Assembly: GCF_027359675.1 (NCBI RefSeq)
Contig: NZ_CP114786.1
Span: forward strand, 4,190,501-4,254,500
DNA: 64,000 nt
Origin: Roseibium sp. Sym1
GTDB taxonomy: Bacteria; Pseudomonadota; Alphaproteobacteria; Rhizobiales; Stappiaceae
Reading direction: 5' to 3'
Part shown: positions 1 through 64,000 of the stretch, one piece after another
How the letters are laid out: each line of letters starts with the position of its first letter
How positions within the stretch are numbered: the first letter of the stretch is position 1
Translations under genes and position numbers: made by a program
Notes under the pieces: model-generated
Seen by the model: only the letters and a program-made list of their open reading frames with translations
Told to the model about the DNA's origin: nothing
The model's database searches: none

Positions 1-182
1 CCGAACTTGGCGCTGGTCCAGTCCCAGTTTTGACCCGATGGCGGTTCCGTGGCCGGATAGTGCCGTGCCAGCGCGGCCCAGCCGGAGATGCGCGAGCTCA
101 GGAAGACGATTGCCGACCAGAGCAGGCCGAAGGCCAGGAAGAAGCCCGGGATGATCATGGCGATGAGGCCGGTTTGTGTCAT
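1..182 (-). CDS. hypothetical membrane protein, N-terminal part (runs off window)
   Basis: This minus-strand frame begins at the ATG at 182 and stays open to the window edge, giving about 60 residues. An AGGAAGG ribosome-binding site lies about nine bases upstream. Residues 6-28 form one hydrophobic segment (GLIAMIIPGFFLAFGLLWSAI) ending in an SSRISGWAAL stretch, so the protein is probably anchored in the inner membrane by an N-terminal helix. I do not recognise the family. It lies 117 bp downstream of, and on the same strand as, the MocR-type regulator. The C-terminus is outside the window, so no function is proposed. Confidence 0.6.
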   Translation of the reverse strand, partial: MTQTGLIAMIIPGFFLAFGLLWSAIVFLSSRISGWAALARHYPATEPPSGQNWDWTSAKF

Positions 183-299
183 GTCGCTTGCCTTCCTGTC
201 TGGGCAGCTGAAACTGTGCCGTAACCGGACGGTAGCCTAGCGCATCGGGGAGCGGCTTGAGAATGTGCGGGCCGAAATACCTCTTGCGGTCCGGCCGTC

Positions 300-1805
300 T
301 CACTCGAAGCTGTCGTAACAGACGCAATGGTCGAGCAGCAGATCCTGCAGGATCTTGAGCCCCTTGGCGGTTTCCATATGGGTCATGGTGTTGGTCACGC
401 CGATCCGGACCCGGTGGTAGACATTGCCGGACCGGCCGGCCTTGAATTCGTCCTCGTCGTCGATGAGCACGTTTTCCGAGGCGGCCGCCGCCTTGAAGGT
501 ACCGGAGAGCCAGGGTTCGGGCAGTTTCAGCCACAGGAAGGGCGCGTCGGGGGCCGCTTCCATCTCATAGGCGCCGAGATGCTCCTTAACGAGGACGTGG
601 CGCGCGGCGATTTCTTCCAGGATTTTCGTGCGGAATTCGTCCGCGGCTCCCGAAAGAACGAGCCGGGCGGACAATTCGGCCAGCAGAAATGCGATCCCGC
701 CGGTGAGCATCTTGTGGGCGGTATAGACCCGCTGGGCATGGGAGAGGGGGCTGGACACCCAACCGCCGCGAACACCCGCCGTCACGGATTTCGAGAGCGA
801 GCCGACATGGAAGGTCCGCTCCGGTGCCAGTGCGGCGATGGGGGTCAGTCCGGTGGTCCGCAGGGAGCCATAGACCTCGTCCTCTATGATCCACAGATTG
901 TGCTGACGGGCGACCGCCACAATCTCCTCGCGCCGTTGGGCCCCCATCATGCCTACCGTCGGGTTGTGCATGCTCGGCATCACGAACAGCAGCTTGGGGT
1001 GTTTCTGGGCGCAGACCCTGGCGAGATCCTCCGGCAGCGGTCCCTCGTCATCGCGCGCGACCTGGACCGGCCGGCGGCCGGCCAGCGCCCCGCCGCGGGC
1101 AATCGAGCTGTAGGTCAGGTTCTCGAAGGCGATCTGGTCCCCCGGGGCCGTGGTTGCGGCGATGATCGCCATGATCGCCGCCTGGGCACCGGTGGTCGGC
1201 ACGATGCTGCCTTCCGAAGGCTCCCAGCCGCCACGCGCCAGCCAGAGGCGTCCGGCGCGGCGCCAGCCGTCCGGCACGGTGCGGGTGTAGCTGGCAATGT
1301 CATGGGCCGCTTCGCGCGTAATCTCGGAGGTCAGCCGGCAGATGGCCTCGGCCTGGCCGATTTCCGGGGCGGATGTGCTGTCGAAGCGGATCGTCTCCGG
1401 CCCGGGCACGGATATCCGCGTGCCGGCGAAGGCCGTGTCCTTTGGCACCGTCATGGCGCCCTGCAGCCAGGAGGAGGCCGGCGGAACCGTGGCGCCGCCC
1501 GGCGTCCGCGAGGCGCGGTCAAGGTCCGGCTTCGGGTCTTCTTCGAGCGCGGGCTCGTATGCGCTGCCAAGCACGAACGTGCCGCGACCGACCTCGCCGC
1601 TGACGAGACCGCGCTGGCGGATCAGCGCGTAGGCACGGCCGATCGTGCCCACCGTGACACCGAGGTCGTAGGCAAGATCGCGCTGCGGCGGCAATTTCGT
1701 GCCGGCCGCAAGAGTGCCGGTGGAAATGTCCTCGCCGATGCGGTCTGCCAAGCGGATATAGAGCGGCCCCTGGCCGTCGGGTATCTGCGGGTGCCAATTT
1801 GTCAT
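300..1805 (-). CDS. MocR-type transcriptional regulator (GntR HTH fused to class I aminotransferase)
   Basis: This 501-residue protein has an N-terminal GntR winged helix-turn-helix (about residues 12-78, including KLPPQRDLAYDLGVTVGTIG) joined by a linker to a fold-type I aminotransferase domain (about 150-490). PLP-site residues are visible: Asn281 in HNPTVG, Asp309 and Tyr312 in EDEVYG, and the Schiff-base candidate Lys339 in SLSKS. Such regulators bind DNA as domain-swapped dimers and use PLP or its amino-acid adducts as signal. The gene is divergent from a DUF1127 gene, and the 100 bp between them carries ATTGTA/TACAAT half-sites, so this protein probably controls itself and the small gene. 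Its effector cannot be read from sequence. Confidence 0.9.
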   Translation of the reverse strand: MTNWHPQIPDGQGPLYIRLADRIGEDISTGTLAAGTKLPPQRDLAYDLGVTVGTIGRAYALIRQRGLVSGEVGRGTFVLGSAYEPALEEDPKPDLDRASRTPGGATVPPASSWLQGAMTVPKDTAFAGTRISVPGPETIRFDSTSAPEIGQAEAICRLTSEITREAAHDIASYTRTVPDGWRRAGRLWLARGGWEPSEGSIVPTTGAQAAIMAIIAATTAPGDQIAFENLTYSSIARGGALAGRRPVQVARDDEGPLPEDLARVCAQKHPKLLFVMPSMHNPTVGMMGAQRREEIVAVARQHNLWIIEDEVYGSLRTTGLTPIAALAPERTFHVGSLSKSVTAGVRGGWVSSPLSHAQRVYTAHKMLTGGIAFLLAELSARLVLSGAADEFRTKILEEIAARHVLVKEHLGAYEMEAAPDAPFLWLKLPEPWLSGTFKAAAASENVLIDDEDEFKAGRSGNVYHRVRIGVTNTMTHMETAKGLKILQDLLLDHCVCYDSFE

Positions 1806-1851
1806 GGTGACAATTTAGTATATTGCATCTCCGAATGAGTCAATTCATATG

Positions 1852-1891
1852 ATTGTAACGCTACAATTTTCCAAATTGAGCATATTGTAAC
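1852..1891. promoter_or_regulatory. candidate MocR operator: ATTGTA half-sites
   Basis: Between the divergent MocR and DUF1127 genes, positions 1852-1867 read ATTGTAACGCTACAAT, an inverted repeat with 6-base arms. A third half-site ATTGTAAC at 1884-1891 repeats the left arm 32 bp downstream, about three helical turns away. MocR proteins typically bind a mix of direct and inverted half-sites in such regions. The repeats are seen; their recognition by this regulator is inferred. Confidence 0.5.
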
Positions 1892-1908
1892 CCTTGAAAG
1901 GAAGGAAA

Positions 1909-2148
1909 ATGAGTTCAATCGAAACAATAACGGCACGCCCGGTCGCAAGGCTGCGCCCCGGCCAGTCGCTCCTGAAGTTGCTGCTGGCTCAACTGCTCAA
2001 GTGGCGTCAGGCCCACCGGACCCGATTGCATCTGCTCGAATTGAGCGACCATGAACTGGAAGATCTTGGTCTTAGCCGGGCCGCCGCCCATGAAGAAGCC
2101 ATGCGTCCGTTCTGGGACACGAGTGTCCTGAAAAAGGGCCGCTCTTGA
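1909..2148 (+). CDS. DUF1127 domain-containing small protein
   Basis: This 79-residue basic protein carries the DUF1127 signature in its C-terminal half (LLELSDHELEDLGLSRAAAHEEAMRPFW). I chose the ATG at 1909 because GGAAGG lies directly upstream; an in-frame TTG at 1894 has no such site. DUF1127 proteins are common in alphaproteobacteria, and some are reported to bind RNA and affect growth and phosphate or stress physiology. The gene is divergent from the MocR-type regulator and is followed by a strong intrinsic terminator, so it is a single-gene transcript. Confidence 0.85.
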   Translation: MSSIETITARPVARLRPGQSLLKLLLAQLLKWRQAHRTRLHLLELSDHELEDLGLSRAAAHEEAMRPFWDTSVLKKGRS

Positions 2149-2278
2149 TGCGGGTCGCCTGAACCGGGGTCTGTCGGAAACCGGATGCCGGGACACTGAC
2201 CCGTCATCGGTCCGGTTTCCCGCAGATCCCGGCCTAATTCTCCTTACAACGGCCCGCTTCCCCTGGCGGGTCCTTGCC

Positions 2279-2319
2279 GATGCCGGACACGGTGCAGCCC
2301 GTGTCCGGCATCTTTTTTT
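2279..2319 (+). terminator. intrinsic terminator of the DUF1127 gene
   Basis: A perfect 14-bp inverted repeat (GATGCCGGACACGG at 2279-2292 and its complement at 2299-2312) with a 6-nt loop is followed by seven T residues. It lies 130 bp beyond the stop codon. Confidence 0.9.
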
Positions 2320-2323
2320 CACA

Positions 2324-2375
2324 TCAGACAGCGCCGGTATATTCGCCGCGCGCCGACCATTTCCTGGAAATGCGG
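2324..2375 (-). pseudogene. remnant copy of the 3' end of the neighbouring peroxiredoxin-like gene
   Basis: Positions 2324-2375 match the last codons of the peroxiredoxin-like gene at 3021-3108 with few substitutions, including the TCA that is its reverse-strand stop. The copy lacks about 33 bp (around 3053-3085). The missing piece in the intact gene is bounded by short GCGCGCCG direct repeats, as expected of a slippage deletion. No start or longer frame remains, so this is a gene fragment between the terminator and the VOC gene. Confidence 0.65.
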
Positions 2376-2431
2376 CCGAGATCGGATCTCGTCGGTCCAA
2401 ACGGTCATGGCCGCCTTTCCCGGCATTTTAT

Positions 2432-2800
2432 CTACGACGTCAGATGGATATTGAACTTGTTGCCATCCGGATCGCGGAAATAACCGCCGTAGAAGTTGCG
2501 TCCACGCGGTCCGGGCGAGCCTTCATCGGTGGCGCCGAGGCGCAATGCGAGAGCGTGTATTGCGTCAACCTGCGAGCGCTCCTTCGCTGCAAGCGCTATC
2601 ATTGTGCCGTTCCCGAAGGTTGCGACTTCGCCATCGAATGGACGCGTCACGACTATCATGGGTGAGTTTTCCCCGAAGACATAGCCGATCATGGTGTCCA
2701 GGCTGTAGGCGCGCGCGCCGTTCAGAGCTCCGAACAGCGCATCGAAAAATGAGGCAGCCGCGGTCAGGTCGTTCGACCCGATGGTGATGTAACCGATCAT
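2432..2800 (-). CDS. VOC family (glyoxalase/bleomycin-resistance-like) protein
   Basis: This 122-residue protein starts MIGYITIGSNDLTAAASFFDALF, a typical first beta-strand and helix of the vicinal-oxygen-chelate fold, and ends in the usual second-module motif FRDPDGNKFNIHL. I chose the ATG at 2800 because it gives the family start; the frame extends 29 codons further upstream without a sensible ribosome-binding site. VOC proteins bind a divalent metal and act on small molecules or confer resistance. The substrate cannot be inferred. The next gene upstream on this strand is the peroxiredoxin-like gene. Confidence 0.85.
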   Translation of the reverse strand: MIGYITIGSNDLTAAASFFDALFGALNGARAYSLDTMIGYVFGENSPMIVVTRPFDGEVATFGNGTMIALAAKERSQVDAIHALALRLGATDEGSPGPRGRNFYGGYFRDPDGNKFNIHLTS

Positions 2801-3020
2801 TGGATTGTTTCTCTTGCATGAGCATAAACGCGCCTCCGGGGGGAGGCGTTGTTCAGATCTTTCAGAAGATCTTTCGGGGTGGCTCAAGCAATCATGTCTT
2901 TGAGGTAACCGAACCAGGCCCTCGGGTCAATCCGCCGACCGCTCAAGTCAAAAGTGACTGCACCACCATCATTGATCGATCGAAGTTGCCGCGCGATGCA
3001 CGAATGGCATCGGATCCGAC

Positions 3021-3557
3021 TCAAACCGCGCCGGTGTACTCGCCGCGCGCCGGATAGTCGTTCTTCTGCACGAAATCGAGCGCGCCGACCATTTCCTGGA
3101 AATGCGGGCGCACGAACGGCATCGTCTGGACGGATGCGAAATAGAGCGTGCCATCCGGCCTGACCAGGAACACGCCCGGCTCGGAAAACAGCGCCGGTTC
3201 CTCGATGCCGATCGAGGTGGTGCCGCGGCTCGTGGAGATGAAGAGACCCCACTCCCGCGCGACGCCCAGCGGAAGGCCATGGCCGAAGCGCAGGTCCGGG
3301 TAGCCGACCTTGTCCGCCATTTGCCGGGCGCGGTCCTCGCCATCGGACGAAATCGCGATCGTCTTGACACCCTTCCCGGCGAAGTCCGGGGTCAGGCGGC
3401 CAAGTTCCTTCAGATAGGTGGCGCAGATCGGGCAGTGCAGGCCGCGATAGAACACGACAAGCGTCGCGAATCCGGCGCCGTCTGCGGCAAGATCGAATGA
3501 TCCGTGGTCGAGCGTATCGACGCTGAGATCTGGAACCGGCTGGCGTGGAACAAGCAT
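3021..3557 (-). CDS. peroxiredoxin-like (AhpC/TSA fold) protein
   Basis: This 178-residue thioredoxin-fold protein has the motif GLHCPICATYL with Cys42 and Cys45 at the position of the peroxidatic cysteine, followed by KTIAISSDG and a VFLVRPDGTLYF strand as in AhpC/TSA proteins. The CxxC arrangement is that of the peroxiredoxin-like subfamily of alphaproteobacteria rather than classic 2-Cys AhpC. It is predicted to be a cytoplasmic thiol peroxidase or reductase. It is divergent from an AraC-type regulator starting at 3668, which probably controls it. A truncated copy of its 3' end lies at 2324-2375. Confidence 0.87.
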   Translation of the reverse strand: MLVPRQPVPDLSVDTLDHGSFDLAADGAGFATLVVFYRGLHCPICATYLKELGRLTPDFAGKGVKTIAISSDGEDRARQMADKVGYPDLRFGHGLPLGVAREWGLFISTSRGTTSIGIEEPALFSEPGVFLVRPDGTLYFASVQTMPFVRPHFQEMVGALDFVQKNDYPARGEYTGAV

Positions 3558-3667
3558 GATTTACCTCATTTCATTGGAGCAAGGGATTCTTTTCCCTTGC
3601 GGATGTCCTTAAGTTAGTGAACGCTTGTGACAGAAACATTCTAAAAAGATGATCTGGAGTACGGAAA

Positions 3668-4471
3668 ATGCCGGTTGCCTATCGCACATCCTTCAATGGC
3701 AGGCTCGACCGGCTGTCCTCGCTGATCGACCGGCTGCGGGTCAATGTTTCCAATGCCCCGGTGGGAGGCAAGGACGGGAAGGAAGCCAACCTGAGGATCT
3801 ACCAGGCGGAAGACGGCAGTTTGCGCCTGGTATTCTGTCCCTCCCGGGAGGACGGGATCCGTGACTGCGACGGCATGGGGCCGGAGGCGGCGGAAACCAC
3901 GCTGGTTGGCGCCCGGATCACGATCACGGGCATCGGCAGGCAGCTGATCAATGCCCTGCCGGATTGCATCTCCGTTCCGCTTGCCGAGGAACCCTACCTG
4001 AACGCCGTCGTCACTCCCCTGATCGAGGAGGTGACGCAGCCCCGTTGCGGCGGGCAGGCGGCGTTTCAGCGCCTGTGCGAGGTGGTGGTGATCCGGCTAC
4101 TGCGCCACGCCATGGAGGAGGGCAAGGCGGATACCGGGCTCCTGAACGGGCTCGCCCATCCGCGTATCGCCGCCGCGCTGGTGGCGATCCACGAGGCGCC
4201 GGGCGAGCAATGGACGCTGGAAAAACTGGCGACAACTGCCGGCATGTCGCGGACCCAGTTCGCCGTGACCTTCAAGGAACTCGTCGGCACGACGCCGATG
4301 GGCTACCTGTCGGGCTGGCGGCTGGACATTGCCCGGGCGGAACTGGAGGCCGGGCGGCAGGTGAAGGCGGTCGCAACCTTGTGCGGCTTCTCCAGCCCGG
4401 CGGCGTTTTCCCGGGCCTTCGCCCGGCGTTTCGGCCATTCGCCGAAGAAACGGCCGGTGGAGGCTGCGTAA
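3668..4471 (+). CDS. AraC family transcriptional regulator
   Basis: This 267-residue protein has an N-terminal cupin-like sensor region of the AraC-binding type (residues about 1-160) and a C-terminal pair of helix-turn-helix motifs (about 175-262: LEKLATTAGMSRTQFAVTF, then VATLCGFSSPAAFSRAFARR and FGHSPKK). It is divergent from the peroxiredoxin-like gene, with 110 bp between starts. Cupin-type AraC regulators next to reductases or peroxidases usually activate that neighbour in response to a small electrophile or oxidant; here that is inference from position. Confidence 0.9.
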   Translation: MPVAYRTSFNGRLDRLSSLIDRLRVNVSNAPVGGKDGKEANLRIYQAEDGSLRLVFCPSREDGIRDCDGMGPEAAETTLVGARITITGIGRQLINALPDCISVPLAEEPYLNAVVTPLIEEVTQPRCGGQAAFQRLCEVVVIRLLRHAMEEGKADTGLLNGLAHPRIAAALVAIHEAPGEQWTLEKLATTAGMSRTQFAVTFKELVGTTPMGYLSGWRLDIARAELEAGRQVKAVATLCGFSSPAAFSRAFARRFGHSPKKRPVEAA

Positions 4472-4596
4472 AGAGACGGAAGCTTTCAGGCTTCCCTCCT
4501 CGTCATGCCATGGCTTGACCCGCTGCTGTCCGGATAAGCAGGAGCCTCTTCGCGCAAACAAGCTTCGCCGCTTGTTCCGGTCTCCCCCCTAGTGGG

Positions 4597-4786
4597 GCAG
4601 GGCAATCGCACTTGACCAATATCCTGTCCGCAGTCACCAAATTTACCTCTCCCACTGGGAGAGGTCGGACCGAAGGTCCGGGTGAGGGGGCAGACGTTTC
4701 TGCAGGTCTCAGGCGTTTGTTCCCTCACCCCAACCCTCTCCCGCCGGGAGAGGGAGCCATGCTCTGCCAAATGCGATTGCCCTGCC
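4597..4786. repeat. MITE-like element with terminal inverted repeats, copy 1 (190 bp)
   Basis: The ends form an imperfect 18-bp terminal inverted repeat: GCAGGGCAATCGCACTTG at 4597-4614 and the complement of GCAGGGCAATCGCATTTG at 4768-4785. Inside are hairpins of the form CTCTCCC-n-GGGAGAG and GGACCGAAGGTCC. A shorter copy with the same ends is at 11123-11222. There is no transposase frame, so the element would be non-autonomous. Confidence 0.7.
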
Positions 4787-5060
4787 TTGCGGGAAATGTC
4801 TCCGTCAGGAGACCGAGGGGGGTGTTAACCTATCGAAATCATTCGGCGTCTCCGAATTGGTGGCGACCGTTTCACCTCCCTCTGTCCGGTCCCCGGACAT
4901 CTCCCCCGCAAGGGGGGAGACGGCAACAAGCGGCATGTCTGTTTCAAGTCAGACAGGCCGTTCAGCGCAAATAGACAAGTCGTTTCAGCATTTTGCTGAA
5001 AACATGGTCGCTTAACCGGACACCAGTGGGCTTGACCATCGCATCCATGCCGTTTCGTCT
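4787..5060. repeat. palindromic intergenic repeat, second family, copy 1
   Basis: This stretch abuts the MITE-like element and contains two facing GC-rich blocks (around 4787-4825 and 4872-4925) that are imperfect reverse complements, built on GACATCTCCCCC and CCTCTGTC. A tail follows with AACAAGCGGC and GCTTAACCGGACACC (near 5012-5026). The same blocks in the same order occur at 32615-32830. From the AraC stop (4471) to the DUF2164 gene (5161) I see no gene, only these repeats and unassigned sequence at 4472-4596 and 5061-5160. Confidence 0.6.
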
Positions 5061-5160
5061 CCAACCAAAGGCAGTGCTGCTGGAACGGTCACGGCATGGA
5101 TTGCCGGATCACGTCCGGCAATGACGAACGGAAGGGGGAGGCCGGGCGTTTCGGCAACCC

Positions 5161-5412
5161 CTATCGGGTTTCCACCGGTCGCTCGAGGGCGTAGAGCTCG
5201 TCATTGAGGTCGTCCGCCTTGCGGGCGAACAGCGCCTGGGCGTCCTTCAGTCCGAGATTGTAGAAATGGGCCCCGAGGGTCGGGGTCAGGAAATCCATCA
5301 GCATTTCGGCGTCCATATTGCCGATGTCGATGTCCAGGTCCGCGTCCATATAACGCTTGATCTGTGCGGCGAGGCGGGTCCTGGTGTCCTTGTCGAGTTC
5401 AAGCTCAGCCAT
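5161..5412 (-). CDS. DUF2164 domain-containing protein
   Basis: This 83-residue acidic protein matches the DUF2164 pattern (RLAAQIKRYMDADLDIDIGN, then LMDFLTPTLGAHFYNLGLKDAQ). The ATG at 5412 has AGGAGG six bases upstream, so I prefer it to the in-frame start at 5439. It follows purQ by 23 bp on the same strand and is probably its co-transcribed last gene. The function of DUF2164 is unknown. Confidence 0.85.
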   Translation of the reverse strand: MAELELDKDTRTRLAAQIKRYMDADLDIDIGNMDAEMLMDFLTPTLGAHFYNLGLKDAQALFARKADDLNDELYALERPVETR

Positions 5413-5435
5413 GTCCGCCTCCTTGCCCAGGCCCC

Positions 5436-6101
5436 TCAAGCCGCGTCGAGCAGGCTTTCGAACAGGGTTCGTCCATCCAGGCCGCCCTGCAGCGGTTCAA
5501 CCAGGTTTTCCGGGTGCGGCATCATGCCGAGCACGTTGCCGCTTGCATTGGTGATACCGGCAATGTCGTTGATCGAGCCGTTCGGATTGGTGCCGTTGGC
5601 ATAGCGGAACACCACCTGGCCATTGTCCTCGATCCGTTTCAGCGTCACCTCGTCGGCGAAGTAGTTGCCGTCGTGATGGGCGACCGGGCAGCGCCACACC
5701 TGGCCCTTCTCGAATTTGGAGGAGAACCGGGTCGCGGTGTTGACCGTCTCCATCATCACTTCCTTGCAGACGAAATGAAGGTCCGCGTTGCGCATCAGCG
5801 CACCGGGCAGGAGACCGGCTTCCGTCAGGATCTGGAATCCGTTGCACACGCCCAGGACGGAGACGCCGCTGTCGGCCTTGGCGACGAGGTCCTTCAGGAT
5901 CGGCGAGCGGGCGGCAATGGCACCGGAGCGCAGGTAGTCGCCATAGGAAAAGCCGCCGGGCACCACCACAAGGTCGACATCGGGCAGGGTGCTTTCCGTG
6001 TGCCAGACGCTTTGCGGCCTCGTGCCGGTGATCAGTTCCAGCGCATGGAACATGTCGCGGTCGCGGTTGGAACCTGGGAAAACGATGACGGCGGTTTTCA
6101 T
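5436..6101 (-). CDS. purQ: phosphoribosylformylglycinamidine synthase subunit PurQ
   Basis: PurQ is the class I glutamine amidotransferase subunit that supplies ammonia to PurL for the FGAR to FGAM step of purine synthesis. This 221-residue protein has the full triad: Cys86 in GVCNGF, and His196 and Glu198 in MMPHPENL, plus the oxyanion strand [16 protein letters not shown]. It follows purS and a 35-residue membrane protein in the same operon. The partner subunit PurL, often next in related genomes, is not found downstream here; DUF2164 and repeats follow instead. Confidence 0.97.
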
Positions 6102-6119
6102 GTCGGTCGATCCGGTAGT

Positions 6120-6227
6120 CTAGAGCAGGACGAGGACGGCAATCGCGGCCGCGAATGCGGGCAGCAGGATGAAGACGGCGGCCTTGATCGCCAGAAAGGT
6201 GATCGCCTTGCGGGCATCTTCATCCAT
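6120..6227 (-). CDS. 35-residue membrane protein between purS and purQ
   Basis: This short frame encodes MDEDARKAITFLAIKAAV followed by FILLPAFAAAIAVLVLL: a charged amphipathic head and one transmembrane helix. It starts nine bases after the purS stop and ends 18 bp before the purQ start, so it is inside the operon. From memory, small single-helix proteins at this exact place are conserved in many Hyphomicrobiales and are annotated as associated with phosphoribosylformylglycinamidine synthase. Its role is unknown; tethering the FGAM synthase complex to the membrane is one possibility. Confidence 0.8.
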   Translation of the reverse strand: MDEDARKAITFLAIKAAVFILLPAFAAAIAVLVLL

Positions 6228-6236
6228 GACGCCGCC

Positions 6237-6476
6237 TCAGGCGATCTCGATGGCGTAATTCTCGATGACGGTGTTGGCGAGCAGCTTTTCGCACATCTGC
6301 TCGAGCTCCGCCTGGGCGGCTGCCTTGTCGGAACCTGTCAGCTCGACGTCGAACACCTTGCCCTGGCGGACGGAGCCGACATCGCCGAAGCCGAGGCCGC
6401 CAAGCGCGCCTTCAATGGCTTTTCCCTGAGGATCGAGCACACCGTTTTTCAAGGTGACGATCACACGTGCTTTCAT
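6237..6476 (-). CDS. purS: phosphoribosylformylglycinamidine synthase subunit PurS
   Basis: PurS is the small dimeric bridge of the three-part FGAM synthase (PurS-PurQ-PurL). The 79-residue product begins MKARVIVTLKNGVLDPQGKAI and contains GLGFGDVGSVRQGKVFDVEL, both characteristic of the family, at the usual length of about 80 residues. I chose the ATG at 6476; the open frame extends 14 codons upstream but loses the family start. It is the first gene of a purS-small membrane protein-purQ-DUF2164 transcript. Confidence 0.96.
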   Translation of the reverse strand: MKARVIVTLKNGVLDPQGKAIEGALGGLGFGDVGSVRQGKVFDVELTGSDKAAAQAELEQMCEKLLANTVIENYAIEIA

Positions 6477-6522
6477 GATTGGGGTCCCCGAGAGTGACTG
6501 CAGATTCTGTTTAAACAAACAG

Positions 6523-6554
6523 TTTGGGGCTCCCCATACACGAGGAGCCCCAAA
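6523..6554 (-). terminator. hairpin terminator of the lipoprotein gene
   Basis: A perfect 11-bp stem (TTTGGGGCTCC at 6523-6533 and its complement at 6544-6554) with a 10-nt loop lies 33 bp after the lipoprotein stop on the minus strand and about 47 bp upstream of purS. The U-tract is weak. Confidence 0.7.
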
Positions 6555-6586
6555 TGCGAAAGTGCTATGACCGGAAAAGCCGGAAA

Positions 6587-7126
6587 TTACGGCACGCGGC
6601 GGACCGTTGTCTGCTTGAGGAAACGTCTGAGATTTGCCTTTGCGGTGGCGCGGTTCTTCGCGAAAGAGGCAACTGCACTGCCACGGTTGTTCTGAACGAT
6701 GATGCGGGCGGCGGCGTGGTCGTAGCCGCTGCGTGTCTTGAACCGCGCGCTCATGTCGAACCCGGAATAGGTTTTTGTGACCACACGGCGCTCGGTCTTG
6801 AACCGGACTTGGCCTTTTGCCGCGACATTGATCACATTGCCGACCGCATTCATGAGTTCGGCTGAAAAGACGTCATCGCGAATGGCGGTTTCAACGTCGC
6901 CACGCACCTTGACCGGACCGACCAATACGACTTGCGGCGACTTGCAGACGGACGGCAGGCAGACATAGATGGTCTTGTTGCCGCTTTTCTCGCTGACCCA
7001 TCCCTTGGGAGAAAAGCCGGTAGAAATGCTGCCCGGCTTGAGGCCGCTGGTCTGGCAGGCCGCCAGAAGGCCGCAGACGACGACAATTGCGGCAGCTTTA
7101 AATACGGATTTGAATTGATAAGACAT
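6587..7126 (-). CDS. hypothetical lipoprotein
   Basis: This 179-residue protein has a lipoprotein signal peptide with lipobox LLAAC, Cys24 being the predicted lipidation site. The mature part contains KTIYVCLPSVCKSPQVVLVGP, a region with two cysteines that could form a disulfide, and a basic C-terminus (RATAKANLRRFLKQTTVRRVP). I do not recognise the family. It is predicted to sit at the outer membrane facing the periplasm. It lies between purS and a toxin/antitoxin-like operon, has its own terminator, and looks monocistronic. Confidence 0.8.
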   Translation of the reverse strand: MSYQFKSVFKAAAIVVVCGLLAACQTSGLKPGSISTGFSPKGWVSEKSGNKTIYVCLPSVCKSPQVVLVGPVKVRGDVETAIRDDVFSAELMNAVGNVINVAAKGQVRFKTERRVVTKTYSGFDMSARFKTRSGYDHAAARIIVQNNRGSAVASFAKNRATAKANLRRFLKQTTVRRVP

Positions 7127-7297
7127 GAGGCCCCCGTGAACAAACAGGAGGTGTCTTATCAGTAATTTTTACATACGCAATTGTGACGTAGCGGCGGGTT
7201 TCGAAGAATGCCGGCCGGCTGTGTCTTTGCGGCATCAGCGTCGGGCCGCAACCGGCAGGTTGCTGGAACAGCTTCAAGAGCCATGTCGGTTCGCGCC

Positions 7298-7582
7298 TCA
7301 GGGAAAGACAATCCGCAAGGCGGCGGCTCCCAGAAGCAGCACATATCCGACAAGCAGGCAGACCTGATCCCGTTGGCGCCAGCCTTCGACATTCTCCTTG
7401 TGCTTGTCGGACAGTATCTTGCGCGTGCGGGCCCGGAAGTCGCTGTCGTCCTCCGCCTCTTTCTCCGCCTGCCGGACCTGGTGGAGCTTGCGTTTTCGCG
7501 TATTGAGGTCCCAGACGGGGACCGCGAGGATCGCGATCCCGGAAAATGTCGCCAGGTTGAGCCACCAGTGAAACGAAAGCAT
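7298..7582 (-). CDS. small two-helix membrane protein, coupled to the XRE gene
   Basis: This 94-residue protein has an N-terminal hydrophobic helix (about residues 5-25), a highly charged middle (LNTRKRKLHQVRQAEKEAEDD and onward), and a C-terminal helix (about 73-93, LLVGYVLLLGAAALRIVF). Its ATG at 7582 overlaps the stop of the preceding XRE gene as TGATG, which implies translational coupling, so it is the third gene of that operon. I do not recognise the family. Hypotheses include an accessory or membrane-targeted component of the toxin/antitoxin-like module. Confidence 0.7.
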   Translation of the reverse strand: MLSFHWWLNLATFSGIAILAVPVWDLNTRKRKLHQVRQAEKEAEDDSDFRARTRKILSDKHKENVEGWRQRDQVCLLVGYVLLLGAAALRIVFP

Positions 7583-7914
7583 CAGGCGAACACGAGTTCC
7601 TGCCCGGGGTCAAGGCTCGGTTCGATCTCTTGAGGTGATATGATCAGGGCAAGGTGACCGCCGCAGGCCAGAACATAGCGCTCGATCGATTCAAGCTTGG
7701 GGACGGAGCCGGTCAGCGCTTCCAGCCGGGCCACGACCGACTGGGTCATGCCCGACTTCCTGGCAACATCGCTCTGCGTCAGGCCGCGCGAGTCGCGCAG
7801 GGCGCGCAGGCTCTTTGCGATCGACTGCTTGCGGGCGTTGCTTTCCTGCCGCTCCACGACATCCGGGCGCGTGTCGCGCATGCGATCGCGGAAGGTCCTG
7901 GTCTTCTTGCTCAT
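7582..7914 (-). CDS. XRE family HTH regulator, probable antitoxin
   Basis: This 110-residue protein has a helix-turn-helix (SLRALRDSRGLTQSDVARKS and MTQSVVARLE, about residues 35-80) in the layout of HigA-like antitoxins, followed by a short LESIERYVLACGGHLALII strand-helix. I prefer the ATG at 7914, nine bases from GGGAG; an ATG at 7920 would overlap the upstream stop as ATGA. It is the second of three tightly packed genes and is the likely ligand of the palindrome in the operon promoter at 8294-8309. Confidence 0.85.
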   Translation of the reverse strand: MSKKTRTFRDRMRDTRPDVVERQESNARKQSIAKSLRALRDSRGLTQSDVARKSGMTQSVVARLEALTGSVPKLESIERYVLACGGHLALIISPQEIEPSLDPGQELVFA

Positions 7915-7916
7915 GA

Positions 7917-8270
7917 TCATTTCTCCCAACTCGGATCGACAAGGCGGAACTGCCGGACCGCGATCTGTCTGCCCTGTTCACAGGCGCTTTGGGATGCCGG
8001 CAAGGTGCCATGTATCCAGCGCGGTTCGCCTGAAGCCTTGCGATCGACGGAGACGATCATGACCCTGCGCAGGCAGTCCGGCAGCGGGATCGCATAAAGT
8101 TCGTACCGGTCGGCAAGGGTGCCGCAACGGTCCTTGAGGCCCGGCTCGTTTTCCTCAAGAATATCCATCAGGGCCGAAAAACCGTCCGCGCAGGCGAGCG
8201 GCAGGCCGGAATATTCCTTCAGAAGTCCGTCTTCAAAGCCGGCCACGGGCTCCACCTTGTATGTCGTCAT
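7917..8270 (-). CDS. probable toxin partner of the XRE protein (HigB/RelE-like position)
   Basis: This 117-residue protein precedes the XRE gene with a 4-base overlap, the order usual for HigBA-type modules. Its central part (LADRYELYAIPLPDCLRRVMIVSVD) loosely resembles the beta-hairpin core of RelE-fold toxins, but I cannot identify catalytic residues, so the toxin call rests mainly on context. An in-frame GTG at 8288 is possible, but the predicted transcription start near 8284 favours the ATG at 8270. Confidence 0.6.
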   Translation of the reverse strand: MTTYKVEPVAGFEDGLLKEYSGLPLACADGFSALMDILEENEPGLKDRCGTLADRYELYAIPLPDCLRRVMIVSVDRKASGEPRWIHGTLPASQSACEQGRQIAVRQFRLVDPSWEK

Positions 8271-8290
8271 CTGCCGACGAAACCTCACGG

Positions 8291-8318
8291 ATTATAGCAA
8301 ATTTGCGATATTTATCAA
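8291..8318 (-). promoter_or_regulatory. sigma70-type promoter with embedded operator for the three-gene operon
   Basis: On the minus strand a TTGATA -35 box (8313-8318) and a perfect TATAAT -10 box (8291-8296) are separated by 16 bp. The spacer holds the palindrome GCAAATTTGC (8297-8306), extended to an imperfect 16-bp palindrome at 8294-8309. A repressor bound there would block RNA polymerase, which fits autoregulation by the XRE protein. Confidence 0.7.
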
Positions 8319-8531
8319 GTCACGGTCATGCCCGGGAGTTTCCGTGCATGGCATGAATTGAAACCAGAATATTGAATTCAATGAGCTTTTCAGTTCGTTG
8401 CAAGGGGTTTGTGTCGGGGTAGCAACCCTATCAACGTCAACCTTGAAGGGCAATCGGGCGGCGGCCGGTGTGGAAATGCAATGAGCGCCGCTGGTATCGG
8501 GGCCTGGGGCCTGTCGTCTGGCCGAAACGAG

Positions 8532-8559
8532 AAGACCCCGGGACAAAGCCCGGGGTCTT
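8532..8559 (-). terminator. hairpin terminator of purC
   Basis: An 11-bp perfect stem (AAGACCCCGGG at 8532-8542 and its complement at 8549-8559) with a 6-nt loop lies 57 bp beyond the purC stop. The U-tract is short. Between it and the operon promoter (8319-8531) I see no gene. Confidence 0.75.
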
Positions 8560-8615
8560 GAAGTGTTCAGAGGCCGAAAGACCGTGACCTCAGGAGGTCT
8601 GGCCCGGAAACCGGA

Positions 8616-9380
8616 TTATTGCACCAGTGTCGGGCCGGAGCCGGCCGGGCGCTCGTTGCCGAGCATGATGCCGAGGCGCTTGGCGACTTCCTGGTAGGCT
8701 TCCAGCATTCCGCCCATGTCGCGGCGGAAGCGGTCCTTGTCCATCTTGTCGTTGGTCTCGATGTCCCAAAGGCGGCAGCTGTCCGGGGAAATCTCGTCGG
8801 CGACGACGATGCGCATCATGTCGCCCTCGAACAGGCGGCCGCACTCGATCTTGAAATCGACCAGGCGGATGCCGACGCCCAGGAACAGGCCGGACAGGAA
8901 ATCGTTGACGCGAATGGCCAGCGCCATCATGTCGTCGAGTTCCTGCGGCGTGGCCCAGCCGAACGCCGTGATGTGCTCTTCGGCGACCATCGGATCGTCG
9001 AGCTCGTCGTTCTTGTAGTAGAACTCGATGATGGAGCGCGGCAGCTGGGTGCCTTCTTCAAGGCCGAGCCGCTTGGCAATGGAACCGGCGGCGACGTTGC
9101 GCACAACCACTTCCAGCGGGATGATCTCGACTTCGCGGATCAGCTGTTCGCGCATGTTGAGGCGGCGAATGAAGTGGGTCGGAATGCCAATGGCGTTCAG
9201 ATTGTTGAAAATATATTCGGAGATGCGGTTGTTGAGCACACCCTTGCCGTCAACAATCTCGTGTTTCTTGTTGTTGAAGGCTGTGGCATCGTCCTTGAAG
9301 TGCTGAACCAGGGTTCCCGGTTCGGGACCTTCGTAAAGGATCTTGCCCTTACCCTCGTAAATGCGCCGGCGGCGGTTCAT
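8616..9380 (-). CDS. purC: phosphoribosylaminoimidazole-succinocarboxamide synthase (SAICAR synthetase)
   Basis: PurC joins aspartate to CAIR using ATP in purine synthesis. This 254-residue protein begins with the ATP-binding start [20 protein letters not shown] and contains [15 protein letters not shown], the active-site stretch [10 protein letters not shown], and [11 protein letters not shown] with [11 protein letters not shown], as expected for a bacterial PurC of about 250 residues. It is transcribed alone here, in the same direction as purS/purQ but separated from them by the toxin/antitoxin-like operon and the lipoprotein. Confidence 0.97.
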
Positions 9381-9692
9381 TGGCTATACCGTTTTGTTAT
9401 TAGAGAAACCTTTGAAAGGTCCTTGCTGCCTTGTTCGGTTCCGCCGGGACATCAGAGCATCGACCGGCACGTGTCATAAGGCTGCAAGCCCTGTTTTGCG
9501 GCGCGGAACTTACCCGAAGCGGGACAAAAGTACAATCGAAGTTTCCGGCACGTGACATTCGAATTGGCCGCACGGTAATGCTTTTGACGCATGAGCGCAG
9601 GTAGTGCGTTGATTTGCGGGCCTTGCGAGGATATGCAAGAGACCAAATCAGCCCCATATGGGGAGAAGTGCATCAGCGCAGTTCAGGAGACG

Positions 9693-10022
9693 ATGAGTAT
9701 GAGCACATTCGACAAGCGCGAAAAGGGATTTGAGAACAAGTTCGCGCATGACGAGGAGCTGCGGTTCAAGGCGACCGCGCGGCGCAACAAGCTGCTTGGC
9801 CTGTGGGCGGCAGAGCTCCTGGGTTATGAGGGTGACAAGGCGCAAGACTACGCCAAGGAAGTTGTCCGGGCGGATTTCGAGGAGCCGGGCGACGAGGACG
9901 TGTTCCGCAAGATCCGTGAAGACTTCGACAAGAACAACGTCGACCAGTCCGACCACCAGATTCGCCGGACCATGGACGAACTGATGGCAACTGCCGTCGA
10001 CCAGGTTCAGAACGAAGCGTAA
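9693..10022 (+). CDS. F1F0-ATPase inhibitor subunit zeta (DUF1476)
   Basis: This 109-residue acidic helical protein matches the alphaproteobacterial zeta family (DUF1476): STFDKREKGFENKFAHDEEL, RNKLLGLWAAELLG, then FRKIREDFDKNNVDQSDHQIRRTMDE. In Paracoccus the zeta subunit inhibits the F1 rotor through its N-terminal segment. The ATG at 9693 has CAGGAGA just upstream; an in-frame ATG at 9699 is also possible. It lies outside any atp operon, divergent from purC, and ends at a strong terminator. Confidence 0.9.
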   Translation: MSMSTFDKREKGFENKFAHDEELRFKATARRNKLLGLWAAELLGYEGDKAQDYAKEVVRADFEEPGDEDVFRKIREDFDKNNVDQSDHQIRRTMDELMATAVDQVQNEA

Positions 10023-10049
10023 GCGCCTTCCGCGCTACACAAGTTCAGG

Positions 10050-10083
10050 AAAGCCTCCGTTGCCGACGGAGGCTTTCTTTTTT
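10050..10083 (+). terminator. intrinsic terminator after the zeta subunit gene
   Basis: The perfect 11-bp stem AAAGCCTCCGT (10050-10060) pairs with 10066-10076 across a 5-nt loop and is followed by CTTTTTT. Confidence 0.92.
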
Positions 10084-10297
10084 GCGGCACCAGGACGGCA
10101 CGTCGAAACAGCGGCGCGGCGCCGTCTGAAACAGGCCTGATGTGCTGGACGCCGTCACGCGTGTTGCTTGAACCGGCCGCATCGATCCCCGCGGCATGAA
10201 CCGGCAAATGTCCGGATGGAACGCAATTTCGCTGATCACCCCTTGCAGTTGCCGGAAAGCACGGATTTGATGGTCGGGACATTCAGGAGCCCGCCCA

Positions 10298-11077
10298 GTG
10301 ACCAATGGTCTTTCCCTAGCTGAAAAACTTCGTTCCGGTCCGCCGGTCATCACCGCCTGGTCCGTGTTGTCATCTCCGATCGTCTCGGAAATGCTCGCGC
10401 GTGCCGGATATCCCGCGATAACCATCGACCTGCAACATGGCATGCATGATTTCGATGAAGCCCGGGAAACGCTTTCCGCCATCGCCCTTGGCGGCGCCCA
10501 TCGGATCGTGCGTCTGCCGCTTTACGACAACGCACTCGGGGCCCGGCTTCTCGACATGGGGGCCGAGTGCGTGATCGCGCCGATGATCAACACCGCCGGG
10601 GAAGCGGAATCGTTCGCGCGGAGCGTCAAGTATCCGCCGGCCGGCGACAGAAGCTACGGACCGTTCCGGGCTGCCGCCCTGAGCGGCCAGAGTGATGGAG
10701 ACTACCTGAGGAACGCCAATTCTCAGGTCGTGTCGCTTGCGATGATCGAGAGCCGGGAGGCTGTCGATGCCCTGGACGAGATCCTTGCAGTTCCGGAACT
10801 GGACGGCATCTTTGTCGGGCCGAGCGACCTGTCGATCTCCCTGTCGAATGGCGCGGCGGTTGATCCGAACAGCGCGGAAACCGCGGAAGTCTGCAAGATG
10901 ATCGCCGAGAAGGCGGTCGGAGCTGGAAAAATCCCCGGCATCTTCTGCCTTGGTGCGGACAAGGTCAGGGAAATGGCCGGATACGGCTACAAGCTCATTA
11001 CCCACGGCATCGATGTTGCCTTGCTCGACGGGGCCGCGCGGGCGGCTCTGGCCGATGTGGGCGACTTGCCAGGATAG
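10298..11077 (+). CDS. HpcH/HpaI family aldolase
   Basis: This 259-residue protein belongs to the class II pyruvate aldolase family (HpcH/HpaI). It has the metal and substrate motifs ITIDLQHGMHDFDEA, VIAPMINTAGEAESF, LAMIESREAVDAL (with the metal-binding Glu) and DGIFVGPSDLSISL. It would cleave or form hydroxy-oxo acids with pyruvate or an aldehyde; the specific substrate is not evident. The start is GTG at 10298, with AGGAG nine bases upstream. It is flanked by a terminator on the left and a repeat on the right, so it is a single-gene unit. Confidence 0.93.
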   Translation: MTNGLSLAEKLRSGPPVITAWSVLSSPIVSEMLARAGYPAITIDLQHGMHDFDEARETLSAIALGGAHRIVRLPLYDNALGARLLDMGAECVIAPMINTAGEAESFARSVKYPPAGDRSYGPFRAAALSGQSDGDYLRNANSQVVSLAMIESREAVDALDEILAVPELDGIFVGPSDLSISLSNGAAVDPNSAETAEVCKMIAEKAVGAGKIPGIFCLGADKVREMAGYGYKLITHGIDVALLDGAARAALADVGDLPG

Positions 11078-11122
11078 GCGGCAGGCCGCCACCTTCTTCC
11101 GGCATGGGCTCCCGTGTTTCGG

Positions 11123-11222
11123 GCAGGGCTATCGCATTTGACTGACGACCTGTCCGCTGTCGCAAAAATTGCCTCTCCCGTTGGGAGAGGGAGCCATGCT
11201 CTGCCAAATGCGATTGCCCTGG
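11123..11222. repeat. MITE-like element, copy 2 (100 bp, internally deleted)
   Basis: It has the same ends as copy 1: GCAGGGCTATCGCATTTG at 11123-11140 and its near complement ending about 11222. Compared with copy 1 it has lost about 90 bp. The loss is explained by recombination between the two CTCTCCC-n-GGGAGAG hairpins of the long form, only one of which remains (11172-11190). It fills most of the gap between the aldolase and hydrolase genes. Confidence 0.7.
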
Positions 11223-11249
11223 CGTTTCGGGGGGACTGGTCTCGCGCGG

Positions 11250-11804
11250 TCAGCCGAGCCGTTTCATGAAATGGGCGAAGGACATCATGCCTTCGGGCCA
11301 GGGGCCATGGCCGCTTTCCAGGTTGATATGACCGGCTTCACCGGCATCCTGGAACGTGGTGCCCCAGGCCTTTGAAAAGGCCTGCGCGCGCTCATAATCG
11401 CAATAGGGATCGTTGCGGCTGGCAACCAGGTGCGACTGGAAGGGAAGCGGGTGCATTGGCACCGGCTTGAAATCCCCGCCGTCGAATTCGGCGACCAGCC
11501 CGTCCCGGTCCCAGTCGGACGGCGCGACCAGGTAAGCCCCCGTGATTTTGTCCTTGAGCGCGTGGGCGCCATGGGCGACCAGAATGCAGCCAAGCGAATG
11601 GGCGACCAGCACCACGGGCCGCTCGGCGGTCTCGACCTCTTTCACCAGCGTGTCCAGCCATTCCTTCCGGCTCGGCCTGTGCAATTCCGCCTGTTTGACC
11701 ACACGGGCGGTCGGCATCTTGTCCCGCCAGCGCAAGAGCCAGTGGCCTGGCAGGGTCTTGCCGTAGCCGGGGATGAGCAGAATGTCGGTTTCCGAAATTT
11801 TCAC
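11250..11804 (-). CDS. RBBP9/YdeN family alpha/beta hydrolase
   Basis: This 184-residue serine hydrolase of the RBBP9/YdeN family has the nucleophile Ser70 in VAHSLGC, the acid Asp132 in SRNDPYC, and the histidine in GEAGHINLESGHGPWPEG (His159, with His166 nearby). The first strand LLIPGYGKTLPGHW supplies the oxyanion loop. The family acts on small ester or peptide substrates that are mostly undefined. It is a single gene between the aldolase and the BA14K-like gene. Confidence 0.93.
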   Translation of the reverse strand: MKISETDILLIPGYGKTLPGHWLLRWRDKMPTARVVKQAELHRPSRKEWLDTLVKEVETAERPVVLVAHSLGCILVAHGAHALKDKITGAYLVAPSDWDRDGLVAEFDGGDFKPVPMHPLPFQSHLVASRNDPYCDYERAQAFSKAWGTTFQDAGEAGHINLESGHGPWPEGMMSFAHFMKRLG

Positions 11805-11909
11805 GAGGCGATGACCTGTCGAGAGCGGTTGAGGACGTTTCCGCTCTGTCGCAGATATTCCTGCCGCTTGTCAAACCGGTCCGCCGGGGACCGGTTCTTT
11901 CGGTCCCGG

Positions 11910-12389
11910 TCAGGGCCCATAGGGCGACACGCAGGCCCGCCTTGGTCCGCGATACGGCTGGAAACTGTTGTCGACGGCACGATAGGACCGGTACCGCCGG
12001 GCGCACCACTGGTAGTGGACCGGTGGCAGATAGCCTGTGTAGGCGGGCGGGACGATGACAAGCGGAGGCGGGGCTATGTATCTTTGCGGCGGCAGCACCC
12101 GCAATCCATAGGGAAAGGCAACTGGCGGGAACCACCAGCCATTGTAGCGCCGGTACCCCCGGCGATATTTCCGGTAGCCGCGATAGCCGTTGTAATAGTG
12201 GCCCTGCTTGCCGCGATAATAGCCGCGGTATTGACGGCCGCTTTTTTGCTGAACCTGCACCACCTCCAGATTGACCGGAGCCTTCGAGACCGGAAGGTGT
12301 GCGGGAACGGTCCCCATGGCCGGGATGGACAGGCCGAGCGCGAGGCAAAACGCGCCAAGCGCGGTCAGGACGGGTTTCCCGATAGACAT
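11910..12389 (-). CDS. BA14K-like secreted protein
   Basis: This 159-residue protein has an N-terminal signal peptide (residues 1-26), a tyrosine/arginine/glycine-rich middle (repeated YRGYY, GYRGYRKYRRGYRR), and the C-terminal BA14K motif HYQWCARRYRSYRAVDNSF with a second cysteine further on. BA14K proteins are periplasmic or surface proteins of Hyphomicrobiales, first noted as immunoreactive lectin-like proteins in Brucella. The ATG at 12389 is preceded by GGAG; an in-frame ATG at 12401 is less suitable. Confidence 0.85.
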   Translation of the reverse strand: MSIGKPVLTALGAFCLALGLSIPAMGTVPAHLPVSKAPVNLEVVQVQQKSGRQYRGYYRGKQGHYYNGYRGYRKYRRGYRRYNGWWFPPVAFPYGLRVLPPQRYIAPPPLVIVPPAYTGYLPPVHYQWCARRYRSYRAVDNSFQPYRGPRRACVSPYGP

Positions 12390-12489
12390 TTCACTCTCCA
12401 TCTCCCCCGGATGGAAGCTTAACGCATATCAGGCTCCCTTGTCTCCCGTTCAGCCGATCGTGATCGGAGGCCCAGATCAGTGGCCTTGA

Positions 12490-13239
12490 TCAGGAAAGAG
12501 GGCCGTAGAAACCGTTCCGAAGCGAGCGGGCCCAGCCGGGGCGACCGTTTTTCTGCGCTTCCCCGGCTGCCGTGTCCCAGTCATAGGTCAGGATCTTTTC
12601 CTGGAAGTTCCAGGCACCGGAATTGTTGGTCATCAGGGCGTAGCGCGCATGCGGGCTGCCGGCTTCCATGACATGACGGTGCGGATGATCGTCCTCGTAG
12701 GAGGGCAGGCCGACGCTTCCCGGGTTGAGCAGGACCTGTCCCGTCTTCTGCAGGCGGATCACGCGCGGGATATGGGTGTGGCCGCAGCAGATCACCGGCG
12801 CCGTCTCGCCGTTCAGTTCAGCCAGCAGCGTGTCCTCGTCCGGCAGATGCCCTTTCGGGCCGTCGACCTTTTCGGTGAGGTAGCGGTCGTCATTGTCCGG
12901 GGTGCCGTGGCACAGGAAGATGTCGTCCGTCAGCCGGACGGTCGGCTTCGTGGTGGCCAGCCAGTCGCGGCTTACCGATGACAGGCGCTCGACCGTGAAG
13001 CTGTCTGTGGGTCCCATCTTGTCGACGGGATTGTCCAGGACGATGCGGTCGTGATTGCCCCGGATGGTCGGCCAGCCGGTCTCGCGCAGGATCGCGGCGG
13101 TTTCCTCGGGCCAGAGCGGACCGGACACGCAGTCGCCCAGATTGACGATGACATCCGGGGCTTCCAGCTTGAGGTCCGCCAGAACGGCTTCCAGGGCGAG
13201 GACGTTGCCGTGAATGTCCGATACGACTGCAATTTTCAT
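12490..13239 (-). CDS. calcineurin-like metallophosphoesterase
   Basis: This 249-residue enzyme has the five metallophosphoesterase blocks: VVSDIHGNVLALEAV, VNLGDCVSGP, TIRGNHDRIV, LCHGTP, and CCGHTHIPRV followed by LLNPGSVGLPSY. The last pair is typical of the YfcE-like subfamily, which hydrolyses phosphodiesters using a dinuclear metal centre. I chose the ATG at 13239 (MKIAVVSDIHG). It lies downstream of purB on the same strand, 139 bp apart, so weak co-transcription is possible. Confidence 0.93.
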   Translation of the reverse strand: MKIAVVSDIHGNVLALEAVLADLKLEAPDVIVNLGDCVSGPLWPEETAAILRETGWPTIRGNHDRIVLDNPVDKMGPTDSFTVERLSSVSRDWLATTKPTVRLTDDIFLCHGTPDNDDRYLTEKVDGPKGHLPDEDTLLAELNGETAPVICCGHTHIPRVIRLQKTGQVLLNPGSVGLPSYEDDHPHRHVMEAGSPHARYALMTNNSGAWNFQEKILTYDWDTAAGEAQKNGRPGWARSLRNGFYGPLS

Positions 13240-13378
13240 GAACCGGCCTCCTGTTGGCCGTTGCGGCCGGGAAGGGGAAACCTGAAACCGACGCGGCTTT
13301 CCGGCTCCGCGGCTCCGAGGTCCCGGCTCGCGTTTCACGTGCCGGGACGACTGTGGACGCTGTTCGGGGGCGCCGGCG

Positions 13379-14707
13379 TCAGCTTTCGCCGAAGACCCGC
13401 TCGAAGATCACGTCGACATTCTTGGTGTGGTAGCCGAGGTCGAAGCGGTCGCGGATCTCTTCTTCCGAGAGATACTTGCGCACATCCTCGTCGCCGAGCA
13501 GTTCTGTGAGGAAGTCGACCGAGGCCGAACCGGCCACCTGGTAGCTGTCCCAGACCTTCATGGCATTGCGCTGGACGAGGCGGTAGGCGTCTTCACGCGA
13601 AGACCCGGCCTGGGTCAGCGCGAGCAGGATGCGCTGGGAATGCACCAGGCCGCCGAGACGGTCCATGTTGCCGATCATGCGCTCCGGATAGACCATCAGC
13701 TTGTCGATGACGCCGGTGAGGCGCGCCAGGGCGAAGTCGAGGGTAATGGTGGCGTCCGGGCCGATCATGCGCTCGACGGAGGAATGCGAGATGTCGCGCT
13801 CGTGCCAGAGGGCCACGTTTTCCATCGCCGGGATGGAATAGCCGCGCACCAGGCGGGCGAGGCCGGTCAGGTTTTCCGTCAGCACCGGATTGCGTTTGTG
13901 CGGCATGGCCGACGAGCCCTTCTGGCCCTTGGAGAAGAATTCCTCCGCTTCCAGGACTTCGGTGCGCTGCAGGTGGCGAACTTCCGTGGCGACGCGTTCG
14001 ATCGACGAGGCGATGACGCCGAGGGTCGCGAAATACATGGCGTGACGGTCACGCGGGATCACCTGGGTGGACACGGGTTCCGCCTGAAGGCCCATCGCCT
14101 TGGCGACATGTTCCTCGACCGACGGATCGATATTGGCGAAGGTGCCGACGGCGCCGGAAATGGCGCATGTGGCGATTTCCTCGCGGGCGGCCAGAAGCCG
14201 GGTCTTGCAGCGGTCGAACTCGGCATAGGCCTCGGCCATCTTCAGGCCGAAGGTGACCGGCTCGGCGTGGATGCCGTGGGAGCGGCCGATGCAGACGGTG
14301 TCCTTGTGCTCCATCGCCCGGCGCTTGATCGCCGCGAGCAGCGCGTCCATGTCGGCGAGCAGGAGATCGGTCGCCTTGACAAGCTGCACGTTGAAGCAGG
14401 TGTCGAGCACGTCCGACGAGGTCATGCCCTGGTGCACGAAACGGGCTTCCGGACCGACGATTTCGGCCAGGTGCGTCAGGAAGGCGATGACGTCATGCTT
14501 GGTTTCGCGTTCGATCTCGTCGATGCGTTCGATGTCGAAGGTCGCGCTGCCGCCCTTGTCCCAGATGGTCTTGGCGGCTTCCTTCGGGATGACACCGAGC
14601 TCGGCCAGCGCGTCGCAGGCATGGGCCTCGATCTCGAACCAGATGCGGAATTTCGATTCCGGCGACCAGATGGCAACCATGTCGGGACGGGAATAGCGCG
14701 GGATCAT
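13379..14707 (-). CDS. purB: adenylosuccinate lyase
   Basis: PurB performs two fumarate eliminations in purine synthesis (SAICAR to AICAR, and adenylosuccinate to AMP). The 442-residue product starts MIPRYSRPDMVAIWSPE, has MTSSDVLDTCFNVQL and GRSHGIHAEPVTFG, and contains the superfamily signature with the mobile catalytic serine, GSSAMPHKRNP. I chose the ATG at 14707, the usual start of the family; the frame extends 36 codons upstream. It encodes the step that follows purC on the pathway, though several unrelated genes separate them. Confidence 0.97.
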   Translation of the reverse strand: MIPRYSRPDMVAIWSPESKFRIWFEIEAHACDALAELGVIPKEAAKTIWDKGGSATFDIERIDEIERETKHDVIAFLTHLAEIVGPEARFVHQGMTSSDVLDTCFNVQLVKATDLLLADMDALLAAIKRRAMEHKDTVCIGRSHGIHAEPVTFGLKMAEAYAEFDRCKTRLLAAREEIATCAISGAVGTFANIDPSVEEHVAKAMGLQAEPVSTQVIPRDRHAMYFATLGVIASSIERVATEVRHLQRTEVLEAEEFFSKGQKGSSAMPHKRNPVLTENLTGLARLVRGYSIPAMENVALWHERDISHSSVERMIGPDATITLDFALARLTGVIDKLMVYPERMIGNMDRLGGLVHSQRILLALTQAGSSREDAYRLVQRNAMKVWDSYQVAGSASVDFLTELLGDEDVRKYLSEEEIRDRFDLGYHTKNVDVIFERVFGES

Positions 14708-14868
14708 CGCAGGCAGGACCTCGTTCATGTAGAGAAAATCTGGCTGCGGAATAGCAGAGGGGGGGCGCCCCTTCAATGCGGCAGATCGGTTTTTGCTTGC
14801 GGGGCGGCGGCACAATGTGAATTTTAGCCTCCGGACCCGTCCATTCGGTCCCGGACAAGGAGAGGCGC

Positions 14869-15351
14869 ATGACGATCTGGCGGCCCGCCAATTCCATCAC
14901 GGTCAAGGCGATGGCCCTGATCTGGCAGGACGACGCCCTGCTTCTGTCCGAGATCCACGATGACAGCGGCCGGGTGACGGGCATGCGGCCGCTTGGTGGA
15001 ACGGTCGAGTTCGGCGAACCCTGGCGCGACGCCCTGCAGCGCGAATTCCTGGAAGAGCTCGGCACCAGGATCACCTTGCTCGACAACCACTTCGTGATGG
15101 AGAACATCTACGAGCATCACGGCGTCACGGGGCACGAGATCGTTTTCCTGTGCCATGCCCATTTCACAGACAGCAGCTACTACCGCATGGACACGATAAT
15201 CTACGAAATCAGCGAGGACACGGTCGGCACCGCGAAATGGGTCTCGCCCGGCGAACTGGCGGCCAGGGGCCTCGAGCTTTATCCGGGCGGTCTGGCGGAG
15301 AAACTTGCCAAACCTCAGGAGGTGACCCGAGCGGGGCGGATGTTCAGTTAG
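14869..15351 (+). CDS. Nudix hydrolase
   Basis: This 160-residue protein has a complete Nudix box: GGTVEFGEPWRDALQREF followed by LEELGTRI, with the metal-binding REFLEE core. Such enzymes hydrolyse nucleoside diphosphate-linked compounds or damaged nucleotides; the substrate is not evident. The gene converges with the downstream P-loop gene, overlapping it by eight bases at 15344-15351. Confidence 0.93.
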   Translation: MTIWRPANSITVKAMALIWQDDALLLSEIHDDSGRVTGMRPLGGTVEFGEPWRDALQREFLEELGTRITLLDNHFVMENIYEHHGVTGHEIVFLCHAHFTDSSYYRMDTIIYEISEDTVGTAKWVSPGELAARGLELYPGGLAEKLAKPQEVTRAGRMFS

Positions 15352-15889
15352 GCCCGATACGCCGCACCCAATCGGCAATCCTTTCTGCGGCGCCCGCCGC
15401 TGCCAGCCCAGTGACATCCAGTGAGAGGAAGTGCGGCCAGTCCGAGCCGACAAGTACGGCACCGCCAGCCTGGTTGCGTTCCGCCATGGCAGGATCGAGC
15501 GGTTTTCGAGCGCCGACACGGGATTGCCCCATGATACGGCGCTTGTTCTCTTCCAGGTCACAATGAAGATGAACCATCAGGATTGGTCCGCGCCTCGATC
15601 CAAGATCGAGTAAACGCTGAAGGCATTCCTCAGACCAGGCAGCGCCCTCCGTCAATATTTCCGTGAGCACCACCGGAACACCTGGAGGCAATTCGCATAT
15701 ACGGTGATCCGCGATCGCCTGAACGGAACGAATGGTTTCGTAAAATGCGTCGGATTTGAAGTCCGTCAAAGCAAATGCAATGTTGTAGACACTGTGAATA
15801 TCAAGCAGTTTTGCGCCGATCAGGGGTGCCAAGACCTGGCCGATGGTCAGTTTTCCGACCCCGGGGTAGCCATTCAAGACAATCAACAT
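15344..15889 (-). CDS. P-loop nucleotide kinase-like protein
   Basis: This 181-residue protein begins with a hydrophobic strand and a Walker A loop (MLIVLNGYPGVGKLTIGQVL), has an acidic strand VVLTEILTEGAAW, and a lid-like region HLHCDLEENKRRIMGQSR of the type seen in shikimate/gluconate-kinase-like proteins. It is probably a small-molecule or nucleotide kinase; no specific substrate can be assigned. It overlaps the 3' end of the Nudix gene tail to tail. Confidence 0.85.
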   Translation of the reverse strand: MLIVLNGYPGVGKLTIGQVLAPLIGAKLLDIHSVYNIAFALTDFKSDAFYETIRSVQAIADHRICELPPGVPVVLTEILTEGAAWSEECLQRLLDLGSRRGPILMVHLHCDLEENKRRIMGQSRVGARKPLDPAMAERNQAGGAVLVGSDWPHFLSLDVTGLAAAGAAERIADWVRRIGPN

Positions 15890-15939
15890 TCAGGAACCTG
15901 CCAAACGGAAATAGCGAATTGTTGATGCGCTGAAAATCG

Positions 15940-17559
15940 TCAGGGTATCGGGTCCCGTTTCTCCAGCGGACCGTCGCCCCCCGAGCCGTATTCCTCTGCC
16001 TCGTCCGCCTTTTCCTCGGCCATGTAGCGGGCGAACTTGTCCTGGTGCAGGCTGAGGCGGACGGCAAGCAGATAGACCACCGCCGCAACCAGCGCGACCA
16101 CGGCAATGTCCGGGCCGACCGGAATGATGCCGACGCCGCCGCCGAAGGATCCCATGTAGGACAGGATCACCAGTCCGGCGAGATAGGGCGCGAGCCAGGC
16201 GGCTTCACGCCAGTCGAGGCTGTCGAAGCCTCCTTGAGTGCTGCGGATGAGCATCAGCACAAAACCGACGGCCAGGCAGATGCCCAGATGCAGCATGGTA
16301 TCCCAGCCGCTCCAGTAGATGATCAGGCTGGCGACGATGAAGGCAAGGCAACCGGTAGCGGGTGCGGCCGGCAATGTGAAGGCGCGCGGGGTGTCGGGCA
16401 GGAGGCGGCGGAAGGCGAGTACCGCGATCGGGCCGACGATGAAGGACAGCACGATCGAGGAGGTGTTCAGCGCCAGCACTTCCTTGAACGGCAGCAGGAC
16501 GAAGAACAGGGCCGAGACCGCGAAATTCACGACCAGCGCGAACAGGGGCACGCCGCGGGCGGACAGGGTCTCCATGAATTTCGGGAACAGGCCGTTCTGG
16601 GCCATCGCAAGTCCGAGCCGGGCGTTGGAGCCCACCGAGACGAGGCCGGAGGCGAAGCTGGAAATCCGGGCGCTCGTGTCCAGGATGCTGACGATCCAGA
16701 GAGCGCCGACGGCGGTTGCCAGCGCGGCCATGGGGCCGAGTTCGCCGGGAAAACTGAGCTGCGGCCAGCCTTTTGACAGCTGTGAATGATCGAGCGCACC
16801 CAGAAAGGCGAGCTGCAGCCCGCCGTAGATCAGCAGGCAGATCACCAAACTGAACACCAGAGCCAGCGGGACATTGACCTTCGGGTTGCGCGCTTCCCCC
16901 GCCAGGTCGATGACATGGCGGAAGCCGATCAGGGCAAAGATCACACCGCCCGTGGAGATCGCCGACAGGATGCCCTTGAGGCCTTCCGGGGCAAAGCCGC
17001 CATAATCGCTGAAATTGGCGTAGCGGAATTCCGAGGTCAGGATCACGGCGGCCAGCAGGGCCGGCACCAGGATCTTGACCCAGGTGAGAGCCGTGTTGAT
17101 GCGGGCGAAGAACCTGACGCCGAAAGCGTTGACCACGGTGAAGACCAGCAGGAGCAGGCAGGCAACTCCGAGCCCCGCCGGGCTCAGGAGGCCGTCGGAG
17201 CCGTAAAGCCAGGGGGCAAGGCTCTTCGAATAGCGCAGCACAGCCTCGACCTCGATGGTCGCCGTGGTGTTGTAGCCGACCCAGGCCGTCCAGCCCATGG
17301 TCATGGAGACCACCGAGCCATGGGAAAAATGGGGCACGCGGCCGATGCCGCCGGCAACCGGCAGGATGGTGGTGATTTCGGCGAAGGTTGCGGCCAGCAG
17401 AAGCATCGCAAAGCCGCCGATCACCCAGGCGATCAGGGCCGACGGCCCCGCGGCCTGCGCGGCCAGCAGCGGCGCGAACAGCCAGCCGGAGCCGAGAATG
17501 CCGCTGATGGCCACAAAGGTCAGGCCGAGCAGCCCGATACTGCGTTGCATATGCGCCAA
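15940..17559 (-). CDS. APC family amino acid permease
   Basis: This 539-residue integral membrane protein has about 12 hydrophobic segments and the APC start motif GLTFVAISGILGSGWLFAPL (helix 1 with the unwound GSG substrate site). FRHVIDLAGEARNPKVNVPLAL is the characteristic segment between helices 6 and 7. The C-terminus is a charged cytoplasmic tail (YMAEEKADEAEEYGS). It is predicted to import amino acids or amines. It could start at 17559 or at Met4 (17550). The repeat array begins about 125 bp upstream. Confidence 0.93.
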   Translation of the reverse strand: MAHMQRSIGLLGLTFVAISGILGSGWLFAPLLAAQAAGPSALIAWVIGGFAMLLLAATFAEITTILPVAGGIGRVPHFSHGSVVSMTMGWTAWVGYNTTATIEVEAVLRYSKSLAPWLYGSDGLLSPAGLGVACLLLLVFTVVNAFGVRFFARINTALTWVKILVPALLAAVILTSEFRYANFSDYGGFAPEGLKGILSAISTGGVIFALIGFRHVIDLAGEARNPKVNVPLALVFSLVICLLIYGGLQLAFLGALDHSQLSKGWPQLSFPGELGPMAALATAVGALWIVSILDTSARISSFASGLVSVGSNARLGLAMAQNGLFPKFMETLSARGVPLFALVVNFAVSALFFVLLPFKEVLALNTSSIVLSFIVGPIAVLAFRRLLPDTPRAFTLPAAPATGCLAFIVASLIIYWSGWDTMLHLGICLAVGFVLMLIRSTQGGFDSLDWREAAWLAPYLAGLVILSYMGSFGGGVGIIPVGPDIAVVALVAAVVYLLAVRLSLHQDKFARYMAEEKADEAEEYGSGGDGPLEKRDPIP

Positions 17560-17684
17560 GACGAATCCCCCCGGGCTCTTGTCTCAGGGGAAGCTTAGCC
17601 GAGGGAGTGTCTCTACGGAAAGACGGGTTGTTGCGGTTGTGGTTATCTTGGCGGGATTTTGAGTCTGAATTTGAGTTTGTGGCC

Positions 17685-17903
17685 GGATCCTTCGAGACGG
17701 ACCTAGCGGTCCTCCTCAGGATGACGACAGAAGGTTTGGCGAAGGGCAATCTTCTCCAACAGAACAAGCGGCCGGATCCTTCGAGACAGCGCTGCGTGCT
17801 TCCTCAGGATGACGACAGAAGGTTTGGTGGAAGGGCAATCTTCACCAATAGAACAAGCGGCCAGATCCTTCGAGACAGCGCTGCGCGCTTCCTCAGGATG
17901 ACG
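17685..17903 (+). repeat. three tandem hairpin repeats with 89-bp period (copies A, B, C)
   Basis: The cores at 17685-17726, 17774-17814 and 17863-17903 share the outer parts ATCCTTCGAGAC and CTCAGGATGACG, which can pair imperfectly. The inner stem differs: GGACC-TAGC-GGTCC in A, an AGCGC/GCGCT type in B and C. Core starts are exactly 89 bp apart, and the 47-48 bp between them is also conserved (GGCGAAGGGCAATCTTCTCC and relatives). It is not a CRISPR array: the spacers are repeats themselves. Confidence 0.9.
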
Positions 17904-18006
17904 ATAGTGGGTGTTGAAGCGCCTGTTAGCTGAATTAAGCCAAGTGCCTGCCACACTCCCAAGCGTCATCCTGAGGAGCGCGCTTTTGCGCGCGTCTCGA
18001 AGGATC
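17863..18006. repeat. left arm of the long inverted repeat around the GIY-YIG gene
   Basis: This composite of core C (17863-17903), a 60-bp spacer and an inverted core D (17964-18006, stem GCGCGC-TTTT-GCGCGC) is repeated in reverse complement at 18469-18611. C matches the reverse complement of G except at its first base. D matches that of F except at the loop and last base. The spacers share ATAGTGGGTGTTGA and CCACACTC ends. Confidence 0.85.
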
Positions 18007-18060
18007 GGCCCCTTGTTGGAAGTACTCGTTAAAAGTGTTCCGATGGGCTAAGCTCGCAGC

Positions 18061-18357
18061 ATGGGGGCGACCATCTACATCCTGCGTTGCGCGGACGGTA
18101 GCTATTATACCGGAATCACGGATAAAGACCTGGAAACCCGGGTGAGCGAGCATCGGCAGGGCTTACACGACGGCTACACGGCGCGGCGCAGGCCCATTAC
18201 GCTGGTCTACGATTGTCACTTTGAGCAGATTACCGACGCGATCGCCTGTGAACGGCAGGTCAAAGGATGGCGGCGGGAAAAGAAGGAAGCGCTGATCCGC
18301 GGGGATTTCGAATTGCTGCAAGAGTTGTCCAGGCGGGGTGTGAAAGCGAAGCGTTGA
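18061..18357 (+). CDS. small GIY-YIG nuclease, enclosed by hairpin repeats
   Basis: This 98-residue protein is a stand-alone GIY-YIG domain (UPF0213/YhbQ-like size). Catalytic positions are visible: Tyr6 in the IYIL strand, Tyr16 in YYTGIT, Arg27 and His31 in TRVSEHRQG, and the metal-binding Glu64 in ACERQVKGW. It should therefore be an active single-strand or structure-specific DNA endonuclease, with a basic C-terminus (SRRGVKAKR). The gene starts 54 bp after repeat D and stops 22 bp before repeat E, and about 144-bp inverted repeats bracket it. That layout suggests the enzyme and the repeats are functionally linked (hypothesis). Confidence 0.9.
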   Translation: MGATIYILRCADGSYYTGITDKDLETRVSEHRQGLHDGYTARRRPITLVYDCHFEQITDAIACERQVKGWRREKKEALIRGDFELLQELSRRGVKAKR

Positions 18358-18379
18358 GCAAGCAGAACGAGCAAACGGC

Positions 18380-18512
18380 GGACCCTTCGAGACGGACCTG
18401 ATGGTCCTCCTAAGAATGACGCTTGTGGGTTTGGCGAAGGGCAGTCTTCTCCAATAGAATAAGTGGCCGGATCCTTCGAGACGCGCGCAAATGCGCGCTC
18501 CTCAGGATGACG
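18380..18512 (+). repeat. two hairpin repeats, 89-bp period (copies E and F)
   Basis: Core E (18380-18421, stem GGACC-TGAT-GGTCC) and core F (18469-18512, stem GCGCGC-AAAT-GCGCGC) again start 89 bp apart, with the same internal sequence (GGCGAAGGGCAGTCTTCTCC) as the left array. E is the most degenerate copy (CCTAAGAATGACG). E begins 22 bp after the nuclease stop codon. Confidence 0.9.
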
Positions 18513-18611
18513 CTGTCGAGTGTGGCTGGTGCTTGGAATTCAATTTTTTCTGCGCCTCAACACCCACTATCGTCATCCTGAGGAAGCGCGCAGCGCTGTC
18601 TCGAAGGATCC
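18469..18611. repeat. right arm of the long inverted repeat around the GIY-YIG gene
   Basis: Core F, a 58-bp spacer and the inverted core G (18571-18611) form the reverse complement of the left arm at 17863-18006. The remaining sequence to the rpe stop (18642) is unassigned. Confidence 0.85.
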
Positions 18612-18641
18612 GGCCGCAAACTCCGGGCTACAAACTCAGAA

Positions 18642-19313
18642 TCAAGCCTTTTCCGCAGCCGTCCTGATCGCAGAAACATTGGCCCGGTAGTTCTCAACAG
18701 TGCCGCCCTTGAAGACGGCGGAGCCGGCCACCAGCACGTTGGCGCCGGCGGCGGCGACCAGCGGGGCGGTTTCCGGAGCGACGCCGCCGTCGATTTCCAG
18801 GTCGATCGGGCGGTCGCCGATCATTTCCCGGATGCGCCGGGTCTTCTCGACCTGGGAGTGGATGAATTTCTGACCACCGAAACCGGGGTTGACCGTCATC
18901 ACCAGGATAAGGTCCAGCCGGTCGAGCACGTATTCCAGAACGTTTTCGGGGGTTGCAGGGTTCAGCGAGACGCCGGCCTTCTTGCCGAGATTGCGGATCG
19001 CCTGCAGGGAACGGTCGAGATGGGTGGTGGCTTCCGCGTGGACCGTGATGATGTCCGAGCCGGCCTTGGCGAAGGCCTCAAGATAGGGATCGCAGGGCTC
19101 GATCATCAGATGGGTGTCGAACACCTTGTCAGTGTGCGGGCGCAGCTTGGCGATGACGTCCGGGCCGAAGGTGATGTTGGGCACGAAATGGCCGTCCATG
19201 ACGTCGAGATGGATCCAGTCGGCACCGGCCTCGACCACATCGCGGACCTCCTGGCCCAGCTTGGAGAAATCGGAGGCAAGGATGGACGGAGCGATCTTGA
19301 TGTCGCGGGGCAT
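18642..19313 (-). CDS. rpe: ribulose-phosphate 3-epimerase
   Basis: Rpe interconverts ribulose 5-phosphate and xylulose 5-phosphate in the pentose phosphate pathway. The 223-residue product has all family blocks: [61 protein letters not shown] and [14 protein letters not shown], with the metal-binding His/Asp residues in place. I chose the ATG at 19313; the frame continues 36 codons upstream without family similarity. Its downstream side carries the GIY-YIG repeat array. Confidence 0.97.
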
Positions 19314-19434
19314 GGCAATCTCCCGAAAGGCAGGAACGGCCCTGACACGGGCCGCTGTCAACTTGTGCCGTCGCGCTAGCACTTCTGGAACTGCCGGGCA
19401 AGACGCTGCGGTCCACCTCAATCGGTTTAGGCGT

Positions 19435-20178
19435 TCACAACCTTCCGGTTATCGCCAGATATCGGCGGTCCGGCCCTTCGAAGCCGAGGCTGTCCATCTG
19501 GATCAGCACCGCGAACACGGGCGGCGCCTCGGCCGGGAAATGGGTGACGAAGCGCTCGATCCGGTAGGCAAGCGGGCACTTGCGGCTCTTCGGCAGCGTG
19601 GTGTCCTGGTTGAGGATCCGGGTGACGCCCTTGTGGACCATGGTCAGGCGGAAACCCCTGGTGTCGGCTCCATAGCCCTGGCACTGCGCATCCGGCAGGT
19701 CGTATTCGCTCAGGGTCAGGTCGATGGGATCCTCGCCCAGCTGGAAACTGTCGCGCGCCGCGACGATCATCTTGTGCGGATCGGAGGTCAGTTCGGTCCG
19801 CGGGTTGAAACCGACGGTTTCGCCCTTGCCGGCGATCGCCTTTTCCTGAAGGAGCGGCTGGGCGGCGAGGCGGTTTTCCGAGCGCGTGTGCGTGAGCGCG
19901 TTGTCGGCGGCGTCGCCCGGTCCGGTGTCGACATCCTTGCGCAGCCGGAACGGCGAGGGCGGCACCCAGCTGTCGCCAATGACATCGACAAGGTAGATTT
20001 CAGAATAGGGAAAGCCGGAGCCGTCCTGGATGCCGAATTGCTCGAAGGCGAAGAAATCGCCGTTTTTCGAGAAACCGAGCAGATGCAGTTCGGAAGTGTC
20101 GCCGGCCTGAACCGGCTGCGACAGCAGCAGGCCGAGAAGGAGAGCCGGCACGGCGATTGGCAAACGGAAAGGGGGCAC
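19435..20178 (-). CDS. secreted DUF2259 protein
   Basis: This 247-residue protein has a signal peptide (cleavage expected after PVQA, residue 25) and the DUF2259 opening [20 protein letters not shown] followed by [17 protein letters not shown]. The likely start is GTG at 20178, preceded by GAGGAG; an ATG frame runs upstream to 20235 without such a site. DUF2259 proteins are predicted periplasmic proteins of unknown function in alphaproteobacteria. It precedes rpe on the same strand by 121 bp. Confidence 0.85.
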
Positions 20179-20253
20179 GGCGATCTCCTCTGTGTGCGCT
20201 GGCGGATGTAAACGGCTCCGATACGAGCATATCATGCCCCGGGAGAGTGTGCC

Positions 20254-21219
20254 TCAGGTCACGGCATTGGCATTCTGGCGGCAATAGACCCGCACGAAGG
20301 GTTTCAGCAGCATCGGCAGCATGTAGATCGGAAACTGGCCGACGGCGAACCACAGCCAGGTGAGTTCGGGCAGGGTGCCGCCGAAGGCGGCCACCATCAG
20401 GCCCATGTTGCGGGTGCCGCAGGTATGGGCGATGGCATAGGCGTCCTCGCGGCTTGCCGGGGAGAACAGCAGCAGCGTAAGCAGCAGTTGCACCAACGCC
20501 AGGACGAAGGTCAGGCCGGTGAGGCCGAGCGTGAAAGCCGGTTCGGCGGCAAAGCTGGCTGCAACACCATCCATGGCGGCAATCGCGAATACCAGCAGGA
20601 GGAGCACATTCAGGCCGCTGATATGGTGCGACGTGCGGGCAAGGCGCTCCTGGCCGGCCAGTTTGCGCAAGGCGAAAGAGACCGCGAAGGCACCGACGAG
20701 CAGGACCGACAACTGAACGGCGAGGCCACCGACACTCAGGGGCAGCGAGGGACCGAGCATCAATTCGCCGATAAAGGGCGCGGTCAGCGGGGTGACCATC
20801 AGGGCGGCCACCGAAAGCGCCAGGCTGAGCGTGCCGTCAAGACCAAGCAGATAGATGAAGGCGGGCGCGGCCATCACCGGCGGGGCCGCGGTGGCGATGA
20901 AAAGGGCCAGTACCAGGTCGGGGCCCAGCGAGTCGGGGCCGAAAAGCATGATGGCACCATAGGTCATCAGCGGCGCTCCGAGCATCATCCAGAAAAGCGC
21001 GGCAATCAGGAGCGCGGGACGACGCAGGCGCAGGCGGATCGCGTTCTGGTCGACCCGCAGGAAGGCAAGGGTCAGCAGGCTGAAGACGGAGAGCCCCAGA
21101 TAGGGCCTCATGGTCGCCGACAAGTCAGGCAGTGCCACGCCGATGAAGATACTCACAGCTAGAGCGGCCGTTCCATGGCGTCCGATCCATGCCAGGCCTG
21201 CCCCGATCATTCGAATCAT
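20254..21219 (-). CDS. BASS (bile acid:sodium symporter) family transporter
   Basis: This 321-residue hydrophobic protein has nine to ten membrane segments. Its late segment IAHTCGTRNMGLMVAAFGGT corresponds to the crossed-helix, Na+-binding region of the BASS/SBF family, and GPDLVLALFIATAAPPVMAAP occupies the first crossover. It would be a sodium-coupled organic anion transporter of unknown substrate. It is divergent from the FAD oxidoreductase gene at 21326, so a shared substrate is possible but unproven. Confidence 0.8.
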   Translation of the reverse strand: MIRMIGAGLAWIGRHGTAALAVSIFIGVALPDLSATMRPYLGLSVFSLLTLAFLRVDQNAIRLRLRRPALLIAALFWMMLGAPLMTYGAIMLFGPDSLGPDLVLALFIATAAPPVMAAPAFIYLLGLDGTLSLALSVAALMVTPLTAPFIGELMLGPSLPLSVGGLAVQLSVLLVGAFAVSFALRKLAGQERLARTSHHISGLNVLLLLVFAIAAMDGVAASFAAEPAFTLGLTGLTFVLALVQLLLTLLLFSPASREDAYAIAHTCGTRNMGLMVAAFGGTLPELTWLWFAVGQFPIYMLPMLLKPFVRVYCRQNANAVT

Positions 21220-21325
21220 CTAGTCTTGTCTCCTGAAGTGTCTGGCATGGCAGGCATTTCGGTACTTCCTGGCGGAGCGCAGGCAATGTCGCCAGACCCC
21301 GCACCCTGGACCGGCCGGAACAGGT

Positions 21326-22594
21326 ATGACAGCAAAAACGAGACAGACGCAATCCTTTGACGTGATGGTGCTTGGCGCCGGCATCGTCGGCGTGTGCACG
21401 GCGCTGCACTTGCGCCGGCTGGGGCTGGATGTCGCCCTGATCGACCGGAAACATCCGGGCGAGGAGGCGTCATTCGGCAATGCCGGCATTGTCCAGCGCA
21501 ACGGCTTCGTGCCTCACAGGATGCCGACGCGTCCGTTGCAGCTTCTCGGAATTGCGCTGGGCCGGTCGAGCGCGGTGTCCGTCGACCCCGTCACGGTGGC
21601 ACGGCTTCTGCCCTGGCTGAAAGCCTATCACAGGGCCGGCAGCGAACGGGGCGCTGAAGCCTATTCCCGGATCATTGCCCCGCTCAGGGCCTTTGCGGTC
21701 GACGAGCATCTGGATCTGGCGCGCACCACCAATGCCGACCGGTTCTACCGGCAGGGAGGCTGGCTTCATCTCTTCAGGTCCGAAACCGGGTACAGGGACA
21801 GCGAGATCGAGCGGCAATATGCCCGGGTCTTCGGCGTCGCCTATGACGAGTTGACGGAAAGCGACCTCGGCGCGCTTGAGCCCGGCCTGCAGGCTGACGG
21901 TCTCAGGGCCGTGCACTGGCTGGAGAGCTGCTCCGTGTCCAACCCGGGCGCGGTGGTCGATGCCTATTGGCGCGGCTTCATCCGCGAAGGCGGCCGCTAT
22001 TTCCGGGGCGACGCCCGGAAGCTGGGCCGTCAGCGGGGCAGCTGGAGGCTGGACTGCGAACGGTGCGACGCCTTTGCTCCGCATGCGGTGGTCGCAATGG
22101 GCGCCTGGTCCGTGGACCTGCTGGGTCTTCTGGGCGAAACCTATCCGCTTGCGGTCAAGCGGGGCTATCACATGCATTACCGGCCGAGGATCGGCGCCTC
22201 CCTGTCGCGGCCGGTCGTTGACGTTGAAAACGGGTTTGCGCTGACGCCGACCGACAACGGCATCCGCCTGACGACGGGCGTCGAACTGGCGCCGCGCGAT
22301 GCCCCTCCCAATCCGGCCGTGCTCAAGCTTGCCAAGCGCCGCGCCGAGGATCTCTTTCCGCTCGGGCGATCCCTCAACGACGAGATCTGGATGGGCAGCA
22401 GACCCTGTCTACCCGACAGCCTGCCCCTTGTCGGGGCCTCGCCGGTGACACCCGGTCTGTGGCTGAATTCCGGTCACGGCCACGACGGTTTCACGCTCGG
22501 ACCGATCACGGGCCGGCTTCTGGCGGCCATGATCGCGGGCAACAGGCCTTTTCTCGATACCGCCGGATTGTCGCCCGCGCGGTTCGCGGTTTGA
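21326..22594 (+). CDS. FAD-dependent oxidoreductase, DadA-like
   Basis: This 422-residue DAO-family flavoenzyme opens with a Rossmann dinucleotide motif (VMVLGAGIVGVCTALHLRRL), then EEASFGNAGIVQRNGF as in D-amino acid dehydrogenases. It ends with the FAD motif SGHGHDGFTLGPITGRLLA. It would oxidise a D-amino acid or secondary amine in the cytoplasm or at the membrane, feeding electrons to the respiratory chain. The exact substrate is unknown. The divergent BASS transporter is the closest functional clue. Confidence 0.9.
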   Translation: MTAKTRQTQSFDVMVLGAGIVGVCTALHLRRLGLDVALIDRKHPGEEASFGNAGIVQRNGFVPHRMPTRPLQLLGIALGRSSAVSVDPVTVARLLPWLKAYHRAGSERGAEAYSRIIAPLRAFAVDEHLDLARTTNADRFYRQGGWLHLFRSETGYRDSEIERQYARVFGVAYDELTESDLGALEPGLQADGLRAVHWLESCSVSNPGAVVDAYWRGFIREGGRYFRGDARKLGRQRGSWRLDCERCDAFAPHAVVAMGAWSVDLLGLLGETYPLAVKRGYHMHYRPRIGASLSRPVVDVENGFALTPTDNGIRLTTGVELAPRDAPPNPAVLKLAKRRAEDLFPLGRSLNDEIWMGSRPCLPDSLPLVGASPVTPGLWLNSGHGHDGFTLGPITGRLLAAMIAGNRPFLDTAGLSPARFAV

Positions 22595-22795
22595 TGATTT
22601 TGGCCCGCACCGATGACGGCAAACGGCTCGTAAACCCCGGCTAATCCCGTTCCAAACCTGCCTAAACCTTGGTTGAGAGCCGGGTTTATAAGCCTGAGGT
22701 CAATGGCTGAGCGGGGGGAGCGGTCCCCAGATGGGCTGAGACGGCGACACGAGCGCTGTCGACCTGACCTCCTATCAGTCAAAGGACTTGCGAAC

Positions 22796-23101
22796 ATGAA
22801 ACCCACGTTCAAATCGCCCGCGCTGACCCTGTTTTCCGCAACCGGCCTGCTTGCCAGCACCGGAATAGCGCTGGCCGCCGTCAGCGTCGGCGATACGCTC
22901 GGCAACACGGAAGACGATGTGCGCGCCGCCCTGAGCTCTCTGGGCTACATGGTGGAAGACATCGAGACCGAAGACGGAGAGATCGAAGCCGAGGTCTTAA
23001 TGGATGGCCAGGAGATGGACGTTGTCGTCGATGCCCGGTCGGGCCAGGTTCTTGAAATGGAACTGGAAGACCCGGAGGGCGAGGAAACGGACGACGACTG
23101 A
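22796..23101 (+). CDS. secreted PepSY-like protein
   Basis: This 101-residue protein has a signal peptide (residues 1-27, ending ALA) and a single PepSY-type module: TEDDVRAALSSLGYMVEDIE, then EAEVLMDGQEMDVVVDARSG. It ends in a very acidic tail (LEDPEGEETDDD). PepSY modules inhibit peptidases or modulate partner sensors in the periplasm. A membrane-bound LuxR-type regulator starts 217 bp downstream on the same strand, so the two may form a signalling pair. Confidence 0.82.
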   Translation: MKPTFKSPALTLFSATGLLASTGIALAAVSVGDTLGNTEDDVRAALSSLGYMVEDIETEDGEIEAEVLMDGQEMDVVVDARSGQVLEMELEDPEGEETDDD

Positions 23102-23317
23102 TATCTGACTGAGCCGACCCCGGCCGGACCCGCCATGGTCTGCCCCGACCACCCGGCCGGGGCTCTGTCGCTTCATCCCGCACCTGGAGGCCGGCATCGC
23201 CGCGCCGGTGCCGAAGTCGCCTTGGTTTGACAACCGAAAGGGCGCATCCTACCCAATGACCTGCCCGGTGCATCAACAGGCTCCGGACCTCATGCCATCC
23301 GGAGACCCCAAGACGCC

Positions 23318-23881
23318 ATGCTGCCTGCTTTCAACTGGAAAATCGCCTGGCCCTGGCTGCTGTTCGGCCTCCAGGGGATCTGCATTTTCTTTCTCGTTAC
23401 GGAGGAGGTGGTTGACTGGTTCTGGGGAGAAAACCCGGCTTCGGTGGTCGGCAACGACATCGTGGAGAACCTGATCGTCGCGGCGCTGGTCGTCAGCCTG
23501 ATCGCTACCGGCCTTGAAGTCAGAAAGACCATGACCCGGCAAAAGCGCCTGGAACAACAGGTCAAGGCCGCCTCCGGCGCTTTCGCGGCCATGCTGGAGG
23601 AACATTTCGAAAGCTGGGCGCTGACCCCGTCGGAATGCGAGGTCGCGCTGCTTGCGCTGAAGGGCTTTTCGATTGCCGAAATCGCCTCGATCCGCAAGAC
23701 CGCGGAAGGCACCGTGAAAGCACAATGCAACGCCATCTACCGAAAGGCCGGCGTTTCCGGCAGGCCGCAATTGCTGTCGCTGTTCATCGACGAGTTGCTC
23801 CATGGGTCGCTTTTGTCCGAAGGCGCGCCGAAGGGCAAGGAGCTGGAGACGCCCGGACCGGCCAGCCGGGTGCAGGCCTGA
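23318..23881 (+). CDS. membrane-anchored LuxR-type regulator
   Basis: This 187-residue protein has two N-terminal hydrophobic helices (about 10-27 and 48-66), a short coiled segment (MTRQKRLEQQVKAASG), and a LuxR/FixJ helix-turn-helix at about 100-160 (LTPSECEVALLALKGFSIAE, IRKTAEGTVKAQCNAIYRKA). There is no receiver domain, so the signal must come through the membrane part. It follows the secreted PepSY-like gene, whose product is a candidate input. Confidence 0.87.
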   Translation: MLPAFNWKIAWPWLLFGLQGICIFFLVTEEVVDWFWGENPASVVGNDIVENLIVAALVVSLIATGLEVRKTMTRQKRLEQQVKAASGAFAAMLEEHFESWALTPSECEVALLALKGFSIAEIASIRKTAEGTVKAQCNAIYRKAGVSGRPQLLSLFIDELLHGSLLSEGAPKGKELETPGPASRVQA

Positions 23882-23962
23882 CCGGCAGTCCCCGGGCCCG
23901 GTATCAATTGTCACTACAGACTAAGGCCAGGCCCACTGCTTTCCACCGGTTGCCTCCCGAAC

Positions 23963-24442
23963 TCAGTTCTCGCGAAGGGGCAGAGCCACGGTGTCCTTCA
24001 CCGTGTTGACCACGATGCGTGACTGCACGTCGGAGACCAATGTGTTGTCCAGCAGTTTCAGGCGCAGAAAATTGTCGTAAGTTTTGATATCATCGGTGAC
24101 GACCTTGATCAGGTAGTCGACGGCACCGGTGATGCGCTCGCACGTGACGACCTCGGGCCAGTGGTGCACCAGCTTGTCGAAGGTTTCCATGTTCTCCCTG
24201 CTGGGAACTGCGAGCTTGACGAAGGAATAGGCGACGAAGCCGAGACCGACGGATTCCCGGTCGATGATGGCGGTAATCTGGCGGATGATACCCTGTTCCT
24301 TCAGGCGCTTGATTCGGCGCCAGCACGGGGTTTGGCTCATGCCTGCTTCCTTTGCCACCTCGGCAATGGACAGCGATGCATCCCGCTGAAGGACACGAAG
24401 AACGCGTATGTCAGACGGGTCGAGAAGATATTTATCGGTCAT
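23963..24442 (-). CDS. Lrp/AsnC family transcriptional regulator
   Basis: This 159-residue protein has an N-terminal HTH (LDPSDIRVLRVLQRDASLSI, VAKEAGMSQTPCWRRIKRLK) and a C-terminal RAM ligand-binding domain (VTCERITGAVDYLIKVVTDD). It is divergent from the indolepyruvate ferredoxin oxidoreductase gene and almost certainly regulates it in response to an aromatic or branched-chain amino acid, the usual arrangement for this pair in alphaproteobacteria. Confidence 0.95.
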   Translation of the reverse strand: MTDKYLLDPSDIRVLRVLQRDASLSIAEVAKEAGMSQTPCWRRIKRLKEQGIIRQITAIIDRESVGLGFVAYSFVKLAVPSRENMETFDKLVHHWPEVVTCERITGAVDYLIKVVTDDIKTYDNFLRLKLLDNTLVSDVQSRIVVNTVKDTVALPLREN

Positions 24443-24589
24443 TGTTTATTTTAGGAATTTTTGTTCTGCCTCTGGGTGTTTGTCCGCGACGATAGCACAG
24501 AAATTGCCTGAGAAAAGGATGATATTACTCAAAACATTTGGTTGCCGCGGGGCCATGGCGCCCCACATGTCGGTTGAGGAGGAATTCGG

Positions 24590-27500
24590 ATGAATGTGCA
24601 TATGCCAACCGTTACCCTGGAGGACAAATATGTCGCCACGGAAGGACGGGTCTATCTGACGGGCATACAAGCGCTGGTCCGTCTGGCTCTCGATCGTGCA
24701 CGCCTCGACCGCGAGGCAGGTCTGAAGACAGGCGGTTTCATTTCCGGTTACCGCGGTTCGCCTCTTGCGGGCTATGACACCGAGCTGATGCGTGCCCATC
24801 GGCACCTCAAGGACTATGAAGTCGTCTTCAAGCCGGGTGTCAACGAGGAACTCGGCGCGACCGCCGTCTGGGGCAGCCAGAAGCTGCGCGGCGAGGGCGG
24901 CGTTGGCCGGCCGACCGCCTATGACGGTGTCTTCGGCATCTGGTACGGCAAGGCTCCCGGCGTCGACCGTGCCGGGGATGCATTGCGCCAGGCAAATGCC
25001 TCGGGGACAGACCGCAACGGCGGTGTGCTGGCGCTGGCCGGGGACGACCACCTCGCCAAGTCATCGATCCTTCCGGCGCAGAGCGAATTCTACTTCGAGC
25101 ACGCCGAAATTCCGGTGCTCAATCCGGCGGACATCCAGGACGTGCTGGACTACGGCCTGCATGGCCTGGAAATGTCGCGCTTTACCAGCCTGTGGACCGC
25201 GCTGATCTGCGTCGCCGACACCATGGATGCGTCGGCGACGATCAATATCGCGCCGAACCGGCTCCGCCTTGTCCGTCCGCTCGACGGGGATCCGCGCAAG
25301 GACTATCACCAGAACCGCGATCTCCTGCTCGGCAACCGCCTGGAAACCGAGCGTCTTGTCCGCGAGCTACGCATCCCGGCCGCGCAGAACTATGTGCGCA
25401 CCAATGGTCTCGACCGGGTGACCTTCGGCACGCGCAGCAACGCCAAGCTGGGCATCGTTGCCTCCGGCAAGGCCTATCGCGACCTGTTGCAGGCGCTGGA
25501 CCTGATGGGCATTAGCGAAGATTTCGCCAAGAGGCTGGGGCTGGCGGTCTACAAGGTTGCCATGACCTGGCCGCTCGAGCCACTGGGCCTGCGCGAATTT
25601 GCCCGCGGCGTGGAGCGCCTGCTTGTCGTCGAGCACAAGCGCGCCTTCATGGAACCGCAGATCAAGGAAATCTCCTACCACTGGCCGGAAATGAGCCGGC
25701 CGGAAATCTGGGGCAAGCGCCGTCCGGACGGAACGCCCTTCCTCTCCGATGTCCTGGAGCTGTCCGTCGCCGAACTGATCGAAGGGCTGATGAAGTGGCT
25801 GCCGGCAGAGGCCGTCTCCGAGGAGATGCGTGCCGTTGCCAGCCGGATGACCAAGCAGGCCATGTGGGCCCAGGGCCATGCCGAACGTGCCGCGCGCATT
25901 CCCTATTTCTGCTCCGGATGCCCGCATTCCACCTCCACCCGGACGCCGGAAGGATCCCGGTCCCTGCCGGGCATCGGCTGCCACGCCATGACCGAGATGG
26001 CCGGCCGCACCACAGAGGGCCAGATCGCCATGGGCGGCGAGGGGGTGCTGTGGGTCGGCCAGCAGCCTTTCTCTGCTGACAGCCATGTCTTCGCCAATGT
26101 CGGCGACGGCACCTATTTCCATTCCGGGATCCTGGCGATCCGCCAGGCGCTCGCCTCCAATGTGCCGATCACCTACAAGGTGCTTTACAATGACGCGGTC
26201 GCCATGACCGGCGGCCAGAAGGTCGACGGTCAGCTGAGCGTGCCCCAGATCACCCGCCAGCTTGAGGCAGAGGGCGTCGAACGCATCGCGATCGTTTCGG
26301 AAAATCCGGAGAGCTACGGCTCCTGGAGCCCGATCGCGCCGGGCACCAAGGTGCATCACCGCGACGAGCTGATGGACGTGCAGGAAGAGCTGCAGACCTA
26401 TCCGGGCGTGTCCGTGATTGTCTATGACCAGACCTGTGCCGCGGAAAAACGCCGCCGGCGCAAGCGCGGCACCTTTCCCGATCCCGACATGCGCCTGTTC
26501 ATCAATGACCGGGTCTGCGAGGGCTGCGGCGACTGTTCGGTACAGTCCAACTGCCTGTCGGTCGAGCCTCTGGCGACACCCTTCGGCGAGAAGCGCGTCA
26601 TCAACCAGTCGAGCTGCAACAAGGACTTTTCCTGCATCAAGGGCTTCTGCCCGTCCTTTGTCGAGATCGATGGCGCCGCGCTCAGGAAGCCGAAAAAGGC
26701 CGATATCGATGTCGATGCCCTGGTTGAAACCCTGCCGCAGCCCGAGTTGGCGTCCCTGGAGCGGACCCAGAACGCTCTTGTCGCCGGTATCGGCGGCATG
26801 GGCGTGACCACCATCAGCGCCGTATTGGCGATGGCGGCCCATGTCGACGGCAAGCAGGCCTCGACGCTGGACATGACGGGTCTTGCCCAGAAGGGCGGAC
26901 CGGTGACGTCTCACGTTCGTTTTGCCGCGCTCGACAAGTCCATCGAAGGGCCGCGGGTTCCGGCCGCCAGCCTGGACCTCCTGATCGCCAGCGACATGGT
27001 GGTCGCCGCCAATGCGGATCAGCTGGCACTCGCCCATCGCGGCCACACGCTGACGGTCGCCAACACCAAGGTCGCGCCGACGGCGGAATTCGTTCTCAAG
27101 CAGACCCTGTCTTTCGACGAACAGCGCATGGACGACGCCCTGAGGCAAGCTTCGGGCACCTATCTGCCCGTAAATGCCGCGGATGTGGCCGAGAAGCTGC
27201 TCGGCGACGCCATCTTTGCGAACATGCTGCTGGTCGGCATGGCCTATCAGAGCGGCGCCCTGCCCATCTCCGACTACGCCATTGAGACGGCTCTTGAACT
27301 CAACGGCGCGGCGGTCCGCAACAATATCAAGGCCTTCCGGGCGGGCAGGGTCCTGGCAGCCCAACCGGAGAAACTGCTGAAGTCGCTGCCCTCCGAGGCA
27401 AAACCCCGGGCGTTCACGCTCGACGAGAAGATTGCCTTCAACGCTGCGGAACTGACCGCCTACCAGGACGCTGCCTATGCGGCTCGCTACCAGGATCTGG

Positions 27501-28111
27501 TTGCCAGGGTGAAGGCCGCCGACGAAGCCCATGGCCCGGGCACGATGCGCCTGACACAGACGGTCGCGGACCTTCTTTACAAGGTGATGGCCTACAAGGA
27601 CGAATACGAGGTCGCGCGGCTCTATTCGGATCCGGCCTTCAGGGAGAAGGTCGCCCAGCGGTTCGAAAATCCGCGTAAGCTGAAGGTGCATCTGGCGCCG
27701 CCGCTGCTGGCTCATCGCAAGGACCCGAAGACCGGCCGTCCTGAAAAGATCGCCTTTGGCCCCTGGATCTTCAGCGCCTTCAGGCTGCTGGCAAAACTCA
27801 AGGGCATGCGCGGCAAATGGTACGATCCGTTTGCCCGAACCGCCGAGCGCAGGGCCGAGCGTGCCCTGATCAGTCAGTATGAAGGCGACATCGCCGAGAT
27901 CCTGAACCGCTTGCCGGAGAGCAGTTATGGCCTTCTGGTGGAACTGGCGCGGATTCCGGACATGATCCGCGGCTTCGGCCCGGTCAAGGACGCGCACATG
28001 CAGCAGGCCTCTGACAAGCGCCGCCGGCTGCTTGAGCAGCTCCACAAGAGCAATGACGGCGGCAGCGACGATCAGGACGGCTCCAAGGAGTTTCTTGCAG
28101 CGGCGGAGTAG
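24590..28111 (+). CDS. indolepyruvate ferredoxin oxidoreductase, fused IorA-IorB type
   Basis: This 1173-residue enzyme fuses the TPP-binding alpha subunit and the gamma-type beta subunit. It has the pyrimidine-domain start GFISGYRGSPLAGYD, a TPP/Mg region FANVGDGTYFHSG with ITYKVLYNDAVAMTGGQ, and a ferredoxin-like cluster region VCEGCGDCSVQSNCLSV with a later CNKDFSCIKGFC. The gamma domain begins NALVAGIGGMGVTTISAV. It converts aryl pyruvates from aromatic amino acid degradation to aryl-acetyl-CoA, reducing ferredoxin. The ATG at 24590 has GAGGAGG upstream. The Lrp-type regulator is divergent. Confidence 0.95.
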   Translation: MNVHMPTVTLEDKYVATEGRVYLTGIQALVRLALDRARLDREAGLKTGGFISGYRGSPLAGYDTELMRAHRHLKDYEVVFKPGVNEELGATAVWGSQKLRGEGGVGRPTAYDGVFGIWYGKAPGVDRAGDALRQANASGTDRNGGVLALAGDDHLAKSSILPAQSEFYFEHAEIPVLNPADIQDVLDYGLHGLEMSRFTSLWTALICVADTMDASATINIAPNRLRLVRPLDGDPRKDYHQNRDLLLGNRLETERLVRELRIPAAQNYVRTNGLDRVTFGTRSNAKLGIVASGKAYRDLLQALDLMGISEDFAKRLGLAVYKVAMTWPLEPLGLREFARGVERLLVVEHKRAFMEPQIKEISYHWPEMSRPEIWGKRRPDGTPFLSDVLELSVAELIEGLMKWLPAEAVSEEMRAVASRMTKQAMWAQGHAERAARIPYFCSGCPHSTSTRTPEGSRSLPGIGCHAMTEMAGRTTEGQIAMGGEGVLWVGQQPFSADSHVFANVGDGTYFHSGILAIRQALASNVPITYKVLYNDAVAMTGGQKVDGQLSVPQITRQLEAEGVERIAIVSENPESYGSWSPIAPGTKVHHRDELMDVQEELQTYPGVSVIVYDQTCAAEKRRRRKRGTFPDPDMRLFINDRVCEGCGDCSVQSNCLSVEPLATPFGEKRVINQSSCNKDFSCIKGFCPSFVEIDGAALRKPKKADIDVDALVETLPQPELASLERTQNALVAGIGGMGVTTISAVLAMAAHVDGKQASTLDMTGLAQKGGPVTSHVRFAALDKSIEGPRVPAASLDLLIASDMVVAANADQLALAHRGHTLTVANTKVAPTAEFVLKQTLSFDEQRMDDALRQASGTYLPVNAADVAEKLLGDAIFANMLLVGMAYQSGALPISDYAIETALELNGAAVRNNIKAFRAGRVLAAQPEKLLKSLPSEAKPRAFTLDEKIAFNAAELTAYQDAAYAARYQDLVARVKAADEAHGPGTMRLTQTVADLLYKVMAYKDEYEVARLYSDPAFREKVAQRFENPRKLKVHLAPPLLAHRKDPKTGRPEKIAFGPWIFSAFRLLAKLKGMRGKWYDPFARTAERRAERALISQYEGDIAEILNRLPESSYGLLVELARIPDMIRGFGPVKDAHMQQASDKRRRLLEQLHKSNDGGSDDQDGSKEFLAAAE

Positions 28112-28147
28112 GTTCGCTGCATGACACTGCCAAGTCCTGGAAAACCG

Positions 28148-28175
28148 AACCCGGCGCATTTGGTGCCGGGTTTGT
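28148..28175 (+). terminator. hairpin terminator of the indolepyruvate oxidoreductase gene
   Basis: AACCCGGC (28148-28155) pairs with GCCGGGTT (28165-28172), 37 bp after the stop codon, with a short T-tract. Confidence 0.7.
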
Positions 28176-28199
28176 CATGTCATGCCATGAGTCCTTACC

Positions 28200-28439
28200 C
28201 TAACATCGGTTCCATGGGCCGCTGATCCGCGGCTGCCGGCATTCTTCCTCCCGGGCGCGCAGGCCGTTGTCGGCAAGGACATCGGCGAGAAGATCGTGCG
28301 GCAGGGCCTGTCTGGGTAAGCGCCGCGCCGACAGCCATTTCCGGATCACCCTTTTCATCCGTATTGACCAGCCGGTCCCGTCCGGGGACCCGGTTTCCGG
28401 CGCGACCGGGGATGGGGGCAGGGGCTGATTGCTGGCCAT
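28200..28439 (-). CDS. small DUF1127-like protein
   Basis: This 79-residue protein has a low-complexity N-terminus (NQPLPPSPVAPETGSPDG) and a basic C-terminal part, MKRVIRKWLSARRLPRQALP followed by HDLLADVLADNGLRAREEE, that resembles a diverged DUF1127 motif. The ATG at 28439 is preceded by GGAGAAGG. An AT-rich region with two A/T stem-loops lies directly upstream. Family membership is tentative because the usual DIGL core is altered. Confidence 0.6.
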   Translation of the reverse strand: MASNQPLPPSPVAPETGSPDGTGWSIRMKRVIRKWLSARRLPRQALPHDLLADVLADNGLRAREEECRQPRISGPWNRC

Positions 28440-28451
28440 GGCCTTCTCCAT

Positions 28452-28518
28452 AAAAAAAGAAATATCTTTTTTTATATGACAAGCCAGAGGGAGCGTTCAA
28501 TAAGAAAAGTAATTTCTT
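28452..28518. promoter_or_regulatory. two A/T-rich inverted repeats upstream of the small DUF1127-like gene
   Basis: AAAAAAAGA (28452-28460) pairs with TCTTTTTTT (28465-28473), and AAGAAA (28502-28507) pairs with TTTCTT (28513-28518). They stand out sharply in a GC-rich genome and lie 13-80 bp upstream of the ATG at 28439. They could be operators or an unusual promoter. From 28527 to 28886 there is no gene; TTTTACAA occurs at 28641, 28656 and 28772 in an AT-rich stretch that probably holds the DUF2336 gene promoter. Confidence 0.4.
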
Positions 28519-28886
28519 TTTAAATGATGCCGCCAAGCCGCTGCAGCGCCGGAATCCGGAATGCCGAGGTGCCTTCAAGCCGCTTAAGGGAGGTGTAAGA
28601 TCCCTTTCCGGATGGGGGTGTCCGAAGTGGTCGCGCAGACTTTTACAAGAATTTTTTTTACAAATTCAGCCGGGATTTCCCGTCGGAAGCAGCTCCCTCA
28701 ATCTGGTATTATCTCAACAAAAACAGACTGTTACAGTGTATGCATGGCAAATGTATAGAATTCTTCGAAAGTTTTACAAAAAGACAATTACATTCTCAGA
28801 TAGTGCGTTTTGACCTTCTTTAAAACTCGTCTTCATTTTCGGTACCAACGCCAATCCGGCACCCATATGACAATTGGTATCGAAGA

Positions 28887-29972
28887 ATGACTGAAGCGTT
28901 GAAAACAGAACTGGTGAACTTCTCGGAGCTGACCGGTGAAGCTGGCAGCGCCCGGAGGGCCGAACTGGCCCGGCATGTCGCGACATTGTTTGCCCTGACC
29001 TCCGACCGTTGCTCGGACGAACAGGTCGATATCTACGACAGCGTGCTCCTGCGCCTTGTCGACATGGTTGAAGGTGAGGTGCGGCGCTATGTTGCCGAAC
29101 AGATGTCCAGCCTGCGGCGCGGACCGGAGGAAACCATCCGGCGCCTTGCGGACGACGATTTCGACGTTGCCGAACCGATCCTTCTGCGTTCAACCGTCCT
29201 GCGAGACGCCGACCTGATCAAGATCGCCGAAAAACGCGGCAATGCCCATCGCTTCGCCATCGCACAGCGGGAGGTTCTTTCCGAGGAGCTGACCGATGTC
29301 CTCGTGCGTCAGGGAGACCTCAAGGTCAAGCGCAAGGTGGCCAGCAATGACGGCGCCAGCCTGTCGAATGCATCGATCATGGCGCTGATCAGCGACGCGG
29401 CCTCGGACGCGACGTTGCAGCTTTCCCTGAGCGAGCGCGCCGACCTCGCGGAAGCCCATATTGCCAGCCTCGTTTCGGTCGCGAGCGAGGAAGTCCGCCG
29501 CAAGCTGCATGCGCAAGGCCGTGGCCATGAAGCCGAACGTGTGGAAGAAGCTGCCGACATAACGGCGCAGCGCATGTCGAACCAGTACTGGCTTGGCCGG
29601 TACGACTTCGAGACCGCCCGCAGCCGTGTCCTTCTCCTGGCCAAGCGCGGCATGGTCAACGAGGCGGCGCTCCGCCGGTTCGCGTCCGAAGACCGGTTTG
29701 CCGAAGCCGTGGCGACGTTCGCCTGGCTGGTGCGCTGCGGTGTCGAAGAGGTCAGCCACTGGATGGTGCGGCCCGATCCGGAGCCGTTCGTGATCCTGGC
29801 CAAGGCCTCCGGATTTTCTTCGATCACGGTAGGATCTCTTCTGTCCATAGGACCCTGGCGCCATCGTCTGACGCCGGAAACCCGCAGCGATGCCATGGCG
29901 ATGTTCGAGCGCATGACCATCGCGGAAGCCAAGCGCAAGATGGCTCACTGGAACCACGGCGTGCTGCACTAA
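28887..29972 (+). CDS. DUF2336 domain-containing protein
   Basis: This 361-residue, mostly helical protein matches DUF2336: SARRAELARHVATLFALTSD, DSVLLRLVDMVEGEVRRYVA, and repeated ALPHA/HEAT-like helices including FDVAEPILLRSTVLRDADLI. Families like this are abundant in alphaproteobacteria and of unknown function, likely protein-protein scaffolds. It follows a long AT-rich intergenic region, so its expression may be specifically regulated. No operon partner is evident; the MscS gene starts 150 bp downstream. Confidence 0.88.
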   Translation: MTEALKTELVNFSELTGEAGSARRAELARHVATLFALTSDRCSDEQVDIYDSVLLRLVDMVEGEVRRYVAEQMSSLRRGPEETIRRLADDDFDVAEPILLRSTVLRDADLIKIAEKRGNAHRFAIAQREVLSEELTDVLVRQGDLKVKRKVASNDGASLSNASIMALISDAASDATLQLSLSERADLAEAHIASLVSVASEEVRRKLHAQGRGHEAERVEEAADITAQRMSNQYWLGRYDFETARSRVLLLAKRGMVNEAALRRFASEDRFAEAVATFAWLVRCGVEEVSHWMVRPDPEPFVILAKASGFSSITVGSLLSIGPWRHRLTPETRSDAMAMFERMTIAEAKRKMAHWNHGVLH

Positions 29973-30125
29973 CCCCGATCAGCAAGATGCCTCCCGACGT
30001 CACCTGGGCCCGGTTCCTGAGAGCCGGGCCTTCTCTTGTTTCCAGAACGCCCCATTTCTTTCAAACATCACAGATCCGTGCCAAGAAAGACGCAGTTTGT
30101 CTTTGCGACTCGCCAAGGGGCCGTC

Positions 30126-32507
30126 ATGCGTTCTTTTCGATCTCCGACTTCCCGTGACAAATTGAGCAACACTGGCCCCTGCCGGACAGGCGGCCTGCTC
30201 TCGGCAATCCTTGTGATCGTCACGGTCCTTGGCCTGCTCACCATGCCTGCCGAGGCGCAGGGGATTCCAGGTCTCTTTTCCCAGAAATCCGGGACGGAAT
30301 CTGCGCAGGCCGGTGACGCAATCGGCCAGTCCGGTGCTGCTCCTCAGGAGAGCGCTGACGCCGCCATGGACGGGGATGCCGGCGCAGGCGCAGGCGTCCT
30401 GCAGACCATCGATGAATTCGCCGATGAGGCGGTTGAAGCGCGTGACGTTCTCAAATCCATCGTGACGGAAATCCCGACCATCCACGACGCAATGCTGGCA
30501 ACCTTGCGCTCGCATGGGGGCGAGCGCGGACTTGGCTGGATCAACGCGGCCCTGGTCGATATCCTCATCGCGGTCGCCTTCGGTCTGGTTGCCAATTTCC
30601 TCCTCGCCCGATGGGGGCGCCGGCAGTTTGGCGCCTGGTCCCGCGCCGATGTCTATACAAGGGCGGACAAGATCATCTACCTCTATGCGCGGGCGCTGCT
30701 GATGTTCGTCGGCGTCGGGCTGTTCTTTGCCGTTTCCGCCGCCGTCTACCTGCTGATCGGAACCGGGATCGATGCCGCCAATGATACCGCCCTCGTCGTG
30801 GTCGGGGTGATTGCGGTCTTCCTGACCTTGCGTGTCATCTGGCTCAACGTGCTGGCGCCGGACGCCGAGAGCCACCGGCTTGTGGCCTTGTCCACGAATG
30901 AGGCGCGCGGGCTCTACAGGGTGCTTCTGGTCGGTTCGGGTATTTCCCTTACCGCGGTCGCGTTCTGCCTCTGGATGGAACAGCTCGGCCTGTCTCCCGG
31001 TTTGCAAAAGGTTGCCCTGATCGGAGCGTCCGGCCTGTCGATGATCATCCTGAGCGGGATCGCGATTGGCTACCGGAACGTGATCGCCCGCCTCATCCGG
31101 GGCAAGGACGGAGCGGAAGCACCCAGGTGGCGCAGGCTTCTGGCGGGCTGCTGGCATTTCATCGCGATTGCCTATTTCGTGATTGCCTGGGGGATCTCGG
31201 CGGTCCGGATCCTGCTGGATCTGCCCGATGCCACCGGTCTGGTCGGTGCGCCGTTGCAGGTGCTCCTGGGGGGCGCCATTGCCTATGGTGTCCTGATCCT
31301 CATCATCGACAAGCTGCTTCTGCCGCGACTGGACACGGCGGACGCCGAGGCAAAGATCATCGAGGACATTCAGCGGGCCGAGGAGAGTGAGGGCGCGCAG
31401 GACATGGAAGGGACCCTGGCCCAGGCGCATGCGGAAGCGTCCGAACGGGAGGCGCTCCGATCGCCTTTTCGTGCCCTTCTCGATCGCGGTGCCGCCATAC
31501 TGGTGGTCTTTACCGCCCTGGATTTCCTGGCGAGCATGTGGGGTGTGCCGCTTGCGGGCAGCGGCTCGCTGATCGGATCCTTCGTCGAGGTTCTGCTCGT
31601 GGTCTTCCTGAGCTACATGGCCTATGAGGCCGTGAAGATCCTGATTGACCGGCAGATTGCCAAGGAAGCGCCCGCCGACAAGGACGAGGAAGCCGAGGTG
31701 GGCGGTACCGGCGAAAGCCGGATCGCGACGCTGCTGCCGATCTTCCGGAATTTCCTGCTGATCACCATTGTCGTGATCGCTGCGATGGTGGTTCTCTCCG
31801 AGCTCGGCGTGAACATCGCCCCGCTCTTCGCCGGTGCCGGTGTTGTCGGCCTTGCGGTCGGCTTTGGTGCGCAGACCCTGATCCGGGACATCTTCTCCGG
31901 CGCCTTCTACCTGATCGACGATGCCTTCCGCAAAGGCGAGTATATCGACATCGGCAGCGCCAAGGGGGTGGTCGAAAAGATCTCGATCCGGTCCATGCAG
32001 TTGCGCCATCACCGGGGCGCGCTGACGACAATTCCCTTCGGCGAGATCCAGCAGGTGGAGAATTTCTCGCGCGATTGGGCCGTGATGAAGCTTGCCTTCC
32101 GCGTCACCTATGACACCGACGTCGACAAGATGCGCAAGATCATCAAGAATTTCGGCAAGGAGCTGCTGGAGGACGAGTATTACGGGCCGATGTTCCTGGC
32201 CCCCCTGAAATCCCAGGGCATCCTGTCGATGGAAGACAGCGCCATGATCGCGCGGGTGAAGTTCACCACCAAGCCGGGTAAGCAGTTTGAGTTGCGCAAG
32301 GTGGTCTATGCGGGCCTGCGCGACCTTTTCGAAAAGAACGGCATCAAGTTTGCCCATCGCCAGGTGACCGTGCGGGTGGCCGGGACGAACGAGGAGGACG
32401 AAGCAGAGCCGTCGCCCGCCGCGAAGGCCGCCGCGGGTGCCGCTGCCGCAGGCATGATCGACGAGGCAGAAGCCGGCGAGGGCGACGGCGCCAACGACCA
32501 GATCTAG
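30126..32507 (+). CDS. MscS family mechanosensitive channel with large N-terminal membrane part
   Basis: This 793-residue protein has a signal-like N-terminus (ILVIVTVLGLLTMPAEAQG), a periplasmic segment, about ten hydrophobic helices, and the MscS core near residues 560-690. The core includes the pore helix rich in Gly/Ala (IAPLFAGAGVVGLAVGFGAQ), then TLIRDIFSGAFYLIDDAFRKGEY and SIRSMQLRHHRGALTTIPFG. It would release solutes under hypo-osmotic shock. The C-terminal tail is Ala/Glu-rich. I chose the ATG at 30126, which gives the signal sequence; an in-frame ATG at 30036 is possible. Confidence 0.93.
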   Translation: MRSFRSPTSRDKLSNTGPCRTGGLLSAILVIVTVLGLLTMPAEAQGIPGLFSQKSGTESAQAGDAIGQSGAAPQESADAAMDGDAGAGAGVLQTIDEFADEAVEARDVLKSIVTEIPTIHDAMLATLRSHGGERGLGWINAALVDILIAVAFGLVANFLLARWGRRQFGAWSRADVYTRADKIIYLYARALLMFVGVGLFFAVSAAVYLLIGTGIDAANDTALVVVGVIAVFLTLRVIWLNVLAPDAESHRLVALSTNEARGLYRVLLVGSGISLTAVAFCLWMEQLGLSPGLQKVALIGASGLSMIILSGIAIGYRNVIARLIRGKDGAEAPRWRRLLAGCWHFIAIAYFVIAWGISAVRILLDLPDATGLVGAPLQVLLGGAIAYGVLILIIDKLLLPRLDTADAEAKIIEDIQRAEESEGAQDMEGTLAQAHAEASEREALRSPFRALLDRGAAILVVFTALDFLASMWGVPLAGSGSLIGSFVEVLLVVFLSYMAYEAVKILIDRQIAKEAPADKDEEAEVGGTGESRIATLLPIFRNFLLITIVVIAAMVVLSELGVNIAPLFAGAGVVGLAVGFGAQTLIRDIFSGAFYLIDDAFRKGEYIDIGSAKGVVEKISIRSMQLRHHRGALTTIPFGEIQQVENFSRDWAVMKLAFRVTYDTDVDKMRKIIKNFGKELLEDEYYGPMFLAPLKSQGILSMEDSAMIARVKFTTKPGKQFELRKVVYAGLRDLFEKNGIKFAHRQVTVRVAGTNEEDEAEPSPAAKAAAGAAAAGMIDEAEAGEGDGANDQI

Positions 32508-32861
32508 GGTCCCGACCCCAGTTTGGGCTGCCGGTTTAACGCGGCCCAGTTACAACAGGTCATTGATTCATTGTCGATATCTATGCTTCTCCCGATCCGG
32601 GACACGCAGTGCCTTGCCACTTGCGTTCCTCTCCCCCCTGGAGGGGGAGATGTCCGGGAACTGGACAGAGGGGGGGGCAGCAGTTCCTCTAATTCGGAAA
32701 AGGTCTTGTATGCTGAGAGGTTGAGCCCCCCCTCTGTCTCCTGTCGGAGACATCTCCCCCTCAAGGGGGGAGAGGGGAACAAGCGGCGAAGCCTGTTTGA
32801 GCACAGAGGCTCCTGCTTAACCGGACACCTGTGGGTCCTGACCCCGATTTGGGCTGCCGGT
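32507..32861. repeat. palindromic intergenic repeat, second family, copy 2, with flanking 29-bp direct repeats
   Basis: Blocks at about 32626-32680 and 32725-32780 are imperfect reverse complements (GGGGGAGATGTCC versus GACATCTCCCCC), followed by AACAAGCGGC and GCTTAACCGGACACC as in the copy at 4787-5060. A 29-bp sequence with three mismatches flanks the whole (32507-32535 and 32833-32861), sharing TTTGGGCTGCCGGT. The left one starts at the end of the MscS gene. No gene is seen between 32508 and 32930. Confidence 0.65.
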
Positions 32862-32930
32862 GATACGCTAGCTGGTATCGGCTCGTCACAATGCTATGCT
32901 TCCCTGTCACCGAGCAGTCGCGAGGGGGGA

Positions 32931-33500
32931 ATGATGCTGAAGAAAGCTCTATTGGGAACGGCCCTGGTTCTGGGGTTCCATGGTCTGGCAGCGGCCGGTC
33001 CCGTGCAGGACAAGGCGGGTGAAGCGGAAACGGCGCTTGAGGCGGGCAAGGGGGTCGACGCGATCACGCTCCTGCGCGAAGCCCTGTTCGAGGTCTGGAA
33101 GGAAGCGCCGATGGCCATTCAGACCGCGACCTATGTCACGGCGCCGGCCGACGGCTATGGCATCTATACGGCCCGAGACGGCAATGCCTTTGCCGCGAAT
33201 GAACCGCTGCTGATCTATCTTGAACCGGTCGGGTTCGACTGGATTCAGAAGGACGGTCTCTACACCTCTCTGCTGACGGTGGATTTCGACCTGACCTCCC
33301 CGGACGGCAATGTGCTGGCCGGCCAGAAGGGATTCGGCCGGTTCGACTTCAAGAGCCACGTGCCGAACACGGAATACATGGCCAACCTGACCCTGAACGT
33401 GTCCGGAGCTCCGGCTGGAGACTACGTGCTGGTCCTGACCGTGAACGACGAGAACGGAGGCGGGTCGGCGAAGGTGAACATGCCTTTTTCGATCAAGTAG
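32931..33500 (+). CDS. hypothetical secreted protein
   Basis: This 189-residue protein has a signal peptide (cleavage expected near AAAG, residue 22), a short helical segment (AETALEAGKGVDAITLLREA), and then a probable beta-rich domain (YVTAPADGYGIYTARDGNAF onward, ending KVNMPFSIK) like an immunoglobulin-type fold. Two adjacent ATG codons follow a GGGGGGA ribosome-binding site; the second (32934) has better spacing. I do not recognise the family. A glycosyltransferase gene follows 37 bp later on the same strand. Confidence 0.8.
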   Translation: MMLKKALLGTALVLGFHGLAAAGPVQDKAGEAETALEAGKGVDAITLLREALFEVWKEAPMAIQTATYVTAPADGYGIYTARDGNAFAANEPLLIYLEPVGFDWIQKDGLYTSLLTVDFDLTSPDGNVLAGQKGFGRFDFKSHVPNTEYMANLTLNVSGAPAGDYVLVLTVNDENGGGSAKVNMPFSIK

Positions 33501-33537
33501 GTCGCATCCAGGCTAAGCATGCGCTTTTGGGAGGCAT

Positions 33538-34659
33538 TTGTTTCGCAAGTGCATGGACCTTCCGCGTGAAATCCTATATCGGTCCCGGCGGATCAACGAC
33601 GGTATCGGAATGCGGATCGGATTTCAGGCAGGGACGCTGAACGAGCGCGGCATGAGCGTCGCGCTCCATGACTACGCGCTGGGGGTCCAGGACAAGCTGG
33701 GCCACGAGGCCTTCGTGTTCTACAGCGCGGCCAAGAGCGACCCCGCCGTCGTGGAGAAATTCGGCAAGTCCGTGACATTGGTGCCAATGAAACCGGGCGA
33801 TGACAGCCGCCGCACCAGCGAGCCCCTGAACCTGGACTTCTGTTACTACATTCGAGAGGGCCGGAGAGGCCCTCTGGACATCTTGTCAGACCGTTCCGGC
33901 GTGCACGCGGTCTTCCGGCATTTCGAGCCGCACGGCGATGTCTACGCCTATGTGTCGGACTGGCTCGCCGACTGGATGAGTGGTGGACTGGCGCCGGCGG
34001 TGCCTCACATCGTCGACCTCCCCGAGCCGAAGGGCACGCTGCGCAAGACGCTTGGCATCCCGGCCGATGCTCATGTTGTCGGCCGCTACGGCGGATATGA
34101 CCAGTTCAACATAGACTTCGCCCACACGGCAGTCGCGGAGGCGCTTCAGCGGCGCGGCAATCTCTGGTTCCTGTTCGTGAACACGGAGAAATTCATCGAT
34201 CATCCGAGAGCGCTGTTCTTGCCGCCGATCGTCGACCGCCAGGAAAAATCGCGCTTCATCGCGACCTGTGACGCCGGGCTCAACGCCAAGAAGATCGGCG
34301 AAAGTTTCGGGCTGGCGATTGCGGAATTCCTGATGTTCGGCAAGCCGGTGTTCAGCTGGGCCGGCGGCATGGACCAGAACCATGTTGTCATGACGCCGAA
34401 GTCCGACTGGAACTACCGGACGCGCCGGGACCTGGTGCGTCTCCTTGCGGACTATACGCCGACGCTGGAGGACGCGGATCTGGCCCGGGCCTCGGTCGCC
34501 CGTTATCTTCCCGGACCGGTGATGAAAAAATTTGACGAGGTGTTCCTGTCCGGCGCCTGGTCGGCCGAGGGCCTGACGCTGCCGGCAGGCTTCAAGGCGA
34601 AGCGTTTTCTTCAGGAAAAGGCCATGCGGGCCCGGTTCAGACTTTGGAAGAGTTTATAG
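33538..34659 (+). CDS. glycosyltransferase (GT4-like)
   Basis: This protein of up to 373 residues has a GT-B type C-terminal motif, KKIGESFGLAIAEFLMFGKP, in which the Glu and the Gly-Lys-Pro turn bind the sugar nucleotide. The N-terminal domain begins MRIGFQAGTLNERGMSVALH. Start choice is open: TTG 33538 has GGGAGG five bases upstream, ATG 33553 is close, and ATG 33610 gives the cleanest domain start. It is followed by a GT17-like gene with a 5-bp gap, so the two act in one surface-glycan or glycoconjugate pathway. Confidence 0.8.
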   Translation: MFRKCMDLPREILYRSRRINDGIGMRIGFQAGTLNERGMSVALHDYALGVQDKLGHEAFVFYSAAKSDPAVVEKFGKSVTLVPMKPGDDSRRTSEPLNLDFCYYIREGRRGPLDILSDRSGVHAVFRHFEPHGDVYAYVSDWLADWMSGGLAPAVPHIVDLPEPKGTLRKTLGIPADAHVVGRYGGYDQFNIDFAHTAVAEALQRRGNLWFLFVNTEKFIDHPRALFLPPIVDRQEKSRFIATCDAGLNAKKIGESFGLAIAEFLMFGKPVFSWAGGMDQNHVVMTPKSDWNYRTRRDLVRLLADYTPTLEDADLARASVARYLPGPVMKKFDEVFLSGAWSAEGLTLPAGFKAKRFLQEKAMRARFRLWKSL

Positions 34660-34664
34660 GCTCC

Positions 34665-35540
34665 ATGCAACTCTACGACTGCTTCGTCTTTCACAACGAG
34701 TTCGACCTCCTGGAAATCCGTCTCCGGGAAATGGGCGATCACGTCGATCACTTCGTGCTGGTGGAAGCCAACCAGACCCAGCGCGGCGGGCCGAAACCCT
34801 ACTATTTTGCCGAGAACCGGGAGCGGTTCGCGCCCTGGGCCGACAAGATCATCGACCTGCAGGTCGAATTTCCCGACGAGCTGCCGCCGGCGCTGGGCGT
34901 CTACAGGACCCGGCGCAAGAAGGACTGGGAGCGGGAGAATTACCAGCGCAACTGCATCGCCCGCGCGCTTGAGACCTGTGCACCGGACGACCTGATCCTC
35001 GTGTCCGATGTCGACGAGATCGTCAAAAGGGAGGTGCTGGAGAGGGTTCTTGCGAACCGGCTCTACAAGGGCCGGCTGCTGGTGTTCGAACAGAGCCTGC
35101 ACAAGCATCATCTCGACCGGATCGTTCCGGACAAGACCTGGCTGCTCGGTTCGCGCATGATCGAGAAGAAATATCTGACCACGCCCCAGCAGCTCCGCCG
35201 CACCAAGGCGCGGATGACCAAGAAGTCCTACGTGCCCGGTTTCCTGGCCCAGCCGTTCCTGAGGATCCGCAACAACAACCTGTCCGGCATCAGCCGGCCG
35301 GTGACCATCCTTCCCGATGCCGGCTGGCATTTTTCCTCCATGGGCGGACTGGAGGCCTTCCGGACCAAGCTCGAGTCCGTCGTGCATGGCCAGACCGTTG
35401 ATACCAGCGACATCGAGAAACTCTACCGTCAGGAACTCCAGGGAACCGCGCTCATCCCGCGGACGGGCCTGCCGGCCTGCGTCCGGGACGGGCAATTCGA
35501 GCATATGCTGGAGGCGGACGGCGCGGTCGCGGAACGCTGA
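34665..35540 (+). CDS. glycosyltransferase family 17-like protein
   Basis: This 291-residue protein starts MQLYDCFVFHNEFDLLEIRL, the hallmark of GT17 (N-acetylglucosaminyltransferase III-like) proteins, with FVLVEANQTQRG and the metal-binding DxD in LILVSDVDEIVK. GWHFSSMGG is another conserved block. I chose the ATG at 34665, which begins at the family start. It probably transfers a sugar onto a glycan built with the preceding GT4-like enzyme; the acceptor is unknown. Confidence 0.9.
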   Translation: MQLYDCFVFHNEFDLLEIRLREMGDHVDHFVLVEANQTQRGGPKPYYFAENRERFAPWADKIIDLQVEFPDELPPALGVYRTRRKKDWERENYQRNCIARALETCAPDDLILVSDVDEIVKREVLERVLANRLYKGRLLVFEQSLHKHHLDRIVPDKTWLLGSRMIEKKYLTTPQQLRRTKARMTKKSYVPGFLAQPFLRIRNNNLSGISRPVTILPDAGWHFSSMGGLEAFRTKLESVVHGQTVDTSDIEKLYRQELQGTALIPRTGLPACVRDGQFEHMLEADGAVAER

Positions 35541-35740
35541 GGATCCCGGCTGATCGGTCGACTGGCACCGGGTGGCCTATCTTGTCAGGCAATACCTGTG
35601 TTCACTTGTCATTGACCGGCCGGTCCCGCGTGTCTATCACTTTGGGCATGAAGTCCGGAGCTGTTGTTCTCGTAGTAGGCCGGCGCATGGGCAGGGCGGC
35701 GTAGAGCTTCCCGGCGAAAGCACCCATGCGCGGTAAGCCG

Positions 35741-35762
35741 GCCCCTGACGGGGCTCCTTTTT
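35741..35762 (+). terminator. hairpin followed by T-tract upstream of the MFS gene
   Basis: GCCCC-TGAC-GGGGC at 35741-35753 is followed within a few bases by TTTTT. It could end the glycosyltransferase transcript or act as a leader hairpin for the MFS gene. The region 35541-35801 otherwise shows no convincing gene. Confidence 0.45.
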
Positions 35763-35801
35763 GCCTCGATCTTTTCCCACCAACATATCCGGTCATACCG
35801 C

Positions 35802-37004
35802 ATGTCCAAGCTTTCCTCCGGACCGCATCTTTCCACGCTGATCCTGCTGTCGGCGCTCTGTGTCCTGCCCATCAATATCTTTCTGCCGTCGCTGACGAAC
35901 ATGGCTGCCGAGTTCGGGGTGGACTACGGCGTCATCGGTCTTTCCCTCGCCGCCTATGCGGCCGTTTCGGCGCTGCTTCAGGTTCTGCTGGGACCGCTTT
36001 CGGACCGGTTCGGCCGCCGGCCGGTGATCCTGTGGGGACTGACCGTTTTCCTGGTCGCCACGCTCGGCTGCATTCTTGCCCGCGACATCTGGAGCTTCCT
36101 GGCCTTCAGGATGCTCCAGGCGGTGATCGCGCCGACCTATGCCGTTGCGCTTGCCGTCATTCGCGACACGACCGGCAAGGACCAGTCGGCGAGTCGGATC
36201 GGCTATATCGCGATGGCCTGGGCCGTCGCTCCCATGCTGGGGCCGGGTCTTGGCGGGCTGCTGGACGAATTCTTCGGCTGGCGGGCAAGTTTCTGGTTCC
36301 TGACCGTCTCCGGCAGCCTCGTCTTCGCGCTTTGCTGGGTGGATCTCCGGGAAACCAACCACGATCCGTCCGAAACGATCTTTGCGCAGTTCCGCAGCTA
36401 TCCCGACCTGATTTCATCCAGAAGGTTCTGGGCCTACGCGCTCTGCATGGCGTTCACGATCGGCACGTTTTTCGCCTTTCTGGCGGGAGCTCCGCTCGCC
36501 GCGAAGGCCGCGTTCGACCTGTCGCCGGCCCAGCTCGGGATCTACATGGGGTCGATCACGGGCGGGTTCATGATGGGGAGTTTTCTCGCCGGCCGTTTCA
36601 CCGTCCGGTTCCACCTGTCGACCATGCTGATCGCCGGACGGGTTCTGGCCTGCGGCGCACTGCTGCTTGGCCTGTTTCTCTACCTTGCAGGGATCGAACA
36701 TGTCTTTGCCCTGTTCGGCCCCTGCGTGCTGGTCGGTCTCTCCAACGGCCTGTCGCTGCCGAGTGCCAATGCGGGTGTGCTGTCGGTTCGGCCCCGGCTG
36801 GCCGGTAGCGCCGCCGGGCTCGCCGGTGCCTTCGGGGTCATGGGCGGGGCCGTGATGTCCTGGCTGGCCGGGGCCGTCCTGACCCTCGAGAATGTCCGTT
36901 ACGGACTTCTTCTGGTCATGCTGGGGGCGGCCGTCATCGCATTGATTGCCGCGCTTTGCGCGCGCCATTTCGAGCAGACCGCCCTGGAACCTGCGCAAGC
37001 CTGA
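35802..37004 (+). CDS. MFS multidrug exporter, Bcr/CflA-like
   Basis: This 400-residue protein has 12 predicted helices. It shows the Bcr/CflA hallmark start (CVLPINIFLPSLTNMAAEFG), the motif A loop GPLSDRFGRRPVIL, the drug-proton antiporter motif C in MAWAVAPMLGPGLGG, and the RMLQAVIAPTYAVALAVIRD region of helix 4. It should expel drugs or metabolites by proton antiport. It appears to be a single gene ending in a GAGGCGGTTT hairpin at 37003-37026. Confidence 0.92.
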   Translation: MSKLSSGPHLSTLILLSALCVLPINIFLPSLTNMAAEFGVDYGVIGLSLAAYAAVSALLQVLLGPLSDRFGRRPVILWGLTVFLVATLGCILARDIWSFLAFRMLQAVIAPTYAVALAVIRDTTGKDQSASRIGYIAMAWAVAPMLGPGLGGLLDEFFGWRASFWFLTVSGSLVFALCWVDLRETNHDPSETIFAQFRSYPDLISSRRFWAYALCMAFTIGTFFAFLAGAPLAAKAAFDLSPAQLGIYMGSITGGFMMGSFLAGRFTVRFHLSTMLIAGRVLACGALLLGLFLYLAGIEHVFALFGPCVLVGLSNGLSLPSANAGVLSVRPRLAGSAAGLAGAFGVMGGAVMSWLAGAVLTLENVRYGLLLVMLGAAVIALIAALCARHFEQTALEPAQA

Positions 37005-37026
37005 GGCGGTTTGGGGAAACCGCCTC
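37003..37026 (+). terminator. hairpin at the end of the MFS gene
   Basis: GAGGCGGTTT (37003-37012) pairs perfectly with 37017-37026 across a GGGG loop and overlaps the stop codon. A second small palindrome (GGTCA-TGACC) follows. It may also serve the convergent unknown gene that ends at 37059. Confidence 0.65.
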
Positions 37027-37058
37027 GGTCAAATGACCCAAATTGTTCGCAAAGCGCT

Positions 37059-38159
37059 CTATTTGGGAACCTTGTGGATCTGCGCATAGTCGATGCCGGT
37101 GGACCGCTTGGTTTTCGGCAGGATGCCTTTCTCCATGATGAAGACGTTGTTGGCAGCCCAACGGTCGATCCTGGCACTTTCACCGGGCGTGTCGACGGCC
37201 CCCTTGATGCCGAGCAGATCCGTCGGAATGCCGACCTTGTTCATTCGCCGGACGGCCTCCTTGGAGATGTGTGTCATATAGGCCTTCTTCTCCGGCAGTT
37301 GATCAAGTTCGATCACTTCGCGCGGTCCAACCGTCCTCAGCTTGGGCGGATGCTGGCTGTAGGGTTTCCAGTTGCCGTGGGTGGCGTTTGAGAAATTCGG
37401 ATTGAAAAGCTTGTGCTCGGTCATCCAGTGCAAGGTGGGCACGGACCCGAATATGTAATCCGTCCATAACATCCGTTCCAGCAGCACGGAGCGCTCGGCA
37501 TCGCCGACTTCCGTCGGCATGTTCGACCACAGAAAATACTGTGACCGCTTGTCCAGGTACCAGCTGAGGATGCCGTCCTCGACTTCCTGGATGCGCTGCC
37601 TTTCATTCGGGAAACGGCGGTCCAGATGTTTCCAGCCGGACGTCGGCGAGTGCTTTTTCATGGTCTCCGCCTTGTAGCGCAGCTCGCCGATCAGCGGGTT
37701 GAAGCACGCCTCGACCCGCTTGACAAACGCCTCTTCAAAATTGTGCGCCTTGGCCACTTCCTGCAGGGTGCGGGTTTCGGCACTGGCCTTGCCGGCCGTC
37801 AGCGGCGCGCCAGCGCTCAGCGGGTCCCAGGCCTTGGGAATGGACGCCTTGCCGAAGGCACCCTCGACCTCCTTGGCGATTGCGAGACCCTTTTGGCCGT
37901 AGGACACCATCGCTTTCTGGACGGGGACACGGGCAACCAGGCCAAAAAAGAGGCTCAGCAGCTTGGCCGCCGCTTCCTTGTTTTTCTGGATGCGGGCCTG
38001 TTCGCTGTTATAGGCACCGATCATGTTGGCCCGGGCATTCATGTGCGCCCGTCCAAGCGACCGGGCCGTCGCTTTCCATTTGTCTCTCATGCCTTCCAGA
38101 TCGGTGACGACGGAGCCTCCGATACATTCCGCGGCGATATCCATTGATGATTTGGCCAT
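37059..38159 (-). CDS. unknown protein, 366 residues
   Basis: I do not recognise this protein. From the ATG at 38159 (MAKSSMDIAAECIGGSVVTD) it is basic and largely helical, with one mildly hydrophobic stretch (LLSLFFGLVARVPVQKAMVS) but no clear signal peptide. It then has a Trp/Tyr-rich half (WYLDKRSQYFLWSNMPTEVG, LWTDYIFGSVPTLHWMTEHK) and a C-terminal IDRWAANNVFIMEKGILPK. The frame extends to 38222 upstream. It stands alone, convergent with the MFS gene, and is followed upstream by about 500 bp without a gene. A secreted effector or structural protein is possible but unsupported. Confidence 0.75.
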   Translation of the reverse strand: MAKSSMDIAAECIGGSVVTDLEGMRDKWKATARSLGRAHMNARANMIGAYNSEQARIQKNKEAAAKLLSLFFGLVARVPVQKAMVSYGQKGLAIAKEVEGAFGKASIPKAWDPLSAGAPLTAGKASAETRTLQEVAKAHNFEEAFVKRVEACFNPLIGELRYKAETMKKHSPTSGWKHLDRRFPNERQRIQEVEDGILSWYLDKRSQYFLWSNMPTEVGDAERSVLLERMLWTDYIFGSVPTLHWMTEHKLFNPNFSNATHGNWKPYSQHPPKLRTVGPREVIELDQLPEKKAYMTHISKEAVRRMNKVGIPTDLLGIKGAVDTPGESARIDRWAANNVFIMEKGILPKTKRSTGIDYAQIHKVPK

Positions 38160-38657
38160 TTTGCTACTGCTTTTATTTCCGGTTGTTGTTCTTTGATGGG
38201 TGTTTCCATGCGCCCGGCCCAAGCAAGCGTGGGGTGGCGGCGCAGATCTGCCTGTTGTGTCAGAAAAACCGGAGGCCGGATGTAGCGCGCGTCACACTGT
38301 TTGCAGGTGGGTGTAAAGCGGTTCCAGGACGCAAACCTGCTCTTGTGCGGTCCGGCTCCCGGCTCGCCGAGCGCATCGTGACAGGTGTTCTTGATGCGAA
38401 CCGCAACGGCCTGGGGCGGTTTGGACCAAGTCGAGATACCGGGAGCGAACCGGCTTTCAGTTCCTGGATCGGTGTCAGGAAATGCTGGAGGCTCAAAACG
38501 ACGGTCAACGTGGGCATCGGTCGATGGCCGCTTTGCTCTGCCAAGCTGACCGTTCGCCGGCGACGTTGAATATTCCGAAACCAGCCGTTCTCCTGGCCGA
38601 GGCCAACGCCCGGGAAGGGCCGATGCCGGCTTTGAGATCAGTTGCAGCCCGCAATGG
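38160..38657. other. intergenic region without a recognised gene
   Basis: This gap of about 500 bp separates the unknown 366-residue gene from the lyase. Short frames occur on both strands, but none has a ribosome-binding site plus a recognisable product, and no terminator-grade hairpin or RNA gene was noticed. It may hold the promoter of the unknown gene and decayed sequence. Confidence 0.5.
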
Positions 38658-39998
38658 TCACCGCACTACTCTTGCCGCTTTTTGCGCGGTCTCTGACGAA
38701 CGGCCGGTGTAGTTGGCGGGATCGAGCAGCGCATCGAGACGTTCCGGCGCCAGGCGTCGCATCTCCGGGTGACCACGCAGGACTTCCTCAAACGGCCTAC
38801 ATGTCGTCTGGGACTCCTGGGCAACTTCGTAAAGTAAGTGATGGGCGGCGTGGCGGCCAATCTCCGGAGACAGGCCCATCATCACGGCCTCCGAAACAAT
38901 AAGGCCTCCGGTTATGTCCAGGTTGCGAGCCATGGCTTCAGGATGAACCACGAGTCCGGCAACGAGGTCGCGCAATGTTGCGCAGGCCGAGCCGGCAAAT
39001 ACCGCAATCTCCGGCACGGTCACGTCGGCCACATTGGTGGCCGAACTGTCGCCTTCATCCATGCGCACCATCGATTCGGCGATCAACGGCAGGCGGCCAC
39101 GCAGCATCCGGCACAGACTCACCAGTTTGAGCGCGGTGGAAGGATTGCGCTTTTGCGGCATGGTGGAACTGCCCACCTTTCCCAGATGAAACGCTTCCGA
39201 GACCTCGCTGATTTCGGTGCGCTGCATGAACACAACGTCGCCGGCGATCTTCTCCAGCGTACCGCCTAGAAGACAAAGCGTTGAAAGGTAGTCCGCGACA
39301 CGGTCATAACTTGAACGCACCGCCAATCCGGCAGGACGGAGATTCAGATAGGCGGCCATACGGCGTTCGACTTCTTCCGGGTGCCGACCGAGTGCTGCAC
39401 CCGTGCCGATTGCTCCCCCCAGACTGGCGACGAAGGCCTCGTCGAAGCGGCTTTCCAGACGAAGTCGGTGGCGGCTGATTTCATCGATCCAGCCGGCCAA
39501 CTTGAATCCGAAGGTCGTGGGCAGTGCGTGCTGTCCATGGGTGCGGCCCGCCTGCATTGTTCCGGCATGGAGAGAAGCGAGCTGGCGAAGATCTGCCAGC
39601 GTGTCAGCCAGCAGCGCGAGAATGCGGTCGACCGATGCGCGCATCTGCAGCGAGACCGCGGTATCGAAGATATTCTGGGTCGTCGCACCCAAATGGATGA
39701 AGCCAGCGGCTGGTTCGCCACACAGCGCCTCGAACTGGGCCAGCACCGGAACGAAAGGGTGCTCCGACTGTGCGATACGCCGGACGAGATCCTCGATATC
39801 AAAGAACTTGGTCCGGGCCTTTTCCTTGATGATGGCCGCACAGTCGTGCGGAACGAGGCCTAGCTCGGCCTCCGCCGCGGCAAGCGCCACTTCGACGTCC
39901 AACCAGGCCTGAAGCGTCGAGACATCGCTCCAGGTGGCTGCAACTTCAGCATCAAACCAGCCGCGGGTGATAAAGGAGTCGTACATTCCAACCGGCAT
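38658..39998 (-). CDS. fumarase/aspartase superfamily lyase (PcaB/adenylosuccinate lyase-like)
   Basis: This 446-residue enzyme has the superfamily blocks HLGATTQNIFDTAV, AGRTHGQHALPTTFG and the catalytic-serine loop GSSTMPQKRNPSTA. It resembles 3-carboxy-muconate cycloisomerase and adenylosuccinate-lyase-like proteins and lacks the close PurB features seen in the real purB at 13379-14707. It is the last gene of an ABC uptake operon, so it probably cleaves the imported compound or an early product by fumarate-type beta-elimination. No named substrate can be given. Confidence 0.87.
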   Translation of the reverse strand: MPVGMYDSFITRGWFDAEVAATWSDVSTLQAWLDVEVALAAAEAELGLVPHDCAAIIKEKARTKFFDIEDLVRRIAQSEHPFVPVLAQFEALCGEPAAGFIHLGATTQNIFDTAVSLQMRASVDRILALLADTLADLRQLASLHAGTMQAGRTHGQHALPTTFGFKLAGWIDEISRHRLRLESRFDEAFVASLGGAIGTGAALGRHPEEVERRMAAYLNLRPAGLAVRSSYDRVADYLSTLCLLGGTLEKIAGDVVFMQRTEISEVSEAFHLGKVGSSTMPQKRNPSTALKLVSLCRMLRGRLPLIAESMVRMDEGDSSATNVADVTVPEIAVFAGSACATLRDLVAGLVVHPEAMARNLDITGGLIVSEAVMMGLSPEIGRHAAHHLLYEVAQESQTTCRPFEEVLRGHPEMRRLAPERLDALLDPANYTGRSSETAQKAARVVR

Positions 39999-40007
39999 GG
40001 AAACGCC

Positions 40008-41090
40008 TCAAATCCTGTTTCCGGTTGCCGCATCAAACAGCGACGTGCGGGCAACATCGAATGTCAGTCCGACAGGCTCTCCGGCGGCGACGGGAGGTTT
40101 CCCCTGGGCCAGAACCGCGATCTGCTGCCCGGCGATGTCGCACCAAAGGATCGATTCCGCCCCGAGCATTTCGGTCAGGTCAACTGTGCCCCTCAGGATT
40201 GCAGTGGGACTGTCTGCATCGGTCAGCTGGAACTGCTCAGGGCGTATGCCCAGTTCCGCTTCGGCAACCGCGCGCGGTCCGGAAACGAAGTCGTACCCGT
40301 CAAGACTGACCTCCCCGGCATCCGTCAGAAGCGCCAGGTCCGGCGAGAGAGTGAATGTCCCCCGCAGAAAATTCATGCTGGGCGAACCGATAAAACCGGC
40401 GACATACCGGTTCAGGGGCCGGTCGTATATCTCCTCGGGTGTGCCGAGTTGCTGAATAATTCCATCCTTCATGATCGCGATGCGGTCGGCGAGCGTCAGT
40501 GCCTCGATCTGGTCGTGCGTGACATAGATCATCGTTTTACCGGTCGTGCGATGCAGACGCTTGATCTCGACGCGCAGTTCCGCACGCAACTTGGCATCGA
40601 GGTTGGAGAGCGGCTCGTCGAACAGAAAGACTTCGGCCTCCCGAACCAACGCCCGGCCAATCGCTACGCGCTGGCGCTGCCCGCCCGATAGCTGGGCCGG
40701 GCGTCTGTCGAGCAGGGGGGAGAGCTGGAGGAACTCCGCCACCTTCTCGACCTTTGCGGCTCGCTCCGCCTTGGGGACGCGGGCCACGCGAAGCGCAAAC
40801 CCGAGATTGTCGCGAACCGTCATCTTCGGATAGAGCGCATAGGACTGAAACACCATGGCGATGCCGCGCAGGTTCGGTTCGATCCAGGTCACGTCACGCT
40901 CGCCGATCCTGATTGCGCCGTCATACGGCTCGAGAAGGCCGGCGATCGCGTTCAGGAGCGTGGACTTTCCGCAGCCCGAAGAACCGAGCAGGACCAGGAA
41001 TTCTCCGGATTTGATATCGAGATTCAGGTCGCGCAGCACAGTGACTGCACCGAAACTCACGATGAGGTTGTCAATGGAGATGGCAGACAT
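40008..41090 (-). CDS. ABC transporter ATPase, MalK/UgpC type
   Basis: This 360-residue protein has Walker A GSSGCGKSTLL, Q-loop VFQSYALYPKMTVRDN, signature LSGGQRQRVAIGRAL, Walker B VFLFDEPLSNLDAKLR and H-loop VTHDQIEA. A C-terminal TOBE/OB region (about 240-360, GIRPEQFQL) is typical of MalK-like ATPases. It powers import with the two permeases directly upstream (gap 3 bp); the lyase follows after 9 bp. Confidence 0.96.
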   Translation of the reverse strand: MSAISIDNLIVSFGAVTVLRDLNLDIKSGEFLVLLGSSGCGKSTLLNAIAGLLEPYDGAIRIGERDVTWIEPNLRGIAMVFQSYALYPKMTVRDNLGFALRVARVPKAERAAKVEKVAEFLQLSPLLDRRPAQLSGGQRQRVAIGRALVREAEVFLFDEPLSNLDAKLRAELRVEIKRLHRTTGKTMIYVTHDQIEALTLADRIAIMKDGIIQQLGTPEEIYDRPLNRYVAGFIGSPSMNFLRGTFTLSPDLALLTDAGEVSLDGYDFVSGPRAVAEAELGIRPEQFQLTDADSPTAILRGTVDLTEMLGAESILWCDIAGQQIAVLAQGKPPVAAGEPVGLTFDVARTSLFDAATGNRI

Positions 41091-41093
41091 GAT

Positions 41094-41978
41094 TTATCCT
41101 TTGACCGAGCCGGCAGCGATCCCCCGAACGAACCAGCGGCCTGAGATGAAGTAGAGAGCGAGCGGAACAAGCGCCGTCAGCACGGTAGCGGCCATGTCCA
41201 CGTTGTATTCGCGCTCGCCGAACTGAGAGTTGACGATGTTGTTGAGCTGAACCGTCATGGGCAGGTTGTCCCGGCCGGCGAAGATCAGCCCGAGAAGAAA
41301 GTCGTTCCAGATGCCCGTGACCTGCCAGATCACCGCGACGATCAGCACGGGTGTAGCCATCGGCAACATGATTATGCCGAAGATCCACCAGAACCCGGCC
41401 CCGTCGATCCGCGCGGCCTTGAAGATCTCTTCCGGCACCGAGATGAAGTAGTTGCGGAAAATCAGCGTCATCACGGGCATGCCGAAAATCACATGCACGG
41501 TGACAATGGCAAAGAGGCTGCCGAAAGTCTTTGTCGCCGCGAAGAGCTGAACCAGAGGGAAGACATAGACCTGATAGGGAATGAATGTCCCGGTCATCAG
41601 CAGCAGAAAGGCAAGACCCGACCAGCGCACTTTCCAAAGCGCCAGTGCGTAGCCATTGAGCGCGCCGAGCAATACGGAAAGGATGGTCGCCGGAATGAGA
41701 ATTCGGACCGAGTTCCAGAAACCCACCTGAATGCCGTCGCAGGTGATGCCGGTGCAGGCGCTGCTCCAGGCCTTTGCCCAGGCTGCAAGGTTCAGCGTCT
41801 CCGGCAGGCTGAAAATCGATCCGGTCCTGATTTCCTCCATGGTTTTCAGCGAGGTTATCAGCATGACGGCGAGTGGCAGCGCAAAGAACAGGGCGGACAC
41901 GAACAGGAAGCTGTAGACGCCAAGTCTCGCGGGACTGAGCCAGGGTTTCGCGGGGCGGCGGGATCTCTGATTGTTCAT
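41094..41978 (-). CDS. ABC sugar transporter permease (MalG-like)
   Basis: This 294-residue permease has six hydrophobic segments and the EAA loop near residues 195-215 (EEIFKAARIDGAGFWWIFGI IMLP, with the EAA-G pattern shifted to KAARIDGA). It starts with a charged cytoplasmic stretch (NNQRSRRPAKPWLSPARLG). It pairs with the following permease as a heterodimer in a carbohydrate uptake (CUT1) transporter. Confidence 0.94.
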   Translation of the reverse strand: MNNQRSRRPAKPWLSPARLGVYSFLFVSALFFALPLAVMLITSLKTMEEIRTGSIFSLPETLNLAAWAKAWSSACTGITCDGIQVGFWNSVRILIPATILSVLLGALNGYALALWKVRWSGLAFLLLMTGTFIPYQVYVFPLVQLFAATKTFGSLFAIVTVHVIFGMPVMTLIFRNYFISVPEEIFKAARIDGAGFWWIFGIIMLPMATPVLIVAVIWQVTGIWNDFLLGLIFAGRDNLPMTVQLNNIVNSQFGEREYNVDMAATVLTALVPLALYFISGRWFVRGIAAGSVKG

Positions 41979-41987
41979 GTGTGCCTC

Positions 41988-42854
41988 CTACCGCTGTCGC
42001 GACTTGGCGAAGCTGCGTGCGTAAAGTGCCGGTGCGGCGATGGCCGCGACCATCATCAGCATGACGGTCGCGGCAGCCGCTGCCTGACCGATGCTTCCGC
42101 GTTCAAAGAGGTAATCCATGACGTATTTCGCCGGGACTTCGGTCGAAATTCCCGGACCTCCGTGGGTCATCGCCACGACGATGTCGTAGGACTTGATGGC
42201 GTGGGTCGAAAGCAGCACCGCCGACGTGGCGAAGACAGGCGCGAGGATGGGCGTCACGACGTGCAAGTACATGCGCCAGCGCGGGATGGCATCGATGCGG
42301 CCGGCTTTCCAGATTTCCTCATCCACGCCCCGGAGTCCGGCAAGCAGAAGAGCCATGACAAAACCAGCGCCGTGCCATACACCGGCAATGACGATTGTAT
42401 AGATCGCCAGTTTCGGCCGCACGATCCAGTCGAATGTAAAGCTCTCCCAGCCAAGGCCCCGGACAAACTCCTGGATACCGTCGGTCGGGCTGAGCATCCA
42501 GTTCCACACGAGACCGGTGACGATGAAGGACATGGCATGCGGGTAGAGATAGATCGTCCGCAGCGTGTTCTCCGCCCGAACCTTCTGGTCGATAAAGATG
42601 GCCATCAGGTATCCCAGAACCAGGCAGCCACCGATATATCCCCCACCGAAGATGAACATGTTGACGAGCGAGGTCGTCCAACGGGATGAACGAAACAGCG
42701 CCACATACTGATCGAACCCGGCGAACTCGTAGATCGGCAGCATGCGCGACGGGGTGAAGGAGATCCCGACGGTCCAGACGATCGAGCCGACATAGACCAC
42801 CGCAACGACCGCAAACATGGGCAGGAGCGCGAGCCGCGCCTGAGACATCTTCAT
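41988..42854 (-). CDS. ABC sugar transporter permease (MalF-like)
   Basis: This 288-residue permease has six membrane helices (the first LALLPMFAVVAVVYVGSIVW) and an EAA-type coupling loop, EIWKAGRIDAIPRWRMYLHV, where the A is shifted. I chose the ATG at 42854 (MKMSQARLALLP), with AAGGAAAG upstream; the frame extends 22 codons further. It is the first permease gene after the binding-protein gene, with a 62-bp gap. Confidence 0.93.
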   Translation of the reverse strand: MKMSQARLALLPMFAVVAVVYVGSIVWTVGISFTPSRMLPIYEFAGFDQYVALFRSSRWTTSLVNMFIFGGGYIGGCLVLGYLMAIFIDQKVRAENTLRTIYLYPHAMSFIVTGLVWNWMLSPTDGIQEFVRGLGWESFTFDWIVRPKLAIYTIVIAGVWHGAGFVMALLLAGLRGVDEEIWKAGRIDAIPRWRMYLHVVTPILAPVFATSAVLLSTHAIKSYDIVVAMTHGGPGISTEVPAKYVMDYLFERGSIGQAAAAATVMLMMVAAIAAPALYARSFAKSRQR

Positions 42855-42916
42855 GGTATTCTTTCCTTGAGAGGCCGCCGGCGCTGGGAGTGCGCGCCGG
42901 CGGTGACTTGTCCAGC

Positions 42917-44131
42917 TCAACCGTTCTGAACAATTTCCTTGTACCGGGCGACCACGTCATCGATCTGCATCGAGGGATCCGACCAGAATTCGACAATCAG
43001 ATCCGTAAGGGATCCCTTGACGGTCCCGTCAACGAGCATGGACAACCGCGGAACGGCTGTATCCTGGGACCGCAACGCCGCGCTGCCGGTTTCGGCGCAC
43101 GCATCCGTGCCGGTCATGTCGACATCGCTTCGCGGCGGGATGGAGCCCTTGGCCGCGTTGAAATCCCTGAGTGTCGCGGGGTCTGCCAGCGTCCGGATCA
43201 GAAGGTTCTGCGCTTTGGTGCGCGCCTCGTCGTTCTGTGCCGGGAAGACGAACACGTCTCCGCCAATATTCACCACGCCGTTGGCGAGCACGCAGCCGTA
43301 GTCGACCCCGGCCGTCATGCCGGCGGCGGTGAACTCGGCCTTCGCCCAGTCCCCTTGCGAGGAAATGCCGGCCTTGCCGTTGATGATCATTGCGATGGTC
43401 GCATTCCACGCGCGACCGGAGGAGCCCTCGTCTACATAGTCACGTAGCCGTGCAAATGTCTCGAGGGCCTTGCGCAAGTCGGGATCTTCGAAGGCGGCGT
43501 CGGACTTGTCCCGGTAGAGAGCGTACCAAAGGTCCGGCCCGCCGAAATCGAGCAGGATCGATTCAAACAGAGACAGGGTGTAGGACGGCGTCCCCGAGAG
43601 GGCCAGGGGGACCTTGCCGGCCGCCTGCAATTTGTCGAGCGCCGCGAACATGTCGTCGCCCCAGCCGGTGGGCGGCGTTGCGCCAATCTCTTCCAGCAGG
43701 GCTGTGTTGTACCAGATCCAGTTGCGGCCATGAATGTTCATCGGCATCGCGTAGACGCCACCTTCATATTGCGACGCAGCCAGAAGCGCGGCCGGCATGG
43801 TTTTCTCCCACCCGGCGGCGACATCGCCGATGTCGACCAGCAAGCCCTGGGTTACCAGATCCAGATACTCCTTGCCGGTATTGAACTGGCTGGCAGCTGG
43901 CGGATCGCCCGCGATGATGCGGGTGACAGCGGCTTGCCGCGCCGCAGAGGCTCCGGCGATTGCGTTGTCGACCCAATTGCCGCCGGCCGCGCCAAACGAC
44001 TGCGCGAGTGTCCGGGCGGCCTTGGACTCGCCTTCCGAGGTCCACCAGTGGATGACCTCGGCATTCTCCTGGGCAAGTACCGGAGTGGCAATCCCAGCGC
44101 AAACCGCGATGACAGACAATGCTAGACGCAT
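42917..44131 (-). CDS. ABC transporter periplasmic binding protein, family 1
   Basis: This 404-residue protein has a signal peptide (residues 1-20, cleavage at VLAQ) and a family 1 solute-binding fold: VIHWWTSEGESKAARTLAQS, then GVYAMPMNIHGRNWIWYNTA and GKAGISSQGDWAKAEF. It resembles glucose/mannose-type binding proteins and would deliver a sugar or sugar acid to the two permeases. It is the first gene of the operon, divergent from the GntR/LacI-hybrid regulator. The ligand is not identifiable from sequence. Confidence 0.94.
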   Translation of the reverse strand: MRLALSVIAVCAGIATPVLAQENAEVIHWWTSEGESKAARTLAQSFGAAGGNWVDNAIAGASAARQAAVTRIIAGDPPAASQFNTGKEYLDLVTQGLLVDIGDVAAGWEKTMPAALLAASQYEGGVYAMPMNIHGRNWIWYNTALLEEIGATPPTGWGDDMFAALDKLQAAGKVPLALSGTPSYTLSLFESILLDFGGPDLWYALYRDKSDAAFEDPDLRKALETFARLRDYVDEGSSGRAWNATIAMIINGKAGISSQGDWAKAEFTAAGMTAGVDYGCVLANGVVNIGGDVFVFPAQNDEARTKAQNLLIRTLADPATLRDFNAAKGSIPPRSDVDMTGTDACAETGSAALRSQDTAVPRLSMLVDGTVKGSLTDLIVEFWSDPSMQIDDVVARYKEIVQNG

Positions 44132-44153
44132 AACTTCCTCCCTTGGAATTCAA

Positions 44154-44260
44154 ATACAATACAATCTGAACATATTGTATGATTTGTATCTACTTCACGG
44201 GAATGCATTTGTCAATCGAGTGCAAATTGTATTGCTTCTGAGCATTTCTTCATTGTATTG
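44154..44260. promoter_or_regulatory. ATTGTAT operator sites between the ABC operon and its regulator
   Basis: Repeats include the inverted pair ATACAAT (44154-44160) and ATTGTAT (44174-44180), with 13 bp between, and two direct copies of ATTGTATTG at 44226-44234 and 44252-44260, spaced 26 bp. They lie between the divergent starts at 44131 and 44268 and are the best candidates for binding by the GntR-HTH regulator. Confidence 0.6.
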
Positions 44261-44267
44261 TTTGCGC

Positions 44268-45356
44268 ATGCAGGCTACTCAACGTCTTGAATCCTATCTG
44301 GAATCCCTTGCGACAAATGCCCGTCCGGGCGACCGTGTCCCCACCGTTCGGCAATTGATGTCCGAATTCGGCGTCTCCCAGGCCGTCGTTCTGCGTGCGA
44401 CGGAGCGGCTCAAGGCGCAGGGAAAAATATCCGCACAGGTCGGACGCGGGACGTTTTTCGTGGGCGAGGAACATGCGCGGGGACTTGCGGCCGAGACGCA
44501 CGAAACAAAGGGAAGGGCCGACCAGAAATCGGTCCTTATTCTGCGCCGGTCAACGCGCCTGCAGCGCGGTCGGCGCGTTCTGGAACTCCTGCAGGCACAC
44601 CTTCAGGAAAACAATTGCCGGGTCGTCGAAGTGGCCTATACGGACAGCCGCGATGCCCTGGACATCCTGCGCAACCTGCCTCATTTCGACGCCTGTATCA
44701 TTCAGTCGACCTTCGAGACGATCACGATCGACATGTTGGCTGCGGTGCGGCGCAAGTCGGCAGCAATCGTCGTGGACGGAGCCGTTCTTGCAGGCACGGA
44801 GGTGGATGCGGTGGGTTTTGAATGGGGGAGCGCCGTCGAGCTGGCACTCGGACATCTGCGTTCCCACGGCCACAGCCGGATCGGCCTCGTGTTGAGCACG
44901 CACTTCGTGCTTGCCGCGGAACTCGGCAGGATCTGGTTCGAATGCCGGATGGACGGCGCACCGGATACGCACACCGTGATACAAGTGCCGGCGTGGCCAC
45001 AGGAGGACTTCGCCGCAAAGGCGGCCGAAGAGATTGCGAATACGCGCAATTCGTCGGGCGAACTGCCCTTCTCCGCGCTCATCGTCTGGGGTGTTGAGAG
45101 CGGAAACGTGTTTCTCGACCAACTGAGGGAAAAGGGCATCGACGTCCCTGGAACGCTGTCGGTCGTCCTCCTCGGGCGTACGGATCTCGAGAGCGAGCAC
45201 GGAGGATTTTTCTCGGTTGCAGGCTCGACGACCTCCGCACAGGCCGAAGCCCTTGAGCAGACGATCCGGAGGCGGTGGGATCGGCCCGACAGTGAATACC
45301 GCGTGCGATACCTGCCCCTGAGCCTTCTTGAAGGGCCATCTGTCGCGGATCGGTGA
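44268..45356 (+). CDS. transcriptional regulator: GntR HTH with LacI-type ligand domain
   Basis: This 362-residue protein combines a GntR winged helix (about 1-70: RVPTVRQLMSEFGVSQAVVL, QGKISAQVGRGTFFVG) with a periplasmic-binding-protein-like sensor as in LacI/AraR (about 85-355: DACIIQSTF, IVVDGAVLAG, LGHLRSHGHSRIGLVLS). AraR of Bacillus has the same domain architecture. It is divergent from the ABC operon and presumably represses it until the imported sugar binds. The ATG at 44268 is preferred because the longer upstream frame crosses the operon promoter. Confidence 0.93.
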   Translation: MQATQRLESYLESLATNARPGDRVPTVRQLMSEFGVSQAVVLRATERLKAQGKISAQVGRGTFFVGEEHARGLAAETHETKGRADQKSVLILRRSTRLQRGRRVLELLQAHLQENNCRVVEVAYTDSRDALDILRNLPHFDACIIQSTFETITIDMLAAVRRKSAAIVVDGAVLAGTEVDAVGFEWGSAVELALGHLRSHGHSRIGLVLSTHFVLAAELGRIWFECRMDGAPDTHTVIQVPAWPQEDFAAKAAEEIANTRNSSGELPFSALIVWGVESGNVFLDQLREKGIDVPGTLSVVLLGRTDLESEHGGFFSVAGSTTSAQAEALEQTIRRRWDRPDSEYRVRYLPLSLLEGPSVADR

Positions 45357-45611
45357 TCCGAAAGCCTGGTGAGGACACGTTTTCGGCTTCGCCTGCCGGA
45401 TCAACCGATCCGTTCTTCGTATCTCTCGAGAATGCCCTGCCCAGGAGATCCGGGGCCGAACACGTGTCCGCACCTACCGGATCCAACCATGTGGCCGGCA
45501 CCGCGATTGTCCGGTTCGATGGCCAGGTGAGCGAAACCGGACAGTTCGCATCCGGCCAATTTCCGAACATCTCAACGCTCACTGCCGATTGCCGTCTTTC
45601 CGGCCTGCCTT

Positions 45612-45879
45612 TAGGTGACGGACGCATAAATGAAGACGAAATGGCATGGAAAATGGCGAAACACCGCTAGGAAGGGTGCGTGGAGCGGGCTTATTGCCCG
45701 GTCAAGCGCACTGACGACGCGGAGTGAAGCCATTTCCATGTCCTTCGGATTTGACCGAATTGGGCTTCCTCAGCGTCGCGAAAGGCTTGAAAATGAACCA
45801 CATTTCCTGCGCTTTCGCTCCTTGTTGAAGACCAATTCGCCTCAAACCATTTCATCTACATTTATGGGTCCGTCACCTA
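45612..45879. mobile_element. 268-bp non-autonomous element with 31-bp inverted termini and TA flanks
   Basis: The two ends are near-perfect reverse complements over about 31 bp: the left starts TA-GGTGACGGAC at 45612 and the right ends CCGTCACC-TA at 45879, with four mismatches. The TA at each end fits a target duplication of the IS630/Tc1-mariner type (inference). No transposase is encoded. It lies in the 45357-45883 gap between the regulator and rhaI; I see no gene in the rest of that gap. Confidence 0.6.
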
Positions 45880-45883
45880 GACC

Positions 45884-47167
45884 TCAGACGATCCCGCCGC
45901 CGGCGCCCGAAACTTCCGGGCGGATTTCCGCGACCTTCTGGCGGTAGCCGGCCGCGCGGTAGGCGGCGACCGGGTCGGCGGCGCCGCCGTTTTCGAGACG
46001 GGCCATGGCCAGGATCGGTTCGACATCGGTGCGGAAGGCTGTCTTCAGCGTGGTCGTTGCCATCAGGGCGTCGTTGTCTTCCTGGAAGCCGGTCAGGGCG
46101 GGGCGGTCGACGATGAGGGCCTGGGCATAGGCGCGCTGGACCTCCATGGCCGAGACCATCAGGCTTTCGATCGGATCGGTGACGTTGTGCGACTGGTCGA
46201 GCATGTGCGCCGGATCGAAGCCTGGAGCATGGCGGGTTTCCGCGTCGACCAGTTCGTTGAACACCAGGAACAGGCGGTAGGGATCGATCGAGGCCGTGTC
46301 GAGATCGTCGTCGCCGTATTTGCTGTCATTGAAATGGAAGCCGCCGAGCTTGCCGAACTGGATCAGCCGGGCGACGATCATCTCGATGTTGACGTTGGGC
46401 GCATGGTGGCCGAGATCGACGAGGCAGCAGGCCCTGTCGCCCAGCTCCCGCGCGATCATGTAGTTGGTGCCCCAATCCTGCACGACCGTTGAATAGAAGG
46501 CCGGTTCGTACATCTTGTGTTCGGTGAAGAGCCGCCAGTCGTCCGGCAGGCCGGCATAGATCTCTTTCGCGGCCTCCAGATAGCGTTCGAACTGGCGGGT
46601 GAAATTGACCTGGCCGGGGAAATTGGAGCCGTCGCCGATCCAGATGGTCAGGGCCCTGGACCCGAGCGTCTTGCCGATCTCGATGCATTCCAGATTGTGT
46701 TCGATGGCCTGCCGGCGCGTGGCCGCATCCGTGTGGGTGAGGGAGCCGAACTTGTAGGAGCGCTCCTGGCCGTCCTGGTCCTGGAAGGTGTTGGAGTTCA
46801 TGGCGTCGAAGCCAAGCCCGAGGGTTTGGGCCTTTGCCTTCAGCTCGGCCGGGTCGGCCTTGTCCCAGGGAATGTGCAGGGAGACGTTCGGCGTTGCCCG
46901 TGTCAGCTCGTGAATGACGGCGCAATCTTCCAGCTTGTCGAAGATGTGCCGCGGTTCGCCCTTGCCGGGAAACCGGGCGAAGCGCGTGCCGCCGGTGCCG
47001 ACGCCCCAGGACGGAATGGCAACGCCATAGGCGGCGACCTTGTCCTTGATGGCGTCAATGGAAATGTCTTGCCGGTCCAACCGCTCGCCCAGAATGTCGT
47101 AGTCGCGCCTGAGCGTTTCGGTCCGTGCCTCGTTTTCGCTGGCGATCAGTGCCGTGTCGATCATCAT
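45884..47167 (-). CDS. rhaI: L-rhamnose isomerase (RhaI type)
   Basis: RhaI converts L-rhamnose to L-rhamnulose. This 427-residue TIM-barrel protein matches the Pseudomonas stutzeri/rhizobial RhaI type rather than enterobacterial RhaA: WGVGTGGTRFARFPGKGEP, LTIWIGDGSNFPGQVNFTRQ, and metal ligands in LFTEHKMYEP, CLVDLGHHAPNVNIE and GFHFNDSKYGDDDLD. Two ATGs at 47167 and 47164 follow AAGGA. It follows rhaD on the same strand, with a 217-bp gap holding two hairpin repeats. Confidence 0.95.
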   Translation of the reverse strand: MMIDTALIASENEARTETLRRDYDILGERLDRQDISIDAIKDKVAAYGVAIPSWGVGTGGTRFARFPGKGEPRHIFDKLEDCAVIHELTRATPNVSLHIPWDKADPAELKAKAQTLGLGFDAMNSNTFQDQDGQERSYKFGSLTHTDAATRRQAIEHNLECIEIGKTLGSRALTIWIGDGSNFPGQVNFTRQFERYLEAAKEIYAGLPDDWRLFTEHKMYEPAFYSTVVQDWGTNYMIARELGDRACCLVDLGHHAPNVNIEMIVARLIQFGKLGGFHFNDSKYGDDDLDTASIDPYRLFLVFNELVDAETRHAPGFDPAHMLDQSHNVTDPIESLMVSAMEVQRAYAQALIVDRPALTGFQEDNDALMATTTLKTAFRTDVEPILAMARLENGGAADPVAAYRAAGYRQKVAEIRPEVSGAGGGIV

Positions 47168-47233
47168 CTTGAAGATCCTTTTCAGGAATTCCTGGCCATT
47201 GAGAGTAGGGGGAGGGCATCGCCACCCCATGTG

Positions 47234-47343
47234 CGTCATCCTGAGGAGCGCGCCAGGCGCGCGTCTCGAAGGATTGGCCTCCTGCTCTTTGAATTTGCCA
47301 CCCATCCTTCGAGACGGACCTGACGGTCCTCCTCAGGATGACG
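47234..47343. repeat. two hairpin repeats between rhaD and rhaI (copies H and I)
   Basis: Copy H (47234-47275, inverted; stem GCGCGCC-A-GGCGCGC) and copy I (47304-47343; stem GGACC-TGAC-GGTCC) are the same family as the repeats around the GIY-YIG gene at 17.7-18.6 kb. They sit inside the rhaD-rhaI transcript and could form RNA hairpins that affect processing or relative expression. Confidence 0.85.
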
Positions 47344-47384
47344 GGAGTTGTTTAGCCTCTCAGAACGAGGATATTGGCTTGTCG

Positions 47385-49487
47385 TTACCGCGTGAACGCC
47401 TGGACGTTGCCGGCATCGACATTGATGATGTTGCCGGTCGATTTCGCGGAGGCCTCGGAGGCAAAGAAGTAGCTTGCCTCGGCAATGTCCTCCGGCAGCA
47501 CGGAGCGTTTCAGCAGCGAGCGCTGGCGGTAATGCTCCTCCAGCTCCGACGTGTCCTTGCCATAGGCCTCTGCGCGTTCCTTGAGCCAGTCGCCCGACCA
47601 GATCTTGGACCCGCGCAGGACCGCGTCCGGATTGACCACGTTGACGCGGATGCCGTCCGGAGCGCCTTCCAGCGCGAGGCAACGGGCGAGATGCAGCTCG
47701 GAGGCCTTGGCGGTGCAATAGGCGCTGGCACCGGGCGAGGCGGCAAGGCCGTTCTTGGAACCGATGAAGATGATCGAACCGCCGACACCCTGGGTCTTCA
47801 TGACCTGGAAGGCGGAACGCGAGACCAGGAAGTAACCTGTCGACAGGATCGACATGTTGCGGTTCCACAGGTCTAGCGTCGTCTCCTCGATGGGCGCGGA
47901 CGAGGCAATGCCGGCGTTCGACACCAGGATGTCGACGCCGCCGAATTCCAGCGCCGCGCGGGCGAAGCTGTCGGCGACAGCTTCCTCGCTGGTGACATCC
48001 ATGGTGACGGCGCGGACAACGTCCTTCGAATAGCGTCCGGAAAGATTGTCGGCGGCCGCGCCAAGGGCATCGGCATCGATGTCCGCAAGGACCACGCAGG
48101 CGCCTTCGCGCAGGAACCGTTCCGCCGTGGCCGAGCCGATGCCGCCGGCGCCGCCGGTCACGAGGGCGATCTTGCCGGCAAGGCTCTTCGGCTTGGGCAT
48201 GCGCTGGAGTTTCGCTTCTTCCAGCAGCCAGTATTCGATGTCGAAGGCTTCCTGCTCAGGCAGGCCGCAATAGGTGGAGACGCTGGAGGCGCCGCGCATG
48301 ACGTTGATGGCGTTGGTATAGAATTCGCCCGAGATGCGCGCGGTCGCCTTGTCCTTGGCGAAGGTGATCATGCCGACGCCGGGGACCAGATAGACAACCG
48401 CGTTGGGATCGCGCAGAGCCGGGCTGTCGTCATGCTTGCAGCGGCCGTAATAGGCGGCGTAATCGTCCCGGTAAGCCTCGACGGCGGCGCCGAGGCCGGA
48501 CAGGGTCTCGTCGACATCCGGTGTGTTCGGGTCGAAGTCGACCACCAGCGGGCGGATCTTGGTCCTGAGGAAGTGGTCCGGACAGCTTGTGCCGAGGGCG
48601 GCGAGCGCCTCCATGTCCTTCGAGCAGACGAATTCCAGCACCGCGTCGCTGTCGTCGAAATGACCGACCATGTGCTGCTTGCCGGACACCATGCCGCGGA
48701 TGGCCGGCATGAGTTTCGCGGCAACGGCTCGGCGCTCCGCCGGGGCAAGTGCCCGGTGTTTCGAGCCGCCGAAGGCCTCCTTGCCGGCGGTCTTCTGCTC
48801 GAACCAGGCAATGGCCTTGTTGATGATTTCCAGCGTGGTTTCGTAGCAGGTCTTCGCATCGTCGGCCCAGGTGAAGAGGCCGTGGCTTTCCAGAACGACG
48901 CCGCGCGAATCCGGGTTCTCGAGGCAGAATTTTTCCAGCCACAGGCCGAGTTCGTAGCCGGGGCGCTTCCAGGGCAGCCAGCCGATGTCGCTGCCGAAGA
49001 TCTCCTGGGTGATCGCCTTGCTGTCGCTGGCAGCCGCAATCGCGATGATCGCGTCCGGATGCATGTGGTCGACATGTTTCTTCGGCACATAGGCATGAAG
49101 GGGCGTGTCGATGGAGGCGGCGCGCGGATTGAGGTTGAAGGTGCAATGGGGCAGGTAGCCGACCATCTCGTCTTCGAACTCGACGCCGCGATAGATGCCT
49201 TTCAGGGCACGGAGCTTGTCCATGTAGAGCGTCGCGAAGCCGTCCATCTTGATGGTGCCGACATCGCCGCCCGAGCCCTTGACCCAGAGCACTTCCGCCA
49301 TCTCGCCAGTCAGCGGGTCCTTTTCCATCGCCTTGGCCGAGGTGTTGCCGCCGCCATAGTTGGTGATGCGCTTGTCGGATCCGAGGAGATTGGAACGGTA
49401 GAGCAGAAGCTCCGCCTCGTTCATGCCGGAGGCCTTCTGGTCATCCCACAGATCGGCCAGCCGGGACCCGGCAGCGGAATTCAACAT
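47385..49487 (-). CDS. rhaD: bifunctional rhamnulose-1-phosphate aldolase/short-chain dehydrogenase
   Basis: This 700-residue protein fuses a class II aldolase domain (about 20-390: RITNYGGGNTSAKAMEKDPL, KHVDHMHPDAIIAIAAASDS with the metal-binding histidines) to a short-chain dehydrogenase (about 430-695: GKIALVTGGAGGIGSATAER, SNAGIASSAPIE, and catalytic YCTAKASE). It cleaves rhamnulose 1-phosphate to dihydroxyacetone phosphate and L-lactaldehyde and oxidises the aldehyde. I chose the ATG at 49487. It is divergent from rhaR and heads the rhaD-rhaI operon. Confidence 0.95.
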   Translation of the reverse strand: MLNSAAGSRLADLWDDQKASGMNEAELLLYRSNLLGSDKRITNYGGGNTSAKAMEKDPLTGEMAEVLWVKGSGGDVGTIKMDGFATLYMDKLRALKGIYRGVEFEDEMVGYLPHCTFNLNPRAASIDTPLHAYVPKKHVDHMHPDAIIAIAAASDSKAITQEIFGSDIGWLPWKRPGYELGLWLEKFCLENPDSRGVVLESHGLFTWADDAKTCYETTLEIINKAIAWFEQKTAGKEAFGGSKHRALAPAERRAVAAKLMPAIRGMVSGKQHMVGHFDDSDAVLEFVCSKDMEALAALGTSCPDHFLRTKIRPLVVDFDPNTPDVDETLSGLGAAVEAYRDDYAAYYGRCKHDDSPALRDPNAVVYLVPGVGMITFAKDKATARISGEFYTNAINVMRGASSVSTYCGLPEQEAFDIEYWLLEEAKLQRMPKPKSLAGKIALVTGGAGGIGSATAERFLREGACVVLADIDADALGAAADNLSGRYSKDVVRAVTMDVTSEEAVADSFARAALEFGGVDILVSNAGIASSAPIEETTLDLWNRNMSILSTGYFLVSRSAFQVMKTQGVGGSIIFIGSKNGLAASPGASAYCTAKASELHLARCLALEGAPDGIRVNVVNPDAVLRGSKIWSGDWLKERAEAYGKDTSELEEHYRQRSLLKRSVLPEDIAEASYFFASEASAKSTGNIINVDAGNVQAFTR

Positions 49488-49555
49488 CTTTTCCTCCCAT
49501 GAAAGCCTGACAGCTTGTGTCTCGTTGACTAGAAACTCGCCTGATTGGATCGGTA

Positions 49556-49628
49556 TGTCAATCAAAAACGATCAGAAACAATCATATTGCACTGCAAAAT
49601 GATCAATTTTGACATTTTATGATTGACA
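49556..49628. promoter_or_regulatory. candidate RhaR operator region
   Basis: TGTCAATCA (49556-49564) and its complement TGATTGACA (49620-49628) bracket an AT-rich stretch with further GATCA/TGATC and CAATCAT motifs, between the divergent rhaD and rhaR starts. DeoR-family regulators often bind such spaced half-sites to form loops. Confidence 0.45.
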
Positions 49629-49671
49629 GTGACCGGTATCAGTGGAAATGTTCGATCAATGGGAGGACCAG

Positions 49672-50478
49672 ATGCACGAGAAAGAACGCCACAGGATCAT
49701 ATTGTCCGCAGTCCAGGATCGTCCGGTCGTGACGGTGCAGGAACTGGTGGCGTTGACGGATTCCTCCGAGGCAACCATCCGCAGGGATATTGCCCAGCTG
49801 CATGTTCAGAAGAAGCTGCGCCGTGTCAGGGGCGGGGCGGAGTCGATACATCCGCCGCAATTCGTCGGCCTGGCCGGCCGGCCGTTCAGCGTCAACGAAA
49901 CGATCAACATCGCGCAGAAACGCGCAATCGCTCAAAAGGCGGTGGATCTGTGCGAGGACGGCGACGCAATCATCGTCAATGGCGGAACGACCACGTTCCA
50001 GATGGTGCATCCGCTGGCGACCAAGCGCTGCCAAGTGTTCACCAACTCGTTTCCGATTGCCGAGCATCTCCTGAAGAATTCCAAGAACACCATCATGCTG
50101 TCGGGCGGGGTGATCTACCGCGAACAGAACATCATCCTCAGTCCCTTCGACAATGACGTGACCCGGAACTTCTACGCCAAGCGCATGTTCATGGGCGCCC
50201 AGGGCCTGGGGCCGCTGGGCCTGATGGAAGCGGATCCGCTGCTGATCCAGGCGGAGCAGAAGCTGATCGGCCAGGCGGACGAGCTGGTGGTCCTGGTGGA
50301 CAGTTCGAAATTCAGTGCACGGTCCAGCCTGATCCTGTGCGCGCTCGACCGGATATCGACCGTCATCACCGATGACGGCATCACGGACAGCGCGGCCAAG
50401 ATGCTGGAGCAGGCCGACATCAATCTGATCGTGGCGCCGGTGAGCGCCGCACAGAGCAAGGCGACCTCGAACGGGTAG
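49672..50478 (+). CDS. rhaR: DeoR family regulator of rhamnose catabolism
   Basis: This 268-residue protein has an N-terminal DeoR HTH (RPVVTVQELVALTDSSEATI, RRDIAQLHVQKKLRRVRGGA) and a C-terminal sugar-phosphate sensor (IIVNGGTTTFQM, LVVLVDSSKFSARSSLILCA). In rhizobia the equivalent RhaR represses the rhamnose operon. I chose the ATG at 49672 because GGGAGG lies eight bases upstream. It begins the plus-strand rha operon. Confidence 0.92.
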   Translation: MHEKERHRIILSAVQDRPVVTVQELVALTDSSEATIRRDIAQLHVQKKLRRVRGGAESIHPPQFVGLAGRPFSVNETINIAQKRAIAQKAVDLCEDGDAIIVNGGTTTFQMVHPLATKRCQVFTNSFPIAEHLLKNSKNTIMLSGGVIYREQNIILSPFDNDVTRNFYAKRMFMGAQGLGPLGLMEADPLLIQAEQKLIGQADELVVLVDSSKFSARSSLILCALDRISTVITDDGITDSAAKMLEQADINLIVAPVSAAQSKATSNG

Positions 50479-50568
50479 CCGACATTCTGCCGGGTCCTGA
50501 GGAGGGGCGGCAGACTGGTGCATCCCGCGTTCGACGAACGCGGACAAGATGCTCCAGCACTTAAGAGC

Positions 50569-50605
50569 GATCAACTTCCTGCATTCCAAGGAATGCAGGT
50601 TGATC
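50569..50605 (+). promoter_or_regulatory. strong hairpin just upstream of the rhaS ribosome-binding site
   Basis: CCTGCATTCC and GGAATGCAGG form a perfect 10-bp stem around AA, extended by GATCAA/TTGATC across a CTT bulge. It ends four bases before the GGGAGG site of rhaS. As RNA it would be a very stable leader hairpin; as DNA it could be an operator. Confidence 0.6.
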
Positions 50606-50619
50606 TTTGGGAGGAAGCA

Positions 50620-51612
50620 ATGAAACTCTGGAAATCACTTCTGGCCGCAACTGCCGTTGCCGCCGTCACAATCGCCGGGCCGGCCCAGGCCGAGGACAAG
50701 CGCATCGCCCTCGTGGTCAAGGCGCTTGGCATCGGCTTCTTTGAAGCTGCCGCGAAAGGCGCGGAAGAGGCCGCCAAGGAACTCGGCGATGTCGAGATCA
50801 TCTATACCGGCCCGACCGACACCACGGCCGAAGGCCAGATCGAGGTCATCAATGCGCTGATCGCCCAGAAGGTCGACGCCATCGCGATCTCCGCCAACGA
50901 CCAGGATGCCCTGGTGCCGGCCCTGAAGAAGGCCATGGACCGCGGCATCACCGTCATCTCCTGGGATTCGGGTGTCGCGCCGGAGGGCCGTCAGCTGCAT
51001 CTGAACCCGTCGTCCAATCCGCTGATCGGCAACATGATCATCAAGCTGGCCGCCGATCACCTGCCCGACGGCGGTGACGTCGCCGTTCTTTCCGCCTCCG
51101 CGACCGCCACGAACCAGAACATCTGGATCGAGGAAATGAACAAGGTCAAGGACAACTACCCGGGCATCAACGTGGTCGCGACCGTCTATGGTGACGACCT
51201 TGCCGACAAGTCCTACCGCGAAGCCCAGGGCCTGATGCAGACCTATCCGGACCTGAAGGCCATCATCGCGCCGACCTCCGTCGGCATCGTTGCCGCTGCC
51301 CAGGCTGTTTCCGATGCGGAGAAAGCCGGCCAGATCAACGTGACCGGTCTTGGCCTGCCGTCCGAAATGGCCGGTCATATCGAATCCGGCGCGTCCAAGT
51401 CCTTCGCGATCTGGAACCCGATCGATCTCGGCTACTCCGCCACCATGCTGGCCTACAACCTGGCCACCGGAAAGGCCGAGGCAGCGCCGGGCGCGGAAAT
51501 CGAAATGGGCCGCATGGGCACGCTGACGCTCAACGACAGCAACGAAGGCGCGATGGCGGATCCGTTCGTCTATGACAGCTCGAACATCGACGACTTCAAG
51601 GACATCTTCTAA
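50620..51612 (+). CDS. rhaS: rhamnose ABC transporter periplasmic binding protein
   Basis: This 330-residue protein has a signal peptide (residues 1-23, cleavage at AQA-ED) and the sugar-binding fold of the CUT2 class (VDAIAISANDQDALVPALKK, GITVISWDSGVAPEGRQLHL). It precedes the rhamnose ATPase and permease genes and matches the rhizobial RhaS role of L-rhamnose capture in the periplasm. I chose the ATG at 50620, eight bases after GGGAGG. Confidence 0.93.
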   Translation: MKLWKSLLAATAVAAVTIAGPAQAEDKRIALVVKALGIGFFEAAAKGAEEAAKELGDVEIIYTGPTDTTAEGQIEVINALIAQKVDAIAISANDQDALVPALKKAMDRGITVISWDSGVAPEGRQLHLNPSSNPLIGNMIIKLAADHLPDGGDVAVLSASATATNQNIWIEEMNKVKDNYPGINVVATVYGDDLADKSYREAQGLMQTYPDLKAIIAPTSVGIVAAAQAVSDAEKAGQINVTGLGLPSEMAGHIESGASKSFAIWNPIDLGYSATMLAYNLATGKAEAAPGAEIEMGRMGTLTLNDSNEGAMADPFVYDSSNIDDFKDIF

Positions 51613-51645
51613 GCTGGTCGTCACGACCTGACGGAAAACTGTCCG

Positions 51646-51671
51646 GGACCCGGTGCCTAGGCTCCGGGTCC
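51646..51671 (+). terminator. intercistronic hairpin between rhaS and rhaT
   Basis: A near-perfect 26-bp palindrome (GGACCCGG at 51646-51653 pairing with CCGGGTCC at 51664-51671, with GCCTAGGC inside) lies 34 bp after rhaS. There is no long U-tract, so it is more likely an attenuator or mRNA-stabilising element that keeps the binding protein in excess. Confidence 0.6.
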
Positions 51672-51705
51672 TCACCTCAAGACTTCTAACACCAGGCTCC
51701 GGGAT

Positions 51706-53265
51706 ATGGTCATGCTTGCGAACACGCAGGGCAGTGCGGACGTGCATCCGCAATCGGGCGACGCCGTCAGCCCCGTTCTGTCCCTGAAGGGAGTCTCCAA
51801 GTCCTTCCCGGGCGTCAAGGCGCTCTCGGAAGTCTCGCTGGAACTCCATCCCGGCGAGGTCACCGCGCTGGTGGGGGAAAACGGTGCCGGTAAATCGACC
51901 ATCGTCAAGGTTCTGACCGGTATCTACCAGCCGGACGAGGGCGAGATCCGGATCGGCGGTGCGCCCGTCACCTTCCCGACCGCGCAGGATGCGGGCCGGG
52001 CAGGGGTCACGGCCATTCACCAGGAAACGGTCCTGTTCGACGATCTTTCGGTGGCCGAAAACATCTTTATCGGCCACGCACCGAAGACGAAATTCGGACT
52101 GATCGATCGCAAGGCCATGGTGGACAGGGCGCGGGCGCTGTTGGACCGGATCGGCGCGAAGATCGATCCTGCCGTAACCCTCAAGGATCTCGGCATCGCC
52201 AACAAGCACCTGGTGGCCATCGCCCGGGCGCTGTCCATCGATGCCAGCATCGTCATCATGGACGAGCCGACAGCATCGCTGTCGCACAAGGAAATCGAGG
52301 AAACCTACGAGCTGGTCGAGCGGCTGAAGGCCGAAGGCAAGGCGATCCTCTTCATCAGCCACAAGTTCGACGAGATCTTTCGCATTGCGGACCGCTACAC
52401 GGTTTTCCGCGACGGCCAGATGGTCGGGGCCGGCAAGATCGCGGAGGTCGGAGAGCAGGAGCTGGTCAAGCTGATGGTCGGCCGTTCCGTCGACCAGGTG
52501 TTCCCGAAGCGCAGTCCGCAGCTGGGCGACGAGGTCCTGAAGGTGGTCGGCTATTCGCACCCGACCGAATTCGAGGATATCGGCTTTTCACTACGGGCCG
52601 GCGAGATCCTGGGGTTCTACGGACTGGTCGGCGCGGGCCGCAGCGAATTCATGCAGGCTCTCTTTGGCATCACCAAACCGTCCAAGGGCGCGATCCGCAT
52701 CGATGACCAGGTTGCCGTCATCCGCGACCCGAACCAGGCCATCGGCCACGGCATCGTCTATGTGCCGGAGGATCGCGGCAAGCAGGGCGCGATCAAGGGA
52801 TTGCCGATCTTTCAGAATGTCTCCCTGCCGTCGCTGAAGGAAACGTCCCGAAACGGGTTCCTGAGGCTGGCCGAGGAATTCAGGCTGGCGCGCGACTACA
52901 CGCAGCGGCTGGACCTGCGGGCCGCCGCGCTCGACCAGGATATCGGCGAGCTTTCCGGCGGCAACCAGCAGAAGGTGGTCATCGCCAAGTGGCTGGCCAC
53001 GAAGCCGCGGGTGATCATCCTGGACGAACCGACAAAGGGCATCGACATCGGGTCCAAGGCCGCGGTTCACGAGTTCATGGCCGAACTCGCCGCCCAAGGC
53101 CTGGCCGTCATCATGGTGTCTTCGGAAATTCCGGAAATCCTCGGCATGTCCGACCGGGTCATCGTCATGCGCGAAGGGCGCATTGCCGCCGAATATGAAG
53201 GCGATGACCTGACACCCGAACATCTGGTGCGCGCGGCGGCCGGCATCACGGAGGTGCGCTCATGA
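51706..53265 (+). CDS. rhaT: rhamnose ABC transporter ATPase (double-domain)
   Basis: This 519-residue protein contains two ABC domains as in RbsA-type sugar importers. The first has Walker A GENGAGKSTIVKV and Walker B IVIMDEPTASLSHKE; the second has a degenerate P-loop (GLVGAGRSEFM) and a signature LSGGNQQKVVIAKWL. It uses ATP to drive rhamnose import. It overlaps rhaP by four bases (53262-53265). Met1 could be 51706 or 51712. Confidence 0.95.
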   Translation: MVMLANTQGSADVHPQSGDAVSPVLSLKGVSKSFPGVKALSEVSLELHPGEVTALVGENGAGKSTIVKVLTGIYQPDEGEIRIGGAPVTFPTAQDAGRAGVTAIHQETVLFDDLSVAENIFIGHAPKTKFGLIDRKAMVDRARALLDRIGAKIDPAVTLKDLGIANKHLVAIARALSIDASIVIMDEPTASLSHKEIEETYELVERLKAEGKAILFISHKFDEIFRIADRYTVFRDGQMVGAGKIAEVGEQELVKLMVGRSVDQVFPKRSPQLGDEVLKVVGYSHPTEFEDIGFSLRAGEILGFYGLVGAGRSEFMQALFGITKPSKGAIRIDDQVAVIRDPNQAIGHGIVYVPEDRGKQGAIKGLPIFQNVSLPSLKETSRNGFLRLAEEFRLARDYTQRLDLRAAALDQDIGELSGGNQQKVVIAKWLATKPRVIILDEPTKGIDIGSKAAVHEFMAELAAQGLAVIMVSSEIPEILGMSDRVIVMREGRIAAEYEGDDLTPEHLVRAAAGITEVRS

Positions 53266-54245
53266 TCCCGCCGGTTCTGAAATCCCGCGAGGCGATCCTG
53301 GCGGGTGCGATCCTCATCCTGGTCGGTGCCATCGCCTCGCGCTTCCCCGCCTTCGTCGCGCCGTCGAACCTCGCCAATGTCTTCAATGACACGGCGCCAC
53401 TGATCATCCTGGCCCTGGGGCAGATGGTCGTGATCCTGACCCGCTGCATCGATCTCTCCGTCGCGGCCAACCTTGCGTTGACGGGCATGGTGGTTGCCAT
53501 GCTGAACACGGCGATGCCCGGCCTGCCGGTGCCGCTGATCCTTCTGATCGCCGTCAGCCTCGGTGCGCTCATGGGGCTTTTCAACGGGCTGCTGGTCTGG
53601 CGGCTGGACATTCCGCCGATCGTGGTGACGCTCGGCACCATGACCATCTACCGGGGCATCATTTTCGTGATTTCCGGCGGCGAGTGGATCAACGCCCACG
53701 AGATGAGCGATGCCTTCAAGGCGTTCCCGCGCGAGGTCGTGCTCGGCCTGCCTGTGCTGTCCTGGATCGCGATCCTGGTGGTGCTGGGCTTTGTCGTCCT
53801 GATCGGGCGCACACCGCTCGGCCGGGCATTCTTTGCCGTCGGCGGCAATCCGCATGCCGCTGTCTATACCGGCATCAATGTCGGTCTGACCCAGTGTGCC
53901 GCCTATGTGATTTCCGGCGCGCTGGCCGGGTTGACGGGCTACCTCTGGGTGGCGCGTTATGCGGTCGCCTATGTCGACATCGCGGGCGGGTTCGAACTTG
54001 AAGTGGTCGCGGCCTGCGTCATCGGCGGCATCTCGATTGCCGGCGGTATCGGGTCGGTCGGCGGTGCACTGCTCGGGGCCCTGTTCCTCGGCATCGTCAA
54101 GAACGCCCTGCCGGTGATCAACATCTCGCCCTTCTGGCAGCTGGCCATTTCCGGCAGTGCCATCATCATCGCGGTCGCCTTCAACGCCACGTCTAACCGG
54201 ACCAAGGGCCGGGTGATCCTGAAAAAAGCGGAGCATGCGGCATGA
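53262..54245 (+). CDS. rhaP: rhamnose ABC transporter permease
   Basis: This 327-residue CUT2-type permease has 8-10 hydrophobic helices and the typical GIYNG-like segment LMGLFNGLLVWRLDIPPIVV with TLGTMTIYRGI. It overlaps the ATPase gene and the next permease gene by four bases each, indicating translational coupling. Confidence 0.95.
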   Translation: MIPPVLKSREAILAGAILILVGAIASRFPAFVAPSNLANVFNDTAPLIILALGQMVVILTRCIDLSVAANLALTGMVVAMLNTAMPGLPVPLILLIAVSLGALMGLFNGLLVWRLDIPPIVVTLGTMTIYRGIIFVISGGEWINAHEMSDAFKAFPREVVLGLPVLSWIAILVVLGFVVLIGRTPLGRAFFAVGGNPHAAVYTGINVGLTQCAAYVISGALAGLTGYLWVARYAVAYVDIAGGFELEVVAACVIGGISIAGGIGSVGGALLGALFLGIVKNALPVINISPFWQLAISGSAIIIAVAFNATSNRTKGRVILKKAEHAA

Positions 54246-55258
54246 GCGTCACCGCACCTGACACCAGTCCCGCCGGACGGCAGATCCCGGACCGGCTGAA
54301 ATCGCCGCTGCAGCGTTTCCTGGGGAGCTGGGAGCTGCTGCTGCTCGGTGTGGCCGTCGCCGTTTTCATCCTGAACAGCTTCGCCTCGCCCTATTTTCTC
54401 GACCCGTGGAACCTTTCCGACGCGACCTTCAACTTCACCGAAAAGGCGATGATCGCCTTTGCCATGGCCCTGCTGATCATTTCCGGCGAGATCGATCTGT
54501 CCGTCGCCTCGATCATTGCGCTGGCGTCGACCGCCATGGGCTTTGCCGTGCAGATGGGCGCGGACACGCCGGTGCTGGTGCTGATCGGTCTCGGCGTCGG
54601 GCTGGCCTGCGGCGCGTTCAACGGCGTGCTGGTCACCGGCTTCGGTCTGCCGTCCATTGTGGTCACCATCGGCACCATGAGCCTGTTCCGGGGCATCTCC
54701 TACATCGTGCTCGGCGACAAGGCCTATACCGGTTATCCCTCCAGCTTCGCCTTTTTCGGACAAGGCTATGTCTGGTGGGTGATCTCCTTTGAGCTGCTGC
54801 TGTTCGCGCTGCTGGCCGTTGTCTTCGCCGTGATCCTGCACAGGACCAATTTCGGCAGGACCGTCTATGTCATCGGCAACAACCCGGTGGGAGCGCTCTT
54901 TTCCGGTATCCGGGTGACACGGGTGAAATTCGCCCTGTTCCTGCTGACCGGGCTGATGTCAGGCGTCGCCGCGATCTGCCTGACCTCGCGGCTCGGCGCG
55001 ACCCGGCCTTCCATCGCCTTCGGCTGGGAGCTTGAGGTCGTCACCATGGTCGTGCTTGGCGGGGTCAGCATTCTGGGCGGTTCGGGCTCCATTCCGGGTG
55101 TGGTGATCGCCGCCTTCGTTATGGGTATGGTCACTTTCGGCTTCGGGCTGTTGAACGTGCCCGGCATTGTCATGTCGATTTTCATCGGCCTGCTGCTGAT
55201 CGGCGTGATCGCCCTGCCGCGTATCGCCCGCCAGCTCCTGGCAAAACGCAAGGTCTGA
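54242..55258 (+). CDS. rhaQ: rhamnose ABC transporter permease
   Basis: This 338-residue second permease has the same CUT2 architecture ([51 protein letters not shown]). Together with the preceding permease it forms the heterodimeric channel. Two permeases with one double ATPase is the rhizobial rhamnose layout. Confidence 0.95.
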
Positions 55259-55262
55259 TCCC

Positions 55263-55577
55263 ATGGAAAAAATCGCCTTCAAGATGCAGCTGAACCCGGG
55301 CATGGAAGCGGAATACAGGAAACGCCACGACGAGATCTGGCCGGAGCTGGTCTCGCTTCTGAAAGAGGCCGGTATCAAGGACTATTCGATCCATCTGGAC
55401 CGGGAGACCAATATCCTCTTCGGTGTCCTGTGGCGCGAGGACGGCCACAGGATGGACGACCTGCCCAATCATCCGGTGATGCAGAAATGGTGGGCGCATA
55501 TGGCCGACATCATGGCCTCGCACCCGAACAACGAGCCCGTCGTCACGGCGCTTGAAACCGTTTTTCACCTGGACTGA
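55263..55577 (+). CDS. rhaM: L-rhamnose mutarotase
   Basis: This 104-residue protein interconverts alpha and beta anomers of L-rhamnose, easing its use by the isomerase. It begins [20 protein letters not shown] with catalytic His22 in RHDEIWPEL, and has [19 protein letters not shown] and WWAHMADIM, all family features at full length. It is called RhaU in Rhizobium. Gaps are 4 bp to rhaQ and 6 bp to rhaK. Confidence 0.96.
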
Positions 55578-55583
55578 CCGGGA

Positions 55584-56972
55584 ATGAGCGATATCCGGCA
55601 TGTCGGTGTAATCGATATCGGCAAGACCAACGTGAAGGTCGCCGTGGTCGATCTGGCCGGGGAGCGCGAGATCGGCGTGCTGAGCCGGCCGAACCAGGTG
55701 CTGCCCGGACCGCCTTATCCGCATTATGACCTTGAAGGCCACTGGACCTTCATCTGCGAGGCGCTGGCGGACCTCAACCGTCAACACCGGATCGATGCGC
55801 TCTCGGTAACGACCCATGGCGCCAGTGCCGTGCTGCTCGACAGGGCCGGCAAGCTTGCGGCGCCGATGCTCGACTATGAGTTCGACGGCCCGGACAGCCT
55901 TGCCGCCGACTACGACGCGATCCGTCCGGACTTCGCCGAAACCGGTTCGCCGCGTCTTTCCATGGGGCTCAATCTCGGCGCGCAGCTGCACTGGCAGCTG
56001 AGAAGCGATCCGGAGCTGCTTGACCGGGTCGCCATGGTTCTGACCTATCCGCAATACTGGAGCTTCCGGCTGACAGGTGTGGCGGCCAACGAGGTGACAT
56101 CGCTCGGCTGTCACACCGATCTGTGGTGTCCGGGAGAGAACCGGTTTTCCACCCTGGTGGACCGGCTTGGTCTTGCAGGGAAAATGGCGCCGGTGAAGAA
56201 GGCGGGGGATCGTCTTGGAACGCTCCTGCCTGCGGTCGCCGAGCGCACCGGCCTGGCCGCTGCAACACCGGTTGCCTGCGGCATTCACGATTCCAATGCG
56301 TCGCTCTATCCGCATCTGGCTGCCAGAAAACCGCCGTTCTCGGTGGTCTCGACCGGTACCTGGGTGATCGCATTGGCGATTGGCGGCCGTCCTGTCCAGC
56401 TCGATCCGGCGCGCGATACGCTGATCAACGTCAACGCCTTCGGCGACCCGGTCCCCTCCGCCCGTTTCATGGGCGGCCGGGAATTCGACATCGTGACAAA
56501 GGGCCGGGACCGCACCTGGTCCGAAGCCGACAGGGTGAAGGTCCTTGAAACCCGGGCCATGCTGTTTCCGGCCGTGGAGCCGAGGTCCGGCCCCTTCCAG
56601 GGAAGGCATTCCAGCTGGAGCGTCGAGGAGACGGGCCTCAGTGATGGCGAACGGTTCGTCGCCGTCTCGTGGTACCTGGCCTTGATGACCGCCGAATGCC
56701 TTGCCATGAGCGGGGCGGACGGGCCGGTCATCGTCGAAGGGCCTTTTGCGAAAAACGCGCTTTACCTCGACATGCTGGGAGCGGCGACCGGGCGGCCGGT
56801 TACCGTCTCCGGAGGGTCGTCGACGGGCACGAGCATTGGCGCCGCGATGCTTGTTTCAGGATCGGACCGGCTGCCGGCGGCAGAGCCGGACGCGACAGGG
56901 GAGGCGAGCGCCCCCGATCCGGCGCTGGAGGCCTATGCCGAGGCCTGGTTCAGGCAGCTGCGGGCCTCATAA
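55584..56972 (+). CDS. rhaK: FGGY sugar kinase, rhamnose kinase role
   Basis: This 462-residue kinase of the FGGY family has the phosphate-binding start GVIDIGKTNVKVAVVDL, the hinge block GIHDSNASLYPHL, the second phosphate motif SVVSTGTWVIALAIGG and adenosine motif TGRPVTVSGGSSTGTSIGAA. In Rhizobium leguminosarum the equivalent RhaK phosphorylates the sugar and is also needed for transport. It is the last gene of the plus-strand rha operon. Confidence 0.94.
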   Translation: MSDIRHVGVIDIGKTNVKVAVVDLAGEREIGVLSRPNQVLPGPPYPHYDLEGHWTFICEALADLNRQHRIDALSVTTHGASAVLLDRAGKLAAPMLDYEFDGPDSLAADYDAIRPDFAETGSPRLSMGLNLGAQLHWQLRSDPELLDRVAMVLTYPQYWSFRLTGVAANEVTSLGCHTDLWCPGENRFSTLVDRLGLAGKMAPVKKAGDRLGTLLPAVAERTGLAAATPVACGIHDSNASLYPHLAARKPPFSVVSTGTWVIALAIGGRPVQLDPARDTLINVNAFGDPVPSARFMGGREFDIVTKGRDRTWSEADRVKVLETRAMLFPAVEPRSGPFQGRHSSWSVEETGLSDGERFVAVSWYLALMTAECLAMSGADGPVIVEGPFAKNALYLDMLGAATGRPVTVSGGSSTGTSIGAAMLVSGSDRLPAAEPDATGEASAPDPALEAYAEAWFRQLRAS

Positions 56973-57109
56973 CAAGCATCCATTCCAGCCGGATTGTCAC
57001 GTTTCGGAACCGGATATCACTGGTCCGGCGCATTGGTTCCAGCAAGGTTGCCGCTTATAAACCATTCCACGTCGCAATTGTTTTGATCGCTTGCATTGGC
57101 TGTCTCGTT

Positions 57110-57131
57110 GATATAAAGATATCTTTATATC
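57110..57131. promoter_or_regulatory. SahR operator: perfect 22-bp palindrome
   Basis: GATATAAAGAT followed directly by its reverse complement spans 57110-57131, 34 bp upstream of the sahR start. A palindromic AT-rich site in front of an ArsR-type SahR gene is the known way this regulator controls methionine-cycle genes in Proteobacteria. It would govern the sahR-metF-metH operon. Confidence 0.8.
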
Positions 57132-57164
57132 GACATTGATGCCAGATGAGCGCAAGTGACCGCG

Positions 57165-58175
57165 ATGACCGAAGAGCAGACCCTATCCGTGGAAGATACC
57201 CTTGCCGCCCTCAGGGCGGTCGGCGAGACCACGCGTCTCAGGCTGATCGCGCTCCTGGCGGAAAGCGAACTGACGGTCAAGGATGCAACGGCCATATTGG
57301 GGCAGAGCCAGCCGCGCATTTCCCGGCATCTGAAACTCCTGGCCGAAGCGGATCTGATCAAGCGCTACCCGGAAGGCGCCTGGGTCTATTATCGTCTGGC
57401 GGACGGGCCGGAAGGCCAGCTCGCCCGGGACCTCGTTGCCCGGATTTCCACCGACGATGCCGTGCTTGCCGCGGACCAGGAACGGTTCCAGGCAATCCGC
57501 AAGGCCAAGGCGGAGGAGGCGGCCGCCTATTTCGCCGCCCGCGCGCTGACCTGGGACCGGGAGCGTTCGCTGCACGTGTCCGAAGAGGACGTGGAGGCAG
57601 CCATGCGCGCCGCCCTCGGCGACAAGCCCTTTCAGTCCTTCCTGGATCTGGGCACCGGCACCGGGCGCCTGCTGGAGGTCCTGTCCGACCAGTATACGTC
57701 CGCGCTCGGAGTCGATGCGTCGCATGACATGCTGGCGGTTGCCCGGGCGAATCTGGCCAAGGCCGGATTGTCGAACGCGCAAGTGCGCCACGGCGACGTC
57801 TACGCATTGAACGTTCCGCCGCGGTCCTTCGACGTGGTCGCAATCCACCAGGTGCTGCATTTCCTCGACGAACCGGCCCGGGCGCTCAACGAGGCCGCGC
57901 GGGCCCTGCGCCCCGGCGGCCGCCTGCTGATCATCGATTTCGCCCCGCATGAACTTGAGTTCCTGCGTGAAAAACATGCCCATCGCAGGCTCGGCTTCGG
58001 CCATGAGCAGATGGAACGCTGGCTGGAAGCACTCGAGCTTGACCTGGAACAGGTGACAGACCTGGTTCCGGGCGATGACAACGAAACCAATCTCACCGTA
58101 ACGCTCTGGCTGGCGCGTGACCGACGCATCGTCACCGACCTGCCTGCTCAAAATCCCTCCCGAGAGGTCGCATAA
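57165..58175 (+). CDS. sahR: SahR-type regulator: ArsR HTH fused to a SAM-dependent methyltransferase domain
   Basis: This 336-residue protein has an ArsR winged helix (about 8-85: LRAVGETTRLRLIALLAESE, ATAILGQSQPRISRHLKLLA) and a class I methyltransferase fold with motif I FLDLGTGTGRLLEV (about 150-265). SahR proteins sense S-adenosylhomocysteine and repress methionine-cycle genes; alphaproteobacterial members have this fused domain, probably as the ligand sensor. A GTG at 57156 is an alternative start. It is followed at once by metF and then metH. Confidence 0.88.
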   Translation: MTEEQTLSVEDTLAALRAVGETTRLRLIALLAESELTVKDATAILGQSQPRISRHLKLLAEADLIKRYPEGAWVYYRLADGPEGQLARDLVARISTDDAVLAADQERFQAIRKAKAEEAAAYFAARALTWDRERSLHVSEEDVEAAMRAALGDKPFQSFLDLGTGTGRLLEVLSDQYTSALGVDASHDMLAVARANLAKAGLSNAQVRHGDVYALNVPPRSFDVVAIHQVLHFLDEPARALNEAARALRPGGRLLIIDFAPHELEFLREKHAHRRLGFGHEQMERWLEALELDLEQVTDLVPGDDNETNLTVTLWLARDRRIVTDLPAQNPSREVA

Positions 58176-58176
58176 C

Positions 58177-59088
58177 ATGACTGACAGTTCCAACCGCCGT
58201 TCGCACCAGGCCGCCTCGACGCCGATCACCGCGTCCTTCGAGTTCTTTCCGCCGAAGTCCGACAAGATGGCCGAGACCCTGTGGAGCACGGTCCAGCGCC
58301 TGGAGCCGCTGTCGCCGTCCTTCGTGTCGGTCACCTATGGCGCGGGCGGTTCCACACGGGAGCGTACGCACAAGACGGTCGAGCGCATCCTGAAGGAAAC
58401 GAATCTGGCCCCGGCGGCGCACCTGACCTGTGTCGGCTCGCCGCGGTCTGAAGTCGATGCCATCGTCAAGGACTACTGGGATCTGGGCGTGCGTCACCTC
58501 GTGGCCCTGCGCGGCGACCCGCTGGAAGGCATCGGCTCGCGCTATGTGCCGCATGATGAGGGCTATGCCTATGCCACGGACCTTGTGGCCGGCATCAAGA
58601 AAATTGCCAATTTCGACATTTCCGTTTCCGGCTACCCGGAAAAACACCCGGAAAGCGGGACGTGGCAGAAGGAAATCGACAATCTGAAGCGCAAGGTCGA
58701 TGCCGGTGCGGACCGGATCATCACCCAGTATTTCTTCGACAACGACCTGTTCGACGAATACCTGGAGCGCATTGCGGCCGCGGGCATCAACATTCCGGTG
58801 ATCCCGGGCATCCTGCCGATCCACAATTTCGAGCAGACCATGGTATTCTCGGCCAAGTGCGGCACGTCGATCCCGCAATGGCTGGCCCGCCGTTTTGCCG
58901 GTCTCTCCAATGATCCGGAAACCCGCAAGCTGGTCGGCGTTTCGATCGCCTGCGAACAGGTCATGGACCTGGTCGATCGCGGCATCAACGACTTCCACTT
59001 CTACACGATGAACCGCGCCGACCTGACCTATGCCATCTGCCACATGCTGGGCATGGGCCGGAACGAACCGGAGAACCTGGCCGCCTGA
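58177..59088 (+). CDS. metF: methylenetetrahydrofolate reductase
   Basis: MetF reduces 5,10-methylene-THF to 5-methyl-THF, the methyl donor for MetH, using FAD. The 303-residue product shows ASFEFFPPKSDKMAETLW, SVTYGAGGSTRERT with the catalytic Glu in the first block, HLTCVGSPRSEVD, VALRGDP and TQYFFDNDLFDEYL. The ATG at 58177 is one base past the sahR stop, so translation is coupled. Confidence 0.97.
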   Translation: MTDSSNRRSHQAASTPITASFEFFPPKSDKMAETLWSTVQRLEPLSPSFVSVTYGAGGSTRERTHKTVERILKETNLAPAAHLTCVGSPRSEVDAIVKDYWDLGVRHLVALRGDPLEGIGSRYVPHDEGYAYATDLVAGIKKIANFDISVSGYPEKHPESGTWQKEIDNLKRKVDAGADRIITQYFFDNDLFDEYLERIAAAGINIPVIPGILPIHNFEQTMVFSAKCGTSIPQWLARRFAGLSNDPETRKLVGVSIACEQVMDLVDRGINDFHFYTMNRADLTYAICHMLGMGRNEPENLAA

Positions 59089-59198
59089 AGGGGGCCGCGT
59101 TTGTCCGAACGAGAAGACACTGATCGATCTTGAACGATTGGAACCGGCCGCGGTCCTCAAGGCCGCGAGTGGTTCCGGAAACCGAGAACCTGGTCGCA

Positions 59199-59483
59199 AT
59201 GGCAAAGCTGAGTACCGCCGACAACGTTGAAGCGACCGCAAGCACCGTCTTGCGGGAAAAAGGCTTTGAACTTCATGTCATCGATGTGGCCGCCGGCAAG
59301 CCGCCGTTGCTTGTCGCCAGGGACAAGGACCATGAGTTCCGGGCGCATTCGGCGCTCGAGATCCTGGGGCTCCTGGCGGTTTTCGAGGCGCGCGGCGACG
59401 ATTGGCAGCCCTCGGAAGAGGACGAGCACCATCGCACCAAGTTCTGGGACGGGCTTGACGACGAGACCGATCAGGACACCTGA
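59199..59483 (+). CDS. unknown 94-residue protein between metF and metH
   Basis: I do not recognise this small acidic protein. It begins MAKLSTADNVEATASTVLRE, continues GFELHVIDVAAGKPPLLVAR and ends with a very acidic tail (EEDEHHRTKFWDGLDDETDQ). The frame runs upstream to 59130, but the ATG at 59199 gives a plausible soluble protein. It lies in the sahR-metF-metH operon, so it may act in one-carbon metabolism or its regulation; that is only guilt by association. Confidence 0.65.
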   Translation: MAKLSTADNVEATASTVLREKGFELHVIDVAAGKPPLLVARDKDHEFRAHSALEILGLLAVFEARGDDWQPSEEDEHHRTKFWDGLDDETDQDT

Positions 59484-59564
59484 CGCCACCGTCCTTCAAG
59501 CTTATTCAATTCGCACCGGCACAAGCCGGTCCAACCCGACAAGACATTCCGGAAGGAAACACCC

Positions 59565-62500
59565 GTGATCAAGTCCGACGCCTTCGAGCGCCTTCGTGAC
59601 CTCGCCAAGACCCGAATTCTCGTACTTGACGGAGCGATGGGGACGGAAATCCAATTGCTCAAGCTGGATGAGGCCGCCTATCGGGGCGAGCGCTTCAAGG
59701 ACTGGCCGAGCGACGTCAAGGGCAACAACGACCTTCTCTGCCTGACGCAGCCCGATGCGCTCCGCCAGATCCACATCGACTATCTGGAGGCCGGCGCCGA
59801 TATCATCGAGACCAACACCTTCTCCTCGACGACCATCGCCCAGGCCGATTACGGCATGGAGGAACTGGCCTACGAGCTCAATGTCGAAAGCGCGCGGCTT
59901 GCCCGTGAGGCTGCCGACCACGTGACCGCGCAGGATCCGTCGCGGCCGCGTTTTGTTGCCGGTGCGCTCGGCCCGACCAACCGGACGGCGTCGATCTCAC
60001 CGGACGTGAACAACCCGGGCTATCGCGCTGTTTCCTTTGACGATCTGCGCATTGCCTATGCCGAAGCGGCACGCGGCCTCATCGCCGGTGGTGCCGATAT
60101 CCTGCTGGTCGAAACCATCTTCGACACGCTGAATGCCAAGGCGGCGCTGTTCGCCATCGACGAAGTGTTCGAGGAAACCGGCAAGATCCTGCCTGTGATG
60201 ATTTCCGGGACGATCACGGATCTGTCGGGACGCACGCTGTCCGGCCAGACGCCGGAAGCCTTCTGGAATTCGGTCCGCCACACCAACCCGCTGACCATCG
60301 GCCTCAACTGTGCGCTCGGCGCCAAGGAAATGCGCGCCCATATCGACGAACTCGGCCGGGTTGCCGACACGTTTGTCTGCGCCTACCCGAACGCGGGCCT
60401 GCCCAACGAGTTCGGCGAATATGACGAGAGCCCGGAGCAGATGGCGGCCCTTGTCGGGGAATTCGCCGAAGCCGGCCTGGTCAATTTCGTCGGCGGCTGC
60501 TGCGGCTCGACGCCCGCCCATATCCGGGCGATCGCCGGAGCCGTGGCCGACAAGACACCGCGCGTCATTCCGGAAATCGACCGGCACATGCGCCTGTCGG
60601 GCCTTGAGCCTTTCGTGGTCACCAGGGAAACCAACTTCGTCAATGTCGGCGAGCGCACCAACGTCACCGGCTCTGCCCGGTTCCGCAAGCTGATCAAGGA
60701 AGGCGACTACGCCACCGCGCTCGACGTCGCCCGCCAGCAGGTGGAAAACGGTGCCCAGATCATCGACATCAACATGGATGAGGGCCTGCTTGATTCCGAA
60801 GAGGCGATGGTTACCTTCCTGAACCTGGTGGCCGCGGAACCGGACATCGCCAAGGTGCCGATCATGATCGACAGTTCCAAATGGACCGTCATCGAGGCCG
60901 GCCTCAAATGCGTCCAGGGCAAGGGCGTCGTCAATTCCATCTCCATGAAGGAAGGCGAGGAGGCGTTCATTGCGCAGGCCAAGCTGGTCCGCCGCTACGG
61001 CGCCGCCGTCGTCGTGATGGCCTTTGACGAGCAGGGCCAGGCCGACACGTTCGAGCGCAAGACCGAGATCTGCGCGCGCTCCTACAAGGTGCTCACCGAA
61101 AAGGTCGGCTTCCCGCCGGAGGACATCATCTTCGATCCGAACATCTTCGCGGTCGCGACCGGCATCGAGGAGCACAACAACTACGGCAACGACTTCATCG
61201 AGGCGACCGGCTGGATCCGCGAGAACCTGCCCCATGCCCATGTGTCGGGCGGCGTCTCGAACCTCAGCTTCTCCTTCCGGGGCAACGAAGCCGTACGCGA
61301 GGCGATGCATTCGGTGTTCCTCTATCATGCCATCCAGCGCGGCATGGACATGGGCATCGTCAATGCCGGCCAGCTGGCGGTCTATAACGATCTCGACGCG
61401 GAATTGCGCGAGCTGTGCGAGGACGTCGTCCTGAACCGGCGCGACGATGCCACCGACCGCATGCTGGATGCCGCGGAGCGCTGGAAAGGCGAGGGCGGCA
61501 AGAAGAGGGAAGCCGATCTCACCTGGCGCACCTGGGGTGTCGCCAAACGCCTGGAACATGCGCTTGTTCATGGCATTGATGACTATGTGGTCGAGGACAC
61601 CGAAGAGGCGCGCCAGGCCTTCGACCGGCCGCTTCACGTGATCGAGGGACCGCTGATGGACGGCATGAATGTCGTCGGCGACCTGTTCGGCTCCGGCCAG
61701 ATGTTCCTGCCGCAGGTGGTGAAATCCGCCCGTGTCATGAAAAAGGCGGTCGCCTACCTGATGCCGTTCATGGAAAAGGAAAAGGAAGAACTGGGCCAGA
61801 CAGGCCAGTCTTCCGCCGGCAAGATCCTGATGGCAACGGTGAAGGGCGATGTCCATGACATCGGCAAGAACATCGTCGGCGTCGTGCTTCAGTGCAACAA
61901 CTTCGAGGTCATCGATCTCGGGGTCATGGTTCCGGCTGCGAAGATCCTGGAAACCGCGAAGCGGGAGAAGGTCGACATGGTCGGTCTTTCCGGCCTGATC
62001 ACGCCGTCGCTTGACGAGATGTGCCATGTCGCCGCCGAACTGGAGCGCGAAGGTCTCGACGTGCCGTTGCTGATCGGCGGGGCGACCACCTCCAAGATCC
62101 ACACGGCGGTCAAGATCCACCCGAACTACGCAAAGGGCCAGGCGATCTACGTGACCGACGCGGGCCGCGCGGTTGGCGTTGCTTCGAAGCTGATGAGCGA
62201 AGGTGGACGCGAGCCCTACTACGCGGACGTGCGCGCCGAATATGCCGACATTGCCGAAAAGCATGCGGCCAGCCGGGGCGGCCAACAGCGGACCTCGCTG
62301 GCGGCGGCCCGGGAAAATGCCTTTGCGGCCGACTTCGCCGGCAAGCCCCCGGTCGCGCCGAAAAAGCCGGGCGCAACGGTGTTCGACGGCTTCCCGCTGG
62401 ATGAGCTGGTGCCCATGATCGACTGGACGCCGTTCTTTGCGACCTGGGAGATCAAGGGACGCTACCCGGCAGTCCTGACCGACAACCGCTACGGCCCGGC

Positions 62501-63293
62501 GGCCAAGGCGCTGTTTGACGACGCCCGGCGCATGCTCGACGAGATTGTCGAGAAGAAGCTCCTGACCGCGCGCGGCATCGCAGCGCTGTGGCCGGCCAAC
62601 GCCGTCGGTGACGACGTCCGTGTCTTTGCCGACGAAGGCCGTTCCGAGACACTGGCAACCTTCCATACGCTGCGCCAGCAGATGGCGCGGACGGCCGGCG
62701 GACGCGCCAATGTGGCCCTCAGCGATTTCGTCGCACAGAAGGACAGCGGCATCAGCGACTGGATCGGCGGCTTCGCCGTGACCGCGGGGCATGGCGAGGA
62801 CGAGCTTGCCGCTCGCTATGCAAGGGAAGGGGACGACTACAACAAGATCCTCTCCCAGGCGCTCGCCGACCGGCTGGCGGAAGCCTTTGCCGAGAAGCTG
62901 CACCAGATCGTGCGGACGGACCTGTGGGGCTATGCGGCCGACGAGAACCTCTCGATCGAGGACATCATCGCCGAGAAGTACCAGGGCATCCGGCCGGCCG
63001 CCGGATATCCCGCGCAGCCGGATCACACGGAGAAGGATACGCTGTTCAAGCTGCTCGACGCCGAACGGCTGACCGGCATCCAGCTGACGGAAAGCCGGGC
63101 GATGCTGCCGGGTTCCTCCGTTTCGGGGCTCTATTTCGGTCATGCCGACAGTCACTATTTCGGTGTCGGCAAGATCGAACGGGACCAGGTGGAAGACTAT
63201 GCCGCGCGCAAGGGCTGGGACCTGGCCTACGCGGAACGCTGGCTTGCGCCGATCCTGAACTACGATCCGGCCCGCATGGAAGCGGCGGAATAA
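59565..63293 (+). CDS. metH: cobalamin-dependent methionine synthase
   Basis: This 1242-residue, full-length MetH transfers the methyl group of methyl-THF to homocysteine. Domains in order: homocysteine-binding barrel (about 10-330, ending [15 protein letters not shown] with the zinc cysteines), pterin-binding barrel (about 350-640, [20 protein letters not shown]), B12-binding region with axial-histidine motif GDVHDIGKN (about 760), and the C-terminal reactivation domain ([31 protein letters not shown]). The start is GTG at 59565, after AAGGAAA. It closes the sahR-metF operon and has a strong terminator. Confidence 0.97.
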
Positions 63294-63327
63294 TCAGAAC
63301 CGCAGTTCGGACTGCTTGCAAGAAACC

Positions 63328-63366
63328 GGCCTCCCGCGGATCTGCCGCGGGAGGCCGTTTGTTTTT
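63328..63366 (+). terminator. intrinsic terminator of metH
   Basis: GGCCTCCCGCGG (63328-63339) pairs perfectly with 63345-63356 across a 5-nt loop, followed by GTTTGTTTTT. Confidence 0.92.
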
Positions 63367-63431
63367 GTGCTCGAATTGTATGACGTAAGGAAAATAACAC
63401 ATTTTTTTGAGAATATGCACATTGTGCGCTC

Positions 63432-63458
63432 TTGTAATGCGCACGGAGTGCACTACAA
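63432..63458. promoter_or_regulatory. inverted repeat upstream of the 47-residue gene
   Basis: TTGTAATGC (63432-63440) and GCACTACAA (63450-63458) form an inverted repeat with one mismatch, followed by a further TACAAT. The half-site resembles the ATTGTA/TACAAT elements at 1852-1891 upstream of the DUF1127 gene. Confidence 0.45.
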
Positions 63459-63514
63459 TACAATCATCAGGTGAACGTGAAAGGTTCTGCGCTCACCGAA
63501 AGGAGAACAATAAT

Positions 63515-63658
63515 ATGAATGTGCAAATCGCCAGAATTCTGCTGGTCCAGCATCGCCAGGACTACAACCGTGACCGCCTTCCCTGGCTGCCGTCACGGCT
63601 CTATCGCTCCTGGCGCGAAGCGCTTCCAAGGATCCAGGAAACCTTCAGGGCTTCCTGA
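63515..63658 (+). CDS. small basic protein, 47 residues
   Basis: This short gene has an excellent ribosome-binding site (AAAGGAGA, spacing nine) and encodes MNVQIARILLVQHRQDYNRD followed by a basic, Trp-containing segment (LPWLPSRLYRSWREALPRIQ). It is not a clear DUF1127 member but has the same size and basic character. An inverted repeat lies upstream and a strong terminator downstream, so it is a self-contained transcription unit. Function unknown. Confidence 0.75.
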   Translation: MNVQIARILLVQHRQDYNRDRLPWLPSRLYRSWREALPRIQETFRAS

Positions 63659-63745
63659 TCCGGGCCGGAACCCCATCGGGCCCCAACAACAAAAACATGA
63701 CAAAGGACGTTTCATTGCCCCGGACGTCCACCCATCCTGACAAAG

Positions 63746-63767
63746 CCCGGCTTCAGCCGGGTTTTTT
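63746..63767 (+). terminator. intrinsic terminator of the 47-residue gene
   Basis: CCCGGCT (63746-63752) pairs with AGCCGGG (63755-63761), immediately followed by TTTTTT. Confidence 0.9.
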
Positions 63768-63779
63768 GTTCTTCGGCCC

Positions 63780-64000
63780 TCACGTCCGGCTGAAGAGGAG
63801 CTTCAATCCTGCAAAGGCGAAGAACCCGCCAAGCAGCATCTGGATGAAGCGGCGGGCCCTGCCGTAGACCCGGACCATGACCGGCGTGGAGAAGGCAACC
63901 GCGTAGAGGATGTGGATCAGGATGGAAAGAAGGAACGTGCCCAGGACGATCACCGCACCGACCCAGAACGGCGCGCCTTCCTTCAGGCCCAGCGAAATGA
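63780..64000 (-). CDS. LysE/RhtB family exporter, C-terminal part (runs off window)
   Basis: The minus-strand frame from the window edge to the TGA at 63780 encodes about 73 residues: a membrane helix (AVIVLGTFLLSILIHILYAV), a loop with RVYGRARRFIQMLLGG, and a final helix ending FAFAGLKLLFSRT. This is the characteristic last third of LysE/RhtB amino-acid or homoserine-lactone exporters. The start lies outside the window. Confidence 0.8.
   Translation of the reverse strand, partial: ISLGLKEGAPFWVGAVIVLGTFLLSILIHILYAVAFSTPVMVRVYGRARRFIQMLLGGFFAFAGLKLLFSRT

Follow-up and report, generated by a model that had tools for sequence, protein, structure and literature searches.

The 64-kb window analyzed here, i.e., the whole 64,000-nucleotide stretch from Roseibium sp. 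Sym1, contains a small stand-alone GIY-YIG nuclease gene surrounded by copies of a hairpin repeat, which we term family A (Table 1). Scanning the window with the pattern TCCTTCGAGAC-N{5,35}-CCTCAGGATGA recovered six exact matches in the region from 17688 to 18608 and two further ones at 47236 to 47341, against a mean of 0.00 expected in the shuffled window. The six matches near the gene and one degenerate copy at about 18380 to 18421 account for the seven hairpin copies that the original prediction placed around the gene. The inverted arms that it described are likewise present, as an outer pairing of 66 nt (17857 to 17922 with 18552 to 18617; 97% complementary) and an inner pairing of 72 nt (17940 to 18011 with 18465 to 18536; 88% complementary). 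The gene-to-arm gaps of 54 and 111 bp hold for the composite arms but not for the nearest repeat, the degenerate copy, which starts about 22 bp past the stop codon.

Table 1. The GIY-YIG gene, family A REP copies, and inverted arms in the window
Feature	Position	Strand	Basis
GIY-YIG nuclease gene, clade A, 98 aa	18061..18357	+	ORF, PF01541, tree, alignment
Family A REP copy 1	17685..17726	-	exact pattern; strand is the one with the CGTC tag 5'
Family A REP copy 2	17774..17814	-	exact pattern
Family A REP copy 3, outer part of left inverted arm	17863..17903	-	exact pattern, inverted-repeat pairing
Family A REP copy 4, closest upstream of gene, tag facing away	17964..18006	+	exact pattern
Family A REP copy 5, degenerate, closest downstream of gene, tag facing away	18380..18421	-	
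Family A REP copy 6, inner part of right inverted arm	18469..18512	-	exact pattern
Family A REP copy 7, outer part of right inverted arm	18571..18611	+	exact pattern
Left inverted arm (REP, ~60-bp spacer, REP)	17863..18006	.	inverted-repeat pairs
Right inverted arm (reverse complement of left arm)	18469..18611	.	inverted-repeat pairs
Family A dimer without gene, REPIN-like, outward tags, ~30-bp spacer	47234..47343	.	

The product of the gene was assigned to the GIY-YIG domain by profile search (PF01541; 55.2 bits against a curated cut-off of 22.6; E = 9.1e-15). The residues earlier read as an intact catalytic set (Tyr6, Tyr16, Arg27, and Glu64) fall in invariant columns of a 37-sequence alignment, as do Gly18, His31, and Lys68. 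A structure model (mean pLDDT, 79; pTM, 0.65) is best likened to the UPF0213 protein 1zg2 (E = 1e-5) and weakly to SLX1 (E = 0.02) and a UvrC domain (E = 0.2). By both sequence profile and fold, the UPF0213 proteins 1zg2 and 1ywl are the nearest solved structures; their entries give no function. Branched or damaged DNA is the substrate of SLX1 and UvrC, and SLX1 cuts the branched form; such cutting would suit an enzyme working on hairpins or cruciforms. GIY-YIG nucleases act in DNA mobility in homing endonucleases and in Penelope-like retroelements, from which the present system differs in its single-domain protein of ~95 aa, its hairpin-repeat ends, its many gene-free copies, and, as far as was noticed, its lack of an intron or reverse transcriptase.

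The host genome (7.26 Mb in 5 contigs; 99.99% complete) contains 146 copies of the exact family A pattern and 0 of the reversed control pattern. Among the 100 of these 146 copies that were used, there are 32 adjacent pairs with a start spacing of 60 to 69 bp and their tags pointing outward. This is the REPIN or HH-dimer arrangement; inverted dimers across the genome are a feature of the REP/RAYT type, and a prevalence of tags-outward dimers is one of the CGTC-REP superfamily. Pairing is retained in 486 of 500 stem cells (five stem positions in 100 copies), compared to a mean of 300 and a maximum of 338 in 1000 shuffles; it is the hairpin that is conserved rather than any one stem sequence.

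In the relevant passages of a 2013 survey (Di Nocera et al.; PMC3733652), most REPs fall into GTAG and CGTC repeats, with RAYTs hypothesized to be the movers of the former. The latter are described there as having a CGTC tag (often TGTC or CCTC), a stem starting from AT, a CCA tail, and HH dimers; they are mostly alphaproteobacterial and include the Neisseria repeat dRS3, with which CGTC-1 of the Neisseriae is equated. According to the same passages, CGTC REPs "apparently lack a dedicated transposase," and no transposase gene is flanked by them save in a few fortuitous cases; the authors suggest either that a dedicated enzyme was lost early or that various transposases move them. Family A resembles these repeats, dRS3 included, in its unpaired CGTC tag, its stem beginning with AT (as ATCCT), its outward-tag dimers, and its mostly alphaproteobacterial setting, and differs in its interrupted stem, its long and variable inner stem-loop, and a tail other than CCA. 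All of the canonical features (a stem of 8 to 9 bp starting from AT, a loop of 4 to 5, and a CCA tail) are found in many of the relatives' repeats. The repeats are CGTC-tagged REPs, with family A having an interrupted stem and a different tail. This identity, which places them in a known superfamily whose enzyme had been in question, was missed by the original prediction. A solo canonical CGTC-REP of a family other than A (CGTCATTGCCGGACGTGATCCGGCAATCCA) also lies in the window at 5097 to 5126 on the minus strand.

Four frames of the genome match PF01541, namely, the window gene, two further stand-alone GIY-YIG genes (loci L001 and L002), and a 664-aa frame that, judged by its length, is presumably UvrC. 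The two additional stand-alone genes and the 146 genome-wide copies go beyond what was observed initially. Each of these paralogs is, like the window gene, bracketed by a repeat family of its own, and no family A copies were found in L001, L002, or L004. Family B (TGTCACCC..GCCCACTCG; tag TGTC) is represented in the genome by 16 strict copies; L001 has three of these and, in addition, a degenerate fourth. Family B dimers with ~68-bp spacers lie on either side of that gene (1294 to 1455 and 1774 to 1933 of the locus), and the L001 unit is hence doubly bracketed. Family C (GTCATCCC..GGGATCC) has 9 genome matches, of which about five appear REP-like on visual inspection, including two at L002, where the tag is GGTC with a deviating first base. 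A single genome therefore pairs three stand-alone GIY-YIG genes with three different repeat families. The same genome has no match to the Y1/RAYT transposase profile PF01797 at an E value of 0.001, a search that was positive in 5 of 14 control genomes.

To relate the locus to its homologs, we assembled two samples. The first comprised 122 GIY-YIG loci, mostly from the order and class of the window, of which 121 were profile positive and 118 had sufficient flank. It included loci picked automatically from the best PF01541 matches (L005 to L033 and L094 to L122) and 60 stretches taken down the match list (L034 to L093). In drawing the latter, one row from the genome itself and one containing an in-frame stop were skipped, and rows further down the list were not used. 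Bracketing was defined as a best local match between the left and right 500-bp flanks scoring at least 20. By this measure, 78 of the 118 loci are bracketed (L016 and L038, which are one place, being counted twice), compared to 19 of 838 control windows from the same loci. A 28-sequence alignment was too diverse for scanning a collection of species genomes from bacteria and archaea; the second, named sample was selected from that collection solely by the peptide NGTLY[IV]GVT and consists of the best 80 of at least 587 relatives, 76 of them usable after four edge loci were set aside. Here, 62 of 76 loci are bracketed, versus 12 of 550 control windows. A CGTC-REP is present on either side in 70 of 76 loci (controls, 64/550) and on both sides in 58 (controls, 2/550), and 74 show bracketing, a CGTC-REP, or both. 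By their record titles, many of which denote metagenome bins, these loci come from Alpha-, Beta-, Gamma-, and Deltaproteobacteria, Chloroflexi, Nitrospirota, Saccharibacteria, Uhrbacteria, Bacteroidetes, Leptolyngbya, Armatimonadetes, and Neisseria.

At 52 of the 76 GIY-YIG genes, a REP lies no more than 150 bp away on each side, compared to 4 of 104 neighbor genes that have intergenic space on each side (8/245 among all neighbor genes). Of the 60 pairs of nearest REPs at named loci (a count that includes edge loci, the both-sides count being 58), 42 have outward-pointing tags, the median distances being 30 bp on the upstream and 20 bp on the downstream side of the gene. For the order/class sample, the corresponding count of outward pairs is 24 of 47. 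Enrichment of the repeat beside homologs, the check named beforehand in the original prediction, is thus seen in both samples and against neighboring genes, on which grounds we reject chance or positional clustering of REPs at GIY-YIG genes. Two loci have unusual arrangements. A record titled Neisseria gonorrhoeae DSM 9188 (L210) has a GIY-YIG gene with five dRS3-type CGTC-REPs per side. At L038, two convergent GIY-YIG genes (2360 to 2650 on the plus strand and ~2974 to 3225 on the minus strand) lie within ~900 bp; their products are 58% identical over 73 aa, and each gene is flanked on either side by canonical CGTC-REPs.

The 154 matches were reduced to 140 distinct GIY-YIG domains, the tree of which places the window gene in a clade of 30 tips (clade A; support, 0.943). 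A loose hairpin scan and a loose version of the family A pattern matched coding sequence; hence, stricter rules were used to count repeats by clade, with seven edge loci excluded. The canonical rule was taken from PMC3733652, and the A-type rule was composed after some of the clade A loci had been viewed. Under these rules, A-type repeats occur at 24 of 28 clade A genes versus 2 of 83 clade C genes, and canonical CGTC-REPs occur at 0 of 28 clade A genes versus 60 of 83 clade C genes. The Fisher P values for this matching are 4.5e-18 and 1.3e-12, with shared ancestry ignored; kinship between genes is unaccounted for in the Fisher and rank tests alike. The expected repeat is absent by the strict rules from 23 of 83 clade C and 4 of 28 clade A genes. 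Repeats of either type occur in 46 of 429 control windows and at 0 of 22 short GIY-YIG relatives, clade S having been set after the tree was viewed as proteins of ≤89 aa outside clade A, minus five loci and plus L011 and L112. Because these short relatives are without such repeats, the GIY-YIG domain by itself is ruled out as their cause. That nuclease clade and repeat type go together was not foreseen at the outset, and it is the strongest support for a repeat-dispersing nuclease.

We then compared repeat numbers across 249 genomes from the order, calling a clade A gene at an E value of 1.2e-19 or better and an identity of at least 47%. It is present in 24 of them; a few of these genes are partial or have in-frame stops (including those of G120 and G149), and the stop reported in the gene of G213 simply marks where a 94-aa frame naturally ends. 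Taking the excess as the count of a relaxed A-type pattern minus that of its reversed control, we found a median of 59 in the 24 genomes with the gene versus 6 in the 225 without it. Permuting labels within the 12 informative families gave a P value of 5e-5, the minimum attainable with 20,000 draws. With the strict A-type pattern, 13 of 24 genomes with the gene and 19 of 225 without it are positive (within-family P = 5.5e-4). The expectation that repeats would be more numerous in genomes with the gene thus holds, also within families, but with exceptions. In families f26, f32, and f33, gene-bearing genomes show no excess over the rest, and some genomes without an intact clade A gene are repeat rich (130, 99, and 103 A-type matches in G194, G143, and G155, respectively). 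Eight f33 genomes (G032, G103, G130, G155, G176, G195, G229, and G245) have many A-type repeats and no full clade A gene; in G032, the match is incomplete and broken by an in-frame stop. In these genomes, the repeats may outlive the gene or may be served by a different clade.

Individual sites were found in different states. Nine Sphingobium plasmid records were aligned over the interval between fnrL and a response-regulator gene (the remaining three of the 12 best records being 100% matches to the first). Four of the nine have a REP-gene-REP unit of ~383 bp, frameshifted in one, two have a solo REP, and three have neither; inspection by eye showed no target-site duplication. Over 40 kb compared among four of these plasmids, certain REP dimers occur in some but not in others. 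One such stretch of 123 bp, with a GTTCGGGCTGAGC..GTCGAAG inverted dimer of A-like appearance, occurs at L238:35608 and at the corresponding place in L240 and is missing from the related plasmids L239 and L241; it could be of use in finding junctions. Internally deleted copies lie between REPs in Sinorhizobium meliloti (L155), adjoining a full copy, and in L062 between REP-like hairpins that the strict rule leaves uncalled. Neither of two other Sinorhizobium loci (L236 and L237) matches L155 in blastn or contains a canonical REP under the rule used. In the genus-mate G213, the clade A gene (L124) matches the gene and repeats of the window in blastn but not their neighbors over ~1.5 kb per side, suggesting that it occupies a different genomic place over the extent compared. 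The site states and deleted copies show gain or loss as a unit, short of demonstrating transposition.

From these comparisons, we regard the linkage of clade A and clade C GIY-YIG nucleases to CGTC-REPs as well established, and we consider it probable that they are dedicated partners of these REPs and mobilize them. The comparative support comes from clustering at the gene, the match of clade to repeat, taxonomic breadth, association with copy number, and stem covariation, as well as from the lack of a detectable Y1/RAYT in the genome, the deleted derivatives, and the filled, solo-REP, and empty site states. The proposal of a non-RAYT repeat-dispersing nuclease is supported because the repeats are enriched at homologs and more numerous in genomes with the gene; nicking and mobilization as such we infer, as we do DNA cleavage, its position, and the copying step. 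The gene and its repeats would constitute a gene-bearing REP element, in which a stand-alone GIY-YIG nuclease is flanked by CGTC tags that mostly face outward. The nuclease would recognize the REPs of its own family in their folded hairpin form and nick the hairpin or cruciform during replication, whereupon REP dimers, with or without the gene inside, would be copied to new sites with the help of host repair. GIY-YIG enzymes hydrolyze DNA, and strand joining is not known for them; hence, the copy step would require host functions. The gene-free dimers would be the short nonautonomous form, as REPINs are to RAYTs.

Against mobilization stands the failure of copy number to track the gene everywhere, which could also reflect repeats outliving it. 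Also counting against it are the need for host functions in the copy step, the lack of a target-site duplication by eye, the clade C and clade A genes without their expected repeat, and the lower share of outward tags in the order/class sample. The main rival is homing, in which the nuclease cuts REPs as its targets and the gene invades existing REPs via break repair, another agent having spread them. GIY-YIG is a classical homing-endonuclease fold, some genomes are rich in A-type repeats without a clade A gene, and in two Sphingobium records a solo REP takes the very position that REP-gene-REP has in four relatives, a state compatible with the gene-in-own-site pattern of a free-standing homing endonuclease. 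Yet homing alone leaves the higher within-family repeat numbers of gene-bearing genomes unexplained, gene-free dimers greatly exceed genes (146 copies to one clade A gene), and three of the compared Sphingobium records have neither gene nor REP at the site; we regard it as unlikely. Less probable still is that the nuclease moves nothing and serves the host, trimming or resolving REP cruciforms or hairpins, or binds them for self-regulation. The likeness of the model to UPF0213 and, weakly, to SLX1 and UvrC domains would fit such a role, as would repeats near the gene on either side. However, a housekeeping enzyme has no need to sit amid copies of its own substrate, clade A is patchy across the order, and the filled and empty sites and deleted copies resemble mobile DNA.

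That the genes lie by chance in REP-rich intergenic islands, with no functional link, is hard to hold and, in our estimate, very improbable. REPs are indeed intergenic and occur on either side of some controls, but neighbor genes with intergenic flanks seldom have them on both sides, and neither the clade-repeat pairing nor the repeat-free short relatives would be explained. We give scarcely any credence to the remaining alternative, in which family A is moved by a RAYT, i.e., an HUH Y1 transposase, with the GIY-YIG gene as a passenger. In other bacteria, RAYTs are linked to REPINs and carry out REP processing, as described in PMC3116915 and PMC8266576; however, the PF01797 search rules out a RAYT as the family A mobilizer in this genome, barring a very divergent Y1 enzyme, and the passages of PMC3733652 on CGTC repeats record no flanked transposase beyond the fortuitous cases. 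The present system and the REP/RAYT systems (REPtrons, REPINs, and TnpA-REP; PMC3116915 and PMC8266576) have in common many short hairpin repeats, often in inverted dimers, a dedicated nuclease gene with copies of its own repeat family on its flanks, and covariation of enzyme and repeat. They differ in that the enzyme here is a GIY-YIG protein (PF01541) rather than an HUH Y1 transposase (PF01797), and the tags are of the CGTC type, family A being without the GTAG tag of RAYT repeats.

In the literature searched, with preprints and most subscription papers outside its scope, no title or abstract among the papers listed ties GIY-YIG to REPs, RAYTs, or CGTC repeats, and no paper has "GIY-YIG" together with "repetitive extragenic palindromic." The text of a Moraxella paper (PMC9465073) contains both "GIY-YIG" and "RAYT," and the passages concerned of PMC12306157, PMC5082802, and PMC8049555 do not name GIY-YIG.

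Mobilization by the nuclease would have a broader consequence, to which we incline by somewhat more than even chances: CGTC-REPs, including dRS3, may be the short forms of widespread mobile elements that have hairpin ends and clade-specific nucleases, with a ~95-aa GIY-YIG nuclease as their sole protein, and may represent a second, independently evolved REP spreader beside the RAYTs. For these widespread small repeats, reported in 2013 without a dedicated enzyme in the passages of PMC3733652 devoted to them, the clade-matched GIY-YIG nuclease is a candidate, and it opens the question of the CGTC-REP enzyme to direct tests that need no more than small proteins and short oligonucleotides. If true, this would add a further nuclease fold to the spread of bacterial repeats and would provide a function for many genes annotated as "putative endonuclease" or "GIY-YIG nuclease family protein."
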